This document shows positions 1-64,000 of a stretch of DNA of 64,000 nucleotides, one piece after another. Origin of the DNA: Phycisphaerae bacterium (GTDB lineage Bacteria; Planctomycetota; Phycisphaerae; Sedimentisphaerales; Anaerobacaceae). The notes below the pieces were generated by a model that searched no databases, was not told the DNA's origin, and saw only the letters and a list, made by a program, of their open reading frames with translations. A program made the position numbers and the translations under genes. Within the stretch, counting starts at the first letter, position 1; each line of letters starts with the position of its first letter. The stretch lies in NCBI GenBank assembly GCA_030615025.1, contig JAUXAB010000002.1, positions 1 to 64,000 of the forward strand, written 5' to 3'.

Positions 1-2
1 GG

Positions 3-1145
3 ACCAGCGACTTTCTGCCCTGGACGGCATTGCTATTAGGGATTTGGATTCCGAACTTTTATTACTGGGGCCTGAACCAGTACATTATGCAGAGAACGCT
101 TGGAGCTCACTCTCTACGTGAAGGGCAAAGGGGTGTGGTGTTTGCAGCTTTCATGAAGCTGATAATTCCTTTTATTGTGTGCATTCCGGGTATTATCGCG
201 TTCACATTATACGGGGCGAAGATGCAGGAAAACGCAATGACTCAGGAGTCGCTGAACAAGCCTGTGTTAGCAGCATTTGCCCAGGTCACGACGTGACCTG
301 CCGAAGCGGCGATGGTTATTCCGTTCGACAGCGACTTTGCGCAGTTGCAACCGGAGCTTGCCGCAGAGATGCTTTCGTTCAACGCAGCAGTATTAGGCAA
401 GGACGTTCCGGAGGGCGAAAACCTCAGCGAAATCAACAGTACACTACTCGAGGACGTGGATGAAAGTCACCCCCAAGTTGACGTCCGGCAAGAGCTGGTG
501 GGCTATGACTACGACGGTGCATTTCCGCTGTTGATTCGGTACCTAACTCCGAAAGGGCTTCGTGGATTTGTACTGGCCGCGTTGATGGGAGCAGTGATTA
601 GCTCTCTGGCATCGATGTTGAACGCGGCTTCGACGATATTCACGATGGATATTTACAGGGAATGGTTCAATAAGAAGGCAGCGCAGAGCGCACTGGTATG
701 GGTAGGCCGCTGTTGCGTACCGATAGGTGTAATCATCGGGTGCCTGATCGCACCGGTGTTGGCAAATCCCAGGTTTAAGGGCGCTTTCGCATTCATTCAA
801 GAGTTCCAGGGATTCGTATCGCCCGGCGTGCTCACCATCTTCCTGTTCGGATTGTTTGTGAAACGGACGCCACGGTGTTGTGGAGTCCTGGGTCTGGTTC
901 TCAGCCCGATTATCTACGGGATTTTGTTCTTCGGCTGGGGTGATATGGCATTTCTGAACCGTATGGCAATCACAGTAGGGGCTATTGCGGCCATCCTGCT
1001 ATTAGTAACATTGATAAACCCGATGAGGGAACGAATCGTACTGCCGGAACAGACGAAGATTGAGTTGAACTGGTCTAAGGGTTCCGTGTACTTCGGTGTG
1101 TTCGTGATACTTTTGACAGTAGTGCTTTACATCATATTCTGGTAA
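3..1145 (+). pseudogene. Sodium/solute symporter (SSS family), 5' cut by window, in-frame stop
   Basis: The reading frame is open from the window edge and runs to a TAA at 1143-1145, but a TGA at 294-296 splits it. Both halves belong to one SSS (SGLT-like) cation-coupled sugar/solute symporter: the first half has the WGLNQYIMQR segment and a membrane helix, the second has AFPLLIRYL, the conserved SSLASMLNAASTIFTMDIY helix and several C-terminal membrane segments. The stop lies in the hydrophilic loop between helices, and the frame is unchanged across it. The second half has an ATG at 312, but I see no ribosome-binding site before it. It is either a pseudogene by a point change, a sequencing error, or two separately translated pieces. 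The neighbours (sugar kinase, glycosidases) suit a sugar transporter. The family call is firm; the functional state is open. Confidence 0.8.
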
Positions 1146-1216
1146 TGAATGGTAATGGAGCAAAAAAGCTGAATACGGTTTGAAGGTGTCATAAACTGAT
1201 AAGGGATTTCAAGAAA

Positions 1217-2461
1217 ATGGAACTAACGGCCCAGGACCAGGCAGCTATTGATAAAATTCTGCAATTGTCCCGAGATAATAAGATTAACCTCAAAGATGGG
1301 AAGATAAGAAGGACGTCATCTCGCTTTTGTCTTGGTGTTGAGCACGGCGATTATAACGGCACCGAGCTATTCGGGGTAGCAACAGACAGATTTATCTGGA
1401 TGGCCTATAAGCCGAATGGGACAAATCGCGTCAGACTGTTTAGCGGAAATTTTCCAGACGATGGGGTTATTGAATTCAAGTTAGGAGATGTTCCTGAGCC
1501 GAAGTCAGATACTATAGCGGAGACTTGGGGGCGCTTTCCGTATGGAGTTGAATATATCTTAAGGCGCGAAGGTTACAAACTCGCACAAGGCATTGACGGT
1601 GTTATCTTTGGGAACATTCCCGGCGGTGGGATGAGCCGGTCGGCGTCTTTGAGCTTGAATTTGATTTTATCACTGCTGGATGCGAACGGCATCGAGATAG
1701 AAGACAAGATGACGGTCGTCGATCTGGCCCAGGCCGTTGAAAACGACTATATTGGTTCGCCCTGCGGGAAGCTCGACCAGATTATGATACTGTTCGGGCG
1801 AGAAGGCATGGGGACCTATTATAACCCGGCAAAGAGGTCTGTGGATTACGTCCGACTTGGAGCGGGTGCGACCGATTTTCGTATAGTAGTGCTTGATACG
1901 GGGACGGTTCGGCCTGGTCTTGAGAAGTCAACATATAAAATACGCAGGGCAGAATGTGAGAAGTTGGTTTCGATATTACAGAAAGCCAATTACGATATAT
2001 CGTGTCTTGCGGATATCAATGATGAGACAATGTATGAGAAGATTATGGCCGAATTCGGTGACAGTTACCCTGATTTGTGCAGCCGGCTAAAGTATATTTT
2101 TGGGGCGCAAAAGCGGTTCTATAACATGCTCGAAGCCTGGAAGGCCGGCGACATTGAAACCGTGGGTCAGATATTCAGGAAAGACGGCACAGGACTGCGG
2201 GATGCTTATAAGATATCAGGTGCGGAACTGGAGACAATGTGTGATATTGTTCGGACAGTGACGGGTGTTTTAGGAGAGCGGATGTTGGGCGGTGGTGACA
2301 AGGGAGCATCGGGTGCTTTGGTTCGGGCTGAAAGCGTCGAAGCGGTTCAACGAGCAGTTGATACAGGGTACCGGCGCAGTCACCCTGAGTTTGCCGATAA
2401 ATATGCCGTTCACATCTGCAAAGTTGTGGATGGTATCAGGGTTTATGAAGGTTCGCTTTAA
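1217..2461 (+). CDS. GHMP kinase, galactokinase-like
   Basis: A cytoplasmic sugar kinase that would phosphorylate a sugar at C1 with ATP. The N-terminal galactokinase signature is recognisable but altered: EHGDYNGTEL near residue 43 matches EHTDYN of GalK. The GHMP ATP loop is GNIPGGGMSRSASLS around residue 133, CGKLDQ near 190 carries the catalytic Asp region, and MLGGGDKGASGALV near 355 is GHMP motif 3. The 414-residue length is close to the usual 380-400. It lies 71 bp after the symporter and 59 bp before pyrK. The diverged substrate-binding motif means the substrate may be galactose or another sugar, so I give no symbol. Confidence 0.8.
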   Translation: MELTAQDQAAIDKILQLSRDNKINLKDGKIRRTSSRFCLGVEHGDYNGTELFGVATDRFIWMAYKPNGTNRVRLFSGNFPDDGVIEFKLGDVPEPKSDTIAETWGRFPYGVEYILRREGYKLAQGIDGVIFGNIPGGGMSRSASLSLNLILSLLDANGIEIEDKMTVVDLAQAVENDYIGSPCGKLDQIMILFGREGMGTYYNPAKRSVDYVRLGAGATDFRIVVLDTGTVRPGLEKSTYKIRRAECEKLVSILQKANYDISCLADINDETMYEKIMAEFGDSYPDLCSRLKYIFGAQKRFYNMLEAWKAGDIETVGQIFRKDGTGLRDAYKISGAELETMCDIVRTVTGVLGERMLGGGDKGASGALVRAESVEAVQRAVDTGYRRSHPEFADKYAVHICKVVDGIRVYEGSL

Positions 2462-2520
2462 TAATGACAACTATGAGCGCAGAACCTTTACTGGTAAGGC
2501 TATTATTATAACAGGTATCT

Positions 2521-3465
2521 ATGTCAGAAAAATGTTCGGCGACAAAGAGGGGTGAATATTGGGCTACCGTCCGTGCGAATAAGCAGATAGGTGAGCGGTT
2601 CTATCGGCTTGGGTTGGAATTTTCAGGCGCGGGCGCAGAAGCGTTCGCCAGGGTGCAGGCGGGACAATTTGCCGAATTAGACCTTTCGAGTGCCGCCCTG
2701 CCGTCGGCGGAAACGATACCGCAGGAGCTGGTCGATGCGGCTGGGCGCAAGATACTGCTGCGCAGGCCTTTTAGTTTTGCCGACGTTGATACACGGGACG
2801 ATAGGACTCTTGTTGATATTCTTTATTGTGTTGTTGGGCCTGCGACTTTGCGAATGACAACGTTAGCGGCAGGCGGTTCAGTCAGCGTGATTGGGCCTTT
2901 GGGAAATGGCTTTCGGGTGCCGGACGGCAAGAAGACAGCACTTTTAGCTGCCGGCGGGATGGGGGCTGGACCACTGCAGCACCTGGCAAAGATTCTTACG
3001 GCTGATTTCCCGCAGATTGATGCGGTTGCGTTCGCCGGTGCCAAGACGGCAGAGGAGCTGCCCTTTGAGCGACGATTGGATAAGATTGCGCAACAGTTGG
3101 AGTTTTCATTACCGGAGTTTGCCAGATACGGGGTAAGGTCGCTGGTAGCGACGGATGACGGCTCGGCTGGTTTTGCCGGGCCTGTAACTGATTGTTTTTC
3201 AGAATGGCTTGGAAAGTCCGATTTAGCCGGCGAGAGTATGGTTATTTATAGCTGTGGACCTGAGCAAATGCTGGCGCGAGTGGCTGAGATTGCTAAAACC
3301 AGGAATATCGATTGCCAGGTCAGTATGGAGCGGCGGATGGCCTGCGGGATTGGCATCTGCCAGAGCTGCGCGGTAGAATGCAGAGTGGCCGACTCAGCTG
3401 AGACTGTTTATAAATTGTGCTGTGAGGATGGGCCCGTGTTTGACAGCAAAGAAGTAGTCTTCTAA
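2521..3465 (+). CDS. pyrK: Dihydroorotate dehydrogenase B, electron-transfer subunit
   Basis: PyrK carries electrons from the class 1B dihydroorotate dehydrogenase to NAD+ in pyrimidine synthesis, in the cytoplasm. The order is a ferredoxin-reductase-like FAD domain (about residues 12-125, with RRPFSFAD), an NAD-binding domain (GGMGAGPL near 147), then a C-terminal 2Fe-2S cluster whose cysteines are in ACGIGICQSC plus a downstream KLCC. At 314 residues it is longer than the usual 250-265; the first 15 residues may not all be translated, and I see no good ribosome-binding site to decide. pyrD follows 154 bp downstream on the same strand, the expected partner order for the PyrD2-PyrK2 heterotetramer. 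Confidence 0.9.
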   Translation: MSEKCSATKRGEYWATVRANKQIGERFYRLGLEFSGAGAEAFARVQAGQFAELDLSSAALPSAETIPQELVDAAGRKILLRRPFSFADVDTRDDRTLVDILYCVVGPATLRMTTLAAGGSVSVIGPLGNGFRVPDGKKTALLAAGGMGAGPLQHLAKILTADFPQIDAVAFAGAKTAEELPFERRLDKIAQQLEFSLPEFARYGVRSLVATDDGSAGFAGPVTDCFSEWLGKSDLAGESMVIYSCGPEQMLARVAEIAKTRNIDCQVSMERRMACGIGICQSCAVECRVADSAETVYKLCCEDGPVFDSKEVVF

Positions 3466-3536
3466 CCACGGATTACACGGAGAAAAGCAAAAATCAAAAT
3501 TCAAAATGAACAAATGTTGTGGCTTGTAAGGAGAAT

Positions 3537-3600
3537 GGTGGGGCAAGCCCCACCCTACAGATTAGATTGCCACGGCCTGCTTCGCAGGCCTCGCAATGAC
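3537..3600. repeat. Intergenic hairpin plus single REP-like unit
   Basis: Between pyrK and pyrD there is a perfect 8-bp-arm hairpin (GGTGGGGC AA GCCCCACC, 3537-3554). It is followed by a unit running AGATTGCCACGGCCTGC to CTCGCAATGAC (3564-3600). The same unit recurs almost letter for letter at 15298-15336, and its ends match the composite elements at 44778 and 46631. An apparent ATG at 3596 lies inside this repeat, which is why the pyrD start is placed downstream at 3620. Confidence 0.85.
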
Positions 3601-3619
3601 AGTTAGTAGATTTTGGTTT

Positions 3620-4567
3620 ATGGAAGAAACAGTTGACATTCCGGTGGATTTTGCAGGGATTCGGCTGGCGAATCCGGTGTTTACGGCTTCGGGGACATCC
3701 GGATATGCTGATGAGCTGTCTGATTTTATGGATGTTAACGCCCTCGGCGGGCTTGTTACCAAAAGTATCACGGTAAAGCCAAGAAAGGGCAACGCGACGC
3801 CGAGGATTGTCGAGACCGATAGCGGGATGCTTAACGCCATCGGGTGGGCGAATATCGGATTAGACGCCTTCGTTGAAGAAAAACTGCCAGCCCTCGATAA
3901 GCTGTCCTGCGCGGTGTTCGTAAACATAGCGGGCGAGACGATTGATGAATACGTAGCAGTTGCAGAGCGGTTGGCGACTGCAGAAGCGATAGCCGGATTC
4001 GAGCTGAATATTAGCTGTCCTAACGTTGAGCTGGGTGGGATAAGTTTCGGGACCGATCCTTCGCAGGTGGCGGCGGTTACTTCGGCGGTGAAAAGAGCTG
4101 TCGGGGAGAAGATTTTGATGGTGAAGCTGCCCCCTGCCGTTACGGATATTAGCGTGATTGCTCAGGTAGCGGTTGACGCCGGTGCTGATGCGCTTAGCCT
4201 GGTAAATACATTTACCGCGATGGTTGTCGATATTGAAACGCGCAAGCCAGTACTGGCCAATAAGACTGGTGGATTGTCGGGGCCGGCAATAAAGCCAATA
4301 GCGGTATATCTGGTGAATAAGGTTTACAATGAGGTTGCAAAAGGTTTTGGAATACCAATTCTGGGGATGGGGGGAATCAGGACGGCTTCGGACGCTATCG
4401 AATTTATTATTGCGGGGGCATCAGCGGTGGCGGTTGGCACGGCGAATTTTATTGAGCCAGGATGTGCGGTAAAAATCATCGAGGGCGTAAAAGAATATTG
4501 CGTTCGTAAAAATATAGCAAATATCAAAGATTTGGTCGGCTCACTTAACCAGGATTTGACAGATTAA
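3620..4567 (+). CDS. pyrD: Dihydroorotate dehydrogenase B, catalytic subunit
   Basis: Oxidises dihydroorotate to orotate, with FMN, in pyrimidine synthesis. Class 1 features: NPVFTASGTSGY near the N-terminus, GGLVTKSITVKPRKGN (FMN and substrate loop), NISCPN with the class 1 catalytic Cys, KLPPAVTD, NTFTAM, and GMGGIRTASDAIEFI with the FMN phosphate site. The 315-residue length fits. I start at 3620 because the in-frame ATG at 3596 lies within a REP-like repeat and the family begins a few residues before VDFAGIRLANPV. The pyrK neighbour makes this type 1B, NAD-linked. A decayed second copy of its last 30 codons sits at 6256-6349, after the next gene. Confidence 0.92.
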   Translation: MEETVDIPVDFAGIRLANPVFTASGTSGYADELSDFMDVNALGGLVTKSITVKPRKGNATPRIVETDSGMLNAIGWANIGLDAFVEEKLPALDKLSCAVFVNIAGETIDEYVAVAERLATAEAIAGFELNISCPNVELGGISFGTDPSQVAAVTSAVKRAVGEKILMVKLPPAVTDISVIAQVAVDAGADALSLVNTFTAMVVDIETRKPVLANKTGGLSGPAIKPIAVYLVNKVYNEVAKGFGIPILGMGGIRTASDAIEFIIAGASAVAVGTANFIEPGCAVKIIEGVKEYCVRKNIANIKDLVGSLNQDLTD

Positions 4568-4634
4568 ATTTTATTGCTAATATAACGTGAGGATGGTTCG
4601 ATACTCGATGCCCTCCACAGAACGCCCAATGGCG

Positions 4635-4655
4635 GATACTCGATACTCGATGCTC
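4635..4655. repeat. Heptanucleotide repeat, GATACTC-type
   Basis: Three contiguous 7-nt units (GATACTC, GATACTC, GATGCTC), with a related pair, GATACTC GATGCCC, at 4600-4613. The last unit contains the ATG at 4650 proposed as the start of the next gene. It is one of the heptamer-phased spacers of the window. Confidence 0.7.
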
Positions 4656-6266
4656 GCTGGAGTTCTCGTTCCGGTCCTTCTATCGGTATCTTTTGTGTTG
4701 GACACAATTGCAGCAGTGGATATGCCGAAAGCGTTTGTGCTGGAAGCAGAATCATTCAAGCACTATATCGATACATTTAATGAGAACGACGAGGAATTAT
4801 ACGTCCAGCACATCTCTAATGAGAAAGCGTGGGAGTTTGTCGGCGCGAATATTGCGCTGTTTGAATGTCCCAACAAGGATATTGAGCGGACGTATTACTT
4901 TCGTTGGTGGACGTACCGCAAACACATTAAAGAGACGCCGGACGGGTTTGTAATCACTGAGTTTTTGCCGAAAGTGCCGTGGTCGAGCAAACATAATACG
5001 ATAAGCTGTCCAGCGGGTCATCACTTCTACGAAGGCCGATGGCTGCACAATCCGAAATACCTGAACGACTACGCGGTGTTCTGGTTTCGTAAGGGTGGTA
5101 ACCCGCGGCTGTATAGTTTTTGGGCTGCGGATGCGCTTTATTCGAGATACCTGGTCAATTATGACAAAGAGTTCATCGTTGACTTGCATGCCGACCTGGT
5201 CAAGAACTATAAAGCGTGGGAAAAAGGATGGAGACACGGTCGATTTCGTGTTGGGCTTCACGAGAATGGTCTATTCTTTTCAATAGACGACCGTGACGGT
5301 GGAGAGATGTCGATTGGTGGGCACGGTCATCGGCCAACGCTCAATAGCTATATGTACGGCGATGCGGCTGCGATAGCTGAGATTGCGACACTGGCCGGCA
5401 AAGAGGAATTGGCAGTGGCTTATCAGGCGAAAGCAGCGAAGATTAAGAAACTTGTTCAAGCCAGACTATGGGACAGCAAGGCAAAGTTTTTCAAGACACT
5501 TCCCGAGGGCGAAGACAAAACGCCGGTCAATGTTCGTGAAGTGCAGGGCTACATACCCTGGTACTTTAATCTGCCCGATGCCGGTTATGAAGGAGCATGG
5601 AAGCAATTGATGGATCCGAAGGGTTTTTATGCGCCGTTCGGCCCGACAACTGCCGAGCAGCGTCACCCTCGATTCGCCGTTTCTTATAAAGGACATCAGT
5701 GCCAGTGGAACGGGCCAAGCTGGCCCTTTGCCACCGCGCAAACGCTCGTAGCCCTGGCCAACTTGCTGAACAACTACAAACAGAATACTATTAGTAAAAA
5801 CGACTACTTTGAAACGCTGAAAATCTATACGAAAAGCCACCGCCTGAAGCGGGAAGACGGCCGGGTCGTTCCCTGGATTGATGAGAACCTCAATCCTTAC
5901 ACAGGTGACTGGATTGCGCGCACGCGCTTAAAGACATGGAAAGACGGGACATGGGACCCGCGAAAAGGGGGCAAAGAACGCGGGAAGGATTACAATCATT
6001 CAAGCTATTGCGATTTGATAATTTCAGGCCTTGTCGGGCTGCGGCCTCGGCCGGATGATGTGGTTGAGGTGAATCCGCTTGTTGACGCTGATGCATGGGA
6101 CTGGTTCTGCCTGGATAATGTTCTGTACCATGGGCGGATTATCACAATTATATGGGACAAAACCGGCAGGAAATACAACAAGGGAAAAGGACTGCGGGTG
6201 TTTGCAAATGGTAAGGAGATTGCACAATCGCAAACCATCGGCCGAGTCACAGGCCGATATCGTTGA
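4650..6266 (+). CDS. Secreted glycoside hydrolase, MGH1/GH63-like alpha/alpha barrel
   Basis: A probable exported exo-acting glycosidase with an alpha-toroid fold. From the ATG at 4650 the protein begins with a signal-like stretch (LVPVLLSVSFVL, cleavage near DTIAA); the frame extends upstream to 4587, but only through repeat-like GATACTC sequence. Recognisable blocks are YYFRWWTYRKHI (near residue 85), WNGPSWPFATAQ (near 350) and YNHSSYCDLIISGLVGLRP near the C-terminus, typical of mannosylglycerate-hydrolase-like and GH63 proteins. The last residues and the stop lie in a decayed pyrD fragment, so the C-terminus may have been rebuilt on foreign sequence. Substrate unknown. Confidence 0.75.
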   Translation: MLAGVLVPVLLSVSFVLDTIAAVDMPKAFVLEAESFKHYIDTFNENDEELYVQHISNEKAWEFVGANIALFECPNKDIERTYYFRWWTYRKHIKETPDGFVITEFLPKVPWSSKHNTISCPAGHHFYEGRWLHNPKYLNDYAVFWFRKGGNPRLYSFWAADALYSRYLVNYDKEFIVDLHADLVKNYKAWEKGWRHGRFRVGLHENGLFFSIDDRDGGEMSIGGHGHRPTLNSYMYGDAAAIAEIATLAGKEELAVAYQAKAAKIKKLVQARLWDSKAKFFKTLPEGEDKTPVNVREVQGYIPWYFNLPDAGYEGAWKQLMDPKGFYAPFGPTTAEQRHPRFAVSYKGHQCQWNGPSWPFATAQTLVALANLLNNYKQNTISKNDYFETLKIYTKSHRLKREDGRVVPWIDENLNPYTGDWIARTRLKTWKDGTWDPRKGGKERGKDYNHSSYCDLIISGLVGLRPRPDDVVEVNPLVDADAWDWFCLDNVLYHGRIITIIWDKTGRKYNKGKGLRVFANGKEIAQSQTIGRVTGRYR

Positions 6267-6349
6267 AGGTATAAAAAAAATATTGTGTCGTTAATAAAAT
6301 AGCGAATGTCAAAGAATTGATTAGGTCACTTTTGGAGGAAAAAAGATGA
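6256..6349 (+). pseudogene. Decayed 3' remnant of pyrD
   Basis: Read from GAT at 6256, this stretch gives DIVEGIKKYCV, then NKIANVKELIRSLLEEKR and a TGA, once one extra A in the poly-A run at 6273-6280 is skipped. The complete pyrD ends IIEGVKEYCVRKNIANIKDLVGSL. About 13 of 24 aligned residues are identical and the spacing is the same. It is the tail of a second, diverged pyrD with no body, separated from the intact gene by the glycosidase gene. Its TGA overlaps the ATG of the heparinase-like gene. Confidence 0.75.
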
Positions 6350-8763
6350 CCAATAAGAAGTTTAGAAGAGAGAACGTACCGCTTAAAGTGCCTGCGGCGG
6401 TGAATGTGCTTGTGCTGTTGCTGCTTACGCCGGGGTTGGTAGCAGCAGAGAAGCTGACGCTGGATGAAAGAGCCGCTGGTGCTGGTGAATGGGGGTATCG
6501 GCCTGGTGAAGGTTCGGTGTCTGCGGTGAATCCGCCGAGTTTTAGCTGGCGGCCTCAGAAGGGATTGCGGTGGGAAATCGAGTGTGCGAGGGACGTGACG
6601 TTCAAGAAGGTCGAATACCGCGCTGAGGACCTGAAGTTCAACGTTAACTGTCCGCCGCGCGTCTTCAAGCCGGGAACTTATACCTGGCGGTATCGCGGAA
6701 AGGACGCGAAGGGCCGATATACGAACTGGAGTAAACCCAAGACATTCACGATTGCGCCTGACGCAACAAAGATGCCGCTGCCAGTTCGTGAGGAACTGCT
6801 TTCGCGGATACCAAAAAACCATCCACGGCTGTTCGTTCGGCCTGAGAATCTTGGGCAGCTACGTGAACTTGCACGGGGCAAAATGAAGGGCGACTATGAG
6901 AGGCTGGTGAGAGAGTGCGAGAAACTGCTGGCGAGGCCGCCTTCGACCAAAGAGCCGCCAAAATATCCGAAGGATATGGTGCGCGGCAGCGAGGAGTGGA
7001 GAAAGGTATGGTGGGGAAACCGGACATATACGATAAGGGCGCTCAACGGTGCGGCAACGCTGGCGTTTACGCGGCTGTTAGGCGGACAGGAGAAATACGG
7101 GCTTGAGGCCAAACGAATCTTGCTCGAATGCGCCAAGTGGGACCCCAAGGGCAGTACCGGCTATCGCTATAACGATGAAGCGGGTATGCCATACGCTTAC
7201 TATTTTTCCCGCGCATACACGTTCGTCAACGACCTGCTTGGCGAGAAGGAGAAGAAAATCTGCCGGGACGTGATGAAGGTCCGCGGCGATGAGATGTACC
7301 GGCACCTTTGCCCGCGTCACCTGTGGCGGCCATATTCGAGCCATTCGAACCGTGCATGGCACTTTCTCGGCGAGGTTGGTATCGCTTTTATAGGAGAGGT
7401 CGAGGGGGCCGATGACTGGGTGTGGTTTGCTATGAATGTCTTTTACAACGTCTATCCCGTCTGGTGTGATGATGATGGCGGTTGGCACGAAGGTATCAGC
7501 TACGGCCACAGTTATCTGGGCCGGTTCACGTGGTGGGCGGATGTAATGCGCGAGGCAATGGGCATTGACGCTTACGATAAACCATTCTTTTCACAGGCCG
7601 GCTACTACACGATGTATCTTATGCCGCCAGGTAAGGTGGGTGGAGGTTTTGGCGATAGTGCCTGGCGCCGGTCGGCTTCGCGCAATGTATCTCTAATGAG
7701 CCAGTTCGCCGCACAGGCGGGCAACGGACACTGGCAGTGGTACGTCGAACAGATGGGCGGGGCGAGGGAGACAAGCGGCTATATCGGATTCGTTCGCGGA
7801 ACTTTGCCGAAGGTGAAAGCAAAGCCGCCCGACGACCTGGCGAGTTCACGACTGTTCGGGGGAACCGGGCAGGTGTACCTTAACAGCGACTTGAGTAACG
7901 CCAGTAAGAGTGTCCAAGTGCTATTTAAGTCGAGCCCCTTCGGCACCCAATCTCACGGCAATGAGGCGAATAATTCGTTTATGCTCTGGGCGTACGGCAA
8001 ACGTCTGCTGGTCCGTAGCGGTCACTACGACTCGTATGGAAGTGCACATCACAGCAACTGGGTGTGGAGCACTCGGTCGGTAAACAATATCACGGTCAAC
8101 AACCGGGGACAAGGGAAGCGCACGGCCCAATCACAGGGCAAAATCGTCGGTTTTAAGACGACGCCATCGATGGACATCGTCGCAGGTGAGGCAGGCCAGG
8201 CCTACGAAGGTGACATTCTGGACCGCTTTACGCGTGCCATCATTTTTGTTAAGCCCGACCTGGTGGTCGTCTACGACCGGCTGGAGGCGAAAGAGCCCTC
8301 TACATTCGAATACTGGCTCCACGCTATCAATAAAATCGACGTCGAGAATCAGCGCGACATCTGCGTGCGGAACGATGACGTGGTTTGCGATATTGATTTT
8401 CTGGCGCCATCGGGTCTGACTTTCAAGCAGACCAACGAGTACGACCCCAAACCGCGACCGCGTATTAAGCTGCGGGAATGGCACCTGACGGCGACGACGG
8501 CTGAAAAAAAGAAGCAAATGGAGTTCGTGACACTCTATCGGCCGCACCGAGCCGAGGACAAAGTACCGAGTAAGGCCAGCCTGGAACGCATCAAGGGAGG
8601 GTATGCGCTGAAGGTGAAAGTCTCCGATGGCGAGTTTGCGGCAGTTCTTCCTACTGACGACCGTGTTACTCTGGAAGCATACGGCCTGAAAAGCAAGGGA
8701 GCGATCAAGTGTCGGCTCAAGCGAGTCGGCGAGCCGGCTAAAATCCTTGGGCTTGAGGAGTAG
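6346..8763 (+). CDS. Heparinase II/III-family polysaccharide lyase
   Basis: A probable exported lyase of uronic-acid polysaccharides (heparin-, alginate- or ulvan-like). A signal peptide (LVLLLLTPGLVAA) is followed by a DUF4962/HepII N-terminal beta domain (about residues 30-140, SFSWRPQKG and TYTWRYRGKDAKG), an alpha/alpha toroid (about 150-500, with NHPRLFVRPENL, RPYSSHSNRAWH and WHEGISYGHSYLGRF) and a C-terminal heparinase II/III beta-sandwich (FGTQSHGNEANNSFMLWAYG; DRFTRAIIFVKPDLVVVYDRL). The 805 residues are about usual for HepII-type proteins. GGAGG at 6334-6338 sets the start. No transporter is adjacent, so the substrate cannot be deduced. Confidence 0.85.
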   Translation: MTNKKFRRENVPLKVPAAVNVLVLLLLTPGLVAAEKLTLDERAAGAGEWGYRPGEGSVSAVNPPSFSWRPQKGLRWEIECARDVTFKKVEYRAEDLKFNVNCPPRVFKPGTYTWRYRGKDAKGRYTNWSKPKTFTIAPDATKMPLPVREELLSRIPKNHPRLFVRPENLGQLRELARGKMKGDYERLVRECEKLLARPPSTKEPPKYPKDMVRGSEEWRKVWWGNRTYTIRALNGAATLAFTRLLGGQEKYGLEAKRILLECAKWDPKGSTGYRYNDEAGMPYAYYFSRAYTFVNDLLGEKEKKICRDVMKVRGDEMYRHLCPRHLWRPYSSHSNRAWHFLGEVGIAFIGEVEGADDWVWFAMNVFYNVYPVWCDDDGGWHEGISYGHSYLGRFTWWADVMREAMGIDAYDKPFFSQAGYYTMYLMPPGKVGGGFGDSAWRRSASRNVSLMSQFAAQAGNGHWQWYVEQMGGARETSGYIGFVRGTLPKVKAKPPDDLASSRLFGGTGQVYLNSDLSNASKSVQVLFKSSPFGTQSHGNEANNSFMLWAYGKRLLVRSGHYDSYGSAHHSNWVWSTRSVNNITVNNRGQGKRTAQSQGKIVGFKTTPSMDIVAGEAGQAYEGDILDRFTRAIIFVKPDLVVVYDRLEAKEPSTFEYWLHAINKIDVENQRDICVRNDDVVCDIDFLAPSGLTFKQTNEYDPKPRPRIKLREWHLTATTAEKKKQMEFVTLYRPHRAEDKVPSKASLERIKGGYALKVKVSDGEFAAVLPTDDRVTLEAYGLKSKGAIKCRLKRVGEPAKILGLEE

Positions 8764-8783
8764 TTAGAGGAAAAGAAGCCGGC

Positions 8784-8812
8784 TTGACGTTTTCGCGGGA
8801 TTTGGGTATGCT
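8784..8812 (+). promoter_or_regulatory. Putative sigma-70-type promoter
   Basis: TTGACG (8784-8789), a 17-bp spacer and TATGCT (8807-8812), 80 bp before the start of the uroporphyrinogen-decarboxylase-like gene. The -35 box matches 5 of 6 positions and the -10 box 4 of 6. Confidence 0.45.
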
Positions 8813-8891
8813 TGTACGCACTACGGCGGTAGGCCACCATAGACTATAGTCCGTATAAAGCCAAGCGAATGCAAGGAAGGAGTAGAGCAGA

Positions 8892-10088
8892 ATGGCGAAG
8901 GATATGGAACAACTGTATGCTGAGCGGCTGAAGCGCTACGTTACGGCGATGCGGAATGAAAAACCTGACAAGATTCCGATTCGCCCATTTGTTGCCGAAT
9001 TCACAGCGAAGTACGCCGGGTACACTTGTCAGCAGGTAACACACGATTATGAGAAGGCGTTCGCTGCCGCCCGGAAGTGCGCAGCCGATTTCGACTGGGA
9101 CGCTATTGTTCCCAATATGGTTTACGTCTGGACGGGGCTGACGCAGGCGATAGGGACGAAGTACTACGCAGTTCCCGGAATCGATGTGCCCCCCGACACT
9201 GGTTTTCAGTACCTTGAGCCGCCTGAAGAAGAGGCGTTTATGAAGCCGGACGAGTACGATGCGCTCATCGAGGACCCGACCGGATTTCTGTTTAATGTCT
9301 GGCTCCCGCGTATCTCGGCTGACGTTAATGCGATGGGTGAGCCGACGTCGTATCGCAACAACCTGTCGTTTTTGAAGGGCGGGATGGCAATGCTGAACTA
9401 TTTCAATGCGTTTGGAACACAGATTGGGCTGATGAGGACCGAGTCGGGGACGGTCTCTGCCATCTCAGGTATTCTGAAATCGCCGCTCGACATTATCGCT
9501 GATAAGCTTCGCGGCTATCTTGGACTGGTAACGGACCTGTTCGAGCGGCCGGACAAAGTCCTCGCGGCCTGCGAGGCCCTGATGCCGCACCTATTGCATG
9601 TGGCGCTTTCCGGTGCGGACCCCAACAAGAACGTGCCCATCGGGTTCTGGATGCACCGTGGATGCGTGCCGTTTATCTCACAGAAGCACTTCGATAATTT
9701 CAACTGGCCGACACTGAAGCCAATAATCGAGGAAATCTGGGCGCACGGACATCAGATCCTGTTCTACGCCGAGGGTAGTTGGGACGCTCATCTGGATGCA
9801 TTCGCGGAGCTACCTGACCAAGCGATCGTTTATCATGTTGATATGGGTGACATATTTGAAGTGCACAAGAAGATTGGGCATAAATTCTGTATCAGCGGCG
9901 GTATCCCAAATTATCTGCTGTCAACCGGCACGCCGGACGAAGTACGCGACTATTGCAAGAAGGTAATCGACGGTGTGGCCGGTGACGGCGGGTACATTAT
10001 GGACGCCAGCGCCATTGTTCAAAACGATGCGAAGGTTGAGAATATCAAAGCAATGACTGATTTTACGCGTGAATATGGAGTATATTGA
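8892..10088 (+). CDS. Uroporphyrinogen-decarboxylase-fold protein (UroD/MtaA/CmuA superfamily)
   Basis: A cytoplasmic TIM-barrel protein of the URO-D superfamily, 398 residues. Visible blocks are KPDKIPIRPFVAEF near the N-terminus, VYVWTGLTQAIGTKYYAVPG, and a C-terminal FCISGGIPNYLLSTGTPDEV followed by GDGGYIMDASA, where HemE-type proteins have their GGI/GNLDP and GHG motifs. The biosynthetic HemE N-terminal RQAGRYLPEY motif is absent, so this is not a haem gene. Superfamily members outside HemE include corrinoid methyltransferases. In planctomycetes such genes are common in carbohydrate clusters, role unknown. Its TGA overlaps the ATG of the small gene at 10088 by one base. Confidence 0.75.
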   Translation: MAKDMEQLYAERLKRYVTAMRNEKPDKIPIRPFVAEFTAKYAGYTCQQVTHDYEKAFAAARKCAADFDWDAIVPNMVYVWTGLTQAIGTKYYAVPGIDVPPDTGFQYLEPPEEEAFMKPDEYDALIEDPTGFLFNVWLPRISADVNAMGEPTSYRNNLSFLKGGMAMLNYFNAFGTQIGLMRTESGTVSAISGILKSPLDIIADKLRGYLGLVTDLFERPDKVLAACEALMPHLLHVALSGADPNKNVPIGFWMHRGCVPFISQKHFDNFNWPTLKPIIEEIWAHGHQILFYAEGSWDAHLDAFAELPDQAIVYHVDMGDIFEVHKKIGHKFCISGGIPNYLLSTGTPDEVRDYCKKVIDGVAGDGGYIMDASAIVQNDAKVENIKAMTDFTREYGVY

Positions 10089-10258
10089 TGGCTGAACAAA
10101 AGAAACCTGAGAGAAAACCGGGTGTTTGTGTTCCGTGGGAAGAGAAAGTCAAGGAACTGAAAGAGATACAGGCAGATAAAGAGCTTGTCCAGAAGGTGTG
10201 GGAAGATATTGACGGATTAGGGTACGTGTACATCTGGCAGTGTCTGCTCTCATTCTGA
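10088..10258 (+). CDS. Small hypothetical protein, 56 residues, coupled to the UroD-like gene
   Basis: An ATG at 10088 overlaps the upstream stop (TGATG), a usual sign of translational coupling. The frame runs 56 codons to a TGA at 10256-10258. The product starts MAEQKKPERKPG, has a lysine- and glutamate-rich helical middle (EEKVKELKEIQADKELVQ) and ends in an aromatic stretch with YVYIWQC. It has no signal peptide or membrane helix. I recognise no family. The one-base overlap, the length without a stop and the protein-like composition support a real gene, perhaps a partner of the UroD-fold protein. Confidence 0.6.
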   Translation: MAEQKKPERKPGVCVPWEEKVKELKEIQADKELVQKVWEDIDGLGYVYIWQCLLSF

Positions 10259-10287
10259 GAAGCGAGTGAACAATTGGAGATTATGCT

Positions 10288-11592
10288 ATGAATGGAAGAG
10301 CGGTTATTACTCGCCGCAGATTTATCAAAGAAACTGCCGGCATTGCAGCCGGGGCGATAGCATTCCCCCATATTGTTTACTCGTCGGCGGTGGGTAAGAC
10401 CGGCAGCGTTGCTGCAAGTAATCGGATAACATTGGGTTTCATCGGTGTGGGCAGTCACGGTATCGGGATGAATCTGAAGACCTTCCTCGGTAACACAGAT
10501 GCTCAAGCTATCGCCGTTTGCGACGTCGACAGTAATCATCGCAACAAAGCACGCGATATGGTTAATGCAAAGTACGGTAACGATGATTGTGCTGTTTACA
10601 ATGATTTTCGAGAAATTATCGCCCGGGATGACATTGATGCAGTGGTGATTTCAACGCCGGACCACTGGCACGCCCTTATGTCGGTGATGGCGGCCAAGAC
10701 AGGCAAAGATGTGCTTTGCGAAAAGCCGACGCTTACCGTTGAAGAAGGACGCATCTTGAGCGATACAATCAAGCGGTACGGCCGAATTTTCCAAACGGCT
10801 TCCGGAATTCGGGCGAGCTCTGTGTACCACCGTATGTGTGAGCTGGTCCGCAATGGTCGGATCGGCAAGGTGCATACCGTACGGGTGGTATTGCCAAGTG
10901 GTCCGCATAGGCCGGGTGAAACCAGACCTATGCCAGTGCCGAAGGGTCTGGATTACGATATGTGGCTTGGCCCGGCGCCGTGGACGCCATATACCAAGGA
11001 CCGGCTGCATTATCACTGGCGATGGGTCAGTGACTATTCGGGCGGGCAATTGACGGACTGGGGTGCCCACCATATCAGCATCGCACAGTGGGGAAACAAC
11101 ACTGACCTGACCTGCCCGGTGGAAGTCGAGGGAAAGGGTGTGTTCTGCAAAGGGGGACTCTACAATACGGCCAAGGAATATAAAATCGAATACAAATATG
11201 CCAACGGTGTCAGGCTGATTGTTTCATCCGGGACGCCGGGAGTCCAATTTGAGGGGGATGAAGGATGGATTGGTGATTTGGGTGATCCGCAAGGAAAGCT
11301 GAAAGCCAATCCCAGTTCTGTACTGGATTCTGTTATTGGTCCGGATGAGATTCATCTTTATACGTGCCCGGCCGGCGAGCAGCGCAATTTTCTTGATTGT
11401 GTGAAATCCCGCGAGCCGTGCTTCTATCCTGAAGAGGTTGGCCATCAGGTATTTACTATTTCTCATATTGGCAATATCTCTATGCTACTTGGGCGAAAGC
11501 TGAGATGGGACCCGGATAAGGAACGCTTCATCGGAGATGGCCAGGCTAATCGGATGCTATCGCGGTCGATGCGGAGTCCGTGGCACCTGTAG
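10288..11592 (+). CDS. Tat-exported Gfo/Idh/MocA oxidoreductase (copy 1)
   Basis: An NAD(P)-type sugar or inositol oxidoreductase that is exported folded. A twin-arginine signal (TRRRFIKETAG, hydrophobic AGAIAFPHIVYSSA) opens the protein. The Rossmann fold starts at ITLGFIGVGSHGIGMN, with VAVCDVD-type binding of the adenosine ribose and the family's catalytic EKP in VLCEKPTLTVEEG. The C-terminal alpha/beta domain has WLGPAPWTPYTKDRLHYHW and GGQLTDWGAHH. At 434 residues it is of usual length. It is tandem with a close paralogue at 11665 and a DUF1080 fusion at 13010, suggesting periplasmic 3-keto-sugar chemistry. Substrate unknown. Confidence 0.88.
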   Translation: MNGRAVITRRRFIKETAGIAAGAIAFPHIVYSSAVGKTGSVAASNRITLGFIGVGSHGIGMNLKTFLGNTDAQAIAVCDVDSNHRNKARDMVNAKYGNDDCAVYNDFREIIARDDIDAVVISTPDHWHALMSVMAAKTGKDVLCEKPTLTVEEGRILSDTIKRYGRIFQTASGIRASSVYHRMCELVRNGRIGKVHTVRVVLPSGPHRPGETRPMPVPKGLDYDMWLGPAPWTPYTKDRLHYHWRWVSDYSGGQLTDWGAHHISIAQWGNNTDLTCPVEVEGKGVFCKGGLYNTAKEYKIEYKYANGVRLIVSSGTPGVQFEGDEGWIGDLGDPQGKLKANPSSVLDSVIGPDEIHLYTCPAGEQRNFLDCVKSREPCFYPEEVGHQVFTISHIGNISMLLGRKLRWDPDKERFIGDGQANRMLSRSMRSPWHL

Positions 11593-11593
11593 A

Positions 11594-11617
11594 ATTGACT
11601 ATTGACTATTGTTGACT
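11594..11617. repeat. Heptanucleotide repeat, ATTGACT-type
   Basis: Two perfect ATTGACT units and a third interrupted copy lie just after the stop of the first oxidoreductase gene. The same heptamer recurs at 46595-46622. Confidence 0.6.
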
Positions 11618-11664
11618 GAAAACGAACCATAACCTATCGATTGTGCGATATGAGAGTTTTTACT

Positions 11665-12963
11665 ATGAAGGAAAGAGGATTTAATCGGCGGCAGTTTTTG
11701 AGAGAAGCGGCTGGAGTATCGGTAGCGGCAGTTGGTTTTCCGTATGTTGTTGCCTCATCGGCGGTGGGTAAAGCCAGCAGCGTCGCTGCGAGCAATAGGA
11801 TTACGTTAGGCTTTATCGGGGTCGGTAGCCATGGGATAGGTATGAACCTTAGGAGCTTTCTGGCTAACGCAGATGCGCAAGCTGTTGCCGTTTGCGATGT
11901 CGATACCAATAATCGCAACAAAGCCCGCGATATAGTAAACCAAAAGTATGGTAACAACGACTGTGCCACGTACAAGGATTTCCGCGACGTTATCGCGCGG
12001 GATGATATCGACGCGGTGATGATATCCACACCGGACCACTGGCATGTTCCAATGTCGATAGCTGCGGCTAAAGCGGGCAAAGATGTCGAGTGCGAAAAAC
12101 CAACATTGACTGTTCAGGAAGGCCGCGTTCTCTGTGAAACGATGAAACGTTACAGACGGGTTTTTCAATGGTCGACGGAAGACAGGTCAGTATACGAGTA
12201 CCACCGTATGTGTGAGCTGGTCCGCAACGGTCGAATAGGCGAGGTCCACACAGTCCATGTGGAGCTGCCCAGCGGCCCTCATAATCCCGGCGACCCCACC
12301 CCCCTGCCGGTGCCTGAGGGCCTCGATTACGAGATGTGGCTGGGCCCGGCTCGATGGGCGCCGTATACGAAGGACAAGATACATTATCACTGGCGCTGGA
12401 TTCTGTCTTACTCCGGAGGACAGTTGGCCGATTGGGGAGCCCATCTGCTCGACGGTGCACAATGGGGAAACAATACCGAACATACAGGCCCGGTAGAAGT
12501 CGATGGAAAGGGTGTGTTCTGTAAAGAAGGCCTTTACGATACGGCGAAGGAGTACAGAATCGAGTACAAGTACGCGGACGGCGTCAGTCTGATTGTCAAA
12601 TCCGGTACGCCCAGCCTTAGATTTGAAGGAAGCGAGGGATGGATCGGCAACCGCGGTTGGAGGTCACCATTGCAGGCGAATCCAAAATCGGTCCTGGATT
12701 CGGTAATTGGTGCTAATGAAATTCATCTCTATACCTGCCGTGCCGGGGAGCAACGTAATTTCCTTGATTGCGTGAAAACGCGCAAGGAGTGCTATTTCCC
12801 GCCGGAAATAGGTCAACGATGCTTTACAATCGCCCACATCGGCAATATTTCTATGCTGTTGGGCAGGAAACTTAGATGGGACCCGGAGAAGGAGCGGTTC
12901 ATCAATGATGAACAGGCCAATAAAATGCTGTCGCGGTCGATGCGGAGTCCGTGGCACTTGTGA
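11665..12963 (+). CDS. Tat-exported Gfo/Idh/MocA oxidoreductase (copy 2)
   Basis: A tandem paralogue of the preceding gene, alike along the whole length, with the same Tat signal layout (NRRQFLREAAG), the same ITLGFIGVGSHGIGMN nucleotide loop, CEKPTLTVQEG and identical C-terminal words (RKLRWDP, RSMRSPWHL). I start at 11665 because this gives a normal short n-region; in-frame ATGs at 11641 and 11650 would add up to eight residues. The two copies differ most around residues 160-180 (FQWSTEDRSVYEYH here, FQTASGIRASSVYH in copy 1), near the active site, so they may act on different sugars or as a heteromer. The DUF1080/TIM fusion follows 46 bp downstream. Confidence 0.88.
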   Translation: MKERGFNRRQFLREAAGVSVAAVGFPYVVASSAVGKASSVAASNRITLGFIGVGSHGIGMNLRSFLANADAQAVAVCDVDTNNRNKARDIVNQKYGNNDCATYKDFRDVIARDDIDAVMISTPDHWHVPMSIAAAKAGKDVECEKPTLTVQEGRVLCETMKRYRRVFQWSTEDRSVYEYHRMCELVRNGRIGEVHTVHVELPSGPHNPGDPTPLPVPEGLDYEMWLGPARWAPYTKDKIHYHWRWILSYSGGQLADWGAHLLDGAQWGNNTEHTGPVEVDGKGVFCKEGLYDTAKEYRIEYKYADGVSLIVKSGTPSLRFEGSEGWIGNRGWRSPLQANPKSVLDSVIGANEIHLYTCRAGEQRNFLDCVKTRKECYFPPEIGQRCFTIAHIGNISMLLGRKLRWDPEKERFINDEQANKMLSRSMRSPWHL

Positions 12964-12991
12964 AATGATTAATGATTAATGATAAATGATT
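12964..12991. repeat. Heptanucleotide repeat, AATGATT-type
   Basis: Four contiguous 7-nt units (AATGATT, AATGATT, AATGATA, AATGATT) occupy the gap between the oxidoreductase stop and the GGAGG of the next gene. Confidence 0.7.
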
Positions 12992-13009
12992 ATTGGAAAA
13001 GGAGGAATT

Positions 13010-14545
13010 ATGAAAGTCGAAAGCAAAAAGGTTCAAGCAATTTTGTTGCTCGTTGGGATTCTGTGTTTGTTACCGGTGGTGGATGCCGGCGCAAAAGAGA
13101 CCCGCAACAAGATTAGTCTGACAGGTGGTGATTTTTTCAACTGGCGAGGTAATACAGGGACATGGCAGATTGTCGGCGATACCTTTACAAATCCCAAGAA
13201 TGAGAAGCTGCTGAGCAGTAAGCCGGGGACGGGGGTTATTGTGAATGGGCCAACAGGAAGGACAAGGAATATACTAAGCAAGGTAGAATTCGGTGATGTC
13301 AGGGCTCATATCGAGTTTATGGTTCCAAAGGGGTCCAACTCCGGCGTGTACTTTATGGGCCGATACGAAATTCAGGTCTACGACAGCTACGGTGTGGAAA
13401 AAGGCCAATACCCAGGCATTGAGTGCGGCGGTATTTATGAGCGGTGGGATAATAACAGAAATCCCAAGGGCTTCGAAGGCCATTCCCCGCGCGTCAACGC
13501 TTCGCGAGCGCCGGGACAGTGGCAAACGTTCGATGTTATTTTCCGGGCACCGCGTTTTGACAAGAACGGGCGAAAAATTGCGAACGCAAGGTTTGAGAAA
13601 GTCGTGCACAACGGCATTGTGGTCCATGAAGATTTGGAGCTTACCGGGCCGACGCGGGCCGGTGCGTATAACGATGAGAAACCAACCGGGCCGCTTATGC
13701 TGCAAGGCGACCACGGGCCGGTGGCGTATCGCAATATCCGGCTTGAACCAGCCGTGCCGTTCTTTGCGATGGATACGGGGACGAAAGACGCCAAACACAA
13801 GACTGCAAAACAGCAGGTTGAGATGCTCAAGGATTTGGGGTATGACGGTATCGGCTGCACAGCGGGCAAGGAAGTGGCGGAGATGCTCAAAGAGCTGGAT
13901 AAAAACGGCTTGAGGCTCTTTGCCGTTTATCTTGGAGCAAATATAGATGCCGAGCAGCAGAAGTATGGCCCGGAACTAAAAGAAGCAATCGAGGTATTGA
14001 AGGGACGCAATGCGATACTCTGGCTGTTCGTACTAAGCAAAAAGCATAAGCCGTCTTCGCCGGAAGGCGATTCGCGTGCGGTGGAAATCATCCGAGAGAT
14101 TGCGGATATGGCGGCTGAGGCCGGGCTGCGAGTTGCGCTTTACCCGCACCATGGATTCTGGGTCGAGCGAGTGGAAGATGCGGTGCGAGTGGCCAAGAAG
14201 GTAAACCGGAAAAACGTGGGAGTTACGTTCAATCTATGTCACTGGCTAATGGTGGATGATGAGAAAAATATGAAGTCGCTGATAAAGTCGGCGATGCCAT
14301 ACCTGTTTTTGGTGAGTATCAATGGTGCGGACAGCGAAGGACGGGACTGGAAGAAGCTCATTCAGACACTGGACCGGGGCAGCTTTGATATGTACGGATT
14401 TTTAAAGACGCTGGAGGACGCAGGCTACAACGGCCCAATAGGACTGCAGGGGTATGGCATAGGCGGTGATGCGCACCAGAACCTGGCGCGTTCGATCTTG
14501 GCGTGGCGCCAATTTTCGGGACGGTTAGCAGCAGATAAAAATTAA
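13010..14545 (+). CDS. DUF1080 (3-keto-disaccharide hydrolase-type) fused to a sugar-isomerase TIM barrel
   Basis: An exported two-domain enzyme of 511 residues. A signal peptide (ILLLVGILCLLPVVDAGA) is followed by a DUF1080 jelly-roll domain (about 35-250: NSGVYFMGRYEIQVYDSYG, GGIYERW, GPLMLQGDHGPVAYRNI). An AP-endonuclease-2/xylose-isomerase-like barrel follows (about 258-500: LKDLGYDGIGC, LYPHHGFW, GVTFNLCHW, GPIGLQGYG). The last metal-binding Glu usual in that barrel is Gln here (GLQGYG). DUF1080 enzymes hydrolyse 3-keto-glycosides, and barrel relatives act on 3-keto-sugars. With two oxidoreductases upstream, this would make a complete oxidise, cleave and rearrange set. I start at 13010 because AAGGAGG lies 9 bp upstream; the frame extends to 12986 through repeat. 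Confidence 0.85.
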   Translation: MKVESKKVQAILLLVGILCLLPVVDAGAKETRNKISLTGGDFFNWRGNTGTWQIVGDTFTNPKNEKLLSSKPGTGVIVNGPTGRTRNILSKVEFGDVRAHIEFMVPKGSNSGVYFMGRYEIQVYDSYGVEKGQYPGIECGGIYERWDNNRNPKGFEGHSPRVNASRAPGQWQTFDVIFRAPRFDKNGRKIANARFEKVVHNGIVVHEDLELTGPTRAGAYNDEKPTGPLMLQGDHGPVAYRNIRLEPAVPFFAMDTGTKDAKHKTAKQQVEMLKDLGYDGIGCTAGKEVAEMLKELDKNGLRLFAVYLGANIDAEQQKYGPELKEAIEVLKGRNAILWLFVLSKKHKPSSPEGDSRAVEIIREIADMAAEAGLRVALYPHHGFWVERVEDAVRVAKKVNRKNVGVTFNLCHWLMVDDEKNMKSLIKSAMPYLFLVSINGADSEGRDWKKLIQTLDRGSFDMYGFLKTLEDAGYNGPIGLQGYGIGGDAHQNLARSILAWRQFSGRLAADKN

Positions 14546-14575
14546 AAAACGTGACAATGTCTAACAGAGTAATCA

Positions 14576-14878
14576 ATGGAAACTCTTAAATTATTACGCG
14601 ATTACTTTCCGACGGCGGTTTTTACCGGCAAGTGTCTGGTTTTTATAAGCGAGGACTGGCGCGTTGAGCTTACCGAGCATAAAGACAGCGATTTTAGCAA
14701 GGCTGAATCTGAGCCGGCTGTTATACGAGTTAGAATCTTCAAGAAGGCCTTGAATGAGCAATTTGTGCCGGGCCATTACGAAGATTTCCAGCTTGCATCG
14801 TTAGGTGAGCTTGCCGAGCAGATTGAAAAGTATGTGCAGCTGGCGATTGGCAAGAATATCAGGGAGAGTCCTATTTAG
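14576..14878 (+). CDS. Hypothetical protein, 100 residues
   Basis: A small soluble acidic protein starting METLKLLRDYFPTAVFTGKC. It has alternating beta-like and helical stretches, no signal peptide, no membrane helix and no motif I recognise. It sits between the fusion enzyme and a DUF167 gene, in the same direction. Codon use looks ordinary and the full length is open, so I accept it as real, but give no function. Confidence 0.6.
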   Translation: METLKLLRDYFPTAVFTGKCLVFISEDWRVELTEHKDSDFSKAESEPAVIRVRIFKKALNEQFVPGHYEDFQLASLGELAEQIEKYVQLAIGKNIRESPI

Positions 14879-14954
14879 TGGGCCCAAACGCAAAAAGACC
14901 TAAGACCGAAGACCTGGTTCTTTTCTCTTGTATAAGCAGCAGCGGTGCCAACTA

Positions 14955-15254
14955 ATGGCTAATCTGACAATTCAAGAGATTAATGGCGGTGTGGCTTTTG
15001 CCGTAAAGATTGTACCGGGCAGCAGCAGGACGGCTGTCTACGGCTTGCTCGATGAGATGGTGAAGATTAAGGTTTCGGCGGCGCCTGAGAAGGGAAAAGC
15101 AAATAAGTGTTTGCTTGACTTTCTGTCGAAACAACTTGGTGTGAAAAGGAACGCTGTTAGTATAATCTCCGGCAAGACAAGCGCCGTCAAGGGCGTGCAG
15201 GTTTTGGGCCTCTCGGTTGAAACACTGCTAAAGAAACTGAATCTGAATAAATAG
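14955..15254 (+). CDS. DUF167/YggU-family protein
   Basis: A small cytoplasmic alpha/beta protein of 99 residues. The family pattern is clear: VKIVPGSSRTAVYG near residue 17, KIKVSAAPEKGKANKCLLDFLSKQLGV (with the conserved PEKGKAN) in the middle, and VSIISGKTSAVKGVQV toward the end, as in YggU. Biochemical function is unknown in the family. I start at the ATG at 14955; an in-frame start at 14928 would add nine residues not seen in the family. Confidence 0.85.
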   Translation: MANLTIQEINGGVAFAVKIVPGSSRTAVYGLLDEMVKIKVSAAPEKGKANKCLLDFLSKQLGVKRNAVSIISGKTSAVKGVQVLGLSVETLLKKLNLNK

Positions 15255-15297
15255 TATCATATTTCATAAGTTATTCTTCTAAACGCTGCAAGAGATA

Positions 15298-15336
15298 AGA
15301 TTGCCACGGCCTGCTTCGCAGGCCTCGCAATGACAG
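15298..15336. repeat. REP-like unit, second copy
   Basis: AGATTGCCACGGCCTGC to CTCGCAATGACAG, identical over at least 36 bases to the unit at 3564-3600. It ends 23 bp before the MATE start codon. Its core contains a GGCCTGC TTC GCAGGCC stem. Confidence 0.85.
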
Positions 15337-15359
15337 TCGCAGCGATAGGATTTTAGTCA

Positions 15360-16793
15360 ATGACTGACAAATCATCTCTGCTTTCACAAAACCATATAGT
15401 GGACGAGTCTTCACTAAGATATATGCTGAAGCTGGCGGCACCAATGGTAGTGACGACCGTATCGTTCACCATTATGCAGTTTGTTGACAGGTTCATGGTT
15501 TCACGTATCCCCAAGTTTGGGACAGAGGCGTTGGCGGCGGTTTTGCCGGCGGGGTTTGTTAGCTTCCTGCCCAGCGGCTTCGCCATAGGCGCTATGGCAA
15601 GTCTGAGCACGTTTGTAAGTCAGAGCCTCGGCAGAGGTGACAAGAAGGACTGCTCGAATTATTTCTGGCAAGCGATATATATGGGATTTGCATATTTTGT
15701 TGTGGTGGTGGTGATAATGTGGCCGGCAGCACCGTGGATATTCAAAATGATGGGGCAACCGCCGGCGGTAGCTGATATGGAAGTGATATATTTTCGAATC
15801 ATGCTTTACGCTCATATACTGGCCGTTATCAACTGGTCATGCAACCAATTCTTTATGGGTATACATCGGCCAACTATCACAATGTGTGCCTCTTTATGTG
15901 GGCAGATAGTCAACGTAGCAGCCAATTATGTATTGATTTTCGGCAAGCTCGGTTTGCCACCTATGGGCATTGCAGGTGCAGGCTGGGGGACATTTATCGG
16001 GATAGCTGTCGCGGCTGTTATAAATATGGCTGTATTCCTGAGTAGAGGTATGAATATGGCCTTTAGGACCAGGCGAGCGGTGAACCTCGATTTCGGCAAG
16101 ATGTATGATTTGCTGAAAGTAGGACTTCCTGCAGGATTTGGACTGATGATGAATGTGGCATTCTGGGGTATGATTCTGTTTGCACTCGTTGGACGATTCG
16201 GCACGGAGGCATTGGCTGCGACAAGCGCGGTGCTTTCGTACACAAGTCTGTCGGTGATGCCGGTTGTTGGCATAGGTACGGCTTTAAGCGCGGCGGTGGG
16301 TAAGACAATAGGTGCGGGCAGAAAAGAGCTGGCAACCAGGCAAACCCGTGTTTGTTTAAGGGTGGCATTGGTCTATATGGGATTGGTTGGGATTTGCTTC
16401 TTCGTATTCAGAAGTCGACTCATGAAGTTTTGGTCATCCGACCCTGACGTCATCGAAGCTGGAGTCAGTATCTTAATCTGTGCTGCTATATACCAGGTCT
16501 TCCACGCTGCACGCATCATCTATGGCGGCTCCCTGCGCGGAGCAGGTGATACAGTATGGCTCGCAGCTGTCTCAGCGGTCGGATCAGCGCTAATTTTAGG
16601 ACTTGGAGGCATACTGATTGTTAAGTTCTGTCCGTCTCTTAAGTATATAGGGCCGTGGATTGCCGCCACAATTAGTATTATCGCCGTAGGGTTGGCGAAC
16701 TACTGGCGATTCAAGAATAACAGGTGGATGAAGATAGATTTGTTCAAGCGCCGTGCGGTCAGCGTGCCCGCCGAAATTGAAGGCGGTGGTTGA
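15360..16793 (+). CDS. MATE-family efflux transporter
   Basis: An inner-membrane multidrug/solute exporter driven by a cation gradient, 477 residues, with about twelve hydrophobic segments. The N-terminal MATE pattern is LRYMLKLAAPMVVTTVSFTI followed by FVDRFMVSR and FGTEALAAV; the second half repeats the fold (GLPAGFGLMMNVAFWG, FGTEALAATSAVLS), as expected of this internally duplicated family. GGSLRGAGDTVW near residue 395 is also typical. It starts at 15360, 23 bp after a REP-like unit. It is the last gene before a convergent lipoprotein gene. Substrate unknown. Confidence 0.92.
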   Translation: MTDKSSLLSQNHIVDESSLRYMLKLAAPMVVTTVSFTIMQFVDRFMVSRIPKFGTEALAAVLPAGFVSFLPSGFAIGAMASLSTFVSQSLGRGDKKDCSNYFWQAIYMGFAYFVVVVVIMWPAAPWIFKMMGQPPAVADMEVIYFRIMLYAHILAVINWSCNQFFMGIHRPTITMCASLCGQIVNVAANYVLIFGKLGLPPMGIAGAGWGTFIGIAVAAVINMAVFLSRGMNMAFRTRRAVNLDFGKMYDLLKVGLPAGFGLMMNVAFWGMILFALVGRFGTEALAATSAVLSYTSLSVMPVVGIGTALSAAVGKTIGAGRKELATRQTRVCLRVALVYMGLVGICFFVFRSRLMKFWSSDPDVIEAGVSILICAAIYQVFHAARIIYGGSLRGAGDTVWLAAVSAVGSALILGLGGILIVKFCPSLKYIGPWIAATISIIAVGLANYWRFKNNRWMKIDLFKRRAVSVPAEIEGGG

Positions 16794-16832
16794 GGCCGGT
16801 TTTGAATTCAAATGTTCGAGTGTTGAGCGCGG

Positions 16833-17522
16833 TTAGTCTGGGAGTTTTCGCAAGTGGATGTTGCGAATAGCTCCGGCCGTTTGCCAGGTTGCAATGCCAA
16901 GTGGCTGAGATAAGTCCACTTCCGGGCGGATGTCGATTTTTCGGTCGGTCGTCACCACGTCGACAAGTTTTTCATCATCAAGCCATGCCTCAATTTTCCC
17001 GGGGGTTACCCGCAGACGGACGCGGTACCATCGGCCGGTCTCGAACGAAATGATTCGTGTGGTTTCGTTGTTGGCGGCGTCATAGTAATCGAGATTGGAC
17101 AGGCCGCAGACCTCGCCGCCCCAGCCGCCGAGGATTAGTGAGCACGGGTTGTCGCCGACGGGAAAGGTCAGCCCACAGAAAAAGTCACTTCCCGTGACCC
17201 GCATTGCTTCGAGGCTGATTTCATAGTTCATACGGACGAGCGGTCCGGTCCAGTTTACCCCGGTCATGTCGTTACCCATCTCGAGGAAGATACTGCCGTC
17301 CTTTACGTAGACATTGCCCTGGCCACCAAAGTCCGTAATCTCCCACTTCCCCAGTGTCTTGCCGTCGAAAAGGCTGATTTCGCGCTCCACAGGACGCCTA
17401 ACGGCGGGACCCTGACAAGACGGGAGCACGAAAAGGCCGAGCAGCAATAAAATTGTGTAGAGCGTATTGGGTAACGCACGGCGAAATAAGGCATCTGCGA
17501 TAATAGTTTGTTTCCGGTTCAT
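16833..17522 (-). CDS. DUF1080-like lipoprotein
   Basis: A 229-residue surface or periplasmic protein. After an N-terminal hydrophobic stretch (TLYTILLLLGLFVL) comes a lipobox-like LPSC with Cys near residue 36. A single jelly-roll domain follows, with ISLFDGKTLGKWEITDFGG, VYVKDGSIFLEMG and WYRVRLRVTPGKIEAWLDDEKLVDV, as in the DUF1080/LamG-like concanavalin fold. CGLTFPVGDNP and GGWGGEVCGLSNLD are more particular. GGAG lies 8 bp before the ATG. It is the only gene on this strand between the symporter and position 35,131. A sugar-binding or keto-glycoside hydrolase role is likely by family. Confidence 0.75.
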   Translation of the reverse strand: MNRKQTIIADALFRRALPNTLYTILLLLGLFVLPSCQGPAVRRPVEREISLFDGKTLGKWEITDFGGQGNVYVKDGSIFLEMGNDMTGVNWTGPLVRMNYEISLEAMRVTGSDFFCGLTFPVGDNPCSLILGGWGGEVCGLSNLDYYDAANNETTRIISFETGRWYRVRLRVTPGKIEAWLDDEKLVDVVTTDRKIDIRPEVDLSQPLGIATWQTAGAIRNIHLRKLPD

Positions 17523-17757
17523 TATATTACTCCAGCCATAATAAAATTACGTTGAATAAAATAACCTCGGAACTTACATTAGACAACAGTTTTTTTATTG
17601 AAGATGACCGATTTTTAGAACCATAAACAAAATATAAACGGCTTTTCTGACGATAAGGTTTGTAGAGGCAGATACTTAGTAGGATTGTACAGCGTCTGTT
17701 GTTTAAGGGGGTTTTCGACAACAGGCAAAACGAATGGTTAAACGTAATTAAACAGCT

Positions 17758-19362
17758 ATGAAAAAGGTTTTGTTGCTAATTGTGTGCGTTGCGGCCTTTA
17801 CGGTGCCGCCAACTTTTGGCCGAGATGAGCCCCTGGCCAACGAGGGCAAAGCAGGTCTGTACGCGAGGTCGATTGAACAGGTCTTGCGGCTAAGAGAAGA
17901 AGAAGTCGATATAGCTACCGCTGCTTTGATTATTTCGGAGCAGTGGAGTGACCTGGTGCATGGCCGAAGGTATCTGTCAAGATTAGATGATATGGCATTG
18001 GAGATTCGCGCCCGGCTCGAAAAGAAAAAGCTAAGGCCTAAGTACCGCGCGATTCCGGTGATAAATGAGTATTTGTTTGATGAGCTGGGGTTTAAACCGA
18101 TTTCAGAGGCAAGCGACCCGAATGATTTGTTTTTGCACTCTGTGCTGGATAGAAAACGAGGGTATTGCCTGAGTCTTTCGATTCTTTATCTTTCCCTCGG
18201 AGAACGGCTTGGTCTGCCTCTATATGGGGTTGTCGTGCCGGGACACTTCTTCGTTAAATACGATGATGGGCAAGTGCGATTCAATATTGAAACAACAAGT
18301 AAAGGTGGAAGTGCTCCTGATGAGCATTACAAAACTAAATTCAAGGTGCCGGAGGACGACGACGGTATCTATATGAGAAAGCTGAGTAAAGTTCAGACGT
18401 TGGGCTGTTTTCTTAATAATCTGGGCAACAGCTACTGCGATATTGGCGATACGGAGTCTGCATTGCTCGCACTTGAAACCGCGGTGGAGATAAATCCGTC
18501 ACTGGGTGAGTCTCGGGCAAATCTGGGCAATCTTTACCTGAGAAACGGTCAGATAGAGGACGCTATGTACGAATACCGGACGGCTTTGCAAATCAACCCA
18601 AACGATGCCAAGACACACAGCAACCTTGGCAATGCATACACTAAACGAGGATGGCTCAACGATGCGATTGCTCAATACTGCCACGCACTTGAGCTGGACC
18701 CGAACTTCACCCAGGCATACAAAAATCTGGCAAGTGCTTACTGCCAACTTGAAATGTTTGTGCAGGCGGAAGCGGCCTTGAAACAGGCACTTATTTTGGA
18801 GCCGAAAGACGCTTCTCTGTACAACCAATTGGGCGACGTCTATAACCAGATGGGCAAATATCGGCAGGCAATATCTCAATATAAAAAGGCCTTGAAGATT
18901 AAACGCAATTTAGCTGAGGCCCACTACGGCCTGGCTACCTGCTACAATAAGCTGGGCCTGGTCGAGGATGAGATTCGAGCATACAAAAGGGCTCTGGCGG
19001 TTAAGCCTAATATGGTGGCTGCTTTAGTGGGTTTGGGCAATGCTTACTTCGGAAAAAAGAAGTATGATGCGGCTATTGAACAGTATAAGAAAGCCGTTCG
19101 GATAAAGCCCGATGATGGCATGATTCATTACAATCTTGGAGCGGCATATTCCAACAAGGACGATTACAAGCAAGCAGTGGCTGCGTATTTGAAGGCGGTT
19201 GAGATTGAGCCGGAAATGGGTGATGCGCATAACGGGCTGGCCTTTGCGTTTTACAAGTTAAAGAAGTACGATTTGGCGGCCAAGCACATAAAAGTCGCCG
19301 AGCAATTAGGCGTTGAGATTGATAAAAAGCTGTTCCGTGCCATCGAAAAGAAATTGCGGTAG
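17758..19362 (+). CDS. Exported SirB1/transglutaminase-like and TPR-repeat protein
   Basis: A 534-residue protein with a signal peptide (VLLLIVCVAAFTVPPTFG). Residues 30-210 match the SirB1 N-terminal transglutaminase-like domain: GYCLSLSILYLSLGERLGLPLYGV with the Cys, then PGHFFVKYDDG with the His. From about 218 there are nine consecutive 34-residue TPR units, for example NLGNLYLRNGQIEDAMYEY and NLGAAYSNKDDYKQAV, running to the end. TPRs bind partner proteins; the domain may be a peptidase or a binding relic. It stands alone, with 235 bp in front and its own downstream gap, so no operon partner can be named. Confidence 0.85.
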   Translation: MKKVLLLIVCVAAFTVPPTFGRDEPLANEGKAGLYARSIEQVLRLREEEVDIATAALIISEQWSDLVHGRRYLSRLDDMALEIRARLEKKKLRPKYRAIPVINEYLFDELGFKPISEASDPNDLFLHSVLDRKRGYCLSLSILYLSLGERLGLPLYGVVVPGHFFVKYDDGQVRFNIETTSKGGSAPDEHYKTKFKVPEDDDGIYMRKLSKVQTLGCFLNNLGNSYCDIGDTESALLALETAVEINPSLGESRANLGNLYLRNGQIEDAMYEYRTALQINPNDAKTHSNLGNAYTKRGWLNDAIAQYCHALELDPNFTQAYKNLASAYCQLEMFVQAEAALKQALILEPKDASLYNQLGDVYNQMGKYRQAISQYKKALKIKRNLAEAHYGLATCYNKLGLVEDEIRAYKRALAVKPNMVAALVGLGNAYFGKKKYDAAIEQYKKAVRIKPDDGMIHYNLGAAYSNKDDYKQAVAAYLKAVEIEPEMGDAHNGLAFAFYKLKKYDLAAKHIKVAEQLGVEIDKKLFRAIEKKLR

Positions 19363-19532
19363 AATATTTACCGCTGAGAACGCTCCCCGCTTCCACGGGG
19401 ACAGGCGAGAGCGCGGAGAGTTCAATAGTAATTAGCCACGAATTGGCACGAATTTGTTTAGCCACAAAAAAGCGCAAAAAAGTTAGACAGGATTAACACG
19501 CAATTTCAAATCCAGAATTTCTCGCAATTTAC
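19363..19532. other. Spacer with hairpin, no gene seen
   Basis: The gap after the TPR gene holds a hairpin (CCCCG CTTCCA CGGGG, about 19386-19401) and AT-rich text, and no open frame worth calling. The promoter and leader of the next gene begin at 19533. Confidence 0.5.
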
Positions 19533-19561
19533 TTGACAGTGACGTGCAAAAGCTGTACAAT
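19533..19561 (+). promoter_or_regulatory. Strong sigma-70-type promoter for the Hcp-like gene
   Basis: TTGACA (19533-19538), exactly 17 bp, then TACAAT (19556-19561). The -35 is perfect and the -10 matches 5 of 6 positions, the best promoter in the window. It implies a transcript start near 19568 and an untranslated leader of about 160 nt. Confidence 0.75.
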
Positions 19562-19688
19562 TACATTACTTTGAGTGGTTTTGCCAGAGGTGTAAGTGAT
19601 GGGAAAATGCCGTTCTATTACCCCGATTCGGCCAGATTACCAGCAGGTATCGGTGCGCACAGTGTGCACCGTGTGAAATATTAACCGT

Positions 19689-19714
19689 TCCCTGCGTACG
19701 CAGGGACAATTTTT
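19689..19714 (+). terminator. Attenuator-like hairpin in the leader of the Hcp-like gene
   Basis: A perfect palindrome, TCCCTGC GTAC GCAGGGA (19689-19706), makes a 7-bp stem with a 4-nt loop. CAA and five T residues follow to 19714, ending just before the GAAAGG ribosome-binding site and the ATG at 19727. The position after a strong promoter and before the gene suits attenuation, or simply a stabilising hairpin near the ribosome-binding site. Confidence 0.45.
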
Positions 19715-19726
19715 GAAAGGAAAAAA

Positions 19727-20389
19727 ATGGAAACGAGAAAGGCAAAAACAAAAGTAGTGGCGGCTGTATTGGCTTTGGCTGCTCTGTGCGTGTTTTCGCT
19801 GTTCGCTGTAGGCGGGAATTTGGAGCCGAATGCACCGCCCGGGCCGACAATGCACACTCTGGATGAGATTTATAACGAGGTCACGTCAGCAGGGTCCGAG
19901 AACGGGGATTCGATCCCACATCACTCGGAGGTTGAAGGCTCAGGGGCAATACATATCTCGCTTACAGGCGCGACCCAGGGCGCTATAGATGGAAGCTGCA
20001 CGGCAGCGGGTAAGGAGGGCACAAGCGTAGTTGTAAGTTTCGAACACGATGTGCATATACCTCTTGACACAGACACCGGTCAGCCGACGGGTGTACGGGT
20101 GCATCAGCCCCTCAGTATCGTCAAGCTTATGGATAAGGCAAGTCCCAAGCTCTATCAGGCGCTGGTCACAGGGGAGCGGTTAACTGTGGAGATCCAGTGG
20201 TACCGTATAGACCCTACTGGTGGTGAGGAACATTATTTCACAACCAAGCTGGAAGATGCTATCATTGTGGCAATCAAGCCTTCTTTGCTGCATATGGAAG
20301 ATGTTTCTTTTACATACAGAAAGATTATATGGACCTGGGAGCCAGACGGAATCACAGCTCAGGATGATTGGTCGACTCATCTCCCCTGA
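19727..20389 (+). CDS. Exported Hcp-like (type VI secretion tube fold) protein
   Basis: A 220-residue protein with a Sec-type leader (METRKAKTK, then a hydrophobic stretch to about residue 30), a Pro-rich linker (NLEPNAPPGPTM) and an Hcp domain from about 72 to 215. The match to the Hcp1 family is clear in order and wording: VVVSFEHDVHIPLDTDTGQP, GVRVHQPLSIVKLMDKASP, YQALVTGERL, IQWYRIDP, EEHYFTTKLEDA, VSFTYRKIIWTW and a closing DDW. Normal Hcp has no signal peptide and leaves the cell through the type VI machine. No tss or vgrG gene is in the window. The leader is almost identical to that of the next gene, a beta-helix protein. A secreted ring or tube is a fair inference. Confidence 0.8.
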   Translation: METRKAKTKVVAAVLALAALCVFSLFAVGGNLEPNAPPGPTMHTLDEIYNEVTSAGSENGDSIPHHSEVEGSGAIHISLTGATQGAIDGSCTAAGKEGTSVVVSFEHDVHIPLDTDTGQPTGVRVHQPLSIVKLMDKASPKLYQALVTGERLTVEIQWYRIDPTGGEEHYFTTKLEDAIIVAIKPSLLHMEDVSFTYRKIIWTWEPDGITAQDDWSTHLP

Positions 20390-20482
20390 TTGAAAGAATA
20401 GCAAAATATAGTTGCTGATTGCGGCAGCAGTATCGCCGGATTTCGGGCAACAAAAAAATGGGAAAATTCAGGAGGTTAAAAA

Positions 20483-21571
20483 ATGGAAACGAGAAAGGCA
20501 AAAACAAAAGTAGTGGCGGCTGTATTGGCTTTAGCTGCTCTGTGCGTGTTTTCGCTGTTCGCTGTAGGCGGGAACCTGGAGCCGAATGCACCGCCGGGGC
20601 CGACAATGAAAACGCTGGATGAGGTTGAGCCGAGAATTCCCATTTCGTCAGTGCCCTATACCATCTCGGCTTCTGGGTCCTACTACCTGACCGGTGACTT
20701 GACACTTTCGGCCACGGACACTCACGGAGTTACGATCAACGTGGACAATGTTACCATTGACCTGAAGGGCTTTGCCCTCAATGGGCCGGGCAAAACCTTT
20801 GGATCCACTGGAAGTGGGATCAGAGGCATCGGCCGAAAACAGATTACCATTCGCAACGGAATCATCCGCCAGTTTCGGGGCGAAGGACTCAGCTTCAATA
20901 ACGGGACCGGTCTGCTGGTGGAAAACCTGATGGTGGAAAACTGCGGTAGCGGCGGCATCCATGGCTATCTCCATGTGACCGTTCGAAACTCGCAGTGCTA
21001 CCAGAATGACGGCTACGGTATCCTCGCAAATGGTCATCTATTAGCTGAGAATAATATCTGTGCCGCAAACAGCTCCATAGGCATAGGTGCAAGCGGATCT
21101 GGCTCCGTCATCAAGGGCTGTATCGCTTATGACAATGATAACAGCGGGATTTCTGTCGGTCCCGGTTCAACCGTTACTCAATGCTCGGCTTATTCCAATG
21201 GTACCCGTGGCATTTACGGTTCCAGCGGCTCTACAATTACCGCCTGTTCAGCATATCTTAACTCTGGAATCGGTATCGCTGTAGGAGATGCCTGCACAGT
21301 CAGCAACAATACCAGCTCCAACAACTCTACCGTTGGCATTCAGGGGCAAAACCGAAATTACATTCGCAATAACAGTGTCAACAATTCGCCAACGGGCATC
21401 AAGGTTAACAGCACGGATAATCTGATAGAGTTTAATTTGGTGACGAATTGCACTGAAGGGTTGAATCTTGTTGGTAACAACAATCTTTATATCAACAATC
21501 GATTGTCCAATCCTACAAATTTTGTAAATCAAGCTGGTGACACCACCGACGGCAGCAATATCGAATTTTAA
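20483..21571 (+). CDS. Exported right-handed beta-helix protein
   Basis: A 362-residue exported protein. Residues 1-42 are identical to those of the Hcp-like protein upstream. TLDEVEPRIPIS and GSYYLTGDL follow, a usual opening of planctomycete parallel-beta-helix proteins. The helix itself covers about 70-345, rich in N, G and S with short rungs such as ITIRNGIIRQF, VENLMVENCGSGG and ENNICAANSSIG, as in NosD/pectate-lyase-like folds. No catalytic residues can be fixed. GGAGG lies 7 bp before the ATG. The GENVGW-repeat gene follows 21 bp downstream, so these are probably cotranscribed. Role: carbohydrate binding or a surface structure. Confidence 0.82.
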   Translation: METRKAKTKVVAAVLALAALCVFSLFAVGGNLEPNAPPGPTMKTLDEVEPRIPISSVPYTISASGSYYLTGDLTLSATDTHGVTINVDNVTIDLKGFALNGPGKTFGSTGSGIRGIGRKQITIRNGIIRQFRGEGLSFNNGTGLLVENLMVENCGSGGIHGYLHVTVRNSQCYQNDGYGILANGHLLAENNICAANSSIGIGASGSGSVIKGCIAYDNDNSGISVGPGSTVTQCSAYSNGTRGIYGSSGSTITACSAYLNSGIGIAVGDACTVSNNTSSNNSTVGIQGQNRNYIRNNSVNNSPTGIKVNSTDNLIEFNLVTNCTEGLNLVGNNNLYINNRLSNPTNFVNQAGDTTDGSNIEF

Positions 21572-21592
21572 CCTAATCCACAGGAGTGAAAA

Positions 21593-22237
21593 ATGAAAGT
21601 TGAACGGAAATATACGACAGTGGCACTGGTTCTTTTCAGTTTGTTCGTGTTTTGTATGGCGGCCCGAGCCGAGAATATTGACCCCAATGAGGACGGCAGC
21701 CAGTATGCCTATGGCGAGAATGTCGGCTGGCTGAATTTTGAGCCGAGTCAGGGACCGGGCGTAACCGTAAGCGATGATAAATTGACCGGCTACGTCTGGG
21801 CTGAGAATATCGGCTGGATAAATCTTGACCCAAAGTTCGGCGGTGTTACAAACGATGGAACAGGGCTTCTATCAGGTTATGGCTGGGGTGAGAACGTCGG
21901 CTGGATAAACTTCAACCCCAAAGTACCTGGAGACCCAGAACACTATGGCGTTACCATCAACCACGAGGGCAATTTCAATGGCTGGGCCTGGGGAGAGAAT
22001 ATCGGCTGGATACATTTGGCGTCCGGTGCTCCTGTTGCTTATAAGGTTCAAACGTCCTGGATTACAAGCTGTGTGGTTGATTTTGACGATTTGGGAAGGT
22101 TTTGCGACCTCTGGCTGCAAACCGGCCCCGGATTAAAAGCTGACTTTGACGACAGCAAGGATGTCGACTTTAAGGATTACTGCACTATCGCCGAGCTTTG
22201 GCTCACACTATGCCCAGCCGGCTGGCCGTTAAAATGA
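21593..22237 (+). CDS. Exported GENVGW-repeat protein with dockerin-like end
   Basis: A 214-residue protein with a signal peptide ending near ARA (residue 26). Four repeats centre on the words AYGENVGWLNF, VWAENIGWINL, GWGENVGWINF and AWGENIGWIHL, spaced 27-34 residues apart, each likely a pair of beta strands. From about 160 there are two dockerin-like calcium loops: VDFDDLGRFCDLWL and ADFDDSKDVDFKDYCTIAELWL. The dockerin end suggests docking to a cohesin or cell-wall partner; no cohesin was recognised in the window. GGAG lies before the ATG. It is likely the third gene of the 19727 transcription unit. Confidence 0.8.
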   Translation: MKVERKYTTVALVLFSLFVFCMAARAENIDPNEDGSQYAYGENVGWLNFEPSQGPGVTVSDDKLTGYVWAENIGWINLDPKFGGVTNDGTGLLSGYGWGENVGWINFNPKVPGDPEHYGVTINHEGNFNGWAWGENIGWIHLASGAPVAYKVQTSWITSCVVDFDDLGRFCDLWLQTGPGLKADFDDSKDVDFKDYCTIAELWLTLCPAGWPLK

Positions 22238-22692
22238 AAGCATTTGTTTACCGCTGAGAACGCAGAGACCGCAGAGAGGACAGACGACAGATGATGGACG
22301 ACGGATGATGGACGACGGACGATGACGACGGATATACAAAAGATAAATACGAAATACGAAGCACGAAATACTCCGCAGGACACCTAATGGTGGAAACAAA
22401 TTCGAAATCCAAAATACTAAATGCTCAAAACGAGATTGCTTTCCGCCAGAGGCGGACTTTCAGCGCTGCGCTCAGAATGACAATTTTTAACAGATTCCTC
22501 GGCTGCGCTCGGAATGACAGCAGGGAATATCGAATATCGAACAAGGAATGTCGAATGATGAAGTTGAGGAGATAGAGGACAGAAGACAGAGGACAGACGA
22601 CGGACGATGGACGACGGACGATAGGCGACGGGTAAACTTCGAGCAGGTATCAATAAATTCGGTTTATTGACATTTTTTAGGAGAAGATTGAT
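22238..22692. repeat. Heptamer-phased spacer interrupted by REP-like units
   Basis: The 455-bp gap holds no gene but is almost fully repetitive. 22256-22336 is a run of 7-nt units ending in GA (CAGACGA, CAGATGA, TGGACGA, CGGATGA, TGGACGA, CGGACGA). 22340-22373 is AATACGA-type. 22433-22525 is two REP-like units (GAGATTGC, then TCAGAATGAC and TCGGAATGAC). 22526-22567 is AATATCG-type, and 22573-22628 is CGGACGA-type again. The heptad phase is nearly continuous on both sides of the REP units. A GGAG ribosome-binding site for the next gene follows. Confidence 0.8.
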
Positions 22693-24177
22693 ATGGCTGA
22701 ACAAATAAACAAAATGCGGTTAAGCGGGGGATATACAAATGTACGGCTGGCGATGTTTGTGTGTGCCGTGGTGCTATCGTTTGTCGGCAGCGCTGTGTTT
22801 GCTAGCGCGGCGCAGCCTGCGAAGAGTGTCAAGCCGATCCAACTGCATCCGGAGAACGGCCACTATTTTCTGTGGCGCGGCAAGCCGACGGTTCTGATAA
22901 CCTCGGGCGAGCATTACGGGGTAGTGCTCAATCGGGCCTTCAACTACAGAAGATACCTCATGACACTCACCTCACATGGGTTTAACCTGACGCGGACATT
23001 CAGCGGGGCGTACTGCGAGCCGGCTGGGGCGTTCAAAATTGCGAACAATACGTTGGCCCCGGCGAAAGGTCAACTCATCTGTCCGTGGGCGCGTAGCAAT
23101 AAGCGCGGCTACGCCAACGGCGGCAATAAATTTGACCTGAAAAAGTGGGACCCCGCGTACTTCGAACGCCTCCGCAGCTTTGTTGCCGAAGCAGGCAAAC
23201 GCGACGTTGTTGTCGAACTGGTACTGTTTTGCCCCTTCTACGAAGACGCTATGTGGAAACTTAGCCCGATGAACGCTGCCAACAACGTTAACGGTATCGG
23301 CAAAATGAAACGCACCGAAGTCTATACGCTCCAAGATCGCAAACTATTGGCTGTGCAGGACGCAATGGTACGCAAAATCGTCGAGGAGCTAAAGGGCTTC
23401 GACAACGTCTATTATGAAATCTGCAATGAGCCATACTTCGGCGGCGTGACGCTCGAGTGGCAGGCCCACATCGCCGAGACAATCGTTAAGGCCGAAGCAA
23501 ACTTCAAAGCAAAGCACCTGATCGCCCAGAATATCGCTAACAAGTCCAAGAAAGTGACCAAGCCGAATCCTCATGTGTCGATTTTCAACTTCCATTACGC
23601 CAAGCCACCCACAGCTGTTACTGAGAACTATGGCTTGAACAAGGTCATCGGCGACGATGAGACGGGCTTTGCCGGCAGTGAGCCCAAAGCATACCGGCTC
23701 GAAGCGTGGGATTTCATTATCGCCGGCGGTGCAGTGTATAATAACCTTGATTACTCTTTCACAGTCGGTCACGAAGACGGCACGGCGAGGATCAATGCCC
23801 CGGGCGGCGGCGGGCCGGTGTTTCGAAAGCAGTTGGAGATTCTCAAGGATTTCATCAACAGCTTCGACTTCATCCGGATGAAGCCGGACAATTCAATCAT
23901 AAAAGCCGGAGTACCCGATAAAGCAACCGCCCGCGCGCTGGTCCAGGCAGGCCGTGGCTACGCCATTTACATTAACGGCGGCAACAAGGCAGAGTTGGTG
24001 CTGGGACTGGCCAGGGGCGCGTATAATACAGAATGGGTGAACACGAAAACAGGAAAGGTTGAAAAAAAGGAGTCGTTTCGGCACGCCGGCGGCAATAAGA
24101 CGCTGCATTCGCCCAAGTACACCGATGATATCGCTCTGCGGATTAAGCGCATGTCGAGGAGCAGGATAATACGGTGA
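22693..24177 (+). CDS. Secreted clan-A glycoside hydrolase, GH5-like
   Basis: A 494-residue exported TIM-barrel enzyme. After a signal peptide (FVCAVVLSFVGSAVFASAA) comes a strand-rich opening with HYFLWRGKPTVLITSGEHYG, typical of GH5-type and DUF4038-type glycosidases. NVYYEICNEPYFGG near residue 240 supplies the acid/base Glu in the NEP motif, and VIGDDETGFAGSEP near 320 is a candidate for the nucleophile Glu. A C-terminal beta domain follows (YAIYINGGNKAELVLGL, WVNTKTGKVEKKE). Start at 22693, with AGGAG 10 bp upstream. Substrate is not predictable; plant or algal polysaccharide is likely by context. Confidence 0.78.
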   Translation: MAEQINKMRLSGGYTNVRLAMFVCAVVLSFVGSAVFASAAQPAKSVKPIQLHPENGHYFLWRGKPTVLITSGEHYGVVLNRAFNYRRYLMTLTSHGFNLTRTFSGAYCEPAGAFKIANNTLAPAKGQLICPWARSNKRGYANGGNKFDLKKWDPAYFERLRSFVAEAGKRDVVVELVLFCPFYEDAMWKLSPMNAANNVNGIGKMKRTEVYTLQDRKLLAVQDAMVRKIVEELKGFDNVYYEICNEPYFGGVTLEWQAHIAETIVKAEANFKAKHLIAQNIANKSKKVTKPNPHVSIFNFHYAKPPTAVTENYGLNKVIGDDETGFAGSEPKAYRLEAWDFIIAGGAVYNNLDYSFTVGHEDGTARINAPGGGGPVFRKQLEILKDFINSFDFIRMKPDNSIIKAGVPDKATARALVQAGRGYAIYINGGNKAELVLGLARGAYNTEWVNTKTGKVEKKESFRHAGGNKTLHSPKYTDDIALRIKRMSRSRIIR

Positions 24178-24381
24178 CGTCCGTGGAACGAAAAGAAGTG
24201 ATGGCCTGAACAAGACTTTTCCATCAGCGTGGATTCCCGCTCCGGCGGAGGCGGATCTTCGATTTCGCGGGAATGACAGCAGGGTAGCGAGCATTATTAG
24301 CTGAGAAATTGCTGCTAAAGGCCTAAAAAATCTACCCAAACTCGACACGCACCCCCCCAGACAGGCATTTCCACAAAATCA
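24178..24381. other. Spacer with REP-like unit, no gene seen
   Basis: The gap contains a degenerate REP-like stretch (GTGGATTCCCGCTCC to GCGGGAATGACAGCAGGG, about 24229-24285), then a C-run (CCCCCCC at 24351-24357). I see no gene. The promoter of the GT9 gene follows. Confidence 0.5.
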
Positions 24382-24410
24382 TTGATATTGCTGCATTAAG
24401 TGTGTATATT
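24382..24410 (+). promoter_or_regulatory. Sigma-70-type promoter for the GT9/LPS cluster
   Basis: TTGATA (24382-24387), 17 bp, TATATT (24405-24410). Each box matches 5 of 6 positions. It lies 80 bp before the GT9 start codon. Confidence 0.6.
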
Positions 24411-24490
24411 GTTGTTGGCGGCGGATGGATTGACAAGGCAGCCAACTGATAAGTAAGGACTTATGGCGCTTTGAAATTTGGCTTTTGATT

Positions 24491-25543
24491 ATGCAGACAG
24501 ACGATGACATCTTAAACCTGCTCAAAGAAAAGGTGGCCCAGGCCGCACGGCAAGCGCAGCGAGGAGTGATATTGCAGCCGGGTGCTATCGGCGATTGTAT
24601 ATTAACTCTGCCCTTGGCTGAGTTTATGAAAGACTCTCTGCGATTGGGTGGAATTGATATTGTCGGGCACACTGAATACATTGGCATCTTTCCGGGCAGG
24701 ACCTGCGTTGACGGCATTCGCTCAATAGATTCAATGAATTTACATCGATTGTTTGTTGACACAAGCGTGTTTGACCCTGCGGACGGCGACCCTTTAATAA
24801 ACGTTTTTTCCGACTATGCCTGGATTGTGACATTTCTGGGCGAGCCGAACAGCCACTTTGAACAGAACCTGATTTTCACTGCCAATTGCAGCCATAGCGC
24901 AGAAGTTATAACATTATCGATGAAGCCGCCGGCAGAGTTCCCTATCCATTTAACTGACTTTTACACGCAGCAATTCGTCGACCAGAGTGGTCTGTCTTTG
25001 GAGCCTCGACAAGTTCAGCGCGATGGTCGTTTAATAAAAGCGACTGAAGCAGACGTAAACAAGGGTAGAGAATTTCTGAAAGAAATATACCTTGAGCCTT
25101 GTGAAAAGTTAGTTGTAATTCAGCCGGGCAGCGGGGGATTGCACAAATGCTGGCATCTGGATAATTTCTTAGCTGTAGCCAAAGAGCTTCGTTTAAAAGG
25201 TGTCGAAGTAGTATTTTTGTTGGGACCTGCTGAGCTGGAGAGGTTCAGCAATGCGACAATTAAGAATATAAGCAGTGCTGCAAGATGCTTGACGGATTTG
25301 TCTTTGACGCAGGTCGTATGGCTTTTGAGCTGTTCGGATGGGTTCATCGGCAATGACAGCGGGATTACGCATCTGGCTGCGGGAATGGGTGTCAGGACGT
25401 TAGCTGTTTTCGGCCCGACTAATCCGGCTGTCTATAAACCGATTGGACCTGCTGTAACAGTGCTTGCAAGCGGTAGAACGGCTTTTGCCGACGAGCCCTC
25501 CGCAGCGCTACAGCAGGAGGTTCTGGAGGTTTTGATGGCGTGA
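24491..25543 (+). CDS. Glycosyltransferase family 9 (heptosyltransferase-like)
   Basis: An LPS-core glycosyltransferase acting at the inner face of the cytoplasmic membrane, 350 residues from the ATG at 24491. GT9 features: LQPGAIGDCILTLPLAEFM at the N-terminus, VVIQPGSGGLHKCW in the middle, the sugar-nucleotide site FIGNDSGITHLAAGMGVRTLAVFGPTNP near residue 290, and VYKPIGP. GT9 enzymes add heptose from ADP-heptose. The sugar here may differ. A TTG at 24485 is also in frame. lpxD lies 297 bp downstream with its own promoter, so this gene is probably transcribed separately. Confidence 0.88.
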   Translation: MQTDDDILNLLKEKVAQAARQAQRGVILQPGAIGDCILTLPLAEFMKDSLRLGGIDIVGHTEYIGIFPGRTCVDGIRSIDSMNLHRLFVDTSVFDPADGDPLINVFSDYAWIVTFLGEPNSHFEQNLIFTANCSHSAEVITLSMKPPAEFPIHLTDFYTQQFVDQSGLSLEPRQVQRDGRLIKATEADVNKGREFLKEIYLEPCEKLVVIQPGSGGLHKCWHLDNFLAVAKELRLKGVEVVFLLGPAELERFSNATIKNISSAARCLTDLSLTQVVWLLSCSDGFIGNDSGITHLAAGMGVRTLAVFGPTNPAVYKPIGPAVTVLASGRTAFADEPSAALQQEVLEVLMA

Positions 25544-25659
25544 CGTCAGAAGCCGGTTTTAAGTTATGGCAGTTTTATGGGGTTCCCTGACGCAAAAAGT
25601 GTGTTTGTGGTCCCTACGACAACGGCAAAAACGGCTGATTTGCTTCGAGGATTGAGTAG

Positions 25660-25687
25660 TTGACCACGTCAGCTTTTTTGCTATAAT
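25660..25687 (+). promoter_or_regulatory. Sigma-70-type promoter for lpxD
   Basis: TTGACC (25660-25665), 16 bp, TATAAT (25682-25687): the -10 is perfect and the -35 matches 5 of 6. It would give a 145-nt leader carrying the CCCCGTTA palindrome at 25789. Confidence 0.65.
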
Positions 25688-25788
25688 ACGATGTTTTGGA
25701 TATTTACAAAACCAAAAGCACCTAATTTAAAGATTTTTAGTCTTTACGTTTTAGTTTTTTAGCTTCTTTCGAGGGCATTTATATGCAA

Positions 25789-25815
25789 GCCCCGTTAGAA
25801 ATTGTATAACGGGGA
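25789..25815. repeat. CCCCGTTAGAA palindromic element, short intergenic copy
   Basis: CCCCGTTA and TAACGGGG arms flank a 9-nt loop in the leader of lpxD. The word GCCCCGTTAGAA is shared with the copies at 41189-41231 (inside rfbB) and 45895-46026. Confidence 0.75.
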
Positions 25816-25840
25816 ATAATAGGATACAAAAAGGGAAGAA

Positions 25841-26941
25841 ATGGTACAAGAGGGTAAATCTCTAACAGGGCAAGAAAGAACTTTGGGCGAATTAGCTGAA
25901 TATGTAGGTGGGCGGGTTTGTGGCAATCCCAACATAATAATCAAGTCTGCATCGACCCTTGGGCGTGCAAATGAAGGCGACATTAGCTTTCTGGCAAATA
26001 ACAAATACGAGAAGCAGCTGCGGACAACCAAGGCAAGTGCCGTAATCGTCGGCAAAGAGACTGCCCGTGCGCCCGTCCCTCTTTTGGTAGCCGACGACCC
26101 TTACTATGCTTTTATGCAGATTATGGTGCTGCTGCACGGCCATCGCAAACACAAAAAGATAGGGATAAGCCCGCGTGCTTCAATTTCGGATAGTGCCAAA
26201 ATTGGTGTAGACTGCCATATTCATGATTTTGTGACGATAGCCGATGAGGCAAGAGTCGGCGACGGCTGCATAATTTATCCCAGCGTGTACATTGGGCAGG
26301 GAGTGCAAATTGGCAACGACAACATAATATATCCCAATGTTACCATTTACGATGGGTGCAAAATAGGTAATCGTGCAATTATAAATGCCAACTCGACAAT
26401 CGGCGAAGACGGCTTCGGCTATGCCAGCCACAAGGGCGTACATCACAAGATACCACAGACTGGCTCTGTGATTATTGAGGACGATGTTGAAATCGGTGCC
26501 TGCTGCGGAATCGAACGAGGCACACTGGGCGATACTGTTATAGGCCAGGGCAGCAAGCTGGGCGACCTGGTTACAGTAGGACACGGCACAAAAATCGGTG
26601 CACATTGTTTGCTTGTAGCTCAGGTAGGTGTTGCCGGCTCAACCACGCTTGGGCATCACTGCGTGGTCGGGGGCCAGGTCGGTATTGTCGGACATATCAA
26701 TATCGGAAGCAACGTTACAATTGCAGCCAAGGCTGGTGTTATTAATAACATTCCAGACGGCAAAATCGTGCTTGGTGCACCTGCTATCGAGGCAAATCAG
26801 GGCAAGCGAGCGTACAGCATGATAGAGTATCTGCCTGAGATGCGGCAAAATATTCGCAAGCTCGAAAGTCAAATTGAACAAATTGTCTCATCAATCGAAT
26901 CGGAGTCTGAAGAGCCAGCCGAGCAGGATCCTGAATCGTGA
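25841..26941 (+). CDS. lpxD: UDP-3-O-acylglucosamine N-acyltransferase
   Basis: Adds the second acyl chain, from acyl-ACP, in lipid A synthesis; cytoplasmic trimer. An N-terminal uridine-binding domain (about 8-105: TLGELAEYVGG, GDISFLANNKYEKQL, LVADDPYYAFMQIM) precedes a long left-handed beta helix of hexapeptide repeats (about 105-320). It includes GEDGFGYASH and VTVGHGTKIGAHCLLVAQVGVAGST, with the His in VGH expected to be catalytic. The last 40 residues are a charged tail (IEQIVSSIESESEEPAEQ), probably coiled. At 366 residues it is slightly longer than usual. AAGGGAAG precedes the ATG. lpxI follows; lpxA, lpxB and lpxC are not in the window. Confidence 0.93.
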   Translation: MVQEGKSLTGQERTLGELAEYVGGRVCGNPNIIIKSASTLGRANEGDISFLANNKYEKQLRTTKASAVIVGKETARAPVPLLVADDPYYAFMQIMVLLHGHRKHKKIGISPRASISDSAKIGVDCHIHDFVTIADEARVGDGCIIYPSVYIGQGVQIGNDNIIYPNVTIYDGCKIGNRAIINANSTIGEDGFGYASHKGVHHKIPQTGSVIIEDDVEIGACCGIERGTLGDTVIGQGSKLGDLVTVGHGTKIGAHCLLVAQVGVAGSTTLGHHCVVGGQVGIVGHINIGSNVTIAAKAGVINNIPDGKIVLGAPAIEANQGKRAYSMIEYLPEMRQNIRKLESQIEQIVSSIESESEEPAEQDPES

Positions 26942-26952
26942 CCCATGCCCGA

Positions 26953-27091
26953 AATACCAGAGACGAACCACGAGAGACGAATATCGAATTCGCCGAGGGC
27001 GAACCTTCGGCGTCGAACAAAGAATATCGAATTTCGAACAGGACGTTTCCTTGAACGAGATACAAGATACAAGCCACGAGTCACAAGATGT
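26953..27091. repeat. Heptamer-phased tract at the start of lpxI
   Basis: Seven-base units run through the lpxD-lpxI gap and into the lpxI frame: GAGACGA, ACCACGA, GAGACGA, ATATCGA early on, and GAATATC, GAATTTC, GAACAGG, ACGTTTC, CTTGAAC, GAGATAC, AAGATAC, AAGCCAC, GAGTCAC from 27022 to 27084. The open frame reads through them, so the first 13 or so residues of LpxI may be repeat-encoded. Confidence 0.65.
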
Positions 27092-27911
27092 GCTTGGCTT
27101 GATTGCAGGAGAGGGCAGATTGCCCTTTCTTGTTGCCGCTGGCGCCAAACAGGCGGGATTAAGAGTAGTTTGCGTCGGCCTGGTGGATGACGTAGAGAGC
27201 AGCCTGGCCGACGAAGTCGATGTGTTTTACAGAGTTGCGGTTGCCCGGCCGGGAGCCTGGATACGGAAGCTAAGAAAGCACAGCGTAAGGCAAACGATTC
27301 TGGTTGGTCGAGTTGCTAAATCACAACTTTTCACCCCCTGGCGAATCCTGCGGTATCTGCCGGATTGGCGGGCATTCAGGATATATTACTGGCGGCTGCG
27401 CAGTAAAGACAAACTAACGGATTCGTTTTTGTGTGCCATAGCCGACGAGCTGGCGAGCGGCGGGATAGTATTGGAGAATTCAACAGTGTACTGCAAGGAA
27501 CATCTGGCAACTGCGGGCGTAATGACAAAACGCCACCCAAGCCCATCGGTCGAAGGCGACATTGAGTTCGGCTGGCAGATAGTTAAAAAGCTCGGCGAAC
27601 TGGACATAGGGCAGGCGATTGCGGTGAAGGAAAAAGAGGTAATCGCCATCGAAGCGATAGAAGGCACGGCGGAGATGATTAAGCGGACCGGTCAGTTCTG
27701 TAAATCGAGGGGCTGGACACTTATCAAAACCTCAAAGCCGGGTCAGGATATGCGATTCGATGTGCCGTGTGTAGGACCTGATACTATTAGAAGTTTAGCC
27801 GAAAACGGCGGCAAATGTCTGGTTGTGGAAGCAGGTAAGACGATAATTATCGACAAGGGCGAAACAATAAGACTCGCCGATCAATTGGGTATAACTATTC
27901 TGGGGCGCTAA
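27051..27911 (+). CDS. lpxI: UDP-2,3-diacylglucosamine pyrophosphatase, LpxI type
   Basis: Hydrolyses UDP-diacylglucosamine to lipid X in lipid A synthesis, the LpxH alternative used outside the gamma- and beta-proteobacteria. Family words: LGLIAGEGRLPFLVAAGAKQAG at the start, ILVGRVAKSQLF, DSFLCAIADELASGGI, DIEFGWQIVKKLGELDIGQA, and AIEAIEGTAEMIKRTG with MRFDVPCVGPDTI. The frame opens at 26874 inside lpxD, but the first 60 codons are repeat-like, so I place the start at the TTG at 27051, with AGGA 8 bp upstream. A GTG at 27090 gives the usual short N-terminus and is equally possible. The LPS kinase gene follows 4 bp downstream. Confidence 0.88.
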   Translation: MNEIQDTSHESQDVLGLIAGEGRLPFLVAAGAKQAGLRVVCVGLVDDVESSLADEVDVFYRVAVARPGAWIRKLRKHSVRQTILVGRVAKSQLFTPWRILRYLPDWRAFRIYYWRLRSKDKLTDSFLCAIADELASGGIVLENSTVYCKEHLATAGVMTKRHPSPSVEGDIEFGWQIVKKLGELDIGQAIAVKEKEVIAIEAIEGTAEMIKRTGQFCKSRGWTLIKTSKPGQDMRFDVPCVGPDTIRSLAENGGKCLVVEAGKTIIIDKGETIRLADQLGITILGR

Positions 27912-27915
27912 CATC

Positions 27916-28743
27916 TTGGACAGCGGTTTTGACAAAATACGACAGCATAAGTGCACGTTGTTTATCAACAAGAATTTTCGCAACGACAATCTTGAACAGG
28001 CTTTATCAGCCGGCGAAAAAACTCTGCAAGAACGTTACCAATTGACACCTGTCTTCTCCTCAGATTCTTCCCGTGTATATAAATTCTCCGCCGGTTTTGA
28101 CGGTATGGAAAGATGGATTTACTTTAAGCGATATCTTTGGAGGTCAGCCCTGGATTTTATTAAACATCTTGTGCGTCCCAGCCGGGCCAAGCGGGCCTTT
28201 AAGGCAACGCTGATGTTGGAGAAAAATGGATTTGAGGCCCCGGTTGTCGTTGCAATGGGCGAATGCAAATCCAGCTTTCTTGACAGAGAAAATTTTTTAG
28301 CGACTATCGAGGTTGAGGACGCGAAACAAATTTATCAATTTATGCCCGAAAGCGCCGAAGACCTCACTAAGGAGCAGTTACGAGATAAACGCGAGCTGAT
28401 ACGAGTATTCGGGCGAACTGTAGGTAGAATGCACGCCAGGAGTATTTTCCACGGCGATTTGAAAGTGGTCAATGTATTAGCAAGGCAGGAGAAGAAAGGC
28501 TGGGTGTTCTCCTTCATCGACAATGAGCGGACGAAGAAGTTTTACAGGCTACCCGCCTGGCTGCGTTTGAAAAACCTTGTGCAACTGAATGTGGACCGCA
28601 CGGACGCTCTGACCGTTACCGATCGCATAAGATTCTTCAAAAGTTACCTCCAGGAAAATCCTTCAATTGCTCGCAAGAAAAGCAAGTGGGTCAAAAAAAT
28701 AATTGCAAAAACAAACTTGCGCCTCGCGAAAAGGGGCAAATAG
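27916..28743 (+). CDS. Lipopolysaccharide core kinase (WaaP/KdkA-like)
   Basis: A cytoplasmic kinase-fold protein of 275 residues that would phosphorylate a sugar of the LPS core or inner Kdo. It has WIYFKRYL (the ATP-binding Lys), MHARSIFHGDLKVVNVLA (the HxDxxxxN catalytic loop) and FSFIDNERTK (the DFG-like Asp), as in WaaP/KdkA/InaA proteins. The start is a TTG at 27916, 4 bp after the lpxI stop; no in-frame ATG lies nearby. It joins lipid A genes on one side and glycan genes on the other. The exact position phosphorylated is not predictable. Confidence 0.85.
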   Translation: MDSGFDKIRQHKCTLFINKNFRNDNLEQALSAGEKTLQERYQLTPVFSSDSSRVYKFSAGFDGMERWIYFKRYLWRSALDFIKHLVRPSRAKRAFKATLMLEKNGFEAPVVVAMGECKSSFLDRENFLATIEVEDAKQIYQFMPESAEDLTKEQLRDKRELIRVFGRTVGRMHARSIFHGDLKVVNVLARQEKKGWVFSFIDNERTKKFYRLPAWLRLKNLVQLNVDRTDALTVTDRIRFFKSYLQENPSIARKKSKWVKKIIAKTNLRLAKRGK

Positions 28744-28834
28744 GAAGTAGTCCGAAGATAATAGAACCTGACACAATGAAGATGCACAGAAAGAGTTGGA
28801 CACATAAAATAAATGGGCTAAGAGGAATTGTGAA

Positions 28835-29449
28835 ATGACCAAGCTAAATCTTGTGAACGGTTATTACGTTCATCCCTCTGCTGAGATTTCAGAAAGTGCC
28901 AAAATTGGAGAAGGCACTCACATCTGGAATCAGGTTCAAGTTAGGGAAGGAGCCACCATCGGTAAGAATTGCAGTTTAGGTAAGGATGCATATATTGATT
29001 TGAATGTAAAAATCGGCAATAACGTGAAAATCCAAAATGGTGTATCTGTCTATTACGGCGTTATAATCGAAGATGATGTTTTCCTTGGCCCTCATATGAC
29101 CTTCACCAACGACAAGTATCCTCGTGCTTTCAATAGTGATTGGCAGGTATGTTCCACTCGCGTAAAAATAGGAGCTTCAGTTGGGGCAAATGCAACGGTA
29201 TTAGCCGGAGTAACTATTGGTGACTACGCAATGACAGGAGCAGGAGCCGTCATTACTAAAGACGTACCTTCTCACGCTCTGGTAGCAGGGACACCGGCAA
29301 GAATCATCGGTTTCGTCTGCAATTGTGGACAAAGGCTCAAAAAAACACAAGAGAAGGATAATCATGTAAAAATGATCTGTACAGAGTGTTCTGAGGAACA
29401 CAAAATAGCGATTGCAACTTATAACAAAATACTTAGGCGCAAGAAATGA
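28835..29449 (+). CDS. Hexapeptide acyltransferase (WlbB/WbpD-like) with Cys-rich tail
   Basis: A left-handed beta-helix acyltransferase of 204 residues, probably an N-acetyltransferase of a 3-amino-sugar nucleotide. Visible are [46 protein letters not shown], and [30 protein letters not shown] with [16 protein letters not shown], all usual in WlbB and WbpD. The C-terminal 35 residues add four Cys (VCNCG and MICTECSEE), a zinc-ribbon-like tail seen in some family members. AGAGG precedes the ATG. The aminotransferase gene follows with a 4-bp overlap (ATGA); together they would make and acetylate an amino sugar. Confidence 0.85.
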
Positions 29450-30570
29450 TCCACCTCTCAAAACCTTATTTTGATAAACGAGAGATAAAAGCCGTCGAAG
29501 AAACACTTGATTCCGGATGGGTTGCAGGCCAGGGACCCAAAGGAATTGAATTGTCTGAACAGGTTAAATCTTTGACAGAGACAAAATATGCAATACCTTT
29601 AAACAATTGCACCGCAGGACTTCACTTATCATTGCTTGCTGTTGGCATAAAACCGGGTGATGAGGTTTTAGTCTCAGACTATACATTTCCAGCTACAGGC
29701 CATGCCATAATGTACTGTGGAGCAACGCCCATATTTGTTGATGTCAATATAAAATCCTACAACATGGATCCTACTCTGATAGGAGAGAAGATAAACAAGA
29801 ATACTAAGGCCATCCTTGTAGTGCATGTCTTTGGGCAAGTTGCGGACATGGGGCTCATATTAAATATTGCTACAAAGCATAATTTGAAGGTCATAGAGGA
29901 TGCTGCTTGTGCAATGGGTGCAAAGTATAATGGGAAACCCGCCGGTTCTTTTGGAGATATAGCAAGCTTCTCGTTCCACGCGAGAAAAAACGCCACCTGT
30001 GGAGAAGGAGGAATAGTAGTAACAAACAACGAATGTTACGCTGACATAGTGAGCTCTTTATCATGTTTTGGCATAGATTCTGCTTTCAAGCGACAAAATG
30101 AATTTGCAATCCCATCTTTTACAGCCCTCGGATATAACTACAAGTTGTCTGATATCAACGCATCTATCGCATACGAGCAACTTAAAAAATATCCTAACAC
30201 TGTGGAGAGAAAAAGAACTATAGCTGCTCTATACAATAATCTCTTGCAAAATAATGAGTTCATATCAATTCCATACGAGGCTCCAAACAATTACCATATA
30301 TATCAAACATACGCTATAACTCTGGATAAAAGGATAAACAGAGATAAACTCATTCTATCTTTAAAAAGTGAAGGAATTCAAACGCAGATTGGGACCTATG
30401 CTTCTCATATCCAGCCAGTGTATAACAGCAAAGATAAATGTCCCAACTCCTTGTTCCTTTTCAGGCAATCATTGGCTCTGCCACTTTATTACGAACTAAG
30501 TGAAGAGCAATGCTGTTATGTTGCGGAAAAACTGAACTATCATATCAATAAGCAAGTTTCAGGAAAGTAG
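29446..30570 (+). CDS. DegT/DnrJ/EryC1/StrS aminotransferase (first of two)
   Basis: A PLP enzyme that transaminates a keto-sugar nucleotide, 374 residues. Family features are [91 protein letters not shown] (read in parts; the PLP Lys is the K of ARKN, near 184) and [18 protein letters not shown]. It overlaps the acyltransferase gene by 4 bp and is 1 bp from the epimerase gene, so the three are one operon. The order suits UDP-sugar 3-amino or 4-amino formation. Confidence 0.9.
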
Positions 30571-30571
30571 T

Positions 30572-31537
30572 ATGCCAGAGATGGAAGGCAAAAATGTTCT
30601 CGTAACCGGTGGGGCAGGATTTATTGGCAGTCACCTATGTGACAGCCTATTAACGGAACCTGTTTCCAAACTCGTGGCTGTAGATAATCTCTTTCTGGGA
30701 AAAGAAAGTAATCTTAACGATGCCAAACAGGACGACCGTTTTATTTTTAGAAATCTTGATGTGACAAACTATGAGGGATTAAGAGACACTATTGTACTAT
30801 GCGATATCGACGTAATCTTTCACTTTGCGGTCATCCCCCTTGAAGCATCATTGGAGAAACCACGTTGGTCTTTTGAGCAAAATGTCAAGATGACCGAAAA
30901 CATTTCAGAAATTGTTAGAACCGCTGACAAAAAGATAACCCTAATCGCGTGTTCTTCGTCTGAAGTATATGGGTCGGCCCTCTATACACCTATGGATGAG
31001 AACCATCCACTGCTGCCTCACACACCATATGCGGCAAGTAAAGCAGCGTCAGATTTGCTGGTATACTCTTATTATAAAACCTCCGGCATTGATACTGCCA
31101 TAGTCAGGCCCTTCAATAATTACGGCCCCAGGCAGAATGAAGGAAGTTACGCCGGCGTTATACCAAAAACGATAAAACGCATTTTAGACGGACATAAACC
31201 GGTCATTTACGATGATGGGAAACAAACCAGAGATTTCATTTACGTAAAAGATACGGCAGATTGGACCGTAGGTATTTACAAAAATGACAATACAAGGGGA
31301 GAAATCATAAATCTTGCTTCAGGCAAACAAATTCCAATTGAAGTAGTTATAAAAGGTATTTGTAAGGAATTGAACTACAATGGTGAAATTGAGTACCGAG
31401 AGAAACGGCCAGGCGATGTCAGAAAGCACGAAGGATGTGTTCGAAAAGCCGTAAAATTGCTTAATTTCAATGCCAACGTCGATTATTCCGAAGGGATAAA
31501 ACAGACAGTGCAGTGGTACGTAAACAACTGTACATAA
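30572..31537 (+). CDS. NAD-dependent sugar-nucleotide epimerase/dehydratase
   Basis: An extended short-chain dehydrogenase of 321 residues. NVLVTGGAGFIGSHLCDSLL gives the NAD loop, HFAVIPLEASLEKP the substrate region, SSSEVYG the Ser, TPYAASKAASDLLVYSY the YxxxK pair, and VRPFNNYGPRQNEG the sugar-binding part. It could be a UDP-glucose 4-epimerase-like or a dehydratase-type enzyme; the sequence does not settle this. It is 1 bp after the aminotransferase stop, in a tight operon. Probable role: preparing the amino-sugar of the O-antigen-like glycan. Confidence 0.88.
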   Translation: MPEMEGKNVLVTGGAGFIGSHLCDSLLTEPVSKLVAVDNLFLGKESNLNDAKQDDRFIFRNLDVTNYEGLRDTIVLCDIDVIFHFAVIPLEASLEKPRWSFEQNVKMTENISEIVRTADKKITLIACSSSEVYGSALYTPMDENHPLLPHTPYAASKAASDLLVYSYYKTSGIDTAIVRPFNNYGPRQNEGSYAGVIPKTIKRILDGHKPVIYDDGKQTRDFIYVKDTADWTVGIYKNDNTRGEIINLASGKQIPIEVVIKGICKELNYNGEIEYREKRPGDVRKHEGCVRKAVKLLNFNANVDYSEGIKQTVQWYVNNCT

Positions 31538-31629
31538 TTTAATGTGAGGTATTGGGTCAATCGGCTTTACTTGTTGAGTCAAATCGTATAAATTCTATTG
31601 GTGCCATCGTTGAATCGAGGTCATAACGA

Positions 31630-32325
31630 GTGAAAATGAAACATTTGGATACAAGTAGCTCAAAAACCGGTACCCCTGTGGTGGTTTTATGCGCCGCGGG
31701 GACAGGGATTCAAATGGCACAAAGCGTCTCGACGGTGCCCGGCCTGCGTTTTGCCGGTTTTTTGGATGATGAACCTGAGAAGCAGAAAGATGGGTACCAC
31801 ACGCATCCAGTATTAGGGACTTTGTCCTTTTGGAGGGAGCTGTCGCAGAAAACTCTTTTTATTAGCTCGCTTTATTCTCCGAAGAAAAATCCATCCTGTT
31901 TTCAAGTCATTAGGTCATTAGAGATTCCCGAATCGCGATGGGCAACTATTGTGGACGCTGATGCGATTGTCTCCTCCATGGCTGTTCTCGGCACCGGCTG
32001 CTATGTGGGGCCAGGAGCGGTTATTGAACCTTTAGTGAGATTGGGTAAGAATTGCGCTGTCTACGGTAACGTGTACATAGCCCACCATTCAGAACTGGGA
32101 GAGTATGTGCTTTGCGCCAATAGTGTGTCAATTGCCGGGTGTGTCTCGATTGGTTCTGTAAGCTACATTGGTGCCAACTCAACGATTCGTGAATATACTA
32201 AGATTGGTTCGCGTGCCATAATCGGCATGGGCAGTGTGGTTATTCAAAACGTACAAAACGGCCAGATTGTTGCAGGAAATCCCGCCCGACCAATGCGGGA
32301 GAGGTCAACAAGTGACAACATTTAG
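31630..32325 (+). CDS. PglD/NeuD-like sugar acetyltransferase
   Basis: A 231-residue protein with an N-terminal Rossmann-like pocket (TPVVVLCAAGTGIQMAQSV, FAGFLDDEP) and a C-terminal left-handed beta helix of hexapeptide units (YVGPGAVIEPLVRLGKNCAVY, HHSELGEYVLCANSVSIAG, AGNPARPM). The HHSELG motif carries the His usual in PglD/NeuD N-acetyltransferases of UDP-amino-sugars. The start could be the GTG at 31630 or the ATG at 31636. It is 92 bp after the epimerase and followed by a chimeric fragment. Confidence 0.85.
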   Translation: MKMKHLDTSSSKTGTPVVVLCAAGTGIQMAQSVSTVPGLRFAGFLDDEPEKQKDGYHTHPVLGTLSFWRELSQKTLFISSLYSPKKNPSCFQVIRSLEIPESRWATIVDADAIVSSMAVLGTGCYVGPGAVIEPLVRLGKNCAVYGNVYIAHHSELGEYVLCANSVSIAGCVSIGSVSYIGANSTIREYTKIGSRAIIGMGSVVIQNVQNGQIVAGNPARPMRERSTSDNI

Positions 32326-32344
32326 AACAGGGAATCCGTGATAA

Positions 32345-32560
32345 ATGAAGGTACTTCACCTTCCAACTAATGTTGCATCTCAGATTTCTGTTACCGTGCG
32401 TGTCCTGCGTGATATTGGCGTTGGAGCAACTATTCTACCAGGTGTTAGAATAGGTGAAGGTTCGATTGTCGGTGCAGGGTCCGTTGTTAATAAAAACGTA
32501 CCACCTTATCGTGTTGTTGCAGGAGTACCTGCACAACTTGTCAGAAAAAGGAAAGACTAA
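32345..32560 (+). pseudogene. Chimeric fragment: glycosyltransferase start joined to acetyltransferase end
   Basis: The frame encodes 71 residues. The first 26 (MKVLHLPTNVASQISVTV, R-V-LRDIGV) match the start of the glycosyltransferase at 33835, with one change; about 71 of 78 bases are the same. The remaining 45 (GATILPGVRIGEGSIVGAG, then NKNVPPYRVVAGVPA) are the end of a hexapeptide acetyltransferase. No active domain can be complete in so short a piece, so it is most likely a recombination scar. It is still an open frame with a start codon, so a peptide could be made. Confidence 0.8.
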
Positions 32561-32677
32561 AGAGATCAATTTCCCAAACAGAGAGGAATTGAAGAGCGCT
32601 TTTGACTGGTGATCCAGCGTCCGGAACGAGACCGTGATAAGAGTGTATTGTATCACATAATTTATTAGGCATTGTTT

Positions 32678-33808
32678 ATGATTTGTTCACGTTGTATTTA
32701 TGATGACACTATCCCGTATATCACTTTTGACTCTGACGGCGTATGTAATTACTGCAGGCAATATGACCAGATGGAAGAGGAATATCCCACCGGCGAGAGA
32801 GGGCGCAAAATCCTTGAGAGTTTGGCTGATAAAATAAGACATGCCGGACGCAATAGAAAATACGATGTTGTTGTAGGGGTCAGCGGGGGCTGTGATTCGT
32901 CATATATGACCTATTTGTCTAAAGAGTTGGGACTCAGACCCTTAGCGGCTCACTTTGACAACACGTGGAACTCCAAAACCGCCGTCGAGAATATTCAAAA
33001 TGTCTTAAAAAAACTAAACGTAGACCTATTTACCCATGTTGTAGACAACCGAGAATTTTGTGATGTATTCAAATCATTTTTAAAAGCTTCTGTTCCTGAT
33101 ATAGATACACCTTCGGATATTGGATTAGCTACCACACATTACATGGCCGCCGCTAAATACGGCATAAAGTATATATTTGAGGGGCATTCATTCAGAACCG
33201 AGGGCATCTCGCCTCATGGGTGGTTCTATATGGATGCTAAATACATTCAGACCATCCAGAAAAAGTTTGGCTCCTACAAAATTAAAACTTTCCCTAATCT
33301 CTTGATGAGTAGATGGCTGAAGTGGACGATAGTCAACAGAATAAAGAAAATCAGACCTCTTTACTATGTAGACTACAAAAAAGAGCACACAAAAAAGTTC
33401 TTGACTGAAAATCTTGGATGGAAATGGTATGGTGGCCACCACATGGAAAACAGAACCGCCCACTTTACAAACAATTACTACCTGCCCCGAAAATTCAACA
33501 TTGACTTGCGATATTGCGAATTTTCAGCGTTGATTAGGTCCGGACAGATGTCCAGAGAAGAAGCTCTTGAAAAAATCAAGCAGCACAAACCGTTTGATCC
33601 CGGTATTCTTGAGGAAGTGAAGAAAAGACTGAGCCTCACGAAGGAGGAATTCGAGCTGATTATGAATCTGCCCAAAAAAGATTATCGTAACTACAAAACC
33701 CACAAACAGACTTTTGAAAGGATGAGGTGGTTGTTTTGGGTTATGTATAAGTTGAACTTGGTACCAAAAAGCTTTTATATGAAATACACTAAAAAGTACG
33801 ATAATTAG
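32678..33808 (+). CDS. N-acetyl sugar amidotransferase (WbpG-like)
   Basis: An adenine-nucleotide alpha-hydrolase (PP-loop) enzyme of 376 residues that would amidate a sugar carboxyl or C3 with ammonia, as WbpG does in acetamidino sugars. ICSRCIYDD and CNYC at the N-terminus give a zinc-ribbon-like Cys set. DVVVGVSGGCDSSYMTYLSKELG carries the SGGxDS PP-loop, and EGHSFRTEGISP and GWKWYGGHHMENR are typical of the family. I start at the ATG at 32678, since the TTG at 32672 adds only two residues. The WbpH/HisF-type partners are not in the window. Confidence 0.85.
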   Translation: MICSRCIYDDTIPYITFDSDGVCNYCRQYDQMEEEYPTGERGRKILESLADKIRHAGRNRKYDVVVGVSGGCDSSYMTYLSKELGLRPLAAHFDNTWNSKTAVENIQNVLKKLNVDLFTHVVDNREFCDVFKSFLKASVPDIDTPSDIGLATTHYMAAAKYGIKYIFEGHSFRTEGISPHGWFYMDAKYIQTIQKKFGSYKIKTFPNLLMSRWLKWTIVNRIKKIRPLYYVDYKKEHTKKFLTENLGWKWYGGHHMENRTAHFTNNYYLPRKFNIDLRYCEFSALIRSGQMSREEALEKIKQHKPFDPGILEEVKKRLSLTKEEFELIMNLPKKDYRNYKTHKQTFERMRWLFWVMYKLNLVPKSFYMKYTKKYDN

Positions 33809-33834
33809 AATCAGGGGTTAAACAAATAAAATAC

Positions 33835-34923
33835 GTGAAAGTTCTTCACCTTCCAACTAATGTGGCATCTCAGATTTCTGTTACCGTGCGTGCCCTGCGT
33901 GATATTGGTGTCGATGCGCGTGGTCTTGTCCTCAAAAATGCAGCCACGCAAGACGGCCGTTGCATCGAGTGCTATTCCAAGTTCTCTCGAAGGAAATATC
34001 CAATTCGGGGAACGATACAGAGACTAAAATGGCGACGAGCAGTATTGAAAGCGATACATTGGGCTGATGTGGTTCATTGGCACTGCGGGACGCCTACCCT
34101 TCGCAAAGATCATGACCTGCGATATGTCGCGATGCTGGACAAGGCCAGAATCGCAGAATTCTGGGGAAGCGACATTCGCGTTCCAGAAATAGCATCTGCA
34201 GACAATCCGTATATTGTCAGAATGTACCAATCACATCCCGAGCTGGCTCGCGGCAAACATAAAAGGTCGCTCAACGCCCAACGCCGCTTCGCACGTTATG
34301 GCTTTGAATGTCTCGTTCCAGATTCCGAAATGGCCTCATACATACAAAAAGATATATGGTCCTCGCCATACAAGAGCAGACAAAGGCTCATAACTTCAGA
34401 GTTTGAACCCAAATATCCAAACATAGGTAATTCCAGACCTCTTTTAGTACATACACCTTCTAATAAAGCAAAGAAAGGCACCGAGGTCATTTTAAAGGCT
34501 ATCGTTCAACTCAAATCCAAATATGAGTTTGATTTTCAGTTGATTCACGGAGTTGAGCACTCCAAAGCTTTTGAAATTATGCGTAATGCCGACATTATGA
34601 TTGACGAAGTTGTTTACGGGGCTTATGGTTTGGCAGCTTTGGAAGCCATGGCATTCGGCAAACCTACCCTCTGCTACATTAAACCCTCTCTTGTTTCACA
34701 ATATCCGGACGATTTGCCGATTATAAATGCCAATCAGGAAAACCTTACAGAGGTTCTCGCAGCTTTGCTTGAAAATGGCCAGATGCGGCACGAAATTGGG
34801 CGGCGCAGCCGCGCTTACGTCGAAAAGCATCACGACGCTCACAAAATTGCCAAGGAACTTGTTGCCATTTATGAAGAATTGATATCTAAAAGAAAACGCA
34901 AGAAACCTGTAGTAAAAAGTTAA
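33835..34923 (+). CDS. Glycosyltransferase family 4-like (GT-B)
   Basis: A cytoplasmic-face glycosyltransferase of 362 residues. The N-terminal Rossmann half opens VKVLHLPTNVASQISVTV and has DVVHWHCGTPTLRK and FWGSDIRVPE. The C-terminal half has LLVHTPSNKAKKGTEVILKA and DEVVYGAYGLAALEAMAFGKPTL, with the E of LEAMAFGKP as the usual GT4 nucleotide-sugar contact. The start is a GTG at 33835. Its first 26 codons recur at 32345. It is the last gene of the + strand cluster; a convergent methyltransferase gene lies 207 bp away, with nothing recognisable between. Confidence 0.85.
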   Translation: MKVLHLPTNVASQISVTVRALRDIGVDARGLVLKNAATQDGRCIECYSKFSRRKYPIRGTIQRLKWRRAVLKAIHWADVVHWHCGTPTLRKDHDLRYVAMLDKARIAEFWGSDIRVPEIASADNPYIVRMYQSHPELARGKHKRSLNAQRRFARYGFECLVPDSEMASYIQKDIWSSPYKSRQRLITSEFEPKYPNIGNSRPLLVHTPSNKAKKGTEVILKAIVQLKSKYEFDFQLIHGVEHSKAFEIMRNADIMIDEVVYGAYGLAALEAMAFGKPTLCYIKPSLVSQYPDDLPIINANQENLTEVLAALLENGQMRHEIGRRSRAYVEKHHDAHKIAKELVAIYEELISKRKRKKPVVKS

Positions 34924-35130
34924 GAACTCCACACTATTACTTGGGAAATACTCTTGATGGTTGTAACACGTGAGCGATTGTAAAGCAAACTTGCGACCGG
35001 ACAGCTATGAGGCCGGGCTAAACACCACTTCGATTCCGTAGAATGGAAATATATAGCAAAGATTTTCTAAGGACGGAATCTTTTCAAAAAACTTGAGGCA
35101 AATTAGTGAGACTGAAACTTGTACACTTCT

Positions 35131-36057
35131 TCAACTTGCCTTTTTAGCATGAACAATCATTATATCTGACTGTTTAATAAGGGCAGCGACCCTTGTCCAA
35201 GGCGACACAACTTTTTTCAACAGCGGTGACCTTCTAATGCGATTACGGTGTTTGGGATTATAATTATCACCATGAAAGTAATATTGTAATGAACCTAAAA
35301 AGGTTTTTGAACTTTTATCGTATTTGATTTTTTGAATCGATAGTCCGCTCTTTTCCAACAACTTCGTAATTGTTTTAGCACTGTAAATGTAAAGATGCCT
35401 TGGGCAATCAAGAGCGTACCACTTATCTTTGAAGATTTTTGAGTTTAAACTATTGAAATTAGGAGTAATTATTACCAAGTCCCCCCCCTGCTTTAGCAGG
35501 CGAAATAATTTTAGCAGGACTTCTGAGGGATTATTTACATGCTCCAAATATGACCGGGCAGTTATAACATCAAAATAGTTGTCGGGGAAGGGGACTTCTG
35601 TAAGCATGCCGGTAAATATCTCCAAGTCATAATTTTCTTTTGCTGTTCTCGCAGCAACTTCCGAGATGTCAACTCCATAGACTTGGCAACCTGTAGCTAT
35701 TCTGATTTCATTTAGAAACTTGCCGCTTCCACAGCCAACATCCAAAAGTCGACTCTCCGTTGTTAAGCTGCAGAATACACACACGGCAAATGGATTTTTT
35801 TTAAATTTGGTTCTTAGAGGACGTTCACGTGGGTGCTTTTTTTCTCGTTTAATCTGATGTGGCCCATAATCGTCAGGGTAAAATTTGCATATATCATCAG
35901 GCAAAATTTGAGGGTTCATATAGACAAGACCGCATGTTTTACACCTGACGTAGGAAAAAGTTCCTTCGAATCCATGCAGACGGTCTCTTGCGTTAAAAAG
36001 GGATTCGTATTCAGTGCTTTCACATAGGTCACACGGAATCTGCTTTGTTTTTATCAC
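35131..36057 (-). CDS. Class I SAM methyltransferase with N-terminal Cys cluster
   Basis: A 308-residue protein. The N-terminus has a zinc-ribbon pattern (IPCDLCES, then YVRCKTCGLVYMNP), as in C-methyltransferases of sugar pathways. SAM motif I is LLDVGCGSGKFLNEI, followed by VYGVDISEVA and ITPNF. A GTG at 36057 with a perfect AGGAGG 6 bp upstream sets the start, although an ATG at 36117 is in frame and overlaps the next gene. It is the last gene of the minus-strand cluster. Likely methylates a sugar of the surface glycan; the target is unknown. Confidence 0.85.
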   Translation of the reverse strand: MIKTKQIPCDLCESTEYESLFNARDRLHGFEGTFSYVRCKTCGLVYMNPQILPDDICKFYPDDYGPHQIKREKKHPRERPLRTKFKKNPFAVCVFCSLTTESRLLDVGCGSGKFLNEIRIATGCQVYGVDISEVAARTAKENYDLEIFTGMLTEVPFPDNYFDVITARSYLEHVNNPSEVLLKLFRLLKQGGDLVIITPNFNSLNSKIFKDKWYALDCPRHLYIYSAKTITKLLEKSGLSIQKIKYDKSSKTFLGSLQYYFHGDNYNPKHRNRIRRSPLLKKVVSPWTRVAALIKQSDIMIVHAKKAS

Positions 36058-36092
36058 TTTTTGCCTCCTTTGTTTCCGCTCTGCTATTATTT

Positions 36093-37088
36093 TCACAATG
36101 CAGTGGCCTGCAAGCATTTGCCAATCAGATTGACAAGCTGCTTTCCGAGTACTTTCAAATCAAATCGCTGAACATCTGCCCTTCCCGCCTGGCCCATCTG
36201 ATTTCTTAATTGAGAATCACTTACCAGCCGAGATATTTTATCAACCCAATAGGCGCAATCACCCGCAAGAAAGCCATTGCTGCCTTCTCGAACATACTCG
36301 GTGTTTGCACCAACAGGGCTTGCAACGACTGGTAAGCCAGCGGCTGCATATTGCAGGATTTTGAAGCCGCACTTGCCTTTCGTAAAACGATTATCGGGCA
36401 GCGGCGCAAGCCCAATATCACTTGTCGCCAGATCAATGGCTTGTTTATGCTCAGACCACAGGCATTTTTCCACCTCCATATTCTGCAGATCAAAGAAGTC
36501 GTCGCAGACTATTCTCAAAACGACATTGTCAAAACGAGAGCCAATTTCCTCAAGGGCAGGTTTGATTTGCGCGAGGTAGGGTAATGTACTTTCGCTGCCT
36601 ATCCAGACGAGCCGAGTTTTATCGTTGCTTTCCGGATGGGCTTTTAGCTTGTAAGCGTGGGTGTCCAAACCGGTGGGAAGCACCTCAACTTTGGGATTGT
36701 ATTTTCTTGCATGTTCAGCAAGGTATGGATTGGCTGCTATAACCATATCAGCCAGTTTAACCGTTCTTTGAAAAGACTTCTGCCGCTTACGGCTTGGCCT
36801 GTCCGGATGCTTATCAGAGTACATTATCGCATCATCGAAATCGTAGATGACTTTTTTAGCGTAGCGGCGTAGCCAGAAAGCGTCAAAGGAATTCAGCCGT
36901 TTCTTATGCAGGAAGACAGCCTCAAAATCTCTGCTTCGTTTTAATAGTTTCCGCCTGGCCAAAGAACCGGACGGGAAGCGGGCAACCTCACATTCGATGC
37001 CATTATCGCGCAAAACCTCAAGATAAACTGCTATTCGCTGTCTGAAGCTGGCCCGAGTGGGATTGTTGGTCAAAACAAGGATGTTCAT
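36093..37088 (-). CDS. Glycosyltransferase, GT4-like
   Basis: A 331-residue GT-B glycosyltransferase. MNILVLTNNPTRASFRQRI and YDFDDAIMYSDKHPDRP are in the acceptor half. RLVWIGSESTLPYLAQIKPAL and LPDNRFTKGKCGFKILQYAAAGLPVVASPVGANTEYV are in the donor half; the FKILQYAAAGLPVVASPVG stretch is the GT4 donor-binding signature. It lies between the methyltransferase and the CgeB-like gene in the converging cluster. Sugar and linkage unknown. Confidence 0.85.
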   Translation of the reverse strand: MNILVLTNNPTRASFRQRIAVYLEVLRDNGIECEVARFPSGSLARRKLLKRSRDFEAVFLHKKRLNSFDAFWLRRYAKKVIYDFDDAIMYSDKHPDRPSRKRQKSFQRTVKLADMVIAANPYLAEHARKYNPKVEVLPTGLDTHAYKLKAHPESNDKTRLVWIGSESTLPYLAQIKPALEEIGSRFDNVVLRIVCDDFFDLQNMEVEKCLWSEHKQAIDLATSDIGLAPLPDNRFTKGKCGFKILQYAAAGLPVVASPVGANTEYVREGSNGFLAGDCAYWVDKISRLVSDSQLRNQMGQAGRADVQRFDLKVLGKQLVNLIGKCLQATAL

Positions 37089-37128
37089 TTTGCGGCGCTT
37101 TTCGTCTCAAAAGAACCTGGGAAAACAG

Positions 37129-38169
37129 CTATAAGGTTTCTGTCCAGGGGGCATTATAAGTTCCTGTTTCGATTAGGTCGAGTGTATATTTTGCAATTTT
37201 TTCACAGTTAAATTCAGCGTGAGTGCGCTGCATTCCTGCATTTGCAATTTTGATTCTTTCGTCTCCGTGATTGAGGTACCAGTTTGCCAAATCAAAGAAC
37301 TCTTCTGCTGTGTCAAAACATCTCAAATGTACACCGTCCCTGAAGAGCAGGTCTGAACCCGGTACTCGTTTAGCCAGGACACAAGTGCCACAAGCAAGAT
37401 AATTTATCAAACGGTTAGAATGACAGAATTTGATGTCATTAGCTGCGTTTATACTTAGTCCTATGCGGGCCCCACTGATTGCGTATAAATAGTCAATACC
37501 TTCTACTTTTGGCCGGCCAAAGCAACCATAAAGGGCACAATTCTTCATGCCGGCAAGCCTGGTGAGCAGGTTATATCTTAAATCTTCTGTCGGATAGCGT
37601 TTATGCTTGTACCTGGTCTGCCCGGTGAATAAAATGTCACTTTTCCATTTATCGCCAACCTCGTAGCGATATTCTATATCAGGGTCACATATGTTTGGCA
37701 TAAATGCGCAGTGAACACCGGCATCCTTATATGTATCAAGTCCTTTACCTTCATAAGGAGTTACTACCAAGTCGAGTTCTGCGGCGGCTCCCACTCGATA
37801 CCTGTGGTGCTCAGGCCACAAATCCCCGTCGCTACCGATAAAAAATGCATTAGGGGCAGCCTGTCGCATTAGCAGAACGGTTTCGGCATCCAGATAATTA
37901 GGAAAATCGATATTGACAATGTCGGGGTTGTAATTCTTTATTTGTTTGACCAACAGCTTGTTTACTATGTATGATTGGCATAATCTCCTGGCCCACTTTC
38001 TTGTCATGATAAAGCCAGCTTGACGAAAGGCACCTCTATAGTCGAAAACCTGCGTATCATGACCGAGTCTTATAAAGCCCTTAACTTGTCTGCGAAGCCC
38101 GGGGAGTAAGAGTTTATCGGTAAAGTCTTTTGTATCAGCAACAAAAAAGATGCGTTTAGCTTTTGACAT
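37129..38169 (-). CDS. Glycosyltransferase, CgeB-like
   Basis: A 346-residue GT-B-type protein. RIFFVADTKDFTDKLLLPGL opens it; NPDIVNIDFPNYLD and FIGSDGDLWPEHHRY follow. The C-terminal half has FTGQTRYKHKRYP and KFCHSNRLINYLACGTCVLAKRVPGSDLLF, as in CgeB/DUF3880-type glycosyltransferases with the GCG/ACGTC loop. I start at the ATG at 38169; a TTG at 38175 would add two residues. It is 13 bp after the aminotransferase stop. Acceptor unknown. Confidence 0.82.
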   Translation of the reverse strand: MSKAKRIFFVADTKDFTDKLLLPGLRRQVKGFIRLGHDTQVFDYRGAFRQAGFIMTRKWARRLCQSYIVNKLLVKQIKNYNPDIVNIDFPNYLDAETVLLMRQAAPNAFFIGSDGDLWPEHHRYRVGAAAELDLVVTPYEGKGLDTYKDAGVHCAFMPNICDPDIEYRYEVGDKWKSDILFTGQTRYKHKRYPTEDLRYNLLTRLAGMKNCALYGCFGRPKVEGIDYLYAISGARIGLSINAANDIKFCHSNRLINYLACGTCVLAKRVPGSDLLFRDGVHLRCFDTAEEFFDLANWYLNHGDERIKIANAGMQRTHAEFNCEKIAKYTLDLIETGTYNAPWTETL

Positions 38170-38181
38170 GGTCAATGAAAG

Positions 38182-39429
38182 TTATAAATTGGGTCGGTGC
38201 GCCGTTTTCTTCTCATATTTTCGAGGCGGTTTCTTTATCTCCTGAATCCTCGTGCACCAATAGCGGTCATATTCTACGACTGCGTTGATAACGTGTGCTA
38301 AATCTCTGTCTGTCAGCCACCACCCCACCGGTATCGAGACCTGCTCAGAGGTAAATTCATCGACCCCCGGCAACTCGCCCCTGAAATCTTTGAACATAGT
38401 ATGAGCATCATTTCTCGCATGAACCTGGGAGACAGTAACGCCTGCTTTTTTCATATGTTCCATAAATTTTTGGCGGTTTTTGACTCTTAGAGTATGGAGC
38501 CAATGGACGCTGGAACGGTCATCTTTGTACTTCAGAGGCCGCACAGCTTTGAGATTTTTGAAAGCTTCGTTATACCGCGCGGCGTTAGCCTGATATTTTT
38601 CGATAGTTTTGCCTACGTACTTGAGCTGTTCAAGTCCAATTATCGCCGTCACGTCGTTCATATGGAACTTGTAGCCGTATTCAACGATATCCTCTTCGCA
38701 GCGCAGGTCCTTGCGTTTGGATTTGCGGTCGATGCCATACCATCTGAGCAACCTGCCTCGTTCACGGTCGGCCCTGGATTTACAAACCAAGGCGCCACCA
38801 TCCACAGTTGTCATCTCCTTAATCGCCTGAAAAGAAAAACACGCGAAGTCAGAGTGTGAACCGATTGGTTTGTCGTGATAGGTTGAGCCAAAGGCGTGAC
38901 AAGCATCTTCAATCAGCTTTATCCCGTGCTCGGTCGCGATGGCGTTCAATTCATCGAGGTCGCAAGGATAACCGCCCCAGTGAACGCACATAATGGCCTT
39001 TGTTTTCGGCGTGATTTTTCTGGCGACGTCTTTGGGGTCGATGTTTCCGGTCCAGGGGTCAATGTCAGCCCAGACAATCCTGGCTCCCATCACAAGGATC
39101 GGTTCGTTTGTTGCTGTGCAGGTCATAGCGGTTGAGACAACCTCATCGCCGTAGCCTACATTTGCCAGTCTAAGCGCTAACTGCAGCGCTGCTGTGCCGT
39201 TATTCAGTGCCAGGACATTATCGTTGTTGAACCACGGCGCGAGCTGTCGCTCAAACTCCTCGACCCTCGGCCCTTCGCCTATATAGCCGCTCAACAGGAC
39301 CTTACTCAAAGGCTCAATGACACTTTCGGGTATAAAGACCTTGAAGAGGGGAATATCCTTTCCCCCGCCGGATAGTAATTTCTTTACTGATTCGTCAACG
39401 CTCTGCATAGATTTGGCAACACTTCGCAT
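38182..39429 (-). CDS. DegT/DnrJ/EryC1/StrS aminotransferase (second)
   Basis: A PLP sugar aminotransferase of 415 residues. LSGYIGEGPRVEEFERQL, ALNNGTAALQLALRLANVGYGDEVVSTAMTCTATN (read in parts), LIEDACHAFGSTYHDKPIGSHSDFACFSFQAIKEMTTVDGG (PLP Lys in AIKEMT) and GYKFHMNDVTAIIGLEQL are the family signature. AAGGAGG at 39437-39443 fixes the start at 39429 rather than the TTG at 39453. It differs strongly from the copy at 29446, so the glycan probably holds two distinct amino sugars, or a sugar with two amino groups. Confidence 0.88.
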   Translation of the reverse strand: MRSVAKSMQSVDESVKKLLSGGGKDIPLFKVFIPESVIEPLSKVLLSGYIGEGPRVEEFERQLAPWFNNDNVLALNNGTAALQLALRLANVGYGDEVVSTAMTCTATNEPILVMGARIVWADIDPWTGNIDPKDVARKITPKTKAIMCVHWGGYPCDLDELNAIATEHGIKLIEDACHAFGSTYHDKPIGSHSDFACFSFQAIKEMTTVDGGALVCKSRADRERGRLLRWYGIDRKSKRKDLRCEEDIVEYGYKFHMNDVTAIIGLEQLKYVGKTIEKYQANAARYNEAFKNLKAVRPLKYKDDRSSVHWLHTLRVKNRQKFMEHMKKAGVTVSQVHARNDAHTMFKDFRGELPGVDEFTSEQVSIPVGWWLTDRDLAHVINAVVEYDRYWCTRIQEIKKPPRKYEKKTAHRPNL

Positions 39430-39471
39430 ACTAACGGCCTCCTTGTCTGACAAAACTTGCTAAATTAGTTC

Positions 39472-40287
39472 TCAACTGTCCAGCGACTCATCCCTGAGTA
39501 TGTCCTGAATTATCTCCAGAGACAAAACTTTGTCAAGAATTCGATTGCATTTTCTTATCGCTTTTTTCCGCAGAGCAAATTCCTGTGGATTGACCACCTG
39601 GGTAGCGTGAGCAAGATGGTAGACATATTGGCCCATTATCGAGGGCGGCAGCTCAACGGTCTTATAGCCGTGGTCAACGAGCTCAAAGTAGAGTTTTTGG
39701 CCTGCGGTCAGACCTTCGTCCCTGCCCATCAGAAATGACAGATTCCCGCGGCGTAAGATGTCCGTTCGGTAAATACAACATATTGTTCGGTTGTGATAGC
39801 GGAATCTGCGCATGGCCTGCCGGTCTCGAAGGATTTTGCGTTTGAAGGCCTTGAAATCAGTTGCTTTTTTGAGCAGAACACGCCATCTCGGTGTCAATTC
39901 GATTTTGTCGGAACCAACACAGCTTACACTTTCATTGTCGCCGAAGTAGCCAATCAGCTCGTTGAGCCAGTTATCCTTCTTAACAAAGGTATCGGAGTGC
40001 ATCACAATGAAAAATTCGGTGCTGCACATCTGGAGACCAAGGTCGAGGGCCGTTGCCTCGGCATAGCTGCCGGTTAGCTCACTTCCGCCCTGCTGCTCAA
40101 TCAAGCGAATCCAGCTCAGGTCTTTGAGATACTCCAGGGATTCATCCCGTGAGTCGTTGTCAACAATGATAACCTCGTACGGATATTTAGTGAACCTGCG
40201 AATGCTGCGCAAACACAGTCTGGTGAAGTCTAAGGTTTTATAATTCGGTATACATATTGTTGCTTTGCCTTTGACCAGCTCTGACAT
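39472..40287 (-). CDS. Glycosyltransferase family 2
   Basis: A GT-A inverting glycosyltransferase of 271 residues. ATICIPNYKTLDFTRLCLRSIRRFT opens the nucleotide-binding fold, EVIIVDNDSRDESLEYL has the conserved Asp residues, and FFIVMHSDTFVKKDNWLNEL carries HSD in place of DxD. The C-terminal part is charged (RKIL, RRFRYHNR) and could be membrane-associated. It is 24 bp after the rfbB stop in the minus-strand operon. Likely a rhamnosyl or related transferase by context. Confidence 0.85.
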   Translation of the reverse strand: MSELVKGKATICIPNYKTLDFTRLCLRSIRRFTKYPYEVIIVDNDSRDESLEYLKDLSWIRLIEQQGGSELTGSYAEATALDLGLQMCSTEFFIVMHSDTFVKKDNWLNELIGYFGDNESVSCVGSDKIELTPRWRVLLKKATDFKAFKRKILRDRQAMRRFRYHNRTICCIYRTDILRRGNLSFLMGRDEGLTAGQKLYFELVDHGYKTVELPPSIMGQYVYHLAHATQVVNPQEFALRKKAIRKCNRILDKVLSLEIIQDILRDESLDS

Positions 40288-40311
40288 CGATTGGATTTCC
40301 TTGGCGTTTGC

Positions 40312-41370
40312 TTAGCGATTTCCGTACATCGATTCATAATACTTCTGGTACTCGCCGGAGACAACGTTGGCAAGCCATTTTTGATTTTGCACGTACCAGT
40401 CTATAGTTTTTTCAATGCCTTCCTCAAAGCTAACTGACGGGCGCCAGTTAAGCCCGCTGATTATCTTGCTTGCATCAATGGCGTATCGTCTATCGTGTCC
40501 AGGCCTATCGGTGACATACTTAATCAGTGATTTTGGTTTGCCCAGTCGCTTAAGTATCAGGTAAATAACTTCCAGATTTGTCTTTTCGTTACAGCCGCCG
40601 ATGTTATAAATCTCGCCGGGCGGCGCTTTTTGCAAGACCTGCCATATAGCTGTGCAATGGTCGTATACATATAGCCAATCCCGCACGTATAAGCCGTCAC
40701 CATAAACAGGTAATTCTTTATCATCGAGGGCATTGTTAGTCATTAGCGGGATTAACTTTTCGGGGAACTGGTATGGCCCGTAGTTGTTTGAACATCTGGT
40801 GATATTATATTTTACGCCCCAGGTATGCCCGAATGCCGCCACCAGCTGGTCTGCAGCAGCTTTACTGGCTGAATACGGCGAGTTGGGACTGAGCGGCGTT
40901 TCTTCGGTGAACTTACCCTGTGGGCCGAGCGCACCGTACACCTCATCTGTGGAAATTTGAATGAACCGCTCCAACTTTTTATCGCGGGCCACTTCCAGCA
41001 ACGTTAATGTGCCGGTGACATTGGTTTCGATAAAAATCTTCGGCTCGCTAATTGAACGGTCCACGTGGCTCTCGGCAGCGAAATTAATAATCGTATCTAT
41101 CCGGTACTGCTCGACGATTTTTTCTATCAGGGCTCCATCGCAAATGTCGCCTTTGATAAATTTATGGTTGGGGTTGTCCAGGAAGCCAGCCCCGTTAGAA
41201 GTCCCTTCGGGCGTCTCACTTCTAACGGGGCCAGCGAGATTTTCAAGATTGCCAGCGTAGGTTAGCTTATCGAGATTGACGATGAAACAATCCGGATGCT
41301 CCGAAAGCATCATCCGAACGAAATTGCTTCCTATAAATCCTGCACCGCCTGTGACCAAAAGCCTTCTCAT
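40312..41370 (-). CDS. rfbB: dTDP-glucose 4,6-dehydratase carrying an in-frame palindromic insert
   Basis: Second enzyme of dTDP-L-rhamnose synthesis, 352 residues. LLVTGGAGFIGSNFVRMM gives the NAD loop, DEVYG with SPYSASKAAADQLVAAF the catalytic YxxxK and DE, and RCSNNYGPYQFPEKLIPL the substrate site. Residues about 46-62 (AGPVRSETPEGTSNGAG) are extra: the usual text goes from NLENL straight to a DNP-type word and FIKGDI. Those residues are encoded by a 43-bp palindrome of the CCCCGTTAGAA family. The insert lies in a surface loop after the second strand, so the enzyme may still work. The rest is full-length. Confidence 0.93.
   Translation of the reverse strand: MRRLLVTGGAGFIGSNFVRMMLSEHPDCFIVNLDKLTYAGNLENLAGPVRSETPEGTSNGAGFLDNPNHKFIKGDICDGALIEKIVEQYRIDTIINFAAESHVDRSISEPKIFIETNVTGTLTLLEVARDKKLERFIQISTDEVYGALGPQGKFTEETPLSPNSPYSASKAAADQLVAAFGHTWGVKYNITRCSNNYGPYQFPEKLIPLMTNNALDDKELPVYGDGLYVRDWLYVYDHCTAIWQVLQKAPPGEIYNIGGCNEKTNLEVIYLILKRLGKPKSLIKYVTDRPGHDRRYAIDASKIISGLNWRPSVSFEEGIEKTIDWYVQNQKWLANVVSGEYQKYYESMYGNR
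41189..41231 (-). repeat. CCCCGTTAGAA palindromic element inserted inside rfbB
   Basis: A perfect 14-bp inverted repeat (GCCCCGTTAGAAGT at 41189-41202 and ACTTCTAACGGGGC at 41218-41231) around a 15-nt loop. The whole element lies in frame within rfbB and adds about 15 codons. The same word, with the same arms, is intergenic at 45920-45956. Confidence 0.9.
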
Positions 41371-41381
41371 AACTACCTTGT

Positions 41382-41457
41382 TTGGTTAAATGGTAACTGG
41401 TTAAATGGTTACCAATTACCAGTTACCAATTACCAGTTACCAATTACCAGTTACCAA
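41382..41457. repeat. TTACCAN heptamer array at the rfbD end/rfbB leader
   Basis: ATTACCA and GTTACCA alternate, six units on one side (41409-41456), preceded by TGGTTAAATGGTAAC-type units in the opposite sense. The array supplies the last codons and the stop of rfbD on the minus strand and sits directly 5' of the rfbB ribosome-binding site. The two senses could pair as a hairpin. Confidence 0.85.
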
Positions 41458-42294
41458 AAAGCGTTCCAACGGTACCTGCCAGGGCTCGATTGGCTCATCG
41501 AGCAAAGCCTTTATTTTGCTGCAATCGAAACGGCTGTTTAAGGGCCTTGCAGCGGCACTGACGAAATCGCTGGTTTTGCACGGCAACAGGTTAACATTCA
41601 TCGAAAGCTTGTCAAATATAAACTTTGCCATTTCGTAGCGGCTAACATAGCCGGCACTTGCAAAATGAAATATGCCCTCGGGCTTGCTTTGCAGCAGTTT
41701 GCAAATTACCTTGGCAACTTCGGTTGTAGCTGTTGGCGAACCTACCTGGTCGTTGACGACCTTTAAGGTTTTACCAGATTTTGCACGCCGGATTATTTTG
41801 GTTACAAAGTTATTGCCATGCGAACCATAAGTCCATTCGATGCGGATTAGGCAGTGCCTACAGCCGCTTTCACGCAGCAGTAGCTCCCCTGCCAGCTTGG
41901 TTTTGGCATATGTGTTTATAGGATTGGGAAGGTCGGTCTCAACGTAGGGTCTATTCAATCGGCCGTCAAAAACAAAATCGGTACTTATGTGCAGGACCCA
42001 TTTATCCGCATCTTTTGCGATAGCACCGAGCCGCCCTACTGCCTCAACGTTGACCTGATGTGCCAGCTCGGCTTCGCTCTCGGCGCCATCGACATTTGTA
42101 TAGGCTGCGCAGTTTACGATTGCGTCCGCAGCATCGACAGCTTGTTTTAGCTGTTGAGCGTTTCTTATGTCAAATTCCGGTAAATCGAATACCTTAACAC
42201 CGAAGCCCTGCCGCCGGCAGATACTGGTCAGGTCGGTGCCGAGCATTCCCTTGCCGCCGAGAATGGCAATCATGGTATCATTAATTGCCATCAT
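41437..42294 (-). CDS. rfbD: dTDP-4-dehydrorhamnose reductase
   Basis: The last step of dTDP-L-rhamnose synthesis, 285 residues. IAILGGKGMLGTDLTSICRR is the NADPH loop, NCAAYTNVDGAESEAELAHQVN the RmlD signature, STDFVFDG the catalytic Thr/Ser region, NTYAKTKLAGELLL the YxxxK, and VGSPTATTEVAKVI the C-terminal family word. The last residues (LVTGNW) are encoded by the TTACCAN repeat array, so the true end was probably rebuilt. The ATG overlaps the rfbC stop by 4 bp (ATGA). A start at 42273 is also possible. Confidence 0.92.
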   Translation of the reverse strand: MMAINDTMIAILGGKGMLGTDLTSICRRQGFGVKVFDLPEFDIRNAQQLKQAVDAADAIVNCAAYTNVDGAESEAELAHQVNVEAVGRLGAIAKDADKWVLHISTDFVFDGRLNRPYVETDLPNPINTYAKTKLAGELLLRESGCRHCLIRIEWTYGSHGNNFVTKIIRRAKSGKTLKVVNDQVGSPTATTEVAKVICKLLQSKPEGIFHFASAGYVSRYEMAKFIFDKLSMNVNLLPCKTSDFVSAAARPLNSRFDCSKIKALLDEPIEPWQVPLERFLVTGNW

Positions 42295-42851
42295 AGCCTC
42301 CGGAAATGCGGCAACTTGTCAGGTGGGAGGTCTTTAAGTCTGGGGTAGTTTGCATCTTTGTGCGATAAGACGGGGTCCTTTATCGGCCAGTCGATGTTAA
42401 GGTCGGGGTCATTGAAGATGATACCACTTTCAGTTGATGGATTATAGAAATCGGTGCACTTATATGAAAAAACTGCCGTCTCACTTGTAACACAATACCC
42501 ATGAGCAAAACCGGGCGGAATATACATCTGCCTGTGGTTCGCATCGGAAAGTACTTCACTGACCCAATGACCAAAAGTAGGAGAACCTGCGCGAATATCG
42601 ACAGCAACATCCACAACCTGGCCTGACAAAACCTGAACCAATTTACCTTGTGATTGAGGGTATTGAAAATGTAAGCCGCGTAAAACACCTTTCTTGGAAA
42701 ATGAGACATTGTCCTGCACAAAGGGGCCCTGGATACCGGCGTTCTCGTAACGCTTGCTGTTCCAAGTCTCTAAAAAGAATCCTCTCTCGTCAGAGAACAC
42801 ATCCGGCTCCAATACGAGTACTCCTGGCAGTTTCGTCCCTTTAGCATTCAT
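42291..42851 (-). CDS. rfbC: dTDP-4-dehydrorhamnose 3,5-epimerase
   Basis: A cupin-fold epimerase of 186 residues acting before RfbD. VLVLEPDVFSDERGFFLETW, FVQDNVSFSKKGVLRGLHFQ (the RGLH His), GKLVQVLSGQVVDVAVDIR, MYIPPGFAHGYCV and KCTDFYNPSTESGIIFNDPDL are the standard RmlC words in the usual order, with His and Tyr acid/base pairs intact. It is 33 bp after rfbA and overlaps rfbD by 4 bp. The length is normal. Confidence 0.95.
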   Translation of the reverse strand: MNAKGTKLPGVLVLEPDVFSDERGFFLETWNSKRYENAGIQGPFVQDNVSFSKKGVLRGLHFQYPQSQGKLVQVLSGQVVDVAVDIRAGSPTFGHWVSEVLSDANHRQMYIPPGFAHGYCVTSETAVFSYKCTDFYNPSTESGIIFNDPDLNIDWPIKDPVLSHKDANYPRLKDLPPDKLPHFRRL

Positions 42852-42884
42852 TTTATACAGATATCCCTACTAATATCCCTTCTG

Positions 42885-43610
42885 TCATTGCGGAGGTTCC
42901 TTTATAACCAACTCATTAGCTCTATCGAGTGATTCGAATGTTCCGGCATCCGTCCACCAGCCTTCGAGTATATCATAAGCCAACTGGCCTTTTGCAATAT
43001 AGGCATTGTTAACGTCGGTGATTTCAAGCTCCCCACGAGCCGATGGTTTGAGCGTTTGTATGATATCAAAGATCGAAGCGTCATAAAAATATATGCCGGT
43101 TATGGCATAATCTGTCTTCGGTTTTTTGGGTTTTTCTTCGATGCCAATAATCTTGCCGTTGGATACCTGTGCAACGCCGAAGCGCTGTGGGTTTGGCACC
43201 TGCTTGAGCAGTACCCTTGCGCCGGTTTTCCGGGAGATGAACTTATCGGCGTATTCTTTCAGATTGGCTTCAAAGATATTGTCACCAAGTATGACTACCA
43301 CGGGCTGTCCCTGTGCGAAATTTTCAGCGAGTGCCAAGGCCTGTGCAATTCCGCCTGCCTCATCCTGAACTTTGTATGTGAATCGGCAGCCGAACCCCTT
43401 TCCGGAGCCGAGCAGGCTAACTACATCGCCCATGTGCTCGACGCCGGTTACAATCAGGATTTCTTCGATGCCAATCGAGGTCAGTTTCTCAATCGGGTAA
43501 TAAATCATAGGTTTTTGCCCGATGGGAAGCAAATGCTTATTTGTGACCTTGGTCAACGGCATAAGCCGCGACCCTGTCCCGCCGGCAAGGATAACACCTC
43601 TTAAATCCAT
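42885..43610 (-). CDS. rfbA: Glucose-1-phosphate thymidylyltransferase, short form
   Basis: Makes dTDP-glucose from glucose-1-phosphate and dTTP, starting rhamnose synthesis. RGVILAGGTGSRLMPLTKVTNKHLLPI is the nucleotidyltransferase loop with the catalytic Arg and Lys. VVVILGDNIFEANL has the metal-binding Asp, GVAQVSNGKIIGIEEKPKKPKT is the EEKP region, and LEGWWTDAGTFESL closes the core. At 241 residues it is of the short class, lacking the last 45 residues of RmlA. GGAG fixes the start at 43610. The gene heads rfbA-rfbC-rfbD-rfbB and follows pheS, with a repeat array between. Confidence 0.9.
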   Translation of the reverse strand: MDLRGVILAGGTGSRLMPLTKVTNKHLLPIGQKPMIYYPIEKLTSIGIEEILIVTGVEHMGDVVSLLGSGKGFGCRFTYKVQDEAGGIAQALALAENFAQGQPVVVILGDNIFEANLKEYADKFISRKTGARVLLKQVPNPQRFGVAQVSNGKIIGIEEKPKKPKTDYAITGIYFYDASIFDIIQTLKPSARGELEITDVNNAYIAKGQLAYDILEGWWTDAGTFESLDRANELVIKEPPQ

Positions 43611-43625
43611 ATTCATCTCCTACGT

Positions 43626-43706
43626 TTGGTTAAATGGTAAATGGTAACTGGTTAAATGGTAACTGATTAAATGATTACCAATTACCAATCACCAATTACC
43701 AATTAC
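43626..43706. repeat. TTACCAN/TGGTAAN array between pheS and rfbA
   Basis: TTGGTTAAATGGTAAATGGT and further units run one way to about 43672, then ATTACCA-type units (ATTACCA, ATTACCA, ATCACCA, ATTACCA, ATTACC) run to 43706. The first 16 bases match the array at 41382. The ribosome-binding site of rfbA on the minus strand begins right at its edge. Confidence 0.85.
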
Positions 43707-43718
43707 CCGTCTATTTAC

Positions 43719-44708
43719 TCAAAACTGCTCCAGGAAGCGCAGGTCATTTTCAAAAAACAGGCGAATATCGGTAATGGAGTACTTTCGCATAGCAAGCCGT
43801 TCTATCCCGAATCCGAATGCCCAGCCGGTATATTTTTCGCTGTCTATCCCAACGGCATCAAAAACATTCGGGTCAACCATGCCACAGCCACCCATCTCTA
43901 CCCAGCTTTCTTTGCCGCTTTTATCGGCTAACAACAAATCAACTTCGGCACTCGGCTCGGTGAAGGGGAAAAAGCTCGGCCGAAATCGCCATTTCGTTCC
44001 GGGACCAAAAAAGGCATGAATAAACTGCTCAATGGTGGTTTTCATATCCACCATACTGACACCCTCATCAATAACCAGTGCTTCGAGCTGATGAAACATA
44101 TACATATGTGTTGCATCGACGGTGTCCGGCCGATATACCCGTCCCGGTGCGACGATTCGAATGGGCGGTTTGGTGTGTTCCATAACGCGAATCTGAACCG
44201 GGGACGTATGGCTGCGCAAAAGGGTGTTGTCGTCGATGTAAAAACAATCAAAGGGGTCCCTCGCCGGGTGGTCTGGGCCCATATTCAACGCCACAAAATT
44301 GTGCCACTCGTCTTCAACTTCAGGGCCATAGGCCACAGCGAATCCCATTCGGCCGAATATTTCCAGCAGCTCATTTAAGGTTTGTGTAATAACGTGGGTT
44401 TTGCCTATATTGACAGGTATGCCCGGCAGAGTAACATCTATCAACTCTCGCGTCTGCCCCTGCGATTGCAGCAGAGTCTTTTTTAGCTGCTCAAATGCTG
44501 CGGTAACCTCTTTTTTGATTTTGTTTGCAAGCTGCCCTGCCTGCGGCTTTTGTTCAGGCGGCAACTTCCCTATTCGGCCGAGCATCTGTGTGATTTGACC
44601 TTTTCGACCCAGGTATTTTATGCGGTAATCTTCGAGAGCTGTCGGGTCGGTGACTTTCTTTAGGTCAGCAAGGGCGTCTTTGCCGATTTTTTCGAATTGC
44701 TCAAGCAT
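43719..44708 (-). CDS. pheS: Phenylalanine-tRNA ligase, alpha subunit
   Basis: Charges tRNA-Phe as an alpha2-beta2 enzyme, 329 residues. The N-terminal coiled coil (about 1-90) is followed by the class II core: HVITQTLNELLEIFGRMGF, NMGPDHPARDPFDCFYI, LRSHTSPVQIRVM (motif 2), FHQLEALVIDEGVSMVDMK, RFRPSFFPFTEPSAEVDLL (part of the Phe site) and GWAFGFGIERLAMRKYSI (motif 3). The length is usual. The gene ends the thrS-infC-rpmI-rplT-pheS set; pheT, the usual next gene, is absent and must be elsewhere. Confidence 0.96.
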   Translation of the reverse strand: MLEQFEKIGKDALADLKKVTDPTALEDYRIKYLGRKGQITQMLGRIGKLPPEQKPQAGQLANKIKKEVTAAFEQLKKTLLQSQGQTRELIDVTLPGIPVNIGKTHVITQTLNELLEIFGRMGFAVAYGPEVEDEWHNFVALNMGPDHPARDPFDCFYIDDNTLLRSHTSPVQIRVMEHTKPPIRIVAPGRVYRPDTVDATHMYMFHQLEALVIDEGVSMVDMKTTIEQFIHAFFGPGTKWRFRPSFFPFTEPSAEVDLLLADKSGKESWVEMGGCGMVDPNVFDAVGIDSEKYTGWAFGFGIERLAMRKYSITDIRLFFENDLRFLEQF

Positions 44709-44713
44709 CTGTA

Positions 44714-44753
44714 ATTGGTTAAATGGTTAAATGGTTAATTGGTTGATTGGTTA
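44714..44753. repeat. TTAAATGG-type 8-nt repeat before pheS
   Basis: Five 8-nt units (TTAAATGG, TTAAATGG, TTAATTGG, TTGATTGG-type) just 5' of the pheS start on the minus strand. The unit length is 8, not 7, but the words resemble the arrays at 41382 and 43626. Confidence 0.7.
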
Positions 44754-44777
44754 CCACTCGCCAATCAGCACGAACAC

Positions 44778-44914
44778 GTCATTGCGAGGGAGCGAAGTCC
44801 GCCTATGGCGGAAAGCAATCTCATCAGTTAGGTTTGAGATTGCCACGCCCTCACACCCGCTTGCGCGGGTGCAAGCTTGCCCCTGCAAAAGCAGGGGTTC
44901 GGGCTCGCAATGAC
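44778..44914. repeat. Composite REP-like element, copy A
   Basis: GTCATTGCGAGG at one end and CTCGCAATGAC at the other are inverted. The centre, GCAATCTCATCAGTTAGG, then TTTGAGATTGCC, holds a second inverted pair (CAATCTCA and TGAGATTG). Two GC hairpins lie in the right half (CCCGCTTGCGCGGG and CCCCTGCAAAAGCAGGGG). The central words are shared with copy B at 46631. It lies between rplT and pheS. Just after it, TGACAC AAA GTGTCA with a T-run (44911-44937) could terminate + strand transcription. Confidence 0.88.
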
Positions 44915-44989
44915 ACAAAGTGTCATTTTTGTTTTTTTCTTTACGTTCTCCGTGGTTAATTTTTTGTAATTTTTTCTATCACCTATCCT

Positions 44990-45358
44990 CTACGAGCTAT
45001 CCGCTATTCCTTGCAGTCCTGCAGCTTCAACGATAGCATCAAAGCCCTCTGGGTCGGCAATAGCGATTTCGCTCAGCATTTTTCGGTTCAATCCAATGTT
45101 GGCTTTTTTGCAGCCGTTGATAAACTCGCTGTATTTTATGCCTCGCTGCCGGCAGGCTGCGCTTAGGCGTATAATCCAGAGACCTCGGAAGTCGCGTTTT
45201 CGGCGTTTGCGGTCAATCCGAGCGTTGACGGCTGCACGCACGACTGCTTCCTTGGCCTGGCGATACAGGCGACCTCTGGAGCCGTGATACCCTTTTACTG
45301 CTTTGAGGACTCGTTTCTTTGCCTGGTGTCTTGTAGCACCTTTTCTAACTCTCGGCAT
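44990..45358 (-). CDS. rplT: Large ribosomal subunit protein bL20
   Basis: A ribosomal protein of 122 residues needed for early 50S assembly. PRVRKGATRHQAKKRVLKAVKG, SRGRLYRQAKEAVVRAA, RKRDFRGLWIIRLSAACRQ and YSEFINGCKKANIGLNRKMLSEIA follow the bL20 pattern from end to end. The frame extends 22 residues upstream of MPRVRKG, but the family starts here, so the start is 45358. In many bacteria bL20 also represses its own operon through an mRNA pseudoknot; I see no clear site but the rpmI leader is long enough for one. Confidence 0.97.
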   Translation of the reverse strand: MPRVRKGATRHQAKKRVLKAVKGYHGSRGRLYRQAKEAVVRAAVNARIDRKRRKRDFRGLWIIRLSAACRQRGIKYSEFINGCKKANIGLNRKMLSEIAIADPEGFDAIVEAAGLQGIADSS

Positions 45359-45474
45359 CTTTGCTGACCCGCTTTCCTTTGAGAATTTTCGATTCTTTAA
45401 ACTTGCCGGCGGCAGATGATTCAAAGCCGACAGGCAAGCATTAAGTTGTTAAAACGGTTTCATATATTTGGTAT

Positions 45475-45669
45475 CTATTTGCTGAGTTTGGCCTTGATTG
45501 ATTTACCGGGTGCACCGGTTACGACAGCGGAACCGCTTATCCGTCTTCGGCGTTTAGCGTTTTTGCCGCTCATAAGGTGACTGCCGCCACAGCGCTTGCG
45601 CTTGACCTTGCCGCCGGCGGTGATTTTGACTCTTTTGCTCAACCCCTTATGGGTTTTCTGTTTCGGCAT
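45475..45669 (-). CDS. rpmI: Large ribosomal subunit protein bL35
   Basis: A 64-residue basic ribosomal protein. PKQKTHKGLSKRVKITAGGKVKR, then SHLMSGKNAKRRR, fits bL35 along its length, including the KTHKG and the R-rich middle. AAGGA lies 9 bp before the ATG. It is the first of the rpmI-rplT pair, with a promoter candidate in the 387-bp gap upstream. Confidence 0.96.
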   Translation of the reverse strand: MPKQKTHKGLSKRVKITAGGKVKRKRCGGSHLMSGKNAKRRRRISGSAVVTGAPGKSIKAKLSK

Positions 45670-45725
45670 TTAGCTAATTCCTTCAAAATAATCTATCTAA
45701 GACAATCGGAAAATATAAAAATGGT

Positions 45726-45754
45726 AATTTACGCTATTTGCAACTATTGGTCAA
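45726..45754 (-). promoter_or_regulatory. Promoter candidate for rpmI-rplT
   Basis: On the minus strand TTGACC (45754-45749), 17 bp, TAAATT (45731-45726). The -35 matches 5 of 6 positions, the -10 matches 4. It lies 57 bp before the rpmI start, after the terminator-like hairpin that follows infC. Confidence 0.45.
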
Positions 45755-45784
45755 TACTATAGGCGCAAATTCTCTGAAAAATTG

Positions 45785-45810
45785 AAAAATAAGCCTGCGG
45801 TTTTCGGCTT
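45785..45810 (-). terminator. Weak terminator-like hairpin after infC
   Basis: On the minus strand AAGCC and GGCTT pair around a 10-nt loop, followed by ATTTTT. The stem is only 5 bp. Its position before a promoter candidate supports a break between infC and rpmI. Confidence 0.3.
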
Positions 45811-45894
45811 AAATTCCGCTAAGTTATAAGTGCATAAGCACATAAGGCGTGACTGACGTACGCTATGGCGGACGTTATCTCCGCAATACGCTTC

Positions 45895-46026
45895 ACCCCG
45901 TTAGAAATTTCCCCTTTTTACCCCGTTAGAAGTTGGCGATTCACTTCTAACGGGGTTTGTATCATATTATTCCTCGTTATAGAATTTGGGTTCCCGCCAA
46001 GCGGGGTCCCTCTAACGGGGTTCACG
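45895..46026. repeat. CCCCGTTAGAA palindromic element, nested intergenic copy
   Basis: A 37-bp palindrome (ACCCCGTTAGAAGT at 45920-45933, ACTTCTAACGGGGT at 45943-45956) lies inside a larger, less perfect pair, CACCCCGTTAGAAATTT at 45894-45910 and TCTAACGGGGTTCA at 46011-46024. The rest of the 387-bp infC-rpmI gap is AT-rich text with a GCATAAGCACATAAG stretch; I see no gene in it. Confidence 0.85.
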
Positions 46027-46056
46027 AGATACAATTCACGATTCACCAGAAACCAA

Positions 46057-46572
46057 TTATTTAGGCACAAGCAATAAAGTCATACGCTTTCCAGCCATCC
46101 TGCTTGGCCGTTCGATTTTCGCCAGATCTTCCATCGATTGAGTAATTTCCTCGAATATCGTATAGCCCTGGTCCCGGTGCAGCATCTGGCGTCCGCGGAA
46201 GAACATTGTGAATTGTACCTTGTGGCCTTTTTCCAGAAACTCACGGGCGTGATTGAGCTTGATATCCAGGTCGTGTTTGTCGGTTTCAGGCCTGAGTCTG
46301 ATTTCCTTCAGCGTTGTAGCGTGGTGCTCGTGTTTTTTATGAGCGTCGCGAATCCTGCGTTTCTGCTGATACTGCCACTTGCCGTAATCCATTATCCGGC
46401 AAACCGGAGGGTCGCTGGTGGGCGCGACTTCGACAAGGTCTAAGCCGGCGCTGCGTGCCCTGCTCATTGCCTCATTTCTGGCCACGATTCCTATTTGATT
46501 GTTTGATTCGTCGATTAGCCGAATTGTCTCAGCCTTTATCCCTCCATTAACCTTTAATCCTCGTTTACTGAT
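46057..46572 (-). CDS. infC: Translation initiation factor IF-3, with a probable ATC start codon
   Basis: Binds the 30S subunit and checks the start codon. GLDLVEVAPTSDPPVCRIMDYGKW, KKHEHHATTLKEIRLRPETDKHDLDIKL and VQFTMFFRGRQMLH are the standard IF-3 core. A GTG at 46485 gives only 142 residues and cuts the conserved N-terminus. The same frame continues upstream with NGGIKAETIRLIDESNNQIG, matching the family's INEEIRA-x-EVRLI-x-x-x-GEQLG, back to SKRGLKV. No ATG, GTG or TTG lies there, but an ATC at 46572 follows AAGGTGG by 6 bp. That gives 171 residues, the usual length. Rare starts (AUU) in infC are known from enterobacteria and serve self-repression. Confidence 0.85.
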   Translation of the reverse strand: MSKRGLKVNGGIKAETIRLIDESNNQIGIVARNEAMSRARSAGLDLVEVAPTSDPPVCRIMDYGKWQYQQKRRIRDAHKKHEHHATTLKEIRLRPETDKHDLDIKLNHAREFLEKGHKVQFTMFFRGRQMLHRDQGYTIFEEITQSMEDLAKIERPSRMAGKRMTLLLVPK

Positions 46573-46594
46573 TGTGCACCACCTTACCTTTCTA

Positions 46595-46622
46595 ATTGAC
46601 TATTTTCTATTGACTATTTTTT
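46595..46622. repeat. ATTGACT-type heptamer array before infC
   Basis: ATTGACT, ATTTTCT, ATTGACT, ATTTTTT-like units in 7-nt phase, just upstream of the infC start on the minus strand. The same heptamer occurs at 11594. Confidence 0.65.
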
Positions 46623-46630
46623 CAACTTTA

Positions 46631-46756
46631 TGTCATTGCGAGGTAGCGAAGCGACCGAAGTCCGCCGATGTCCGGCCAAAGACTGACCGGATGACACACA
46701 ATCTCATCGGTTAGGTTTGAGATTGCTTCGGCTAACTTCGTTAGCCTCGCAATGAC
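46631..46756. repeat. Composite REP-like element, copy B
   Basis: TGTCATTGCGAGG and CCTCGCAATGACA form perfect inverted ends. The centre CAATCTCATCGGTTAGG, then TTTGAGATTGC, is the same as in copy A, with one base changed. It lies between infC and thrS. The flanking arms differ from copy A. Confidence 0.9.
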
Positions 46757-46775
46757 AAAAAACATTTTAGGCACT

Positions 46776-48692
46776 TTATAACGCTAAATCTATTTTTTTA
46801 TCGGCAATTTTCTGTTTTGCCATTTCTAAAAACCCCTCAATCTCCATTGTTTTGGTTTCTTTATTTCCTCGGATTCTTACATTGACGGTATTGGACTGAG
46901 CCTCTTTAGGCCCGACTACCAACATATAGGGGAGCTTTTCGCTGTAAGCTTTGGCAATTTTAGCATTTATTTTTTCGTCCGTTAAATCACAACTGCAGCG
47001 AAGCTGCGCGTCTTTGAGCTTCTGATGAACAACTTTCGCATAATCATTTGTTTTTTCACTTATCGTCAGAACTCTAACCTGCTGCGGCGAAAGCCATAGA
47101 GGCAAACTTCCGGCATAGTGTTCTATAAGAATGCCGATAAAGCGCTCGAGAGACCCCAGAACCGCCCTGTGAATCATAACCGGCGGCTTTTCGGTGTTAT
47201 CTTTGTCGGTATAGACCAGGCCGAAACGCTGCGGCATAGAAAAATCCAGTTGAATTGTACCTAATTGCCACGACCTTTTCAGGCAATCTTTTATGTGAAA
47301 ATCTATCTTCGGCCCGTAAAATGCGCCATCGCCTTCGTTGATTTTATATTCAATATCTTTGTATTCCAGCGCGTTCTTGAGGGCGTTCGTAGCAGTGGCC
47401 CAAATCTCGTCCGAGCCTATATGTTTTTCGGGTTTGGTGGACAGCTCAATGTGGGAATCTTCAAACCCGAAGGCTTTATATATCTCCAGGGTGAGGTCAA
47501 TGACGCCTATTATTTCAGACTCTATCTGCTCGGGGGTGCAGAAGATATGGGCATCGTCCTGGGTGAACTGTCTTACCCTGAAAAGACCGTGCATAACACC
47601 ACTGGCCTCGTGTCGATGCACCAGGCCAAGCTCGGCAACCCGCATCGGAAATTCGCGATATGAATGCTGCCGGGTTTTATAAATCAAGCATCCGCCGGGA
47701 CAGTTCATCGGCTTTATCGCATAGCTGACATCGTCGAAATTGGTAAAGTACATATTCTCTTTGTAATTGTCCCAATGGCCGCTCTTGTGCCAAAGCTCTT
47801 CATTGAGAATAATCGGTGTCTGGATTTCCTGATAACCGTATTTATTGTGAACACCTCGCCAGAAGTCCACTATGGCGTTCCAGATAATCATTCCTTTGGC
47901 GTGGATAAATGCAAAGCCGGGTCCAGCCTCGTTGAAACTAAATAAATCCAATTGTTTGCCTAACACTCTGTGGTCGCGTTTCTTTGCTTCCTGCAATCTT
48001 GATAGATACTCATCAAGGTCTTTTTTGGTTGGCCATGCGGTGCCGTAGACCCGCTGGAGCATTTTTTGCGTAGGATCGCCGTGCCAATAGGCGCCGGCTA
48101 CGGACATAACCTTAAAACTTCCTGCTTTGCCGGTGCTTGGCAAATGCGGGCCGCGGCACAAATCCTCGAAGCCGTCTCCGCTCGAATAAAAACTAATGAT
48201 ATCACTGTCAGCCCGGTTTACATTGTCGATTTTATATTTATCACCGGCCAGCTTGTTCAGGGCCTCGGCTTTGCTCATTTGCTTGCGAATAAATGGTTTG
48301 TCTGTCTTGACAATTTCGCGCATTTTTTCTTCTATGCGTTGGAAGTCGTCCGGCCGAATCGCCTCATCAAGGTCAATGTCATAGTAAAATCCATCCTCAA
48401 TAGTTGGGCCATAGACCAGCTTTGTGTCCGGCCAAATGGTGCATATCGCCTCAGCCATTATGTGCGCGCAGCTATGGCGCATTATTTTAAGACCTTCATC
48501 ATCTTTGAGGGTGATGATTTTGACTGTTGCGCCGGCTGTAATAGGCGCGGATAAATCTACCAATTGCCCGTTTAGTTTCGCTGCAACGGCTGCTTTCGCG
48601 AGTCCGGCCCCAATTCGTTCTGCCAATTCTTTTGCAGCTGTACCGTCGCTAATCTCTAATGTGCTGCCGTCAGGCAGTGTTACTTTTGCCAT
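46776..48692 (-). CDS. thrS: Threonine-tRNA ligase
   Basis: Charges tRNA-Thr; 638 residues. The TGS domain (about 1-62: AKVTLPDGSTLEISDGTAAKELA), the editing domain (about 70-225, with RHSCAHIMAEAI) and the class II core follow (FKVMSVAGAYWHGD leads into it). The zinc-site words are KPMNCPGGCLIY and LGLVHRHEASGVMHGLFRVRQF (motif 2, with HRHE), and PVMIHRAVLGSLERFIGILIEHYAG is motif 3. The anticodon domain closes the protein. I start at 48692; the frame extends to 48713 without family support. It heads the translation operon. Confidence 0.97.
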   Translation of the reverse strand: MAKVTLPDGSTLEISDGTAAKELAERIGAGLAKAAVAAKLNGQLVDLSAPITAGATVKIITLKDDEGLKIMRHSCAHIMAEAICTIWPDTKLVYGPTIEDGFYYDIDLDEAIRPDDFQRIEEKMREIVKTDKPFIRKQMSKAEALNKLAGDKYKIDNVNRADSDIISFYSSGDGFEDLCRGPHLPSTGKAGSFKVMSVAGAYWHGDPTQKMLQRVYGTAWPTKKDLDEYLSRLQEAKKRDHRVLGKQLDLFSFNEAGPGFAFIHAKGMIIWNAIVDFWRGVHNKYGYQEIQTPIILNEELWHKSGHWDNYKENMYFTNFDDVSYAIKPMNCPGGCLIYKTRQHSYREFPMRVAELGLVHRHEASGVMHGLFRVRQFTQDDAHIFCTPEQIESEIIGVIDLTLEIYKAFGFEDSHIELSTKPEKHIGSDEIWATATNALKNALEYKDIEYKINEGDGAFYGPKIDFHIKDCLKRSWQLGTIQLDFSMPQRFGLVYTDKDNTEKPPVMIHRAVLGSLERFIGILIEHYAGSLPLWLSPQQVRVLTISEKTNDYAKVVHQKLKDAQLRCSCDLTDEKINAKIAKAYSEKLPYMLVVGPKEAQSNTVNVRIRGNKETKTMEIEGFLEMAKQKIADKKIDLAL

Positions 48693-48798
48693 AAATCTAT
48701 CCGCTACTACCAAGCCTTTCTGTTTGTGTATGAAGAAAGCTACTCAAACGAAATCGTCATCCCGATGCGGTCAATCGGGATTTGAATTAAACGGCATT

Positions 48799-48827
48799 AT
48801 TTTAACCCAGGTGACCGGCTCCGTCAA
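48799..48827 (-). promoter_or_regulatory. Sigma-70-type promoter for thrS
   Basis: On the minus strand TTGACG (48827-48822), 17 bp, TAAAAT (48804-48799), 5 of 6 positions in each box. The transcript would have a leader of about 100 nt holding a hairpin (TCCCGAT, 7-nt loop, ATCGGGA, at 48763-48783). No T-box or threonyl-tRNA-like operator is evident. Confidence 0.65.
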
Positions 48828-48852
48828 CATAATTTATCGCCTGATTTGGCTG

Positions 48853-48881
48853 TTGCCGTATACTGCTTTTCCCGATATAAT
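48853..48881 (+). promoter_or_regulatory. Sigma-70-type promoter for the GspE-type gene
   Basis: TTGCCG (48853-48858), 17 bp, TATAAT (48876-48881): a perfect -10 and 4 of 6 in the -35. It lies inside the longest open frame, so the translation start must be the downstream ATG at 48918. It is divergent from the thrS promoter. Confidence 0.6.
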
Positions 48882-48917
48882 ACAATAGTTTCCAGTATTT
48901 GTCATCTCGGTAATTAT

Positions 48918-50531
48918 ATGGAAACATTGGCTTGTATAAAATGTTTTCCAGCAGGTTGGTCCTGCGTGCTTCTGGCAGGGGCAAGTACAGCCTCGCCCAC
49001 AGAATCATTGTCTTTCAATCCGATTAAACTTGTCGTGCTTTGCGGGTGGGTGTATCTGTGCCTTTACTTTGTTCAGCGCGTACAGTTCAGCCTGTTAGTG
49101 CCGAAGAAATATAAAACAATAGCCAAAATTGCTGCGCTTTTTGTGGGGCCGGTACTGTTTTTTGTGCTGCTGATAGTGGATATTGGCCGCCAAATCTCCA
49201 CCGAGCGTCACCGAAGCGTCTTCGAAATAATAAAGCAGCAGCTACAAAACGCCTTTGCAGGTAGAAGCTCTTCAGGTTTTATTAGTTCCAGAAAGGAACC
49301 GACGATAAGACTGCTTGACTCGTCGGGCACCGAGCTTAAACAGATATACGGCCACGGCAAAAGCAAGCGGGGGGACCGCCACGTTCTTGACTTAACTGAG
49401 CGAATTATCTGGGACGCTCTCCAGCAGCAGGCCAGCGACATTCTTATCGACCCGAAGGACAACTCAATCTACACAATCAGGTTTCGGGTGGATGGTGTAC
49501 TGCGAACAGTTGAGCAGCTCGATGCCGGCAAATGCCAGGCGGTTATAAACAGCATCAAGGCCGTCTCCAATATGGACATTTCGGAAAAACGAAGGCCCCA
49601 GGACGGCGCTTTTGTAACAAAAACTGCGGATGGCACAGCCTCCTTTAGAGTCGCAAGTGCCGGCACCGTGAACGGCGAAAAGTTGTCGATAAGGGTACTC
49701 AGCCAAAAAGCCGGTATGTATACACTCGACAATATAGGATTGTCGGACAAACAGCGGTCGATTATCAAAGACGCAATTATCAAGCCGTCCGGTATGATAC
49801 TTATGTGCGGACCTACCGGAAGCGGTAAGACCACAAGCTTGTATGCGATGCTCAATGAGATAGACCTTTATACACGCAATGTTATTACGGTAGAAGACCC
49901 TATCGAATGTGTGCTGCCGAACGCCAGCCAGATAGAAGTGAATCCCAAGGCCGGTATTACTTTTGCAAAATCTCTGCGCAGTATCTTAAGACAGGACCCC
50001 GATGTTATCAGTGTGGGCGAAATACGTGATGAGGAAACCGCCAGCATTGCGCTTCGAGCGTCGCAAACCGGCCATCTTGTCTTCGCAACAATACACAGTT
50101 ACAGCAATGAATCAGCAATGGTTCGGCTGCTGGATTTGGGGGTGACAGCCGTGCTGTTATCATCGGGCCTGGACCTTGTCATTTCTCAGCGATTGCTTCG
50201 CCGACTTTGCACCGACTGCAAGAAACCGGCGCGGCTTACTCAAAGCCAAATCGACGATTTCCGCAGAAAAAGGATAGACTACAAGAACCTCTTCCACGCC
50301 GGCGGATGCGAAAGGTGCCATAAAACAGGCTACCGTAGAAGGACGGCAATTTTCGATATGATTGTCGTCGATAACGAATTAAAGGCCAGTATTGTCAGCA
50401 GCGACTCGTGGATAACCGAGTTGAGAAAAGCAGGCGACGAACAGGGAAAATCCAATCTGCGAAAACAAGGACTGAAAATGGTGCTGTCCGGGGTAACAAG
50501 TCTCGAAGAGCTAAAGAGAGTTGTAGGATAA
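48918..50531 (+). CDS. GspE/PilB-family secretion ATPase with N-terminal membrane anchor
   Basis: A 537-residue ATPase that powers a type II secretion or type IV pilus-like assembly. In place of the usual soluble N-terminal GspE domain there are two or three hydrophobic segments (LVVLCGWVYLCLYFVQ and IAALFVGPVLFFVLLIVDIG). The second half is standard: DILIDPKDNSIYTIRFRVDG, the Walker A GPTGSGKTT, VEDPIE, Walker B DPDVISVGEIRDEET, ATIHSYSN (His box), and the zinc pairs CTDC and CERC. The start is the ATG at 48918, 37 bp after a -10 box. No gspF, gspD or pilin gene is adjacent; the only partner is the small membrane protein 6 bp downstream. Confidence 0.85.
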   Translation: METLACIKCFPAGWSCVLLAGASTASPTESLSFNPIKLVVLCGWVYLCLYFVQRVQFSLLVPKKYKTIAKIAALFVGPVLFFVLLIVDIGRQISTERHRSVFEIIKQQLQNAFAGRSSSGFISSRKEPTIRLLDSSGTELKQIYGHGKSKRGDRHVLDLTERIIWDALQQQASDILIDPKDNSIYTIRFRVDGVLRTVEQLDAGKCQAVINSIKAVSNMDISEKRRPQDGAFVTKTADGTASFRVASAGTVNGEKLSIRVLSQKAGMYTLDNIGLSDKQRSIIKDAIIKPSGMILMCGPTGSGKTTSLYAMLNEIDLYTRNVITVEDPIECVLPNASQIEVNPKAGITFAKSLRSILRQDPDVISVGEIRDEETASIALRASQTGHLVFATIHSYSNESAMVRLLDLGVTAVLLSSGLDLVISQRLLRRLCTDCKKPARLTQSQIDDFRRKRIDYKNLFHAGGCERCHKTGYRRRTAIFDMIVVDNELKASIVSSDSWITELRKAGDEQGKSNLRKQGLKMVLSGVTSLEELKRVVG

Positions 50532-50537
50532 GAACTT

Positions 50538-51140
50538 ATGGTATTCTGGATAGGGATATTAATCGGCTGCCTTTTCGCGTGGCTGGCCGTCAAAATGGGC
50601 TTCTATGAGACCTGGGTTCTGCTGTTCAATATCGTAATCGCAGTCTATTTAGCGGTTTTCCTGGGGCCGGTTATTGCAAATATTGTCCCTATCGGCCGCG
50701 ATACGCCATATAACAACGCCATGTGTATGATAGCTGTTGGGATAGGCGGCTTTTTGATTTTGCACGGCATATCCTACACACTGTTTACAGGGCAATTCAG
50801 CGTCCCATTTACAAAAACATTTGATACCCTTGTCGCGGGCTTTTTCGGCTTTGTAACCGGATTTCTCGTCTGGGTTTTTTTGAGTTTGTTAATCTGCATA
50901 ACGCCGGTTTCTCAAAATACCTTCGTAAAGGAAATTGATTTCGCCAGCCAGTTTAAGCAAACCGGCGTACCGGTAATCTCCTGGTGGTGCAATTTGGTTA
51001 ATTCGATAGTGTCCTCTGAGGATAGTACGGTGACCAGCGAACAGGTTATTAGTGCGTTACTAAAAAACGCCGAACCGGAAGCACCGGGCAGAACGCCCGA
51101 ACAGACCGAGCCGAACAGCCTACCACCCCTGATGATATAA
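50538..51140 (+). CDS. CvpA-like membrane protein
   Basis: A 200-residue inner-membrane protein with four hydrophobic stretches (FWIGILIGCLFAWLAV, VLLFNIVIAVYLAVFLGPVIA, MCMIAVGIGGFLILHGISY, LVAGFFGFVTGFLVWVFLSL) and a hydrophilic C-terminal tail from about 155 rich in Glu, Pro and Thr. The layout resembles the CvpA/colicin V production family, known for membrane proteins of unclear function. It starts 6 bp after the ATPase stop and is surely cotranscribed. The tail could face the periplasm or cytoplasm. Confidence 0.6.
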   Translation: MVFWIGILIGCLFAWLAVKMGFYETWVLLFNIVIAVYLAVFLGPVIANIVPIGRDTPYNNAMCMIAVGIGGFLILHGISYTLFTGQFSVPFTKTFDTLVAGFFGFVTGFLVWVFLSLLICITPVSQNTFVKEIDFASQFKQTGVPVISWWCNLVNSIVSSEDSTVTSEQVISALLKNAEPEAPGRTPEQTEPNSLPPLMI

Positions 51141-51297
51141 AAACCACCCCCTCTAAAGACCCAAACACCAAGATCAACGATTCCATTCCTATTTGAGCCT
51201 TAAAATCGGTTTGACAGCTCCAACCAATTATGTTACCTTATCAGCGTTAAATTTCGGCTGAGAGCCAAAAAAAACTAAAATCAAAAAGGTTAAAACA

Positions 51298-52287
51298 ATG
51301 AACGTAAGACTTCGATACATTCTGCCGGCAATTGCCGTTTTACTCTTACCAACGCCGCTTTATTCCGGAGTTGAAACCACATCGGCCGACCCGATATCAC
51401 CCACTCATAAGGAGGTAGAAGGTATCGGCTTGACGCCTGAGACAAAGTTCGGGAATCTGACCACGTTCTGCATGGACAGAGAAGGTAATCTTCTGGCCTG
51501 CGATTCACAAGCAAACGAGATTAGAAAAATAAGTCCCACAGGCAAGACGCTGGCCAGATGGAAGTTCAACTTCGCCCCAAATGCTATTCACGCCTGCCCG
51601 GATGGCACCATATATGCCGCCGGTCAGGGCAAGGCGGTCAAACTCGACAAGACAGGCAAAATGCTAAAAACCGTCGAAGTGGGCGGGGTGAATCTGCCGG
51701 CTGGAAAAACCTCCGGCATCACTGCAACGAAGCGGGATGTGTTCGTATGTATCGGCTCCAGCGGGCACCTTCGTTCTCGGTCGTCGATCGTGCGGTTTGA
51801 CCGTGACCTTGGTCAGCCAACAATCATCGCAGAAGACCTTCGAGGATGCTGTCAGCGATTAGACATAGTCGCAAAAGACAGTGTGCTTTACGTAGCCGAA
51901 AACGCCCGATACAGAGTTCTAAAGTGTGACCGCAACGGCAAAATCCTCTTGAAGTGGGGAAATCGTGACCGAAGAGACATCGAAGGCTTCGGCAGCTGCT
52001 GCAATCCGATGAACCTCTACTTCGGCCCAAAAGGTGAACTGTACACAGCAGAATCGGGGCTGGGCCGAATAAAGCGATACTCACCAGACGGAGAATTCCT
52101 TGGATTAGTTGGCTACGTCGGTGTTGAGAGGTTCAACCGTGCCACCCGGCTGGCCGCCTCGTGCAGCAATATCGCCTTGGCCGTCAATAAAGATGCATCG
52201 CGGATATTCGTCCTCGATTTCAAGAACGACTTTATACGCGTCATGGAGAGGGCAAATACGAGCGCCGACGCCGAGCCAAGTCACTAA
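51298..52287 (+). CDS. Exported NHL-repeat beta-propeller protein
   Basis: A 329-residue exported protein. A signal peptide (ILPAIAVLLLPTPLYSG) precedes a propeller with NHL-type blades such as NLLACDSQANEIRKISPTGK, TIYAAGQGKAVKLDKTGK, VLYVAENARYRVLKCDRNGK, GELYTAESGLGRIKRYSPDG and IFVLDFKNDFIRVM. Two double-cysteine words (RGCCQRL and GSCCNPMN) are unusual and could hold a metal or disulphides. The next gene, 20 bp downstream, is also an exported propeller protein, so they probably work together. No enzyme signature. Confidence 0.8.
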   Translation: MNVRLRYILPAIAVLLLPTPLYSGVETTSADPISPTHKEVEGIGLTPETKFGNLTTFCMDREGNLLACDSQANEIRKISPTGKTLARWKFNFAPNAIHACPDGTIYAAGQGKAVKLDKTGKMLKTVEVGGVNLPAGKTSGITATKRDVFVCIGSSGHLRSRSSIVRFDRDLGQPTIIAEDLRGCCQRLDIVAKDSVLYVAENARYRVLKCDRNGKILLKWGNRDRRDIEGFGSCCNPMNLYFGPKGELYTAESGLGRIKRYSPDGEFLGLVGYVGVERFNRATRLAASCSNIALAVNKDASRIFVLDFKNDFIRVMERANTSADAEPSH

Positions 52288-52307
52288 TGTAATATCAAGG
52301 TCTCCAG

Positions 52308-54380
52308 GTGAAGATAATCTCAAAAAAAATCTTTGGCCTTTTCTTGCTCGCGGTCTCTCTGATATTGCTCTGGTATATAATCCCTGCGCTGTTCAGCGGG
52401 ACCACGCAACAGCCGGATATCGGTAATGATGCGAACGATTTGCCGTTATGGATCGTGGTCATGGACCCGCTGGCTGACCGATTGGCGTGCGATTGCGTAG
52501 AAGGCTACGCGCAGCGTAAGTACAACGAGTTCGCCATATTCCTCGAAAAGCGGCTTGGCCAGCCTGTAGAACTCGCGTACGGCGAGAACCTGCCGGATAT
52601 ATTGAAATTGAATCAGGGAAAGCCCGACTTGGTCATCGGCAAAGAGTCTATAGTCCTTTTCGATGCAAATGAAACTAAGACAGCTATCCGCCCTATCGCT
52701 CGACTTACGGACAAAAACGGCACAACCAATCTGACCGGATTGTTCGTCGTCCGGCATAGCGACCCGGCTAACACCGTAGAAGACCTGAAAGGTTACAAGA
52801 TTGTCTTTGGGCCTAAGGATGAAGCTGAGAAGAGCTCAGCCGCTATTGCCGCGCTTAAAGCAAAAGACATCCCTGTACCCAAACAAATCAAGACGAGTCC
52901 CAGTTGCAGCACGGCAGCAGTTGCCGTAGTGGAAAAAGAGGCTGACGCCACAGTAATTTCCAGCTACGCTCTTAGCTTACTTGAAGGATGCAGCACTATC
53001 GACAGAGGAGCACTTCGTGTTGTCGGACAGACATCTGCTGTGCCGTTCATAACTGTTTTTGCAACCGATGCGGTGAGTCGTAAGGACGAAAACGAGATTG
53101 TGGAAGCTTTGCTGGCCGTAAGAAACAACAAGCGACTGTTGGCTCGGATGGAATCAAAGGCAGGCTTTATCAAGGTGCGCCGGCAATGGTCTGAGATGAT
53201 CCGCTCTGATGCCAGCCAGCCTGTTGTGGAATGGACCAATTGGCGCGGGCCCAAGCGAGATGCCGTCAGCAGCTATGTCCCGAAGAAATTACCTGCAAAG
53301 GCGAAGTTTCTCTGGAGACGGCCGCTGACAGGTGTAGGTCTGTCCGGTATCGCCGCTACATCAAGATACGTAATTGTTGCGGACAAGAGTAAGGACGAGA
53401 AATCGGATATTTTTCGCTGCCTCGATGCTGATATCGGGAACCAACTCTGGGCCATCGAGTATCCAGCCCCTGAAGATATGGATTTCAGCAATTCTCCTCG
53501 CGCAAATCCCGTCATCCACGAGAGCCTTGTGTACCTTCTCGGTGCGTTCGGGGATTTGAACTGTGTAAACTTGAAAACCGGCCAGGTTGTCTGGAAAAAG
53601 AATATCATCAAAGAATTTGGGGCAGAACTTGTAACGTGGGGGATGTGCTCGGCCCCACTGATAGTCGATGACAAGCTGATTGTTAATCCCGGTGCCAAGG
53701 ACGCATCAATTGTGGCATTGGACCGGCGCATAGGTAAAGTAATCTGGAAAACTCCCGGCGAGCCAGCCGGCTATTCATCCTTTATCTTGGCCACCTTTGG
53801 CAACGTTCGGCAGATTGTCGGCTACGATTCGATTTCCCTCGGCGGCTGGGACCCCAAGACCGGAAGACGGCTTTGGAAGCTACTGCCCGAAGATGAAGGT
53901 GATTTTAATGTGCCCACGCCCCTCTATATCAACGGCAAGTTATTGGTTGCAACTGAAAACAATGGAACCCGGCTGTACGGCTTCGATAACAGCGGGACAA
54001 TCCAAGCCAAGCCACTTGCCCAGAATCTTGACTTTTCGCCCGACAGCTCTACACCAGTTGTCATCAACGGCCTTATGTTCGGCTGCTTTGGAGGACTGTT
54101 CTGTCTGGACCTTAACAATGACTTGAAAACACTATACTCAAACGAAGATGACGACGCCTTTTTCGACTATGCAGCACTGATAGCAGGCAATGACCATGTT
54201 CTGATTATTACGGTAGAAGGTGAGCTTATCCTTATTGAGGCAACCGGGGCTGGCTATACTCTAAAGTCGCGACTGCACCTTTTCGAGGAAACCGAGGTCT
54301 GGTCCCATCCGGCATTGATTGGCAACCGCCTGTATATTCGAAATACAACCGAGGTCTGCTGCGTCTCACTGAATAACTGA
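52308..54380 (+). CDS. Membrane-anchored PhnD-like binding domain fused to a PQQ-like propeller
   Basis: A 690-residue protein. One N-terminal membrane helix (IFGLFLLAVSLILLWYIIPAL) is followed by a periplasmic binding domain of the PhnD/SsuA type (about 45-300: WIVVMDPLADRLA, KYNEFAIFLEKRLGQPVELAYG, KPDLVIGKESIVLF, VEDLKGYKIVFGPKDEAEKSSA), and then a PQQ-like beta propeller (about 310-690: GNQLWAIEYPAPED, NLKTGQVVWKKN, RRIGKVIWKTPGEPAGYSS). The PBP half would bind a small anion or oxyanion; the propeller would present or oxidise. The start is a GTG at 52308, 20 bp after the NHL gene. It lacks a transport partner. Confidence 0.8.
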   Translation: MKIISKKIFGLFLLAVSLILLWYIIPALFSGTTQQPDIGNDANDLPLWIVVMDPLADRLACDCVEGYAQRKYNEFAIFLEKRLGQPVELAYGENLPDILKLNQGKPDLVIGKESIVLFDANETKTAIRPIARLTDKNGTTNLTGLFVVRHSDPANTVEDLKGYKIVFGPKDEAEKSSAAIAALKAKDIPVPKQIKTSPSCSTAAVAVVEKEADATVISSYALSLLEGCSTIDRGALRVVGQTSAVPFITVFATDAVSRKDENEIVEALLAVRNNKRLLARMESKAGFIKVRRQWSEMIRSDASQPVVEWTNWRGPKRDAVSSYVPKKLPAKAKFLWRRPLTGVGLSGIAATSRYVIVADKSKDEKSDIFRCLDADIGNQLWAIEYPAPEDMDFSNSPRANPVIHESLVYLLGAFGDLNCVNLKTGQVVWKKNIIKEFGAELVTWGMCSAPLIVDDKLIVNPGAKDASIVALDRRIGKVIWKTPGEPAGYSSFILATFGNVRQIVGYDSISLGGWDPKTGRRLWKLLPEDEGDFNVPTPLYINGKLLVATENNGTRLYGFDNSGTIQAKPLAQNLDFSPDSSTPVVINGLMFGCFGGLFCLDLNNDLKTLYSNEDDDAFFDYAALIAGNDHVLIITVEGELILIEATGAGYTLKSRLHLFEETEVWSHPALIGNRLYIRNTTEVCCVSLNN

Positions 54381-54538
54381 CAACGATTTATCAACTCAGG
54401 AATGGTTCTTTAGTTAGCAATTATAGCACCCCCGTAGAAAAATAAACAAAAAAGCTCGCTAACAACAATGGGCTTTGGAGGCGAATCTTATCCAAATGCA
54501 ATTATTTATTTTGCCTCCGGTGTGCCAAAGGCAAATGT

Positions 54539-54579
54539 GAGATTGCCGCACATTGTGTTGCAATGCTCGCAATGACGAC
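54539..54579. repeat. REP-like unit after the propeller gene
   Basis: GAGATTGCCGCACATTGTG, then CTCGCAATGACGAC: the same ends as the other REP-like units, with a shorter core. The remainder of the 54381-54631 gap is AT-rich, no gene seen. Confidence 0.7.
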
Positions 54580-54631
54580 AAAGCTGGAACCCCGCCTGCG
54601 CAAGGGCTTCCGGCTTCCGTTTCGCTCCAGC

Positions 54632-56413
54632 TTAACTGCGTGCCTGGTCAAGGATGAGGTCTTTAACTTTCTGGCTGGGCAAGTTAAGTGAGCCATAAGC
54701 ACGGGCGGCGGCGCTTCGCAATTCGGGGTCGGCCTGCTGCGAACTAACCAGTGTATAAATAGTGTCTATCGTTTCGACATCGAGCAGCTTGGCGTTAAGC
54801 TTCGCTGAGACAGCCAGAGAATTAAAGGCAGATATTCGAACGTCCATAGCGTTCGTTTCATCGAGAGCCATTGCCGCTATTGCGCGCTGGGCATCGGGGC
54901 TGTCCAAATAAGCCAGAATCCGGCCGGCAAGAATCTGAATCTCAGCCCGCTTGTCCTTTGTGGCGTTTATAACAGCGGTTTGAGCAGCAGACAAATCGAT
55001 AACACGATTTCGCGTTTGCACTAATTTGAGCATGACTTTGGCTGCACGGACGGCATAGTCTTCGGCCACCCATTCGTTCGTCAAATTCGTATTTTCGCCG
55101 GTCTCGCCGAGGGCCTGGGCCAGGTTGGCAACGACCAGCTTGCTTTCGGCGAACTTTTCTTTGGGCCCGGCTGCAGCTATTGCTATCGCCGCACTGTATT
55201 TTACCACCCTATCATTGAAAGTTAGGGCCTGAACAAGCGGCTGAGCGGCGCCAATTCGAAAAAGCAGTGATTTTTCACCTGCCGTCGTCGCCAGGGCCTC
55301 GATAGCACCGAGTGCGACGTACGCATTCCTATCCTTAACCGCCCTTCCAAGCGCCTGATGCAGGTATTCAGGCCCTGCGGTGGTCGCATAGACAATCGCA
55401 TCGGCGTGTCCGGGGCCAAAATAATTCGGCATAGCAATACCGGCGGACTCAGCCTTGAAGTAAGCGGCCTGCCACAAGCCGATAGCCCACCCGAACGCAG
55501 GGTCGGCCTTCAGCGCCCACTCACAGGCGCGCATCGCCATAAGTTCGTTAAAGTAACTGTTGTCAACTTTCTCGCGAACAAGCCGCTGACCTGCTGAGTC
55601 CCAGAACCATATATTGGCAAAATTGGCATCTTCTGCCGGGGCGAGCGATTCAGCGTGGTAATAATAGCCTTCAGCAAGGCGGTAGAACAATGGCGCAGCC
55701 GACACTGTCAATGCCGCCCTGTCAATCTGCCTGATGCTTTGGGTAGCATGGTTGCGAAGGTCGACGGACCCGTCTTTTTCCACGACATATTTCAAATAGC
55801 CCAGCGATTGGGGATAGCTAATCCCGCCGAGTGCCTTTATTATCTCGGCTTTAAGGGCAGTATTGTCGGCCTGGAGTGCAGCGGCAAGCGGCCTTATCGC
55901 ATCTCTGCCAATTTGTGGAAGTGCGCGTATAATATGCGGCCATTCTTCTTTGCGGGAACCGTCAGCCAATGCATCAAGCATAAACGGTATCGCATATTCG
56001 CCGGCGTTGTGCAGGCGTTTAACGGCCGTCAACCAGCCGCGCTCAGTGCCGGTGAGCCTTTTTATCTCCTCTATGATAATCTTCGGGTCGGAGCGGCGGA
56101 TGTACTTGCCCTGCTCGATTAAATCCAAGACTTTGCGGCTGACCTCGACGAGCTCGGCGTCCGGTGCGACATCAACAACCCGCTGCAAGATCGCGTAACC
56201 GGCTCGATTTGCTTCGCTTAAAGCGAGCAACTCCACGGGATCGGGGCTGCTGTCGAGCACAGCCTGTGCGTAGCCCTTGGCCAAATCGAATCGGCCAATC
56301 TTTGTGTAATGCAGAAAGTCGTTCCAGTTGTCCTCAAGGTTCTGGCCAAAACCGGCGCTGACTGCGAAAACTACTACTGCTAAAATTGCTGTAATGGTCT
56401 TTCTATTAAGCAT
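54632..56413 (-). CDS. Exported HEAT-repeat protein
   Basis: A 593-residue protein with a signal peptide (AILAVVVFAVSAGFG). The rest is a solenoid of helical pairs of HEAT/armadillo type, for example IIRALPQIGRDAIRPLAAALQ, IKALGGISYPQSLGYLKYVV, AYVALGAIEALATTAGEKSLL and ILAYLDSPDAQRAIAAMAL. Such proteins are scaffolds; no catalytic motif is visible. GGAG lies 8 bp before the ATG at 56413. It points away from the large gap upstream and has no close partner. Confidence 0.8.
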   Translation of the reverse strand: MLNRKTITAILAVVVFAVSAGFGQNLEDNWNDFLHYTKIGRFDLAKGYAQAVLDSSPDPVELLALSEANRAGYAILQRVVDVAPDAELVEVSRKVLDLIEQGKYIRRSDPKIIIEEIKRLTGTERGWLTAVKRLHNAGEYAIPFMLDALADGSRKEEWPHIIRALPQIGRDAIRPLAAALQADNTALKAEIIKALGGISYPQSLGYLKYVVEKDGSVDLRNHATQSIRQIDRAALTVSAAPLFYRLAEGYYYHAESLAPAEDANFANIWFWDSAGQRLVREKVDNSYFNELMAMRACEWALKADPAFGWAIGLWQAAYFKAESAGIAMPNYFGPGHADAIVYATTAGPEYLHQALGRAVKDRNAYVALGAIEALATTAGEKSLLFRIGAAQPLVQALTFNDRVVKYSAAIAIAAAGPKEKFAESKLVVANLAQALGETGENTNLTNEWVAEDYAVRAAKVMLKLVQTRNRVIDLSAAQTAVINATKDKRAEIQILAGRILAYLDSPDAQRAIAAMALDETNAMDVRISAFNSLAVSAKLNAKLLDVETIDTIYTLVSSQQADPELRSAAARAYGSLNLPSQKVKDLILDQARS

Positions 56414-56665
56414 CAAATTATCTCCAAAAAATTCACCCTGCCAAACCGCACTGCTTTTTTCGGCCTTGAATTTCCGATAATATCGTCCCTGGCTATATCT
56501 TTCAGCATAATCGGCAGTTTCTTTTCATTACGGCTAAAAACCGCAAGCCGTTATAAATATTCGTCTCTAATACGTCCATACTATAGAAAAATGCCAGCTT
56601 TGTCAATAGAAACCTGCCTCCGCAGCCAGTAAATTGCAGCTTCTCAGCACGCCGACCGTTAATTG

Positions 56666-57060
56666 TCATAAGCGGGAGCATTTTTTGCCTTTGAAATTGG
56701 GTTTGATTGGGTTTGTTTGGCTTTGTTTTGGGTTAAAATTGGGTTCGTTTTCACAAATTGCCCAATTTGACATATTTTCATAATCCTTTGTTAATACTTT
56801 ATTTACGTTCATTTTGGCTTTCTGGAAATTGGCTTTGTTTGGGTTTGTTTGGCTTTGTTTTTTCCCGTGTTCACCAAGTGTCTTTTTTTCATAATCCTTT
56901 GTTGGAAATACGTTTACGTTCATTTGACTTTTTCGAAATTTGGCTTTGTTTTGCATAAAAAGTCTGATTTGTAGTGCTCTCTCGACAAATGTAATGATTT
57001 CTCGACAGTTGTAGAGATGCCGAGACCGGCGAAATACGAAATCCGAATATCGACCCGCCG
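56666..57060 (-). repeat. MNVN..TKDYE repeat element
   Basis: On the minus strand two copies of about 110 bp each read NKANF-K-MNVN, several residues, TKDYE when translated; both have AAGCCAAA, ATGAACGTAAA and ACAAAGGATTATGA in order. The frame stays open for 149 residues, but the composition (Asn, Lys, Gln) and the tandem form point to a repeat element rather than a protein gene. I recall similar text in uncultured planctomycete contigs but cannot check it. Confidence 0.7.
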
Positions 57061-57504
57061 TAGCGGATGCAAGCAAATCCGAAACAATATCAAAATCTAA
57101 ATGACCCAAATTCAAAACTTTGCCTTGCTTGCCAAATAAAGGTTTATGTGCGTGCCCCGCACCAATTTAGCTTAGGCTTGCGCCTAATTGGTGCGGGACG
57201 ATTCGTGCGGTTCTCCGCTAAATCTTTCGCCCCGCCAGAGGCGGGCAAGCTCCTGGGGCGGTTTACGTTTGCCTGTCGGCAAACATGCGAGTATTTTAAC
57301 ATATTATCAAACAATAGTCTACAAAAAAATGACCAAAAAAAGCAATTTTTTTGTTTTACTCCATGAGATGTCTCACATCTATCTCACTGGGGTTCCGTTT
57401 ACTCTTGCTTTTATGCTCAAACTTTTTTATTGAATTATTCGGCGTGTGCAAACCCCGACAGGTCGGGACTTTCAGCAAGTTGCACACCCTACCCGGCTTT
57501 TTAC
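57061..57504. repeat. Hairpin-rich spacer
   Basis: The rest of the 1.2-kb gap has no gene but several inverted repeats: CCCGCACCAATT with AATTGGTGCGGG (57156-57197, perfect 12-bp arms), CCCGCC AGA GGCGGG (about 57232-57246), GTTTGCC TGTC GGCAAAC (about 57269-57286), and CCCCGAC AG GTCGGG (about 57455-57470). Their density exceeds that of the other gaps. Confidence 0.65.
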
Positions 57505-57533
57505 TTGCATTGCTGCCCGGTTTTTGTTAGAAT
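57505..57533 (+). promoter_or_regulatory. Promoter candidate for the large beta-helix gene
   Basis: TTGCAT (57505-57510), 17 bp, TAGAAT (57528-57533). The -10 matches 5 of 6, the -35 matches 4 of 6. It lies 75 bp before the ATG. Confidence 0.45.
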
Positions 57534-57607
57534 ATCGGACAGGAAAGTTCAGTTTCCCTGAAGCAGCCATCAGAGAGGAATGAAAGAAGCCGATAAGGGA
57601 GAAAAAA

Positions 57608-60600
57608 ATGAAACACGCAATCTTAGAAGCTCTTTTGTTATTATTGCTCTGCGCTTCTTCTGTAACCGGACAAATCATCTATGTCGATGCCGGCGCTTCG
57701 CCAGGAGGAGATGGGTCGAGCTGGGGGACGGCTTACAAGTATCTGCAGGACGCGCTGTACAAGCCACCGTCAGGCGGTGACCAGATTTGGGTGGCTGAGG
57801 GTACGTACAAGCCGGATGGCGACGAAGGTAGAAACGTCACGCCCGGTGACCGGACGGATACATTTCAGTTGATAAATGGCGTGGGGATTTACGGTGGGTT
57901 TCCTGCCGGCGGGGGCGAACGCAACCCGGATACATATATCACCATTCTCAGCGGTGACTTAAATGGCGACGATGATGGTTTTACAAACAATGGTGAAAAC
58001 AGCTTCCACGTGGTTACGGGCAGCGGTACGGAGCCAAACGCCGTGCTGGATGGTTTTACGATAACCGGCGGAAATGCCAATGGTGTGATAGTGGACCACG
58101 GCGGCGGCGGGATGTACAACAGGTATGGCAGCCCGACAGTGAAAAACTGCACGTTCAGCGGCAACTCGGCTCGGAACGGCGGCGGGATGTATAACTCCCA
58201 CAGCAACCCGACAGTGACCGGCTGTACGTTCAGCGACAATATTGCCAACTCCGGCGGCGGGATGGAAAACTATAACAGCGGCCCGACTGTGACCAACTGC
58301 ACTTTCACCGGAAACTCAGCAGACTCCGGCGGCGGGATGTGCAACTGGGACAGCAGCCCTGTGCTGACCAACTGCACGTTCACCGGCAACACGGCCGACT
58401 ACGACGGCGGTGGGATGTACAATTATTACGAGAGCAGACCAATGATTACCAACTGCACGTTCACCGGCAACACGGCCGACTACGGCGGCGGGATGTGTAA
58501 CAACTTCAGCAGCAGCCCGGCGGTAATCAACTGCACGTTCAGCGATAACGAGGCATACGGGAACGGCGGCGGAATGTGCAACGACGGCGGCAGCCCGACA
58601 TTGTTCAACTGCACGTTCGGCGGAAACTCGGCTAACGGGAATGGCGGCGGGATGTACAACGACTCCAGCAGCCCGACAGTGAGCAACTGCACGTTCGGCG
58701 GAAACTCGGCTAACGGGAATGGCGGCGGGATGTACAACTACTACTACAGTAACGCGGCGCTGACCAACTGCACTTTCAGTGGGAATTCGGCAAACCACGG
58801 CGGCGGGATGTACAGCTACGGTGGCGACCCGGTGCTGACTAACTGCACGTTCAGTGGGAATTCGGCGTGGGAGAACGGCGGTGGGGTACACAACGACGAC
58901 AGTAGCCCGACAGTGACCAACTGCATTTTCAGTGGAAACTCGGCGTACCGCGGCGGTGGGATGTACAGCTACGTTGGCGACCCGGTGCTGACTAACTGCA
59001 CGTTCAGTGGGAACGTTGCCAGCGGCTACGGCGGAGGGATTTACACGCCCTTCGGGTATATAGAATTGACAAATTGTATTCTCTGGGGGAATGTTGACAT
59101 TGGTGGGACGGACGAGTCCGCTCAGATATACGGCGGGATGACGGGACGTGTGCGGTTCAGTTGTATCCAGGACGGATATCCTAACGACACGTACATTCCA
59201 TTCGGCGGAGACTACTACTACAACATTGACGACGACCCAATGTTTATTCGCGAACCCAACGATGGCGGCGATGGCTGGGGCGTTGGCAATAATGACGACT
59301 TCGGTGATTTACACCTGAGAGCCAGCTCACCCTGCATAAATGTCGGCGATCCCGACTTTCTTGCGGTCAAGCAAGCAGATATAGACGGCCAACCGCGGAT
59401 AATGGGACAGCGCGTGGATATGGGAGCGGATGAATTCTTTATACAGACGCTGGTTGTGACCAAACCCGAAGGAGGAGAAGTGTGGGCGGCTGGGAGCAGG
59501 CATGAAATTAAGTGGTATAGTTATTACGTGAGCGAGACTGTAGATATTCGACTCAGCACAGATGGAGGTGTCAGTTGGCCGTTTATTGAAAGTGGCGTCC
59601 CCAATAGCGGCAGTTACAAACTGCAACTGCCGGATATAAACGAATCTAACCAGAGTCTGATTTCGGTTGTTCCCGGCACCCCTGATCCCAATGTGGTTTG
59701 CATCGAAAGCGGCCTGTTTACGATTCAACCTTATTCTCCCGGGCCTGCGGTAGCATCAAGGTGGAAATCGCTTGGCGGCAATTTCAGGCGGACTGGTTTG
59801 AGCGAAAATTACGGGCCGGAGGTTGGCTGTGTCCAATGGCAGTTTGATATGGATGGGCCAGTATCGGCAAGTGTTACTGTCGGCGCCAATGATAGAGTTC
59901 ATATCGCCTCCGAAGACGGCAAGGTATATACGCTTGACGCCAATGGGGTTCTGCTCTGGAGCTACGATGCAAATTCGCCGCTTCTCAGCTCACCAACCAT
60001 AGGACCTGACGGCACTGTATATGTGGGAAGCGAGAGCGGAATGCTCTACGCCGTTGATATGAACGGCAGCCTGCGATGGACACACCCTACCGGCGGGCCA
60101 ATCTATTCATCGCCGGCGCTTTCAGCAGACGGCAACAATATATATGTCTGTTCACAGGACGGCATCCTTTACGCATTAGGCCAGGACGGCAGCAAGCTGT
60201 GGAGCTTCGAGACGAATGGGCCGGCTCGGCTTTCCGGCTCAATTCTTGCCTCTCCGGCAATAAGTGCAGATGGCACCATTTATATCGCTGGATTGTATGA
60301 CCCGAATCTGTATGCACTTGAGCCGAATGATGGAAGTGTAAAATGGAACTGCAGCTTTGAATTTCCAGTCGAGCCCGGCAATCCGAACAGTGAGATGGAG
60401 GCTGGATGGCCCTTCGTATCGCCGGTTATTGGAGCAGATGGCATTATTTACCAGATGCTGTTGTATGACACCAATCTGTACGCAATCGAACCCCATGCTG
60501 GCACTATCATCTGGTCGACGAATTTGGCTGACCCTACATCCGGGTGGTTTGACCCTGACTACGCTGAGGAGTGCGCCGATGGAGACGCCTGGTCTGAGCC

Positions 60601-61174
60601 GGCATTGGGGCCGGACGGGACAATTTACGTAAGCTTCGACGACCCGTATCTGCGAGCGGTTGACCCCAATGGCAGTATAAAGTGGGTAACGCGTCTTGGC
60701 ATGATAGGCGGACTTACTTTAACTGTCGGCAGTGACGGCCTTGTCTATGCAGCCGGCGATGATGGAGTCCTTTATGTGGTCGATAGCAACGGCTGCGAAC
60801 TGGCTCGGTTCCAAACCGATTGCTGGTTGAGCTTTCCTATCATTGCAGCGGAAAACACAATAATAGTGAGCGGTATAAACGACAATGCTGTGCTAACCGG
60901 CGATGCAAACAGTACTATATGGGCAATCAAAGGATATGGCTGCGAAGACCTAAACCTCGACGAGACGGTCAACTTTGTGGACTTTGCTCTTTTGGCAGCC
61001 AATTGGCTTAACTGTACAGACCCAGACTATCCCTGTAATTACGAAGGGGAGGAATTGTATTTTGTAGGTGATATAGACGAAGATAAATATGTCCATTTCT
61101 CCGATTTGGCAGCGATAGCAAGCAAATGGCTTGAAGATTTCAAGTGGCTTAAGCCGCTGCCATCGCCGCCATAG
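57608..61174 (+). CDS. Giant exported beta-helix, beta-propeller and dockerin protein
   Basis: An 1188-residue extracellular protein. A signal peptide (ALLLLLLCASSVTG) leads into a right-handed beta helix (about 22-590: YVDAGASPGGDGSSWGTAYK, VLDGFTITGGNANG, and about 12 tandem units of the form CTFSGNSA-GGGMYN-PTVTN). An Ig-like sandwich (about 605-690: TKPEGGEVWAAGSRHEIKW) and a PQQ-like propeller (about 715-1110: KVYTLDANGVLLWSYD, SGMLYAVDMNGSLRW) follow. Two dockerin-like calcium loops close it (DLNLDETVNFVDFALLAANW, DIDEDKYVHFSDLAAIASKW). GGGAG precedes the ATG. A scaffold or adhesin-like binder is likely; no catalytic site is visible. Confidence 0.85.
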   Translation: MKHAILEALLLLLLCASSVTGQIIYVDAGASPGGDGSSWGTAYKYLQDALYKPPSGGDQIWVAEGTYKPDGDEGRNVTPGDRTDTFQLINGVGIYGGFPAGGGERNPDTYITILSGDLNGDDDGFTNNGENSFHVVTGSGTEPNAVLDGFTITGGNANGVIVDHGGGGMYNRYGSPTVKNCTFSGNSARNGGGMYNSHSNPTVTGCTFSDNIANSGGGMENYNSGPTVTNCTFTGNSADSGGGMCNWDSSPVLTNCTFTGNTADYDGGGMYNYYESRPMITNCTFTGNTADYGGGMCNNFSSSPAVINCTFSDNEAYGNGGGMCNDGGSPTLFNCTFGGNSANGNGGGMYNDSSSPTVSNCTFGGNSANGNGGGMYNYYYSNAALTNCTFSGNSANHGGGMYSYGGDPVLTNCTFSGNSAWENGGGVHNDDSSPTVTNCIFSGNSAYRGGGMYSYVGDPVLTNCTFSGNVASGYGGGIYTPFGYIELTNCILWGNVDIGGTDESAQIYGGMTGRVRFSCIQDGYPNDTYIPFGGDYYYNIDDDPMFIREPNDGGDGWGVGNNDDFGDLHLRASSPCINVGDPDFLAVKQADIDGQPRIMGQRVDMGADEFFIQTLVVTKPEGGEVWAAGSRHEIKWYSYYVSETVDIRLSTDGGVSWPFIESGVPNSGSYKLQLPDINESNQSLISVVPGTPDPNVVCIESGLFTIQPYSPGPAVASRWKSLGGNFRRTGLSENYGPEVGCVQWQFDMDGPVSASVTVGANDRVHIASEDGKVYTLDANGVLLWSYDANSPLLSSPTIGPDGTVYVGSESGMLYAVDMNGSLRWTHPTGGPIYSSPALSADGNNIYVCSQDGILYALGQDGSKLWSFETNGPARLSGSILASPAISADGTIYIAGLYDPNLYALEPNDGSVKWNCSFEFPVEPGNPNSEMEAGWPFVSPVIGADGIIYQMLLYDTNLYAIEPHAGTIIWSTNLADPTSGWFDPDYAEECADGDAWSEPALGPDGTIYVSFDDPYLRAVDPNGSIKWVTRLGMIGGLTLTVGSDGLVYAAGDDGVLYVVDSNGCELARFQTDCWLSFPIIAAENTIIVSGINDNAVLTGDANSTIWAIKGYGCEDLNLDETVNFVDFALLAANWLNCTDPDYPCNYEGEELYFVGDIDEDKYVHFSDLAAIASKWLEDFKWLKPLPSPP

Positions 61175-61208
61175 GTAGGGACGTAGATACAAGTTTGAGG
61201 AATAGATT

Positions 61209-62054
61209 ATGAGGTCAAAGACAGCTTTTGCGAAAAAAGATATTGTCGTTGTCCTGGTCTGTCTAATTTTTCTGTTGATAAACGTCGGAGCAATTAGCAG
61301 CGGCGGCCGAAGACGCGCCAAACGTGCAGTCTGTCTTACCAATTTGAGGCAGCTGACGCTCGCGTGGACTCAGTATGCGGAGGATAACGACAGCAAAATT
61401 GTTAACGGCGCGCCCATGGGCAGACCTGGTTACGCTGACCCTGGTATGGGGGATCATAGGAACGAGATTCCTTGGGTAGGGAGGTGTTGGGCTAATGATT
61501 ACGGAAGTGGCGGACAATTAGAACCGGCACTACAAAAACAGGCTATCAAACTCGGAGCGATGTGGCCATATTGCAAGGACGTAAAACTTTACCGCTGCCC
61601 GAGCGGTCTGGCAGGGGAGATGCTCACCTACGCTGCAATGGATGGTGCCAATGGTCTTAGGAGAAGTGGAACTATACAAGGGGTGCACTGGATGAAAAAT
61701 CTGGAGCAGATTCTCGAACCGGGAGAAAGGATCGTTTTTATTGACGAAGGCTGGGTAACTCCGGACAGTTTCGCTGTTAATTTTAATAATGCAAATTGGT
61801 GGGACGACCCACCCGTCCGGCACGGCGATGGGACCGCCCAGTCTTTTGCAGACGGTCACAGCGATTGGATGAAGTGGAAAGGTCGCTGGACGGTAGCATA
61901 TGGCCTGGCCACTATCGGCATTCACCCTCAAAACGGCTATCCGCCAGGTGCCACCTTCGGGGGGCAGAGCTTTCCGCCGGCTACCAACGCAGACTGGGAG
62001 GATCTATACTGGATACAAAGGGGCTGCTGGGGCGAGTTAGGTTATTCACCGTAA
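61209..62054 (+). CDS. Pseudopilin-like protein, H-X9-DG type, without the prepilin motif
   Basis: A 281-residue protein. One N-terminal hydrophobic segment (DIVVVLVCLIFLLINVGAI) precedes RRAKRAVCLTNLRQLTLAWTQYAEDND, the usual region after the helix of planctomycete type II pseudopilin/DUF1559-like proteins, and HGDGTAQSFADGHSDWMKW, the H-X9-DG end motif. The expected prepilin peptidase word (GFTLIELL) is missing, so it is probably not cleaved as a pilin. VKLYRCPSG is also typical. It lies 34 bp after the large beta-helix gene, perhaps cotranscribed. Confidence 0.75.
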   Translation: MRSKTAFAKKDIVVVLVCLIFLLINVGAISSGGRRRAKRAVCLTNLRQLTLAWTQYAEDNDSKIVNGAPMGRPGYADPGMGDHRNEIPWVGRCWANDYGSGGQLEPALQKQAIKLGAMWPYCKDVKLYRCPSGLAGEMLTYAAMDGANGLRRSGTIQGVHWMKNLEQILEPGERIVFIDEGWVTPDSFAVNFNNANWWDDPPVRHGDGTAQSFADGHSDWMKWKGRWTVAYGLATIGIHPQNGYPPGATFGGQSFPPATNADWEDLYWIQRGCWGELGYSP

Positions 62055-62110
62055 TAGGTTGCATTTGCCTCATTATTGACTTTCATTTCGCTGGCAAAGC
62101 AGGTAAGATA

Positions 62111-62130
62111 CACTGTGATAATTATCAGTG
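62111..62130. promoter_or_regulatory. Operator-like inverted repeat before the Tat oxidoreductase gene
   Basis: CACTGTGATAA and TTATCAGTG form a near-perfect palindrome, with one extra T in the left arm, 51 bp before the start at 62182. It could be a repressor site; no regulator is in the window. Confidence 0.3.
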
Positions 62131-62181
62131 ATTATGCTTTGAAAAGACGTAAAATGAGCTTTTTTATGGAGGAATAGCAAT

Positions 62182-63486
62182 ATGAAAGACCGAAAAAAAG
62201 CAAAAGAATTGGAATTTTCCCGCAGAGATTTTATGAAGGCGTCAGCAACGGTATCGCTGGCGACACTGGGAGCAGGTGCCAATAAGGTTTTTGCCGCCGG
62301 TTCAGACAAGCTGCGTCTCGGGCTTATCGGCTGCGGCGGGCGAGGCACCTACGATTCAACAAACTGCCTGAATTCGGCTGATGGTGTTGAACTGGTGGCT
62401 ATGGGCGACCGTTTTAAGTACCGCCTGGACAGTTCGCTAAAGCAACTCAAGAAAAGTCTTGGAAACAAGATAAAGGTAACTGAAGATAAATGCTTTGTCG
62501 GTTTTGACGCTTACAAGAAAGTCCTGGCGTGCGATGTTGATATGGTAATCCTGACGGAGCCGCCTCACTTTCGGCCTGAACATCTCAAGGCCGCGATAAA
62601 GGCGGGCAAGCATGTATTTATGGAAAAGCCGGTGGCGGTGGACCCGGTCGGCGTTCGCTCGGTGATAGCATCGTCCGAATTAGCGGACAAGAAAAAGCTG
62701 ACTATTGTGGCCGGGACGCAGAGCAGACGTATGGCACATATTGTTGCGGTGATGGAGCGAATTCATAACGGGGACCTGGGCAAGATTCTCGGTGGGCAGT
62801 GTGTCAGAATCGGCGGCGGGATGTTAGGCTGGAGTTCCGGGACGAAGAAGCGACAGCCGGGCTGGTCGGATATGGAGTGGCAAATGCGGCGGTGGCTGTT
62901 CTATACGTGGCTTTCCGGCGATTTCATCACCGAGATGCACATCCACAACCTGGATGTGATGAACTGGGCATTGGGTTCACATCCAGTCCAGTGCCTTGGT
63001 CTTGGCGGCCGAGAGGTGCGGACCGGTCCGGAATACGGCAATGTCTATGACCATTTTGCCGTCGAGTATGAGTATCCAAACGGCGTACGCATCGAATATA
63101 TGGGCTCCCAGATTGACGGGTGTACCTCTCGCAGCGATGAGCGAGTGGTCGGTACGAAAGGCTCGGCTTATATAGACTCCGGTAATGCTATTATCGAAGG
63201 GCAAAATCCATTTAGATATGACGGCCCTTCGCCCAGCCCTGTAATCCGACAGCATGCCGACCAAATTGCAGCTATTCGCCGGGGTAAGCCGTTGAATGAA
63301 GGCAAGCGGGTCGCTGAGAGTACGCTGACGACGATTATGGGCCGGATGAGCGCTTATACGGGACGTGCCTTGAAGTGGGACTGGGCGATGAAGGCGTCGA
63401 AGCTGGACCTGCGGCCGGCGAAATATGAGTTCGGCGATTTGCCGATGCGGCCGGTGGCAATTCCCGGCAAGACAAAGTTAGTGTGA
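62182..63486 (+). CDS. Tat-exported Gfo/Idh/MocA oxidoreductase (third)
   Basis: A 434-residue Tat-exported oxidoreductase. SRRDFMKASATVSLATLGAG is the signal, LRLGLIGCGGRGTYDS the nucleotide loop, VFMEKPVAVDPVGVRSVI the EKP site, and GDFITEMHIHNLDVMNWALGSHPVQ the C-terminal domain with the catalytic His region. It differs from the tandem pair (GTYDS in place of GIGMN) and belongs to another subfamily. GGAGG precedes the ATG. It is followed 87 bp downstream by the DUF1080 gene, repeating the pairing seen at 10288-14545. Confidence 0.9.
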   Translation: MKDRKKAKELEFSRRDFMKASATVSLATLGAGANKVFAAGSDKLRLGLIGCGGRGTYDSTNCLNSADGVELVAMGDRFKYRLDSSLKQLKKSLGNKIKVTEDKCFVGFDAYKKVLACDVDMVILTEPPHFRPEHLKAAIKAGKHVFMEKPVAVDPVGVRSVIASSELADKKKLTIVAGTQSRRMAHIVAVMERIHNGDLGKILGGQCVRIGGGMLGWSSGTKKRQPGWSDMEWQMRRWLFYTWLSGDFITEMHIHNLDVMNWALGSHPVQCLGLGGREVRTGPEYGNVYDHFAVEYEYPNGVRIEYMGSQIDGCTSRSDERVVGTKGSAYIDSGNAIIEGQNPFRYDGPSPSPVIRQHADQIAAIRRGKPLNEGKRVAESTLTTIMGRMSAYTGRALKWDWAMKASKLDLRPAKYEFGDLPMRPVAIPGKTKLV

Positions 63487-63573
63487 ACGCTGTTAGAAGC
63501 AATACTGACATCGGAATGTGCTTCTGACGGAGTGAAATGAGAACAATTTATTTAGGTGAAAGGAGGATTTTAT

Positions 63574-64000
63574 GAAACGCTATGCTATCGCAATTATGGC
63601 GCTATCCGTGACGGTGGCCTTGTTGGCCGCTACCACAGGGGCGCAAGAAAAACAGAAGAAGCCGATTGTTCCGAAAGAGAAAATGGCTCTCTGGAACGGC
63701 AGGGATTTTTCCGGCTGGAAGCTTTTCGTGCCCAACCCCGACCATGACGTTACAAAGACGTGGTCGATTAAGGACGGCGTGATTCGCTGCACGGGCCGGC
63801 CGGCGGGTTATATGCGGACGGAAGCGGATTACGCGGACTACCTTTTCCACGTCGAGTGGCGCTGGCCTGACAGAGGCGGCAACAGTGGGGTCCTTAATCA
63901 TACGGTCGGCAAGGACATGGTGTGGCCAAAAAGTCTTGAGTGCCAGTTGGCCTCGGGCAGTGCCGGTGACTTCTGGTTGATTGGCGGTATTGAGTGCAGG
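63574..64000 (+). CDS. DUF1080 domain protein, 3' cut by window end
   Basis: The frame opens with ATG at 63574, 5 bp after AAAGGAGG, and stays open to the end of the window (142 codons). A signal peptide (MALSVTVALLAATTGA) is followed by a DUF1080 domain: ALWNGRDFSGWKLF, TWSIKDGVIRCTGRPAGYM, FHVEWRWPDRGGNSGV, SLECQLASGSAGDFWLIGG. The family is that of the 3-keto-disaccharide hydrolases. Its place next to a Tat oxidoreductase suggests the same oxidise-then-cleave scheme as in the first cluster. No ending can be given. Confidence 0.88.

What the first reader, a model, noticed from the sequence alone, without database searches (positions are those of the whole stretch)
19727..20389. Exported Hcp-fold protein without a type VI secretion system nearby
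Residues 72-215 follow the Hcp1 family word by word (FEHDVHIPLDTDTGQP, LEDA, FTYRKIIWTW, DDW), but the protein starts with a Sec-type signal and a Pro-rich linker. Type VI Hcp needs no signal peptide, since the contractile machine moves it. No tss, vgrG, clpV or PAAR gene is in the window. Downstream genes are a beta helix, a GENVGW-repeat dockerin protein and a glycosidase. I infer that Hcp-type hexameric rings or tubes could be built outside the cell or in the periplasm, as a scaffold rather than an injection tube. I recall that stand-alone Hcp-like proteins exist in planctomycetes but cannot check it.
Basis: partly seen in the sequence, partly recalled or inferred. Interest (0 to 1): 0.85.

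Follow-up and report, generated by a model that had tools for sequence, protein, structure and literature searches.

The report
Exported Hcp ring-protein surface module
A protein that normally forms the inner tube of a bacterial molecular syringe has, in these planctomycetes, acquired a secretion signal and become an interchangeable part of exported surface-protein gene sets in genomes that lack the syringe, so the syringe part appears to have been reused outside the cell several times.

Summary
ORF 19727-20389 encodes a Sec-type leader, a short conserved tag, a linker and a complete Hcp (TssD) domain (TIGR03344 E 3e-43; Z 21 to Hcp hexamer subunits). The genome (79% complete) has two such exported Hcps and no TssC, TssK or VgrG. 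In 148 genomes of the order, 12 have T6SS core genes with a leaderless Hcp beside them, and 32 have only leader-bearing Hcps and no core, including a 99%-complete single-contig genome. All 46 exported Hcps tested have a hydrophobic N-terminus; none of 11 T6SS Hcps does. Exported Hcps are not one clade (AU p 0.0002); the second own copy is 82% identical to a T6SS Hcp, so leaders were probably captured repeatedly. The Hcp is cargo in a recurrent module: leader-tagged cargo (beta-helix, Lcl_C or Hcp) beside a GENVGW-repeat companion (16 of 47 exported Hcps, 0.05 expected). In other families the Hcp itself ends in a half-dockerin. A promoter/5'UTR element upstream recurs 13 times in the genome, mostly before secreted-protein genes. 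Ring-interface positions stay conserved. Extracellular or periplasmic rings are the best reading, but assembly and function are unproven.

The parts
19533..19561 (+). sigma-70-type promoter, TTGACA - 17 nt - TACAAT
   Evidence: 11/12 consensus match; aligned with TTGAC/TATAAT upstream of most other copies of the element. Consensus scan alone is not above shuffle background.
19552..19715 (+). conserved promoter/5'UTR element (model R1), 13 copies in the genome, mostly before secreted-protein genes
   Evidence: no Rfam family
19651..19671 (+). conserved hairpin/palindrome CGGTGCGCACAGTGTGCACCG inside the element
   Evidence: most conserved part of the 23-sequence alignment; 3 of 7 pairs show changes on both sides
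19727..19816 (+). Sec-type signal peptide of the Hcp protein (residues 1-30)
   Evidence: hydrophobic segment in 46/46 exported Hcps and 0/11 T6SS Hcps; predicted helix 2-27; purifying selection on codons 1-41; cleavage before the NLEP tag inferred from the A|G[DNS]L pattern in relatives
19817..19942 (+). conserved N-terminal tag NLEPNAPPGPTMHTLDE plus disordered linker (residues 31-72)
   Evidence: same tag on beta-helix, Lcl_C and other exported cargo; low pLDDT
19949..20377 (+). Hcp (TssD-fold) domain, residues 75-217
20483..21571 (+). right-handed beta-helix protein with an almost identical leader (second cargo)
   Evidence: PF13229 E 3e-25; 41-codon leader identical in protein
21593..22237 (+). 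GENVGW-repeat companion protein with own signal peptide and dockerin-like CPxGWPLK tail
   Evidence: such a gene is adjacent to 16 of 47 exported Hcp ORFs in the order; no Pfam family

Best explanation
The gene encodes a T6SS-independent, Sec-exported Hcp. Shown: a leader-bearing, translated Hcp-fold protein; no T6SS core gene detected in the genome bin; recurrent pairing with a GENVGW companion; the same leader/tag on other cargo types. Inferred: signal peptidase removes about 30 residues, leaving the tag NLEPxxPPGPTMxTLDE and a flexible linker followed by the Hcp barrel. Outside the cytoplasmic membrane the barrels assemble into the hexameric rings typical of Hcp, and these serve as a structural or adhesive element of the cell surface or matrix, presented together with the GENVGW companion. 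In other families a C-terminal half-dockerin on the Hcp itself takes the place of the companion. The gene is transcribed from a promoter/5'UTR element shared with other secreted-protein genes, so it is one interchangeable cargo of a surface-protein regulon, not an injection tube. T6SS Hcps were recruited to this role more than once.
For: Domain and fold. Absence of TssC, TssK, VgrG in own genome and of a phage/eCIS sheath. Order survey: T6SS core genes with a leaderless adjacent Hcp in 12 genomes, leader-bearing Hcp without core in 32, both types in G129. Hydrophobic N-terminus 46/46 vs 0/11 (71). Leader with 4 synonymous and 0 nonsynonymous changes against the beta-helix leader. Same leader on beta-helix, Lcl_C and Hcp cargo next to GENVGW (27, 42, 51, 57, 66). 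16 of 47 exported Hcps beside GENVGW against 0.05 expected, 0 of 13 T6SS Hcps. Half-dockerin fused to Hcp in other families. Exported Hcps not one clade, AU p 0.0002; own second copy 82% identical to a T6SS Hcp. Ring-interface positions (helix and b8/b9, defined from PMC3925092) not relaxed while the rest is: -0.008 vs -0.079, p 0.014. 5' element shared with secreted-protein genes.
Against: Genome bin is 79% complete, so absence of T6SS there is not absolute (near relatives give the same answer). Hexamer formation, location outside the cell, and signal cleavage are predictions. Interface conservation is modest and not significant for the window's own clade alone (p 0.36). A fair share of the exported Hcps have neither a GENVGW neighbour nor a dockerin tail. 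No cohesin was found in the own genome, so the dockerin-like tails have no known partner.
Confidence: 0.62

Rival explanations
1. The exported Hcp domain no longer forms rings; it is a monomeric beta-barrel reused as a binding or display domain, like the beta-helix and Lcl_C cargo with which it is interchangeable.
For: Cargo alternatives in the same slot (beta-helix, Lcl_C adhesion-type domain) are not ring formers; for the window's own clade the interface is not specially conserved relative to cytosolic Hcps (p 0.36).
Against: Over all exported Hcps, ring-interface positions keep the conservation of T6SS Hcps while the rest relaxes; K133, D136, P140, L142 of the interface-helix motif are highly conserved.
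Confidence: 0.25
2. The leader is not cleaved: the protein is a single-pass inner-membrane protein with its Hcp domain in the periplasm, acting as a membrane-tethered periplasmic ring.
For: The model shows one long helix 2-27 and the -3/-1 residues (A/V, G) are only fair for signal peptidase I.
Against: Relatives with the same tag have clear sites such as SSFA|GD and AIA|GDLNP; companion GENVGW has a separate, conventional signal peptide.
Confidence: 0.2
3. It is the Hcp of an ordinary T6SS whose cluster lies in the unassembled fifth of the genome, the leader being an oddity.
For: Genome only 79% complete; the genus member G065 does have a T6SS.
Against: G065's T6SS Hcp is leaderless and beside TssC; the 94%-complete genus member G080 has an exported Hcp with no TssC or TssK and only sub-threshold VgrG fragments; single-contig 99%-complete G026 has an exported Hcp and no core genes. 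An Hcp with a Sec leader would be removed from the cytoplasm where the tube is built.
Confidence: 0.04
4. Translation starts after the leader (for example at Met42) and the protein is cytosolic.
For: An in-frame ATG exists at codon 42 in the conserved PTM motif.
Against: Codons 1-41 are under purifying selection and shared with another exported protein; the RBS is at codon 1, none at codon 42.
Confidence: 0.02

Closest known systems
Hcp / TssD, type VI secretion tail-tube protein (PF05638, TIGR03344; nearest solved: P. aeruginosa Hcp3 3HE1, EAEC Hcp1 4HKH, V. cholerae Hcp 5MXN)
   Same: Full-length domain, 46-53% identity to 3HE1 in structural alignments, same fold, conserved interface-helix motif KxxDKASPxL
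   Different: Sec leader, N-terminal tag and linker; no sheath, baseplate or VgrG genes found in the genome; encoded in a secreted-protein module
Tail-tube proteins of phages, pyocins and extracellular contractile injection systems
   Same: Related fold (Z 8-10)
   Different: No sheath gene in own genome; sequence belongs to Hcp proper
Dockerin-bearing exported proteins of planctomycetes and cellulosome-type scaffolds
   Same: Half-dockerin fused to exported Hcps in other families of the order; dockerin-like tail on the GENVGW companion
   Different: Only single 22-residue halves, below the Pfam cut-off; no cohesin in own genome
Lcl_C (DUF1566) and right-handed beta-helix secreted proteins
   Same: Carry the same leader/tag and sit beside a GENVGW gene
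   Different: Unrelated cargo domain

Membership tests
Hcp sequence/fold family (PF05638 / TIGR03344) | Profile match over the whole domain above curated cut-off | tested here: met
   121.7 bits vs 23.5; 147.6 vs 58.9
Hcp sequence/fold family (PF05638 / TIGR03344) | Hcp beta-barrel fold | tested here: met
   AF2 core pLDDT mostly above 90; Z 21.8, rmsd 2.0, 145 aligned to 4hkh; Z 20.9, rmsd 1.4, 135 aligned to 3he1
Functional T6SS tube protein (TssD) | T6SS core genes (TssC sheath, TssK baseplate, VgrG spike) in the genome | tested here: not met
   No match in own genome; bin 79% complete; same in near-complete relatives carrying exported Hcp
Functional T6SS tube protein (TssD) | No Sec signal peptide; protein stays cytoplasmic until injected | tested here: not met
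   Hydrophobic leader 46/46 exported vs 0/11 T6SS Hcps; leader coding
Functional T6SS tube protein (TssD) | Hexameric ring that stacks into a tube | tested here: inconclusive
   Only conservation of interface positions was measured; no multimer prediction possible
Extracellular contractile injection system | Phage-type sheath gene in the genome | tested here: not met
   No PF17482 match in own genome
Dockerin type I protein (companion 21593-22237) | Duplicated Ca-binding dockerin segment, Pfam Dockerin_1 | tested here: not met
   No PF00404 match for its C-terminus; resemblance is by motif only
Dockerin type I protein (exported Hcps of other families) | Dockerin_1 match | tested here: inconclusive
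   Single half only, E 2.6e-4 (21.6 bits) and 1e-3 (19.6 bits), below cut-off 22.9

The most novel reading that the evidence does not exclude
T6SS tube proteins have been recruited several times, by capture of a Sec leader, into an extracellular ring-based surface or matrix system of planctomycetes in which Hcp rings, beta-helices and lectin-like domains are interchangeable cargo paired with a GENVGW companion and controlled by a common 5'UTR element.
Probability: 0.45. Interest if true: 0.87.

Novelty: new variant of a known kind. Interest (0 to 1): 0.72.

Why it matters
Hcp is treated in annotation as a marker of type VI secretion and as an injected tube subunit. Here about three quarters of Hcp-bearing genomes of one order carry it without a T6SS and with a secretion leader, so automatic 'T6SS effector Hcp' labels there mislead. 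If the rings form outside the cell, they would be a self-assembling structural part of planctomycete surfaces derived from an injection machine, and a concrete test case for domestication of contractile-tail proteins. The shared leader tag, companion protein and 5'UTR element also give handles for an unstudied planctomycete surface-protein system.

Tried and rejected
Hidden T6SS: TssC, TssK, VgrG searched genome-wide, none found. eCIS or phage origin: no sheath PF17482. Start after the leader: rejected by synonymous-only divergence of codons 1-41. Known riboswitch upstream: no Rfam hit for the window or eight related loci. Cohesin partner for the dockerin-like tails: none in own genome, only 3 of 31 genomes. 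Fold of the GENVGW companion: AF2 model poor (pLDDT 62) and structural matches weak (best Z 6.5, beta-barrels and avidin-like), so no fold is claimed. Literature: full-text searches pairing Hcp with planctomycetes, orphan Hcp with signal peptide, and Sec/T6SS-independent Hcp gave no paper describing Sec-exported Hcp as far as titles and abstracts show; Hcp with dockerin gave none. The library is open-access only and hits were not read in full, so absence of a report is not established. The beta-helix hit to the Hcp profile is a weak match outside the leader, probably compositional, and was discarded.

Full report
THE OBSERVATION. The ORF at 19727-20389 encodes 220 aa. Residues 75-217 match TIGR03344 (Hcp1/TssD; E 3e-43) and 81-204 match PF05638 (E 3e-35). 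The AF2 model from 28 relatives has pLDDT above 90 in most of the Hcp core, one helix at residues 2-27 and a low-confidence stretch to about residue 70. VIA-align gives Z 21.8 (rmsd 2.0, 145 aligned) to EAEC Hcp1 and Z 20.9 (rmsd 1.4, 135 aligned) to Hcp3; phage and eCIS tubes follow at Z 8-10.

THE LEADER IS REAL. Residues 1-41 recur in the next gene, a beta-helix protein (20483-21571). Between the two leaders there are 4 nucleotide differences in 123, all synonymous. So this stretch is translated, selected as protein, and was copied recently. A hydrophobic N-terminal segment is present in all 46 non-T6SS Hcps tested (minimum 15-residue mean hydropathy 1.73) and in none of 11 T6SS Hcps (maximum 0.65). 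Many relatives show a plain signal-peptidase site before the shared tag (for example AIA|GDLNP). No dedicated signal-peptide program was available; export and cleavage are inferred.

NO T6SS. The own genome bin (3.9 Mb, 132 contigs, 79% complete) has two Hcps and no TssC, TssK, VgrG or phage-type sheath. In 148 genomes of the order, 44 have an Hcp, 11 have TssC, and 11 have TssK (10 shared, plus G138). Reading the genes shows two classes. In the 12 genomes with core genes, an Hcp of about 160 aa without a leader sits beside them (in G138 the gene is partly masked by N). In the other 32, the Hcps carry leaders; one weak fragment (G024) was not read. G129 has both kinds. G026 (single contig, 99% complete), G038, G052 and G060 (99%) have exported Hcp and no core. 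The same-genus G080 (94% complete) likewise, with only sub-threshold VgrG fragments in a 2095-aa ORF.

A MODULE, NOT A LONE GENE. In the window the order is Hcp, beta-helix, GENVGW protein. The second Hcp of the same genome (contig C63, L001/L037) is also followed by a GENVGW protein. A third locus (C95, L096) has a leader-bearing beta-helix followed by a GENVGW protein and a further leader-bearing protein, but no Hcp. In the order sample, 16 of 47 exported Hcp ORFs lie within 2.5 kb of one of 45 full-length GENVGW genes; about 0.05 is expected, and 0 of 13 T6SS Hcps do. GENVGW genes without an Hcp mostly follow a protein with the same tag, PTMKTLDE, carrying a beta-helix. In anammox, Chloroflexi, Patescibacteria and Gemmatimonadota genomes the tagged neighbour is an Lcl_C (DUF1566) type protein. 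One Phycisphaerales genome has a tagged Hcp beside GENVGW (L213). In other families of the order, exported Hcps lack the tag and instead end in one dockerin-like segment such as SDLTGDGIVNLLDLAILAQEWL; Dockerin_1 matches it at E 2.6e-4 to 1e-3, below its cut-off. About nine exported Hcps have neither tag nor dockerin tail.

HISTORY. A tree of 80 Hcp domains needs at least 9-10 changes between exported and leaderless; well-supported branches force 6. Holding the exported ones together is rejected (AU p 0.0002). The own second copy (L037) is 82% identical to a T6SS Hcp (L080) and nests with T6SS Hcps in a supported group, while the window copy belongs to a separate Hcp3-like lineage. Repeated capture of leaders by T6SS-type Hcps is the simplest reading; some losses of leaders are not excluded.

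RINGS? Douzi et al. (PMC3925092) report that the Hcp helix packs against strands b8/b9 of the neighbour in the ring. At the matching positions (138-148, 190-196, 199-204) exported Hcps are as conserved as cytosolic ones (difference -0.008), while other positions are less conserved (-0.079; p 0.014). For the window's own clade the contrast is not significant (p 0.36). This favours retained rings without proving them. Stacking into tubes was not tested.

REGULATION. The region 19528-19726 holds a TTGACA-17-TACAAT promoter and a conserved 5'UTR. A covariance model built from five loci finds 13 copies in the own genome at E below 0.001 and 16 more in four other genomes of the genus. Those inspected lie mostly directly before the start codon of genes for exported proteins (for example TFTYQGRLxDANxPADGxYDF proteins), often followed by a roughly 140-aa companion whose dockerin-like CPxGWPLK end resembles that of the GENVGW protein. 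In G080 one copy precedes a homologue of the window's glycosidase. The hairpin CGGTGCGCACAGTGTGCACCG is the best-conserved part, with 3 of 7 pairs showing two-sided changes; it could equally be a palindromic operator. Rfam has no match. In 40 genomes of the family the model found hits in 6, so the element is narrow or the model is.

MECHANISM AND VERDICT. Shown: an Hcp-fold protein with a translated Sec-type leader, in a genome without detected T6SS core genes, as one of several interchangeable cargoes of a secreted module. Inferred: cleavage near residue 30, location in periplasm or outside, ring assembly, and a structural or adhesive role. As a sequence family it is Hcp; as a T6SS tube protein it fails two tested features (no machine, Sec leader). 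It is a new variant of a known kind. No description of Sec-exported Hcps turned up in limited open-access searches, which does not establish priority.

Noticed in passing
19528-19726; also L245-L262, L096:4765-4922, L055: A promoter plus about 130-nt 5'UTR element with a conserved hairpin/palindrome occurs 13 times in the own genome, mostly directly before secreted-protein genes; no Rfam family. Candidate cis-regulatory element of a surface-protein regulon.
   Followed up: partly
L246, L247, L250, L252, L253, L255: A recurrent ~140-aa companion (YDLTWSTIDGGGGxSSGGPYTLTGTIGQPDAAWSSGGDYELLGGFWPGG...CPxGWPLK) follows the secreted genes behind the element; its tail resembles that of the GENVGW protein.
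   Followed up: no
19727-19849 and 20483-20605: Leaders of the adjacent Hcp and beta-helix genes differ by four synonymous changes only, pointing to recent duplication or gene conversion of the leader.
   Followed up: yes
L180, L190, L192, L199, L200, L212, L222: In anammox, Chloroflexi, Patescibacteria and other phyla the tagged leader (often doubled) is fused to Lcl_C-type domains next to GENVGW-repeat proteins, so the tag/GENVGW pairing is far wider than planctomycetes.
   Followed up: partly
19689-19706; L246 and L247 at the same place: An extra terminator-like palindrome TCCCTGCGTACGCAGGGA lies between the element and the RBS of the Hcp gene; two other element copies have a longer palindromic insert (TTCCCTGCTGGAGTTTATCC...GGCAGGGAC) at the same position, perhaps a small mobile repeat.
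   Followed up: no
L139, L140: Two Hcps from elsewhere in the phylum also carry signal-like N-termini, so exported Hcps are not confined to this order.
   Followed up: partly
22693-24177; L260: The window glycosidase homologue in genus member G080 has the 5' element directly upstream, whereas no copy was detected before it in the window.
   Followed up: partly
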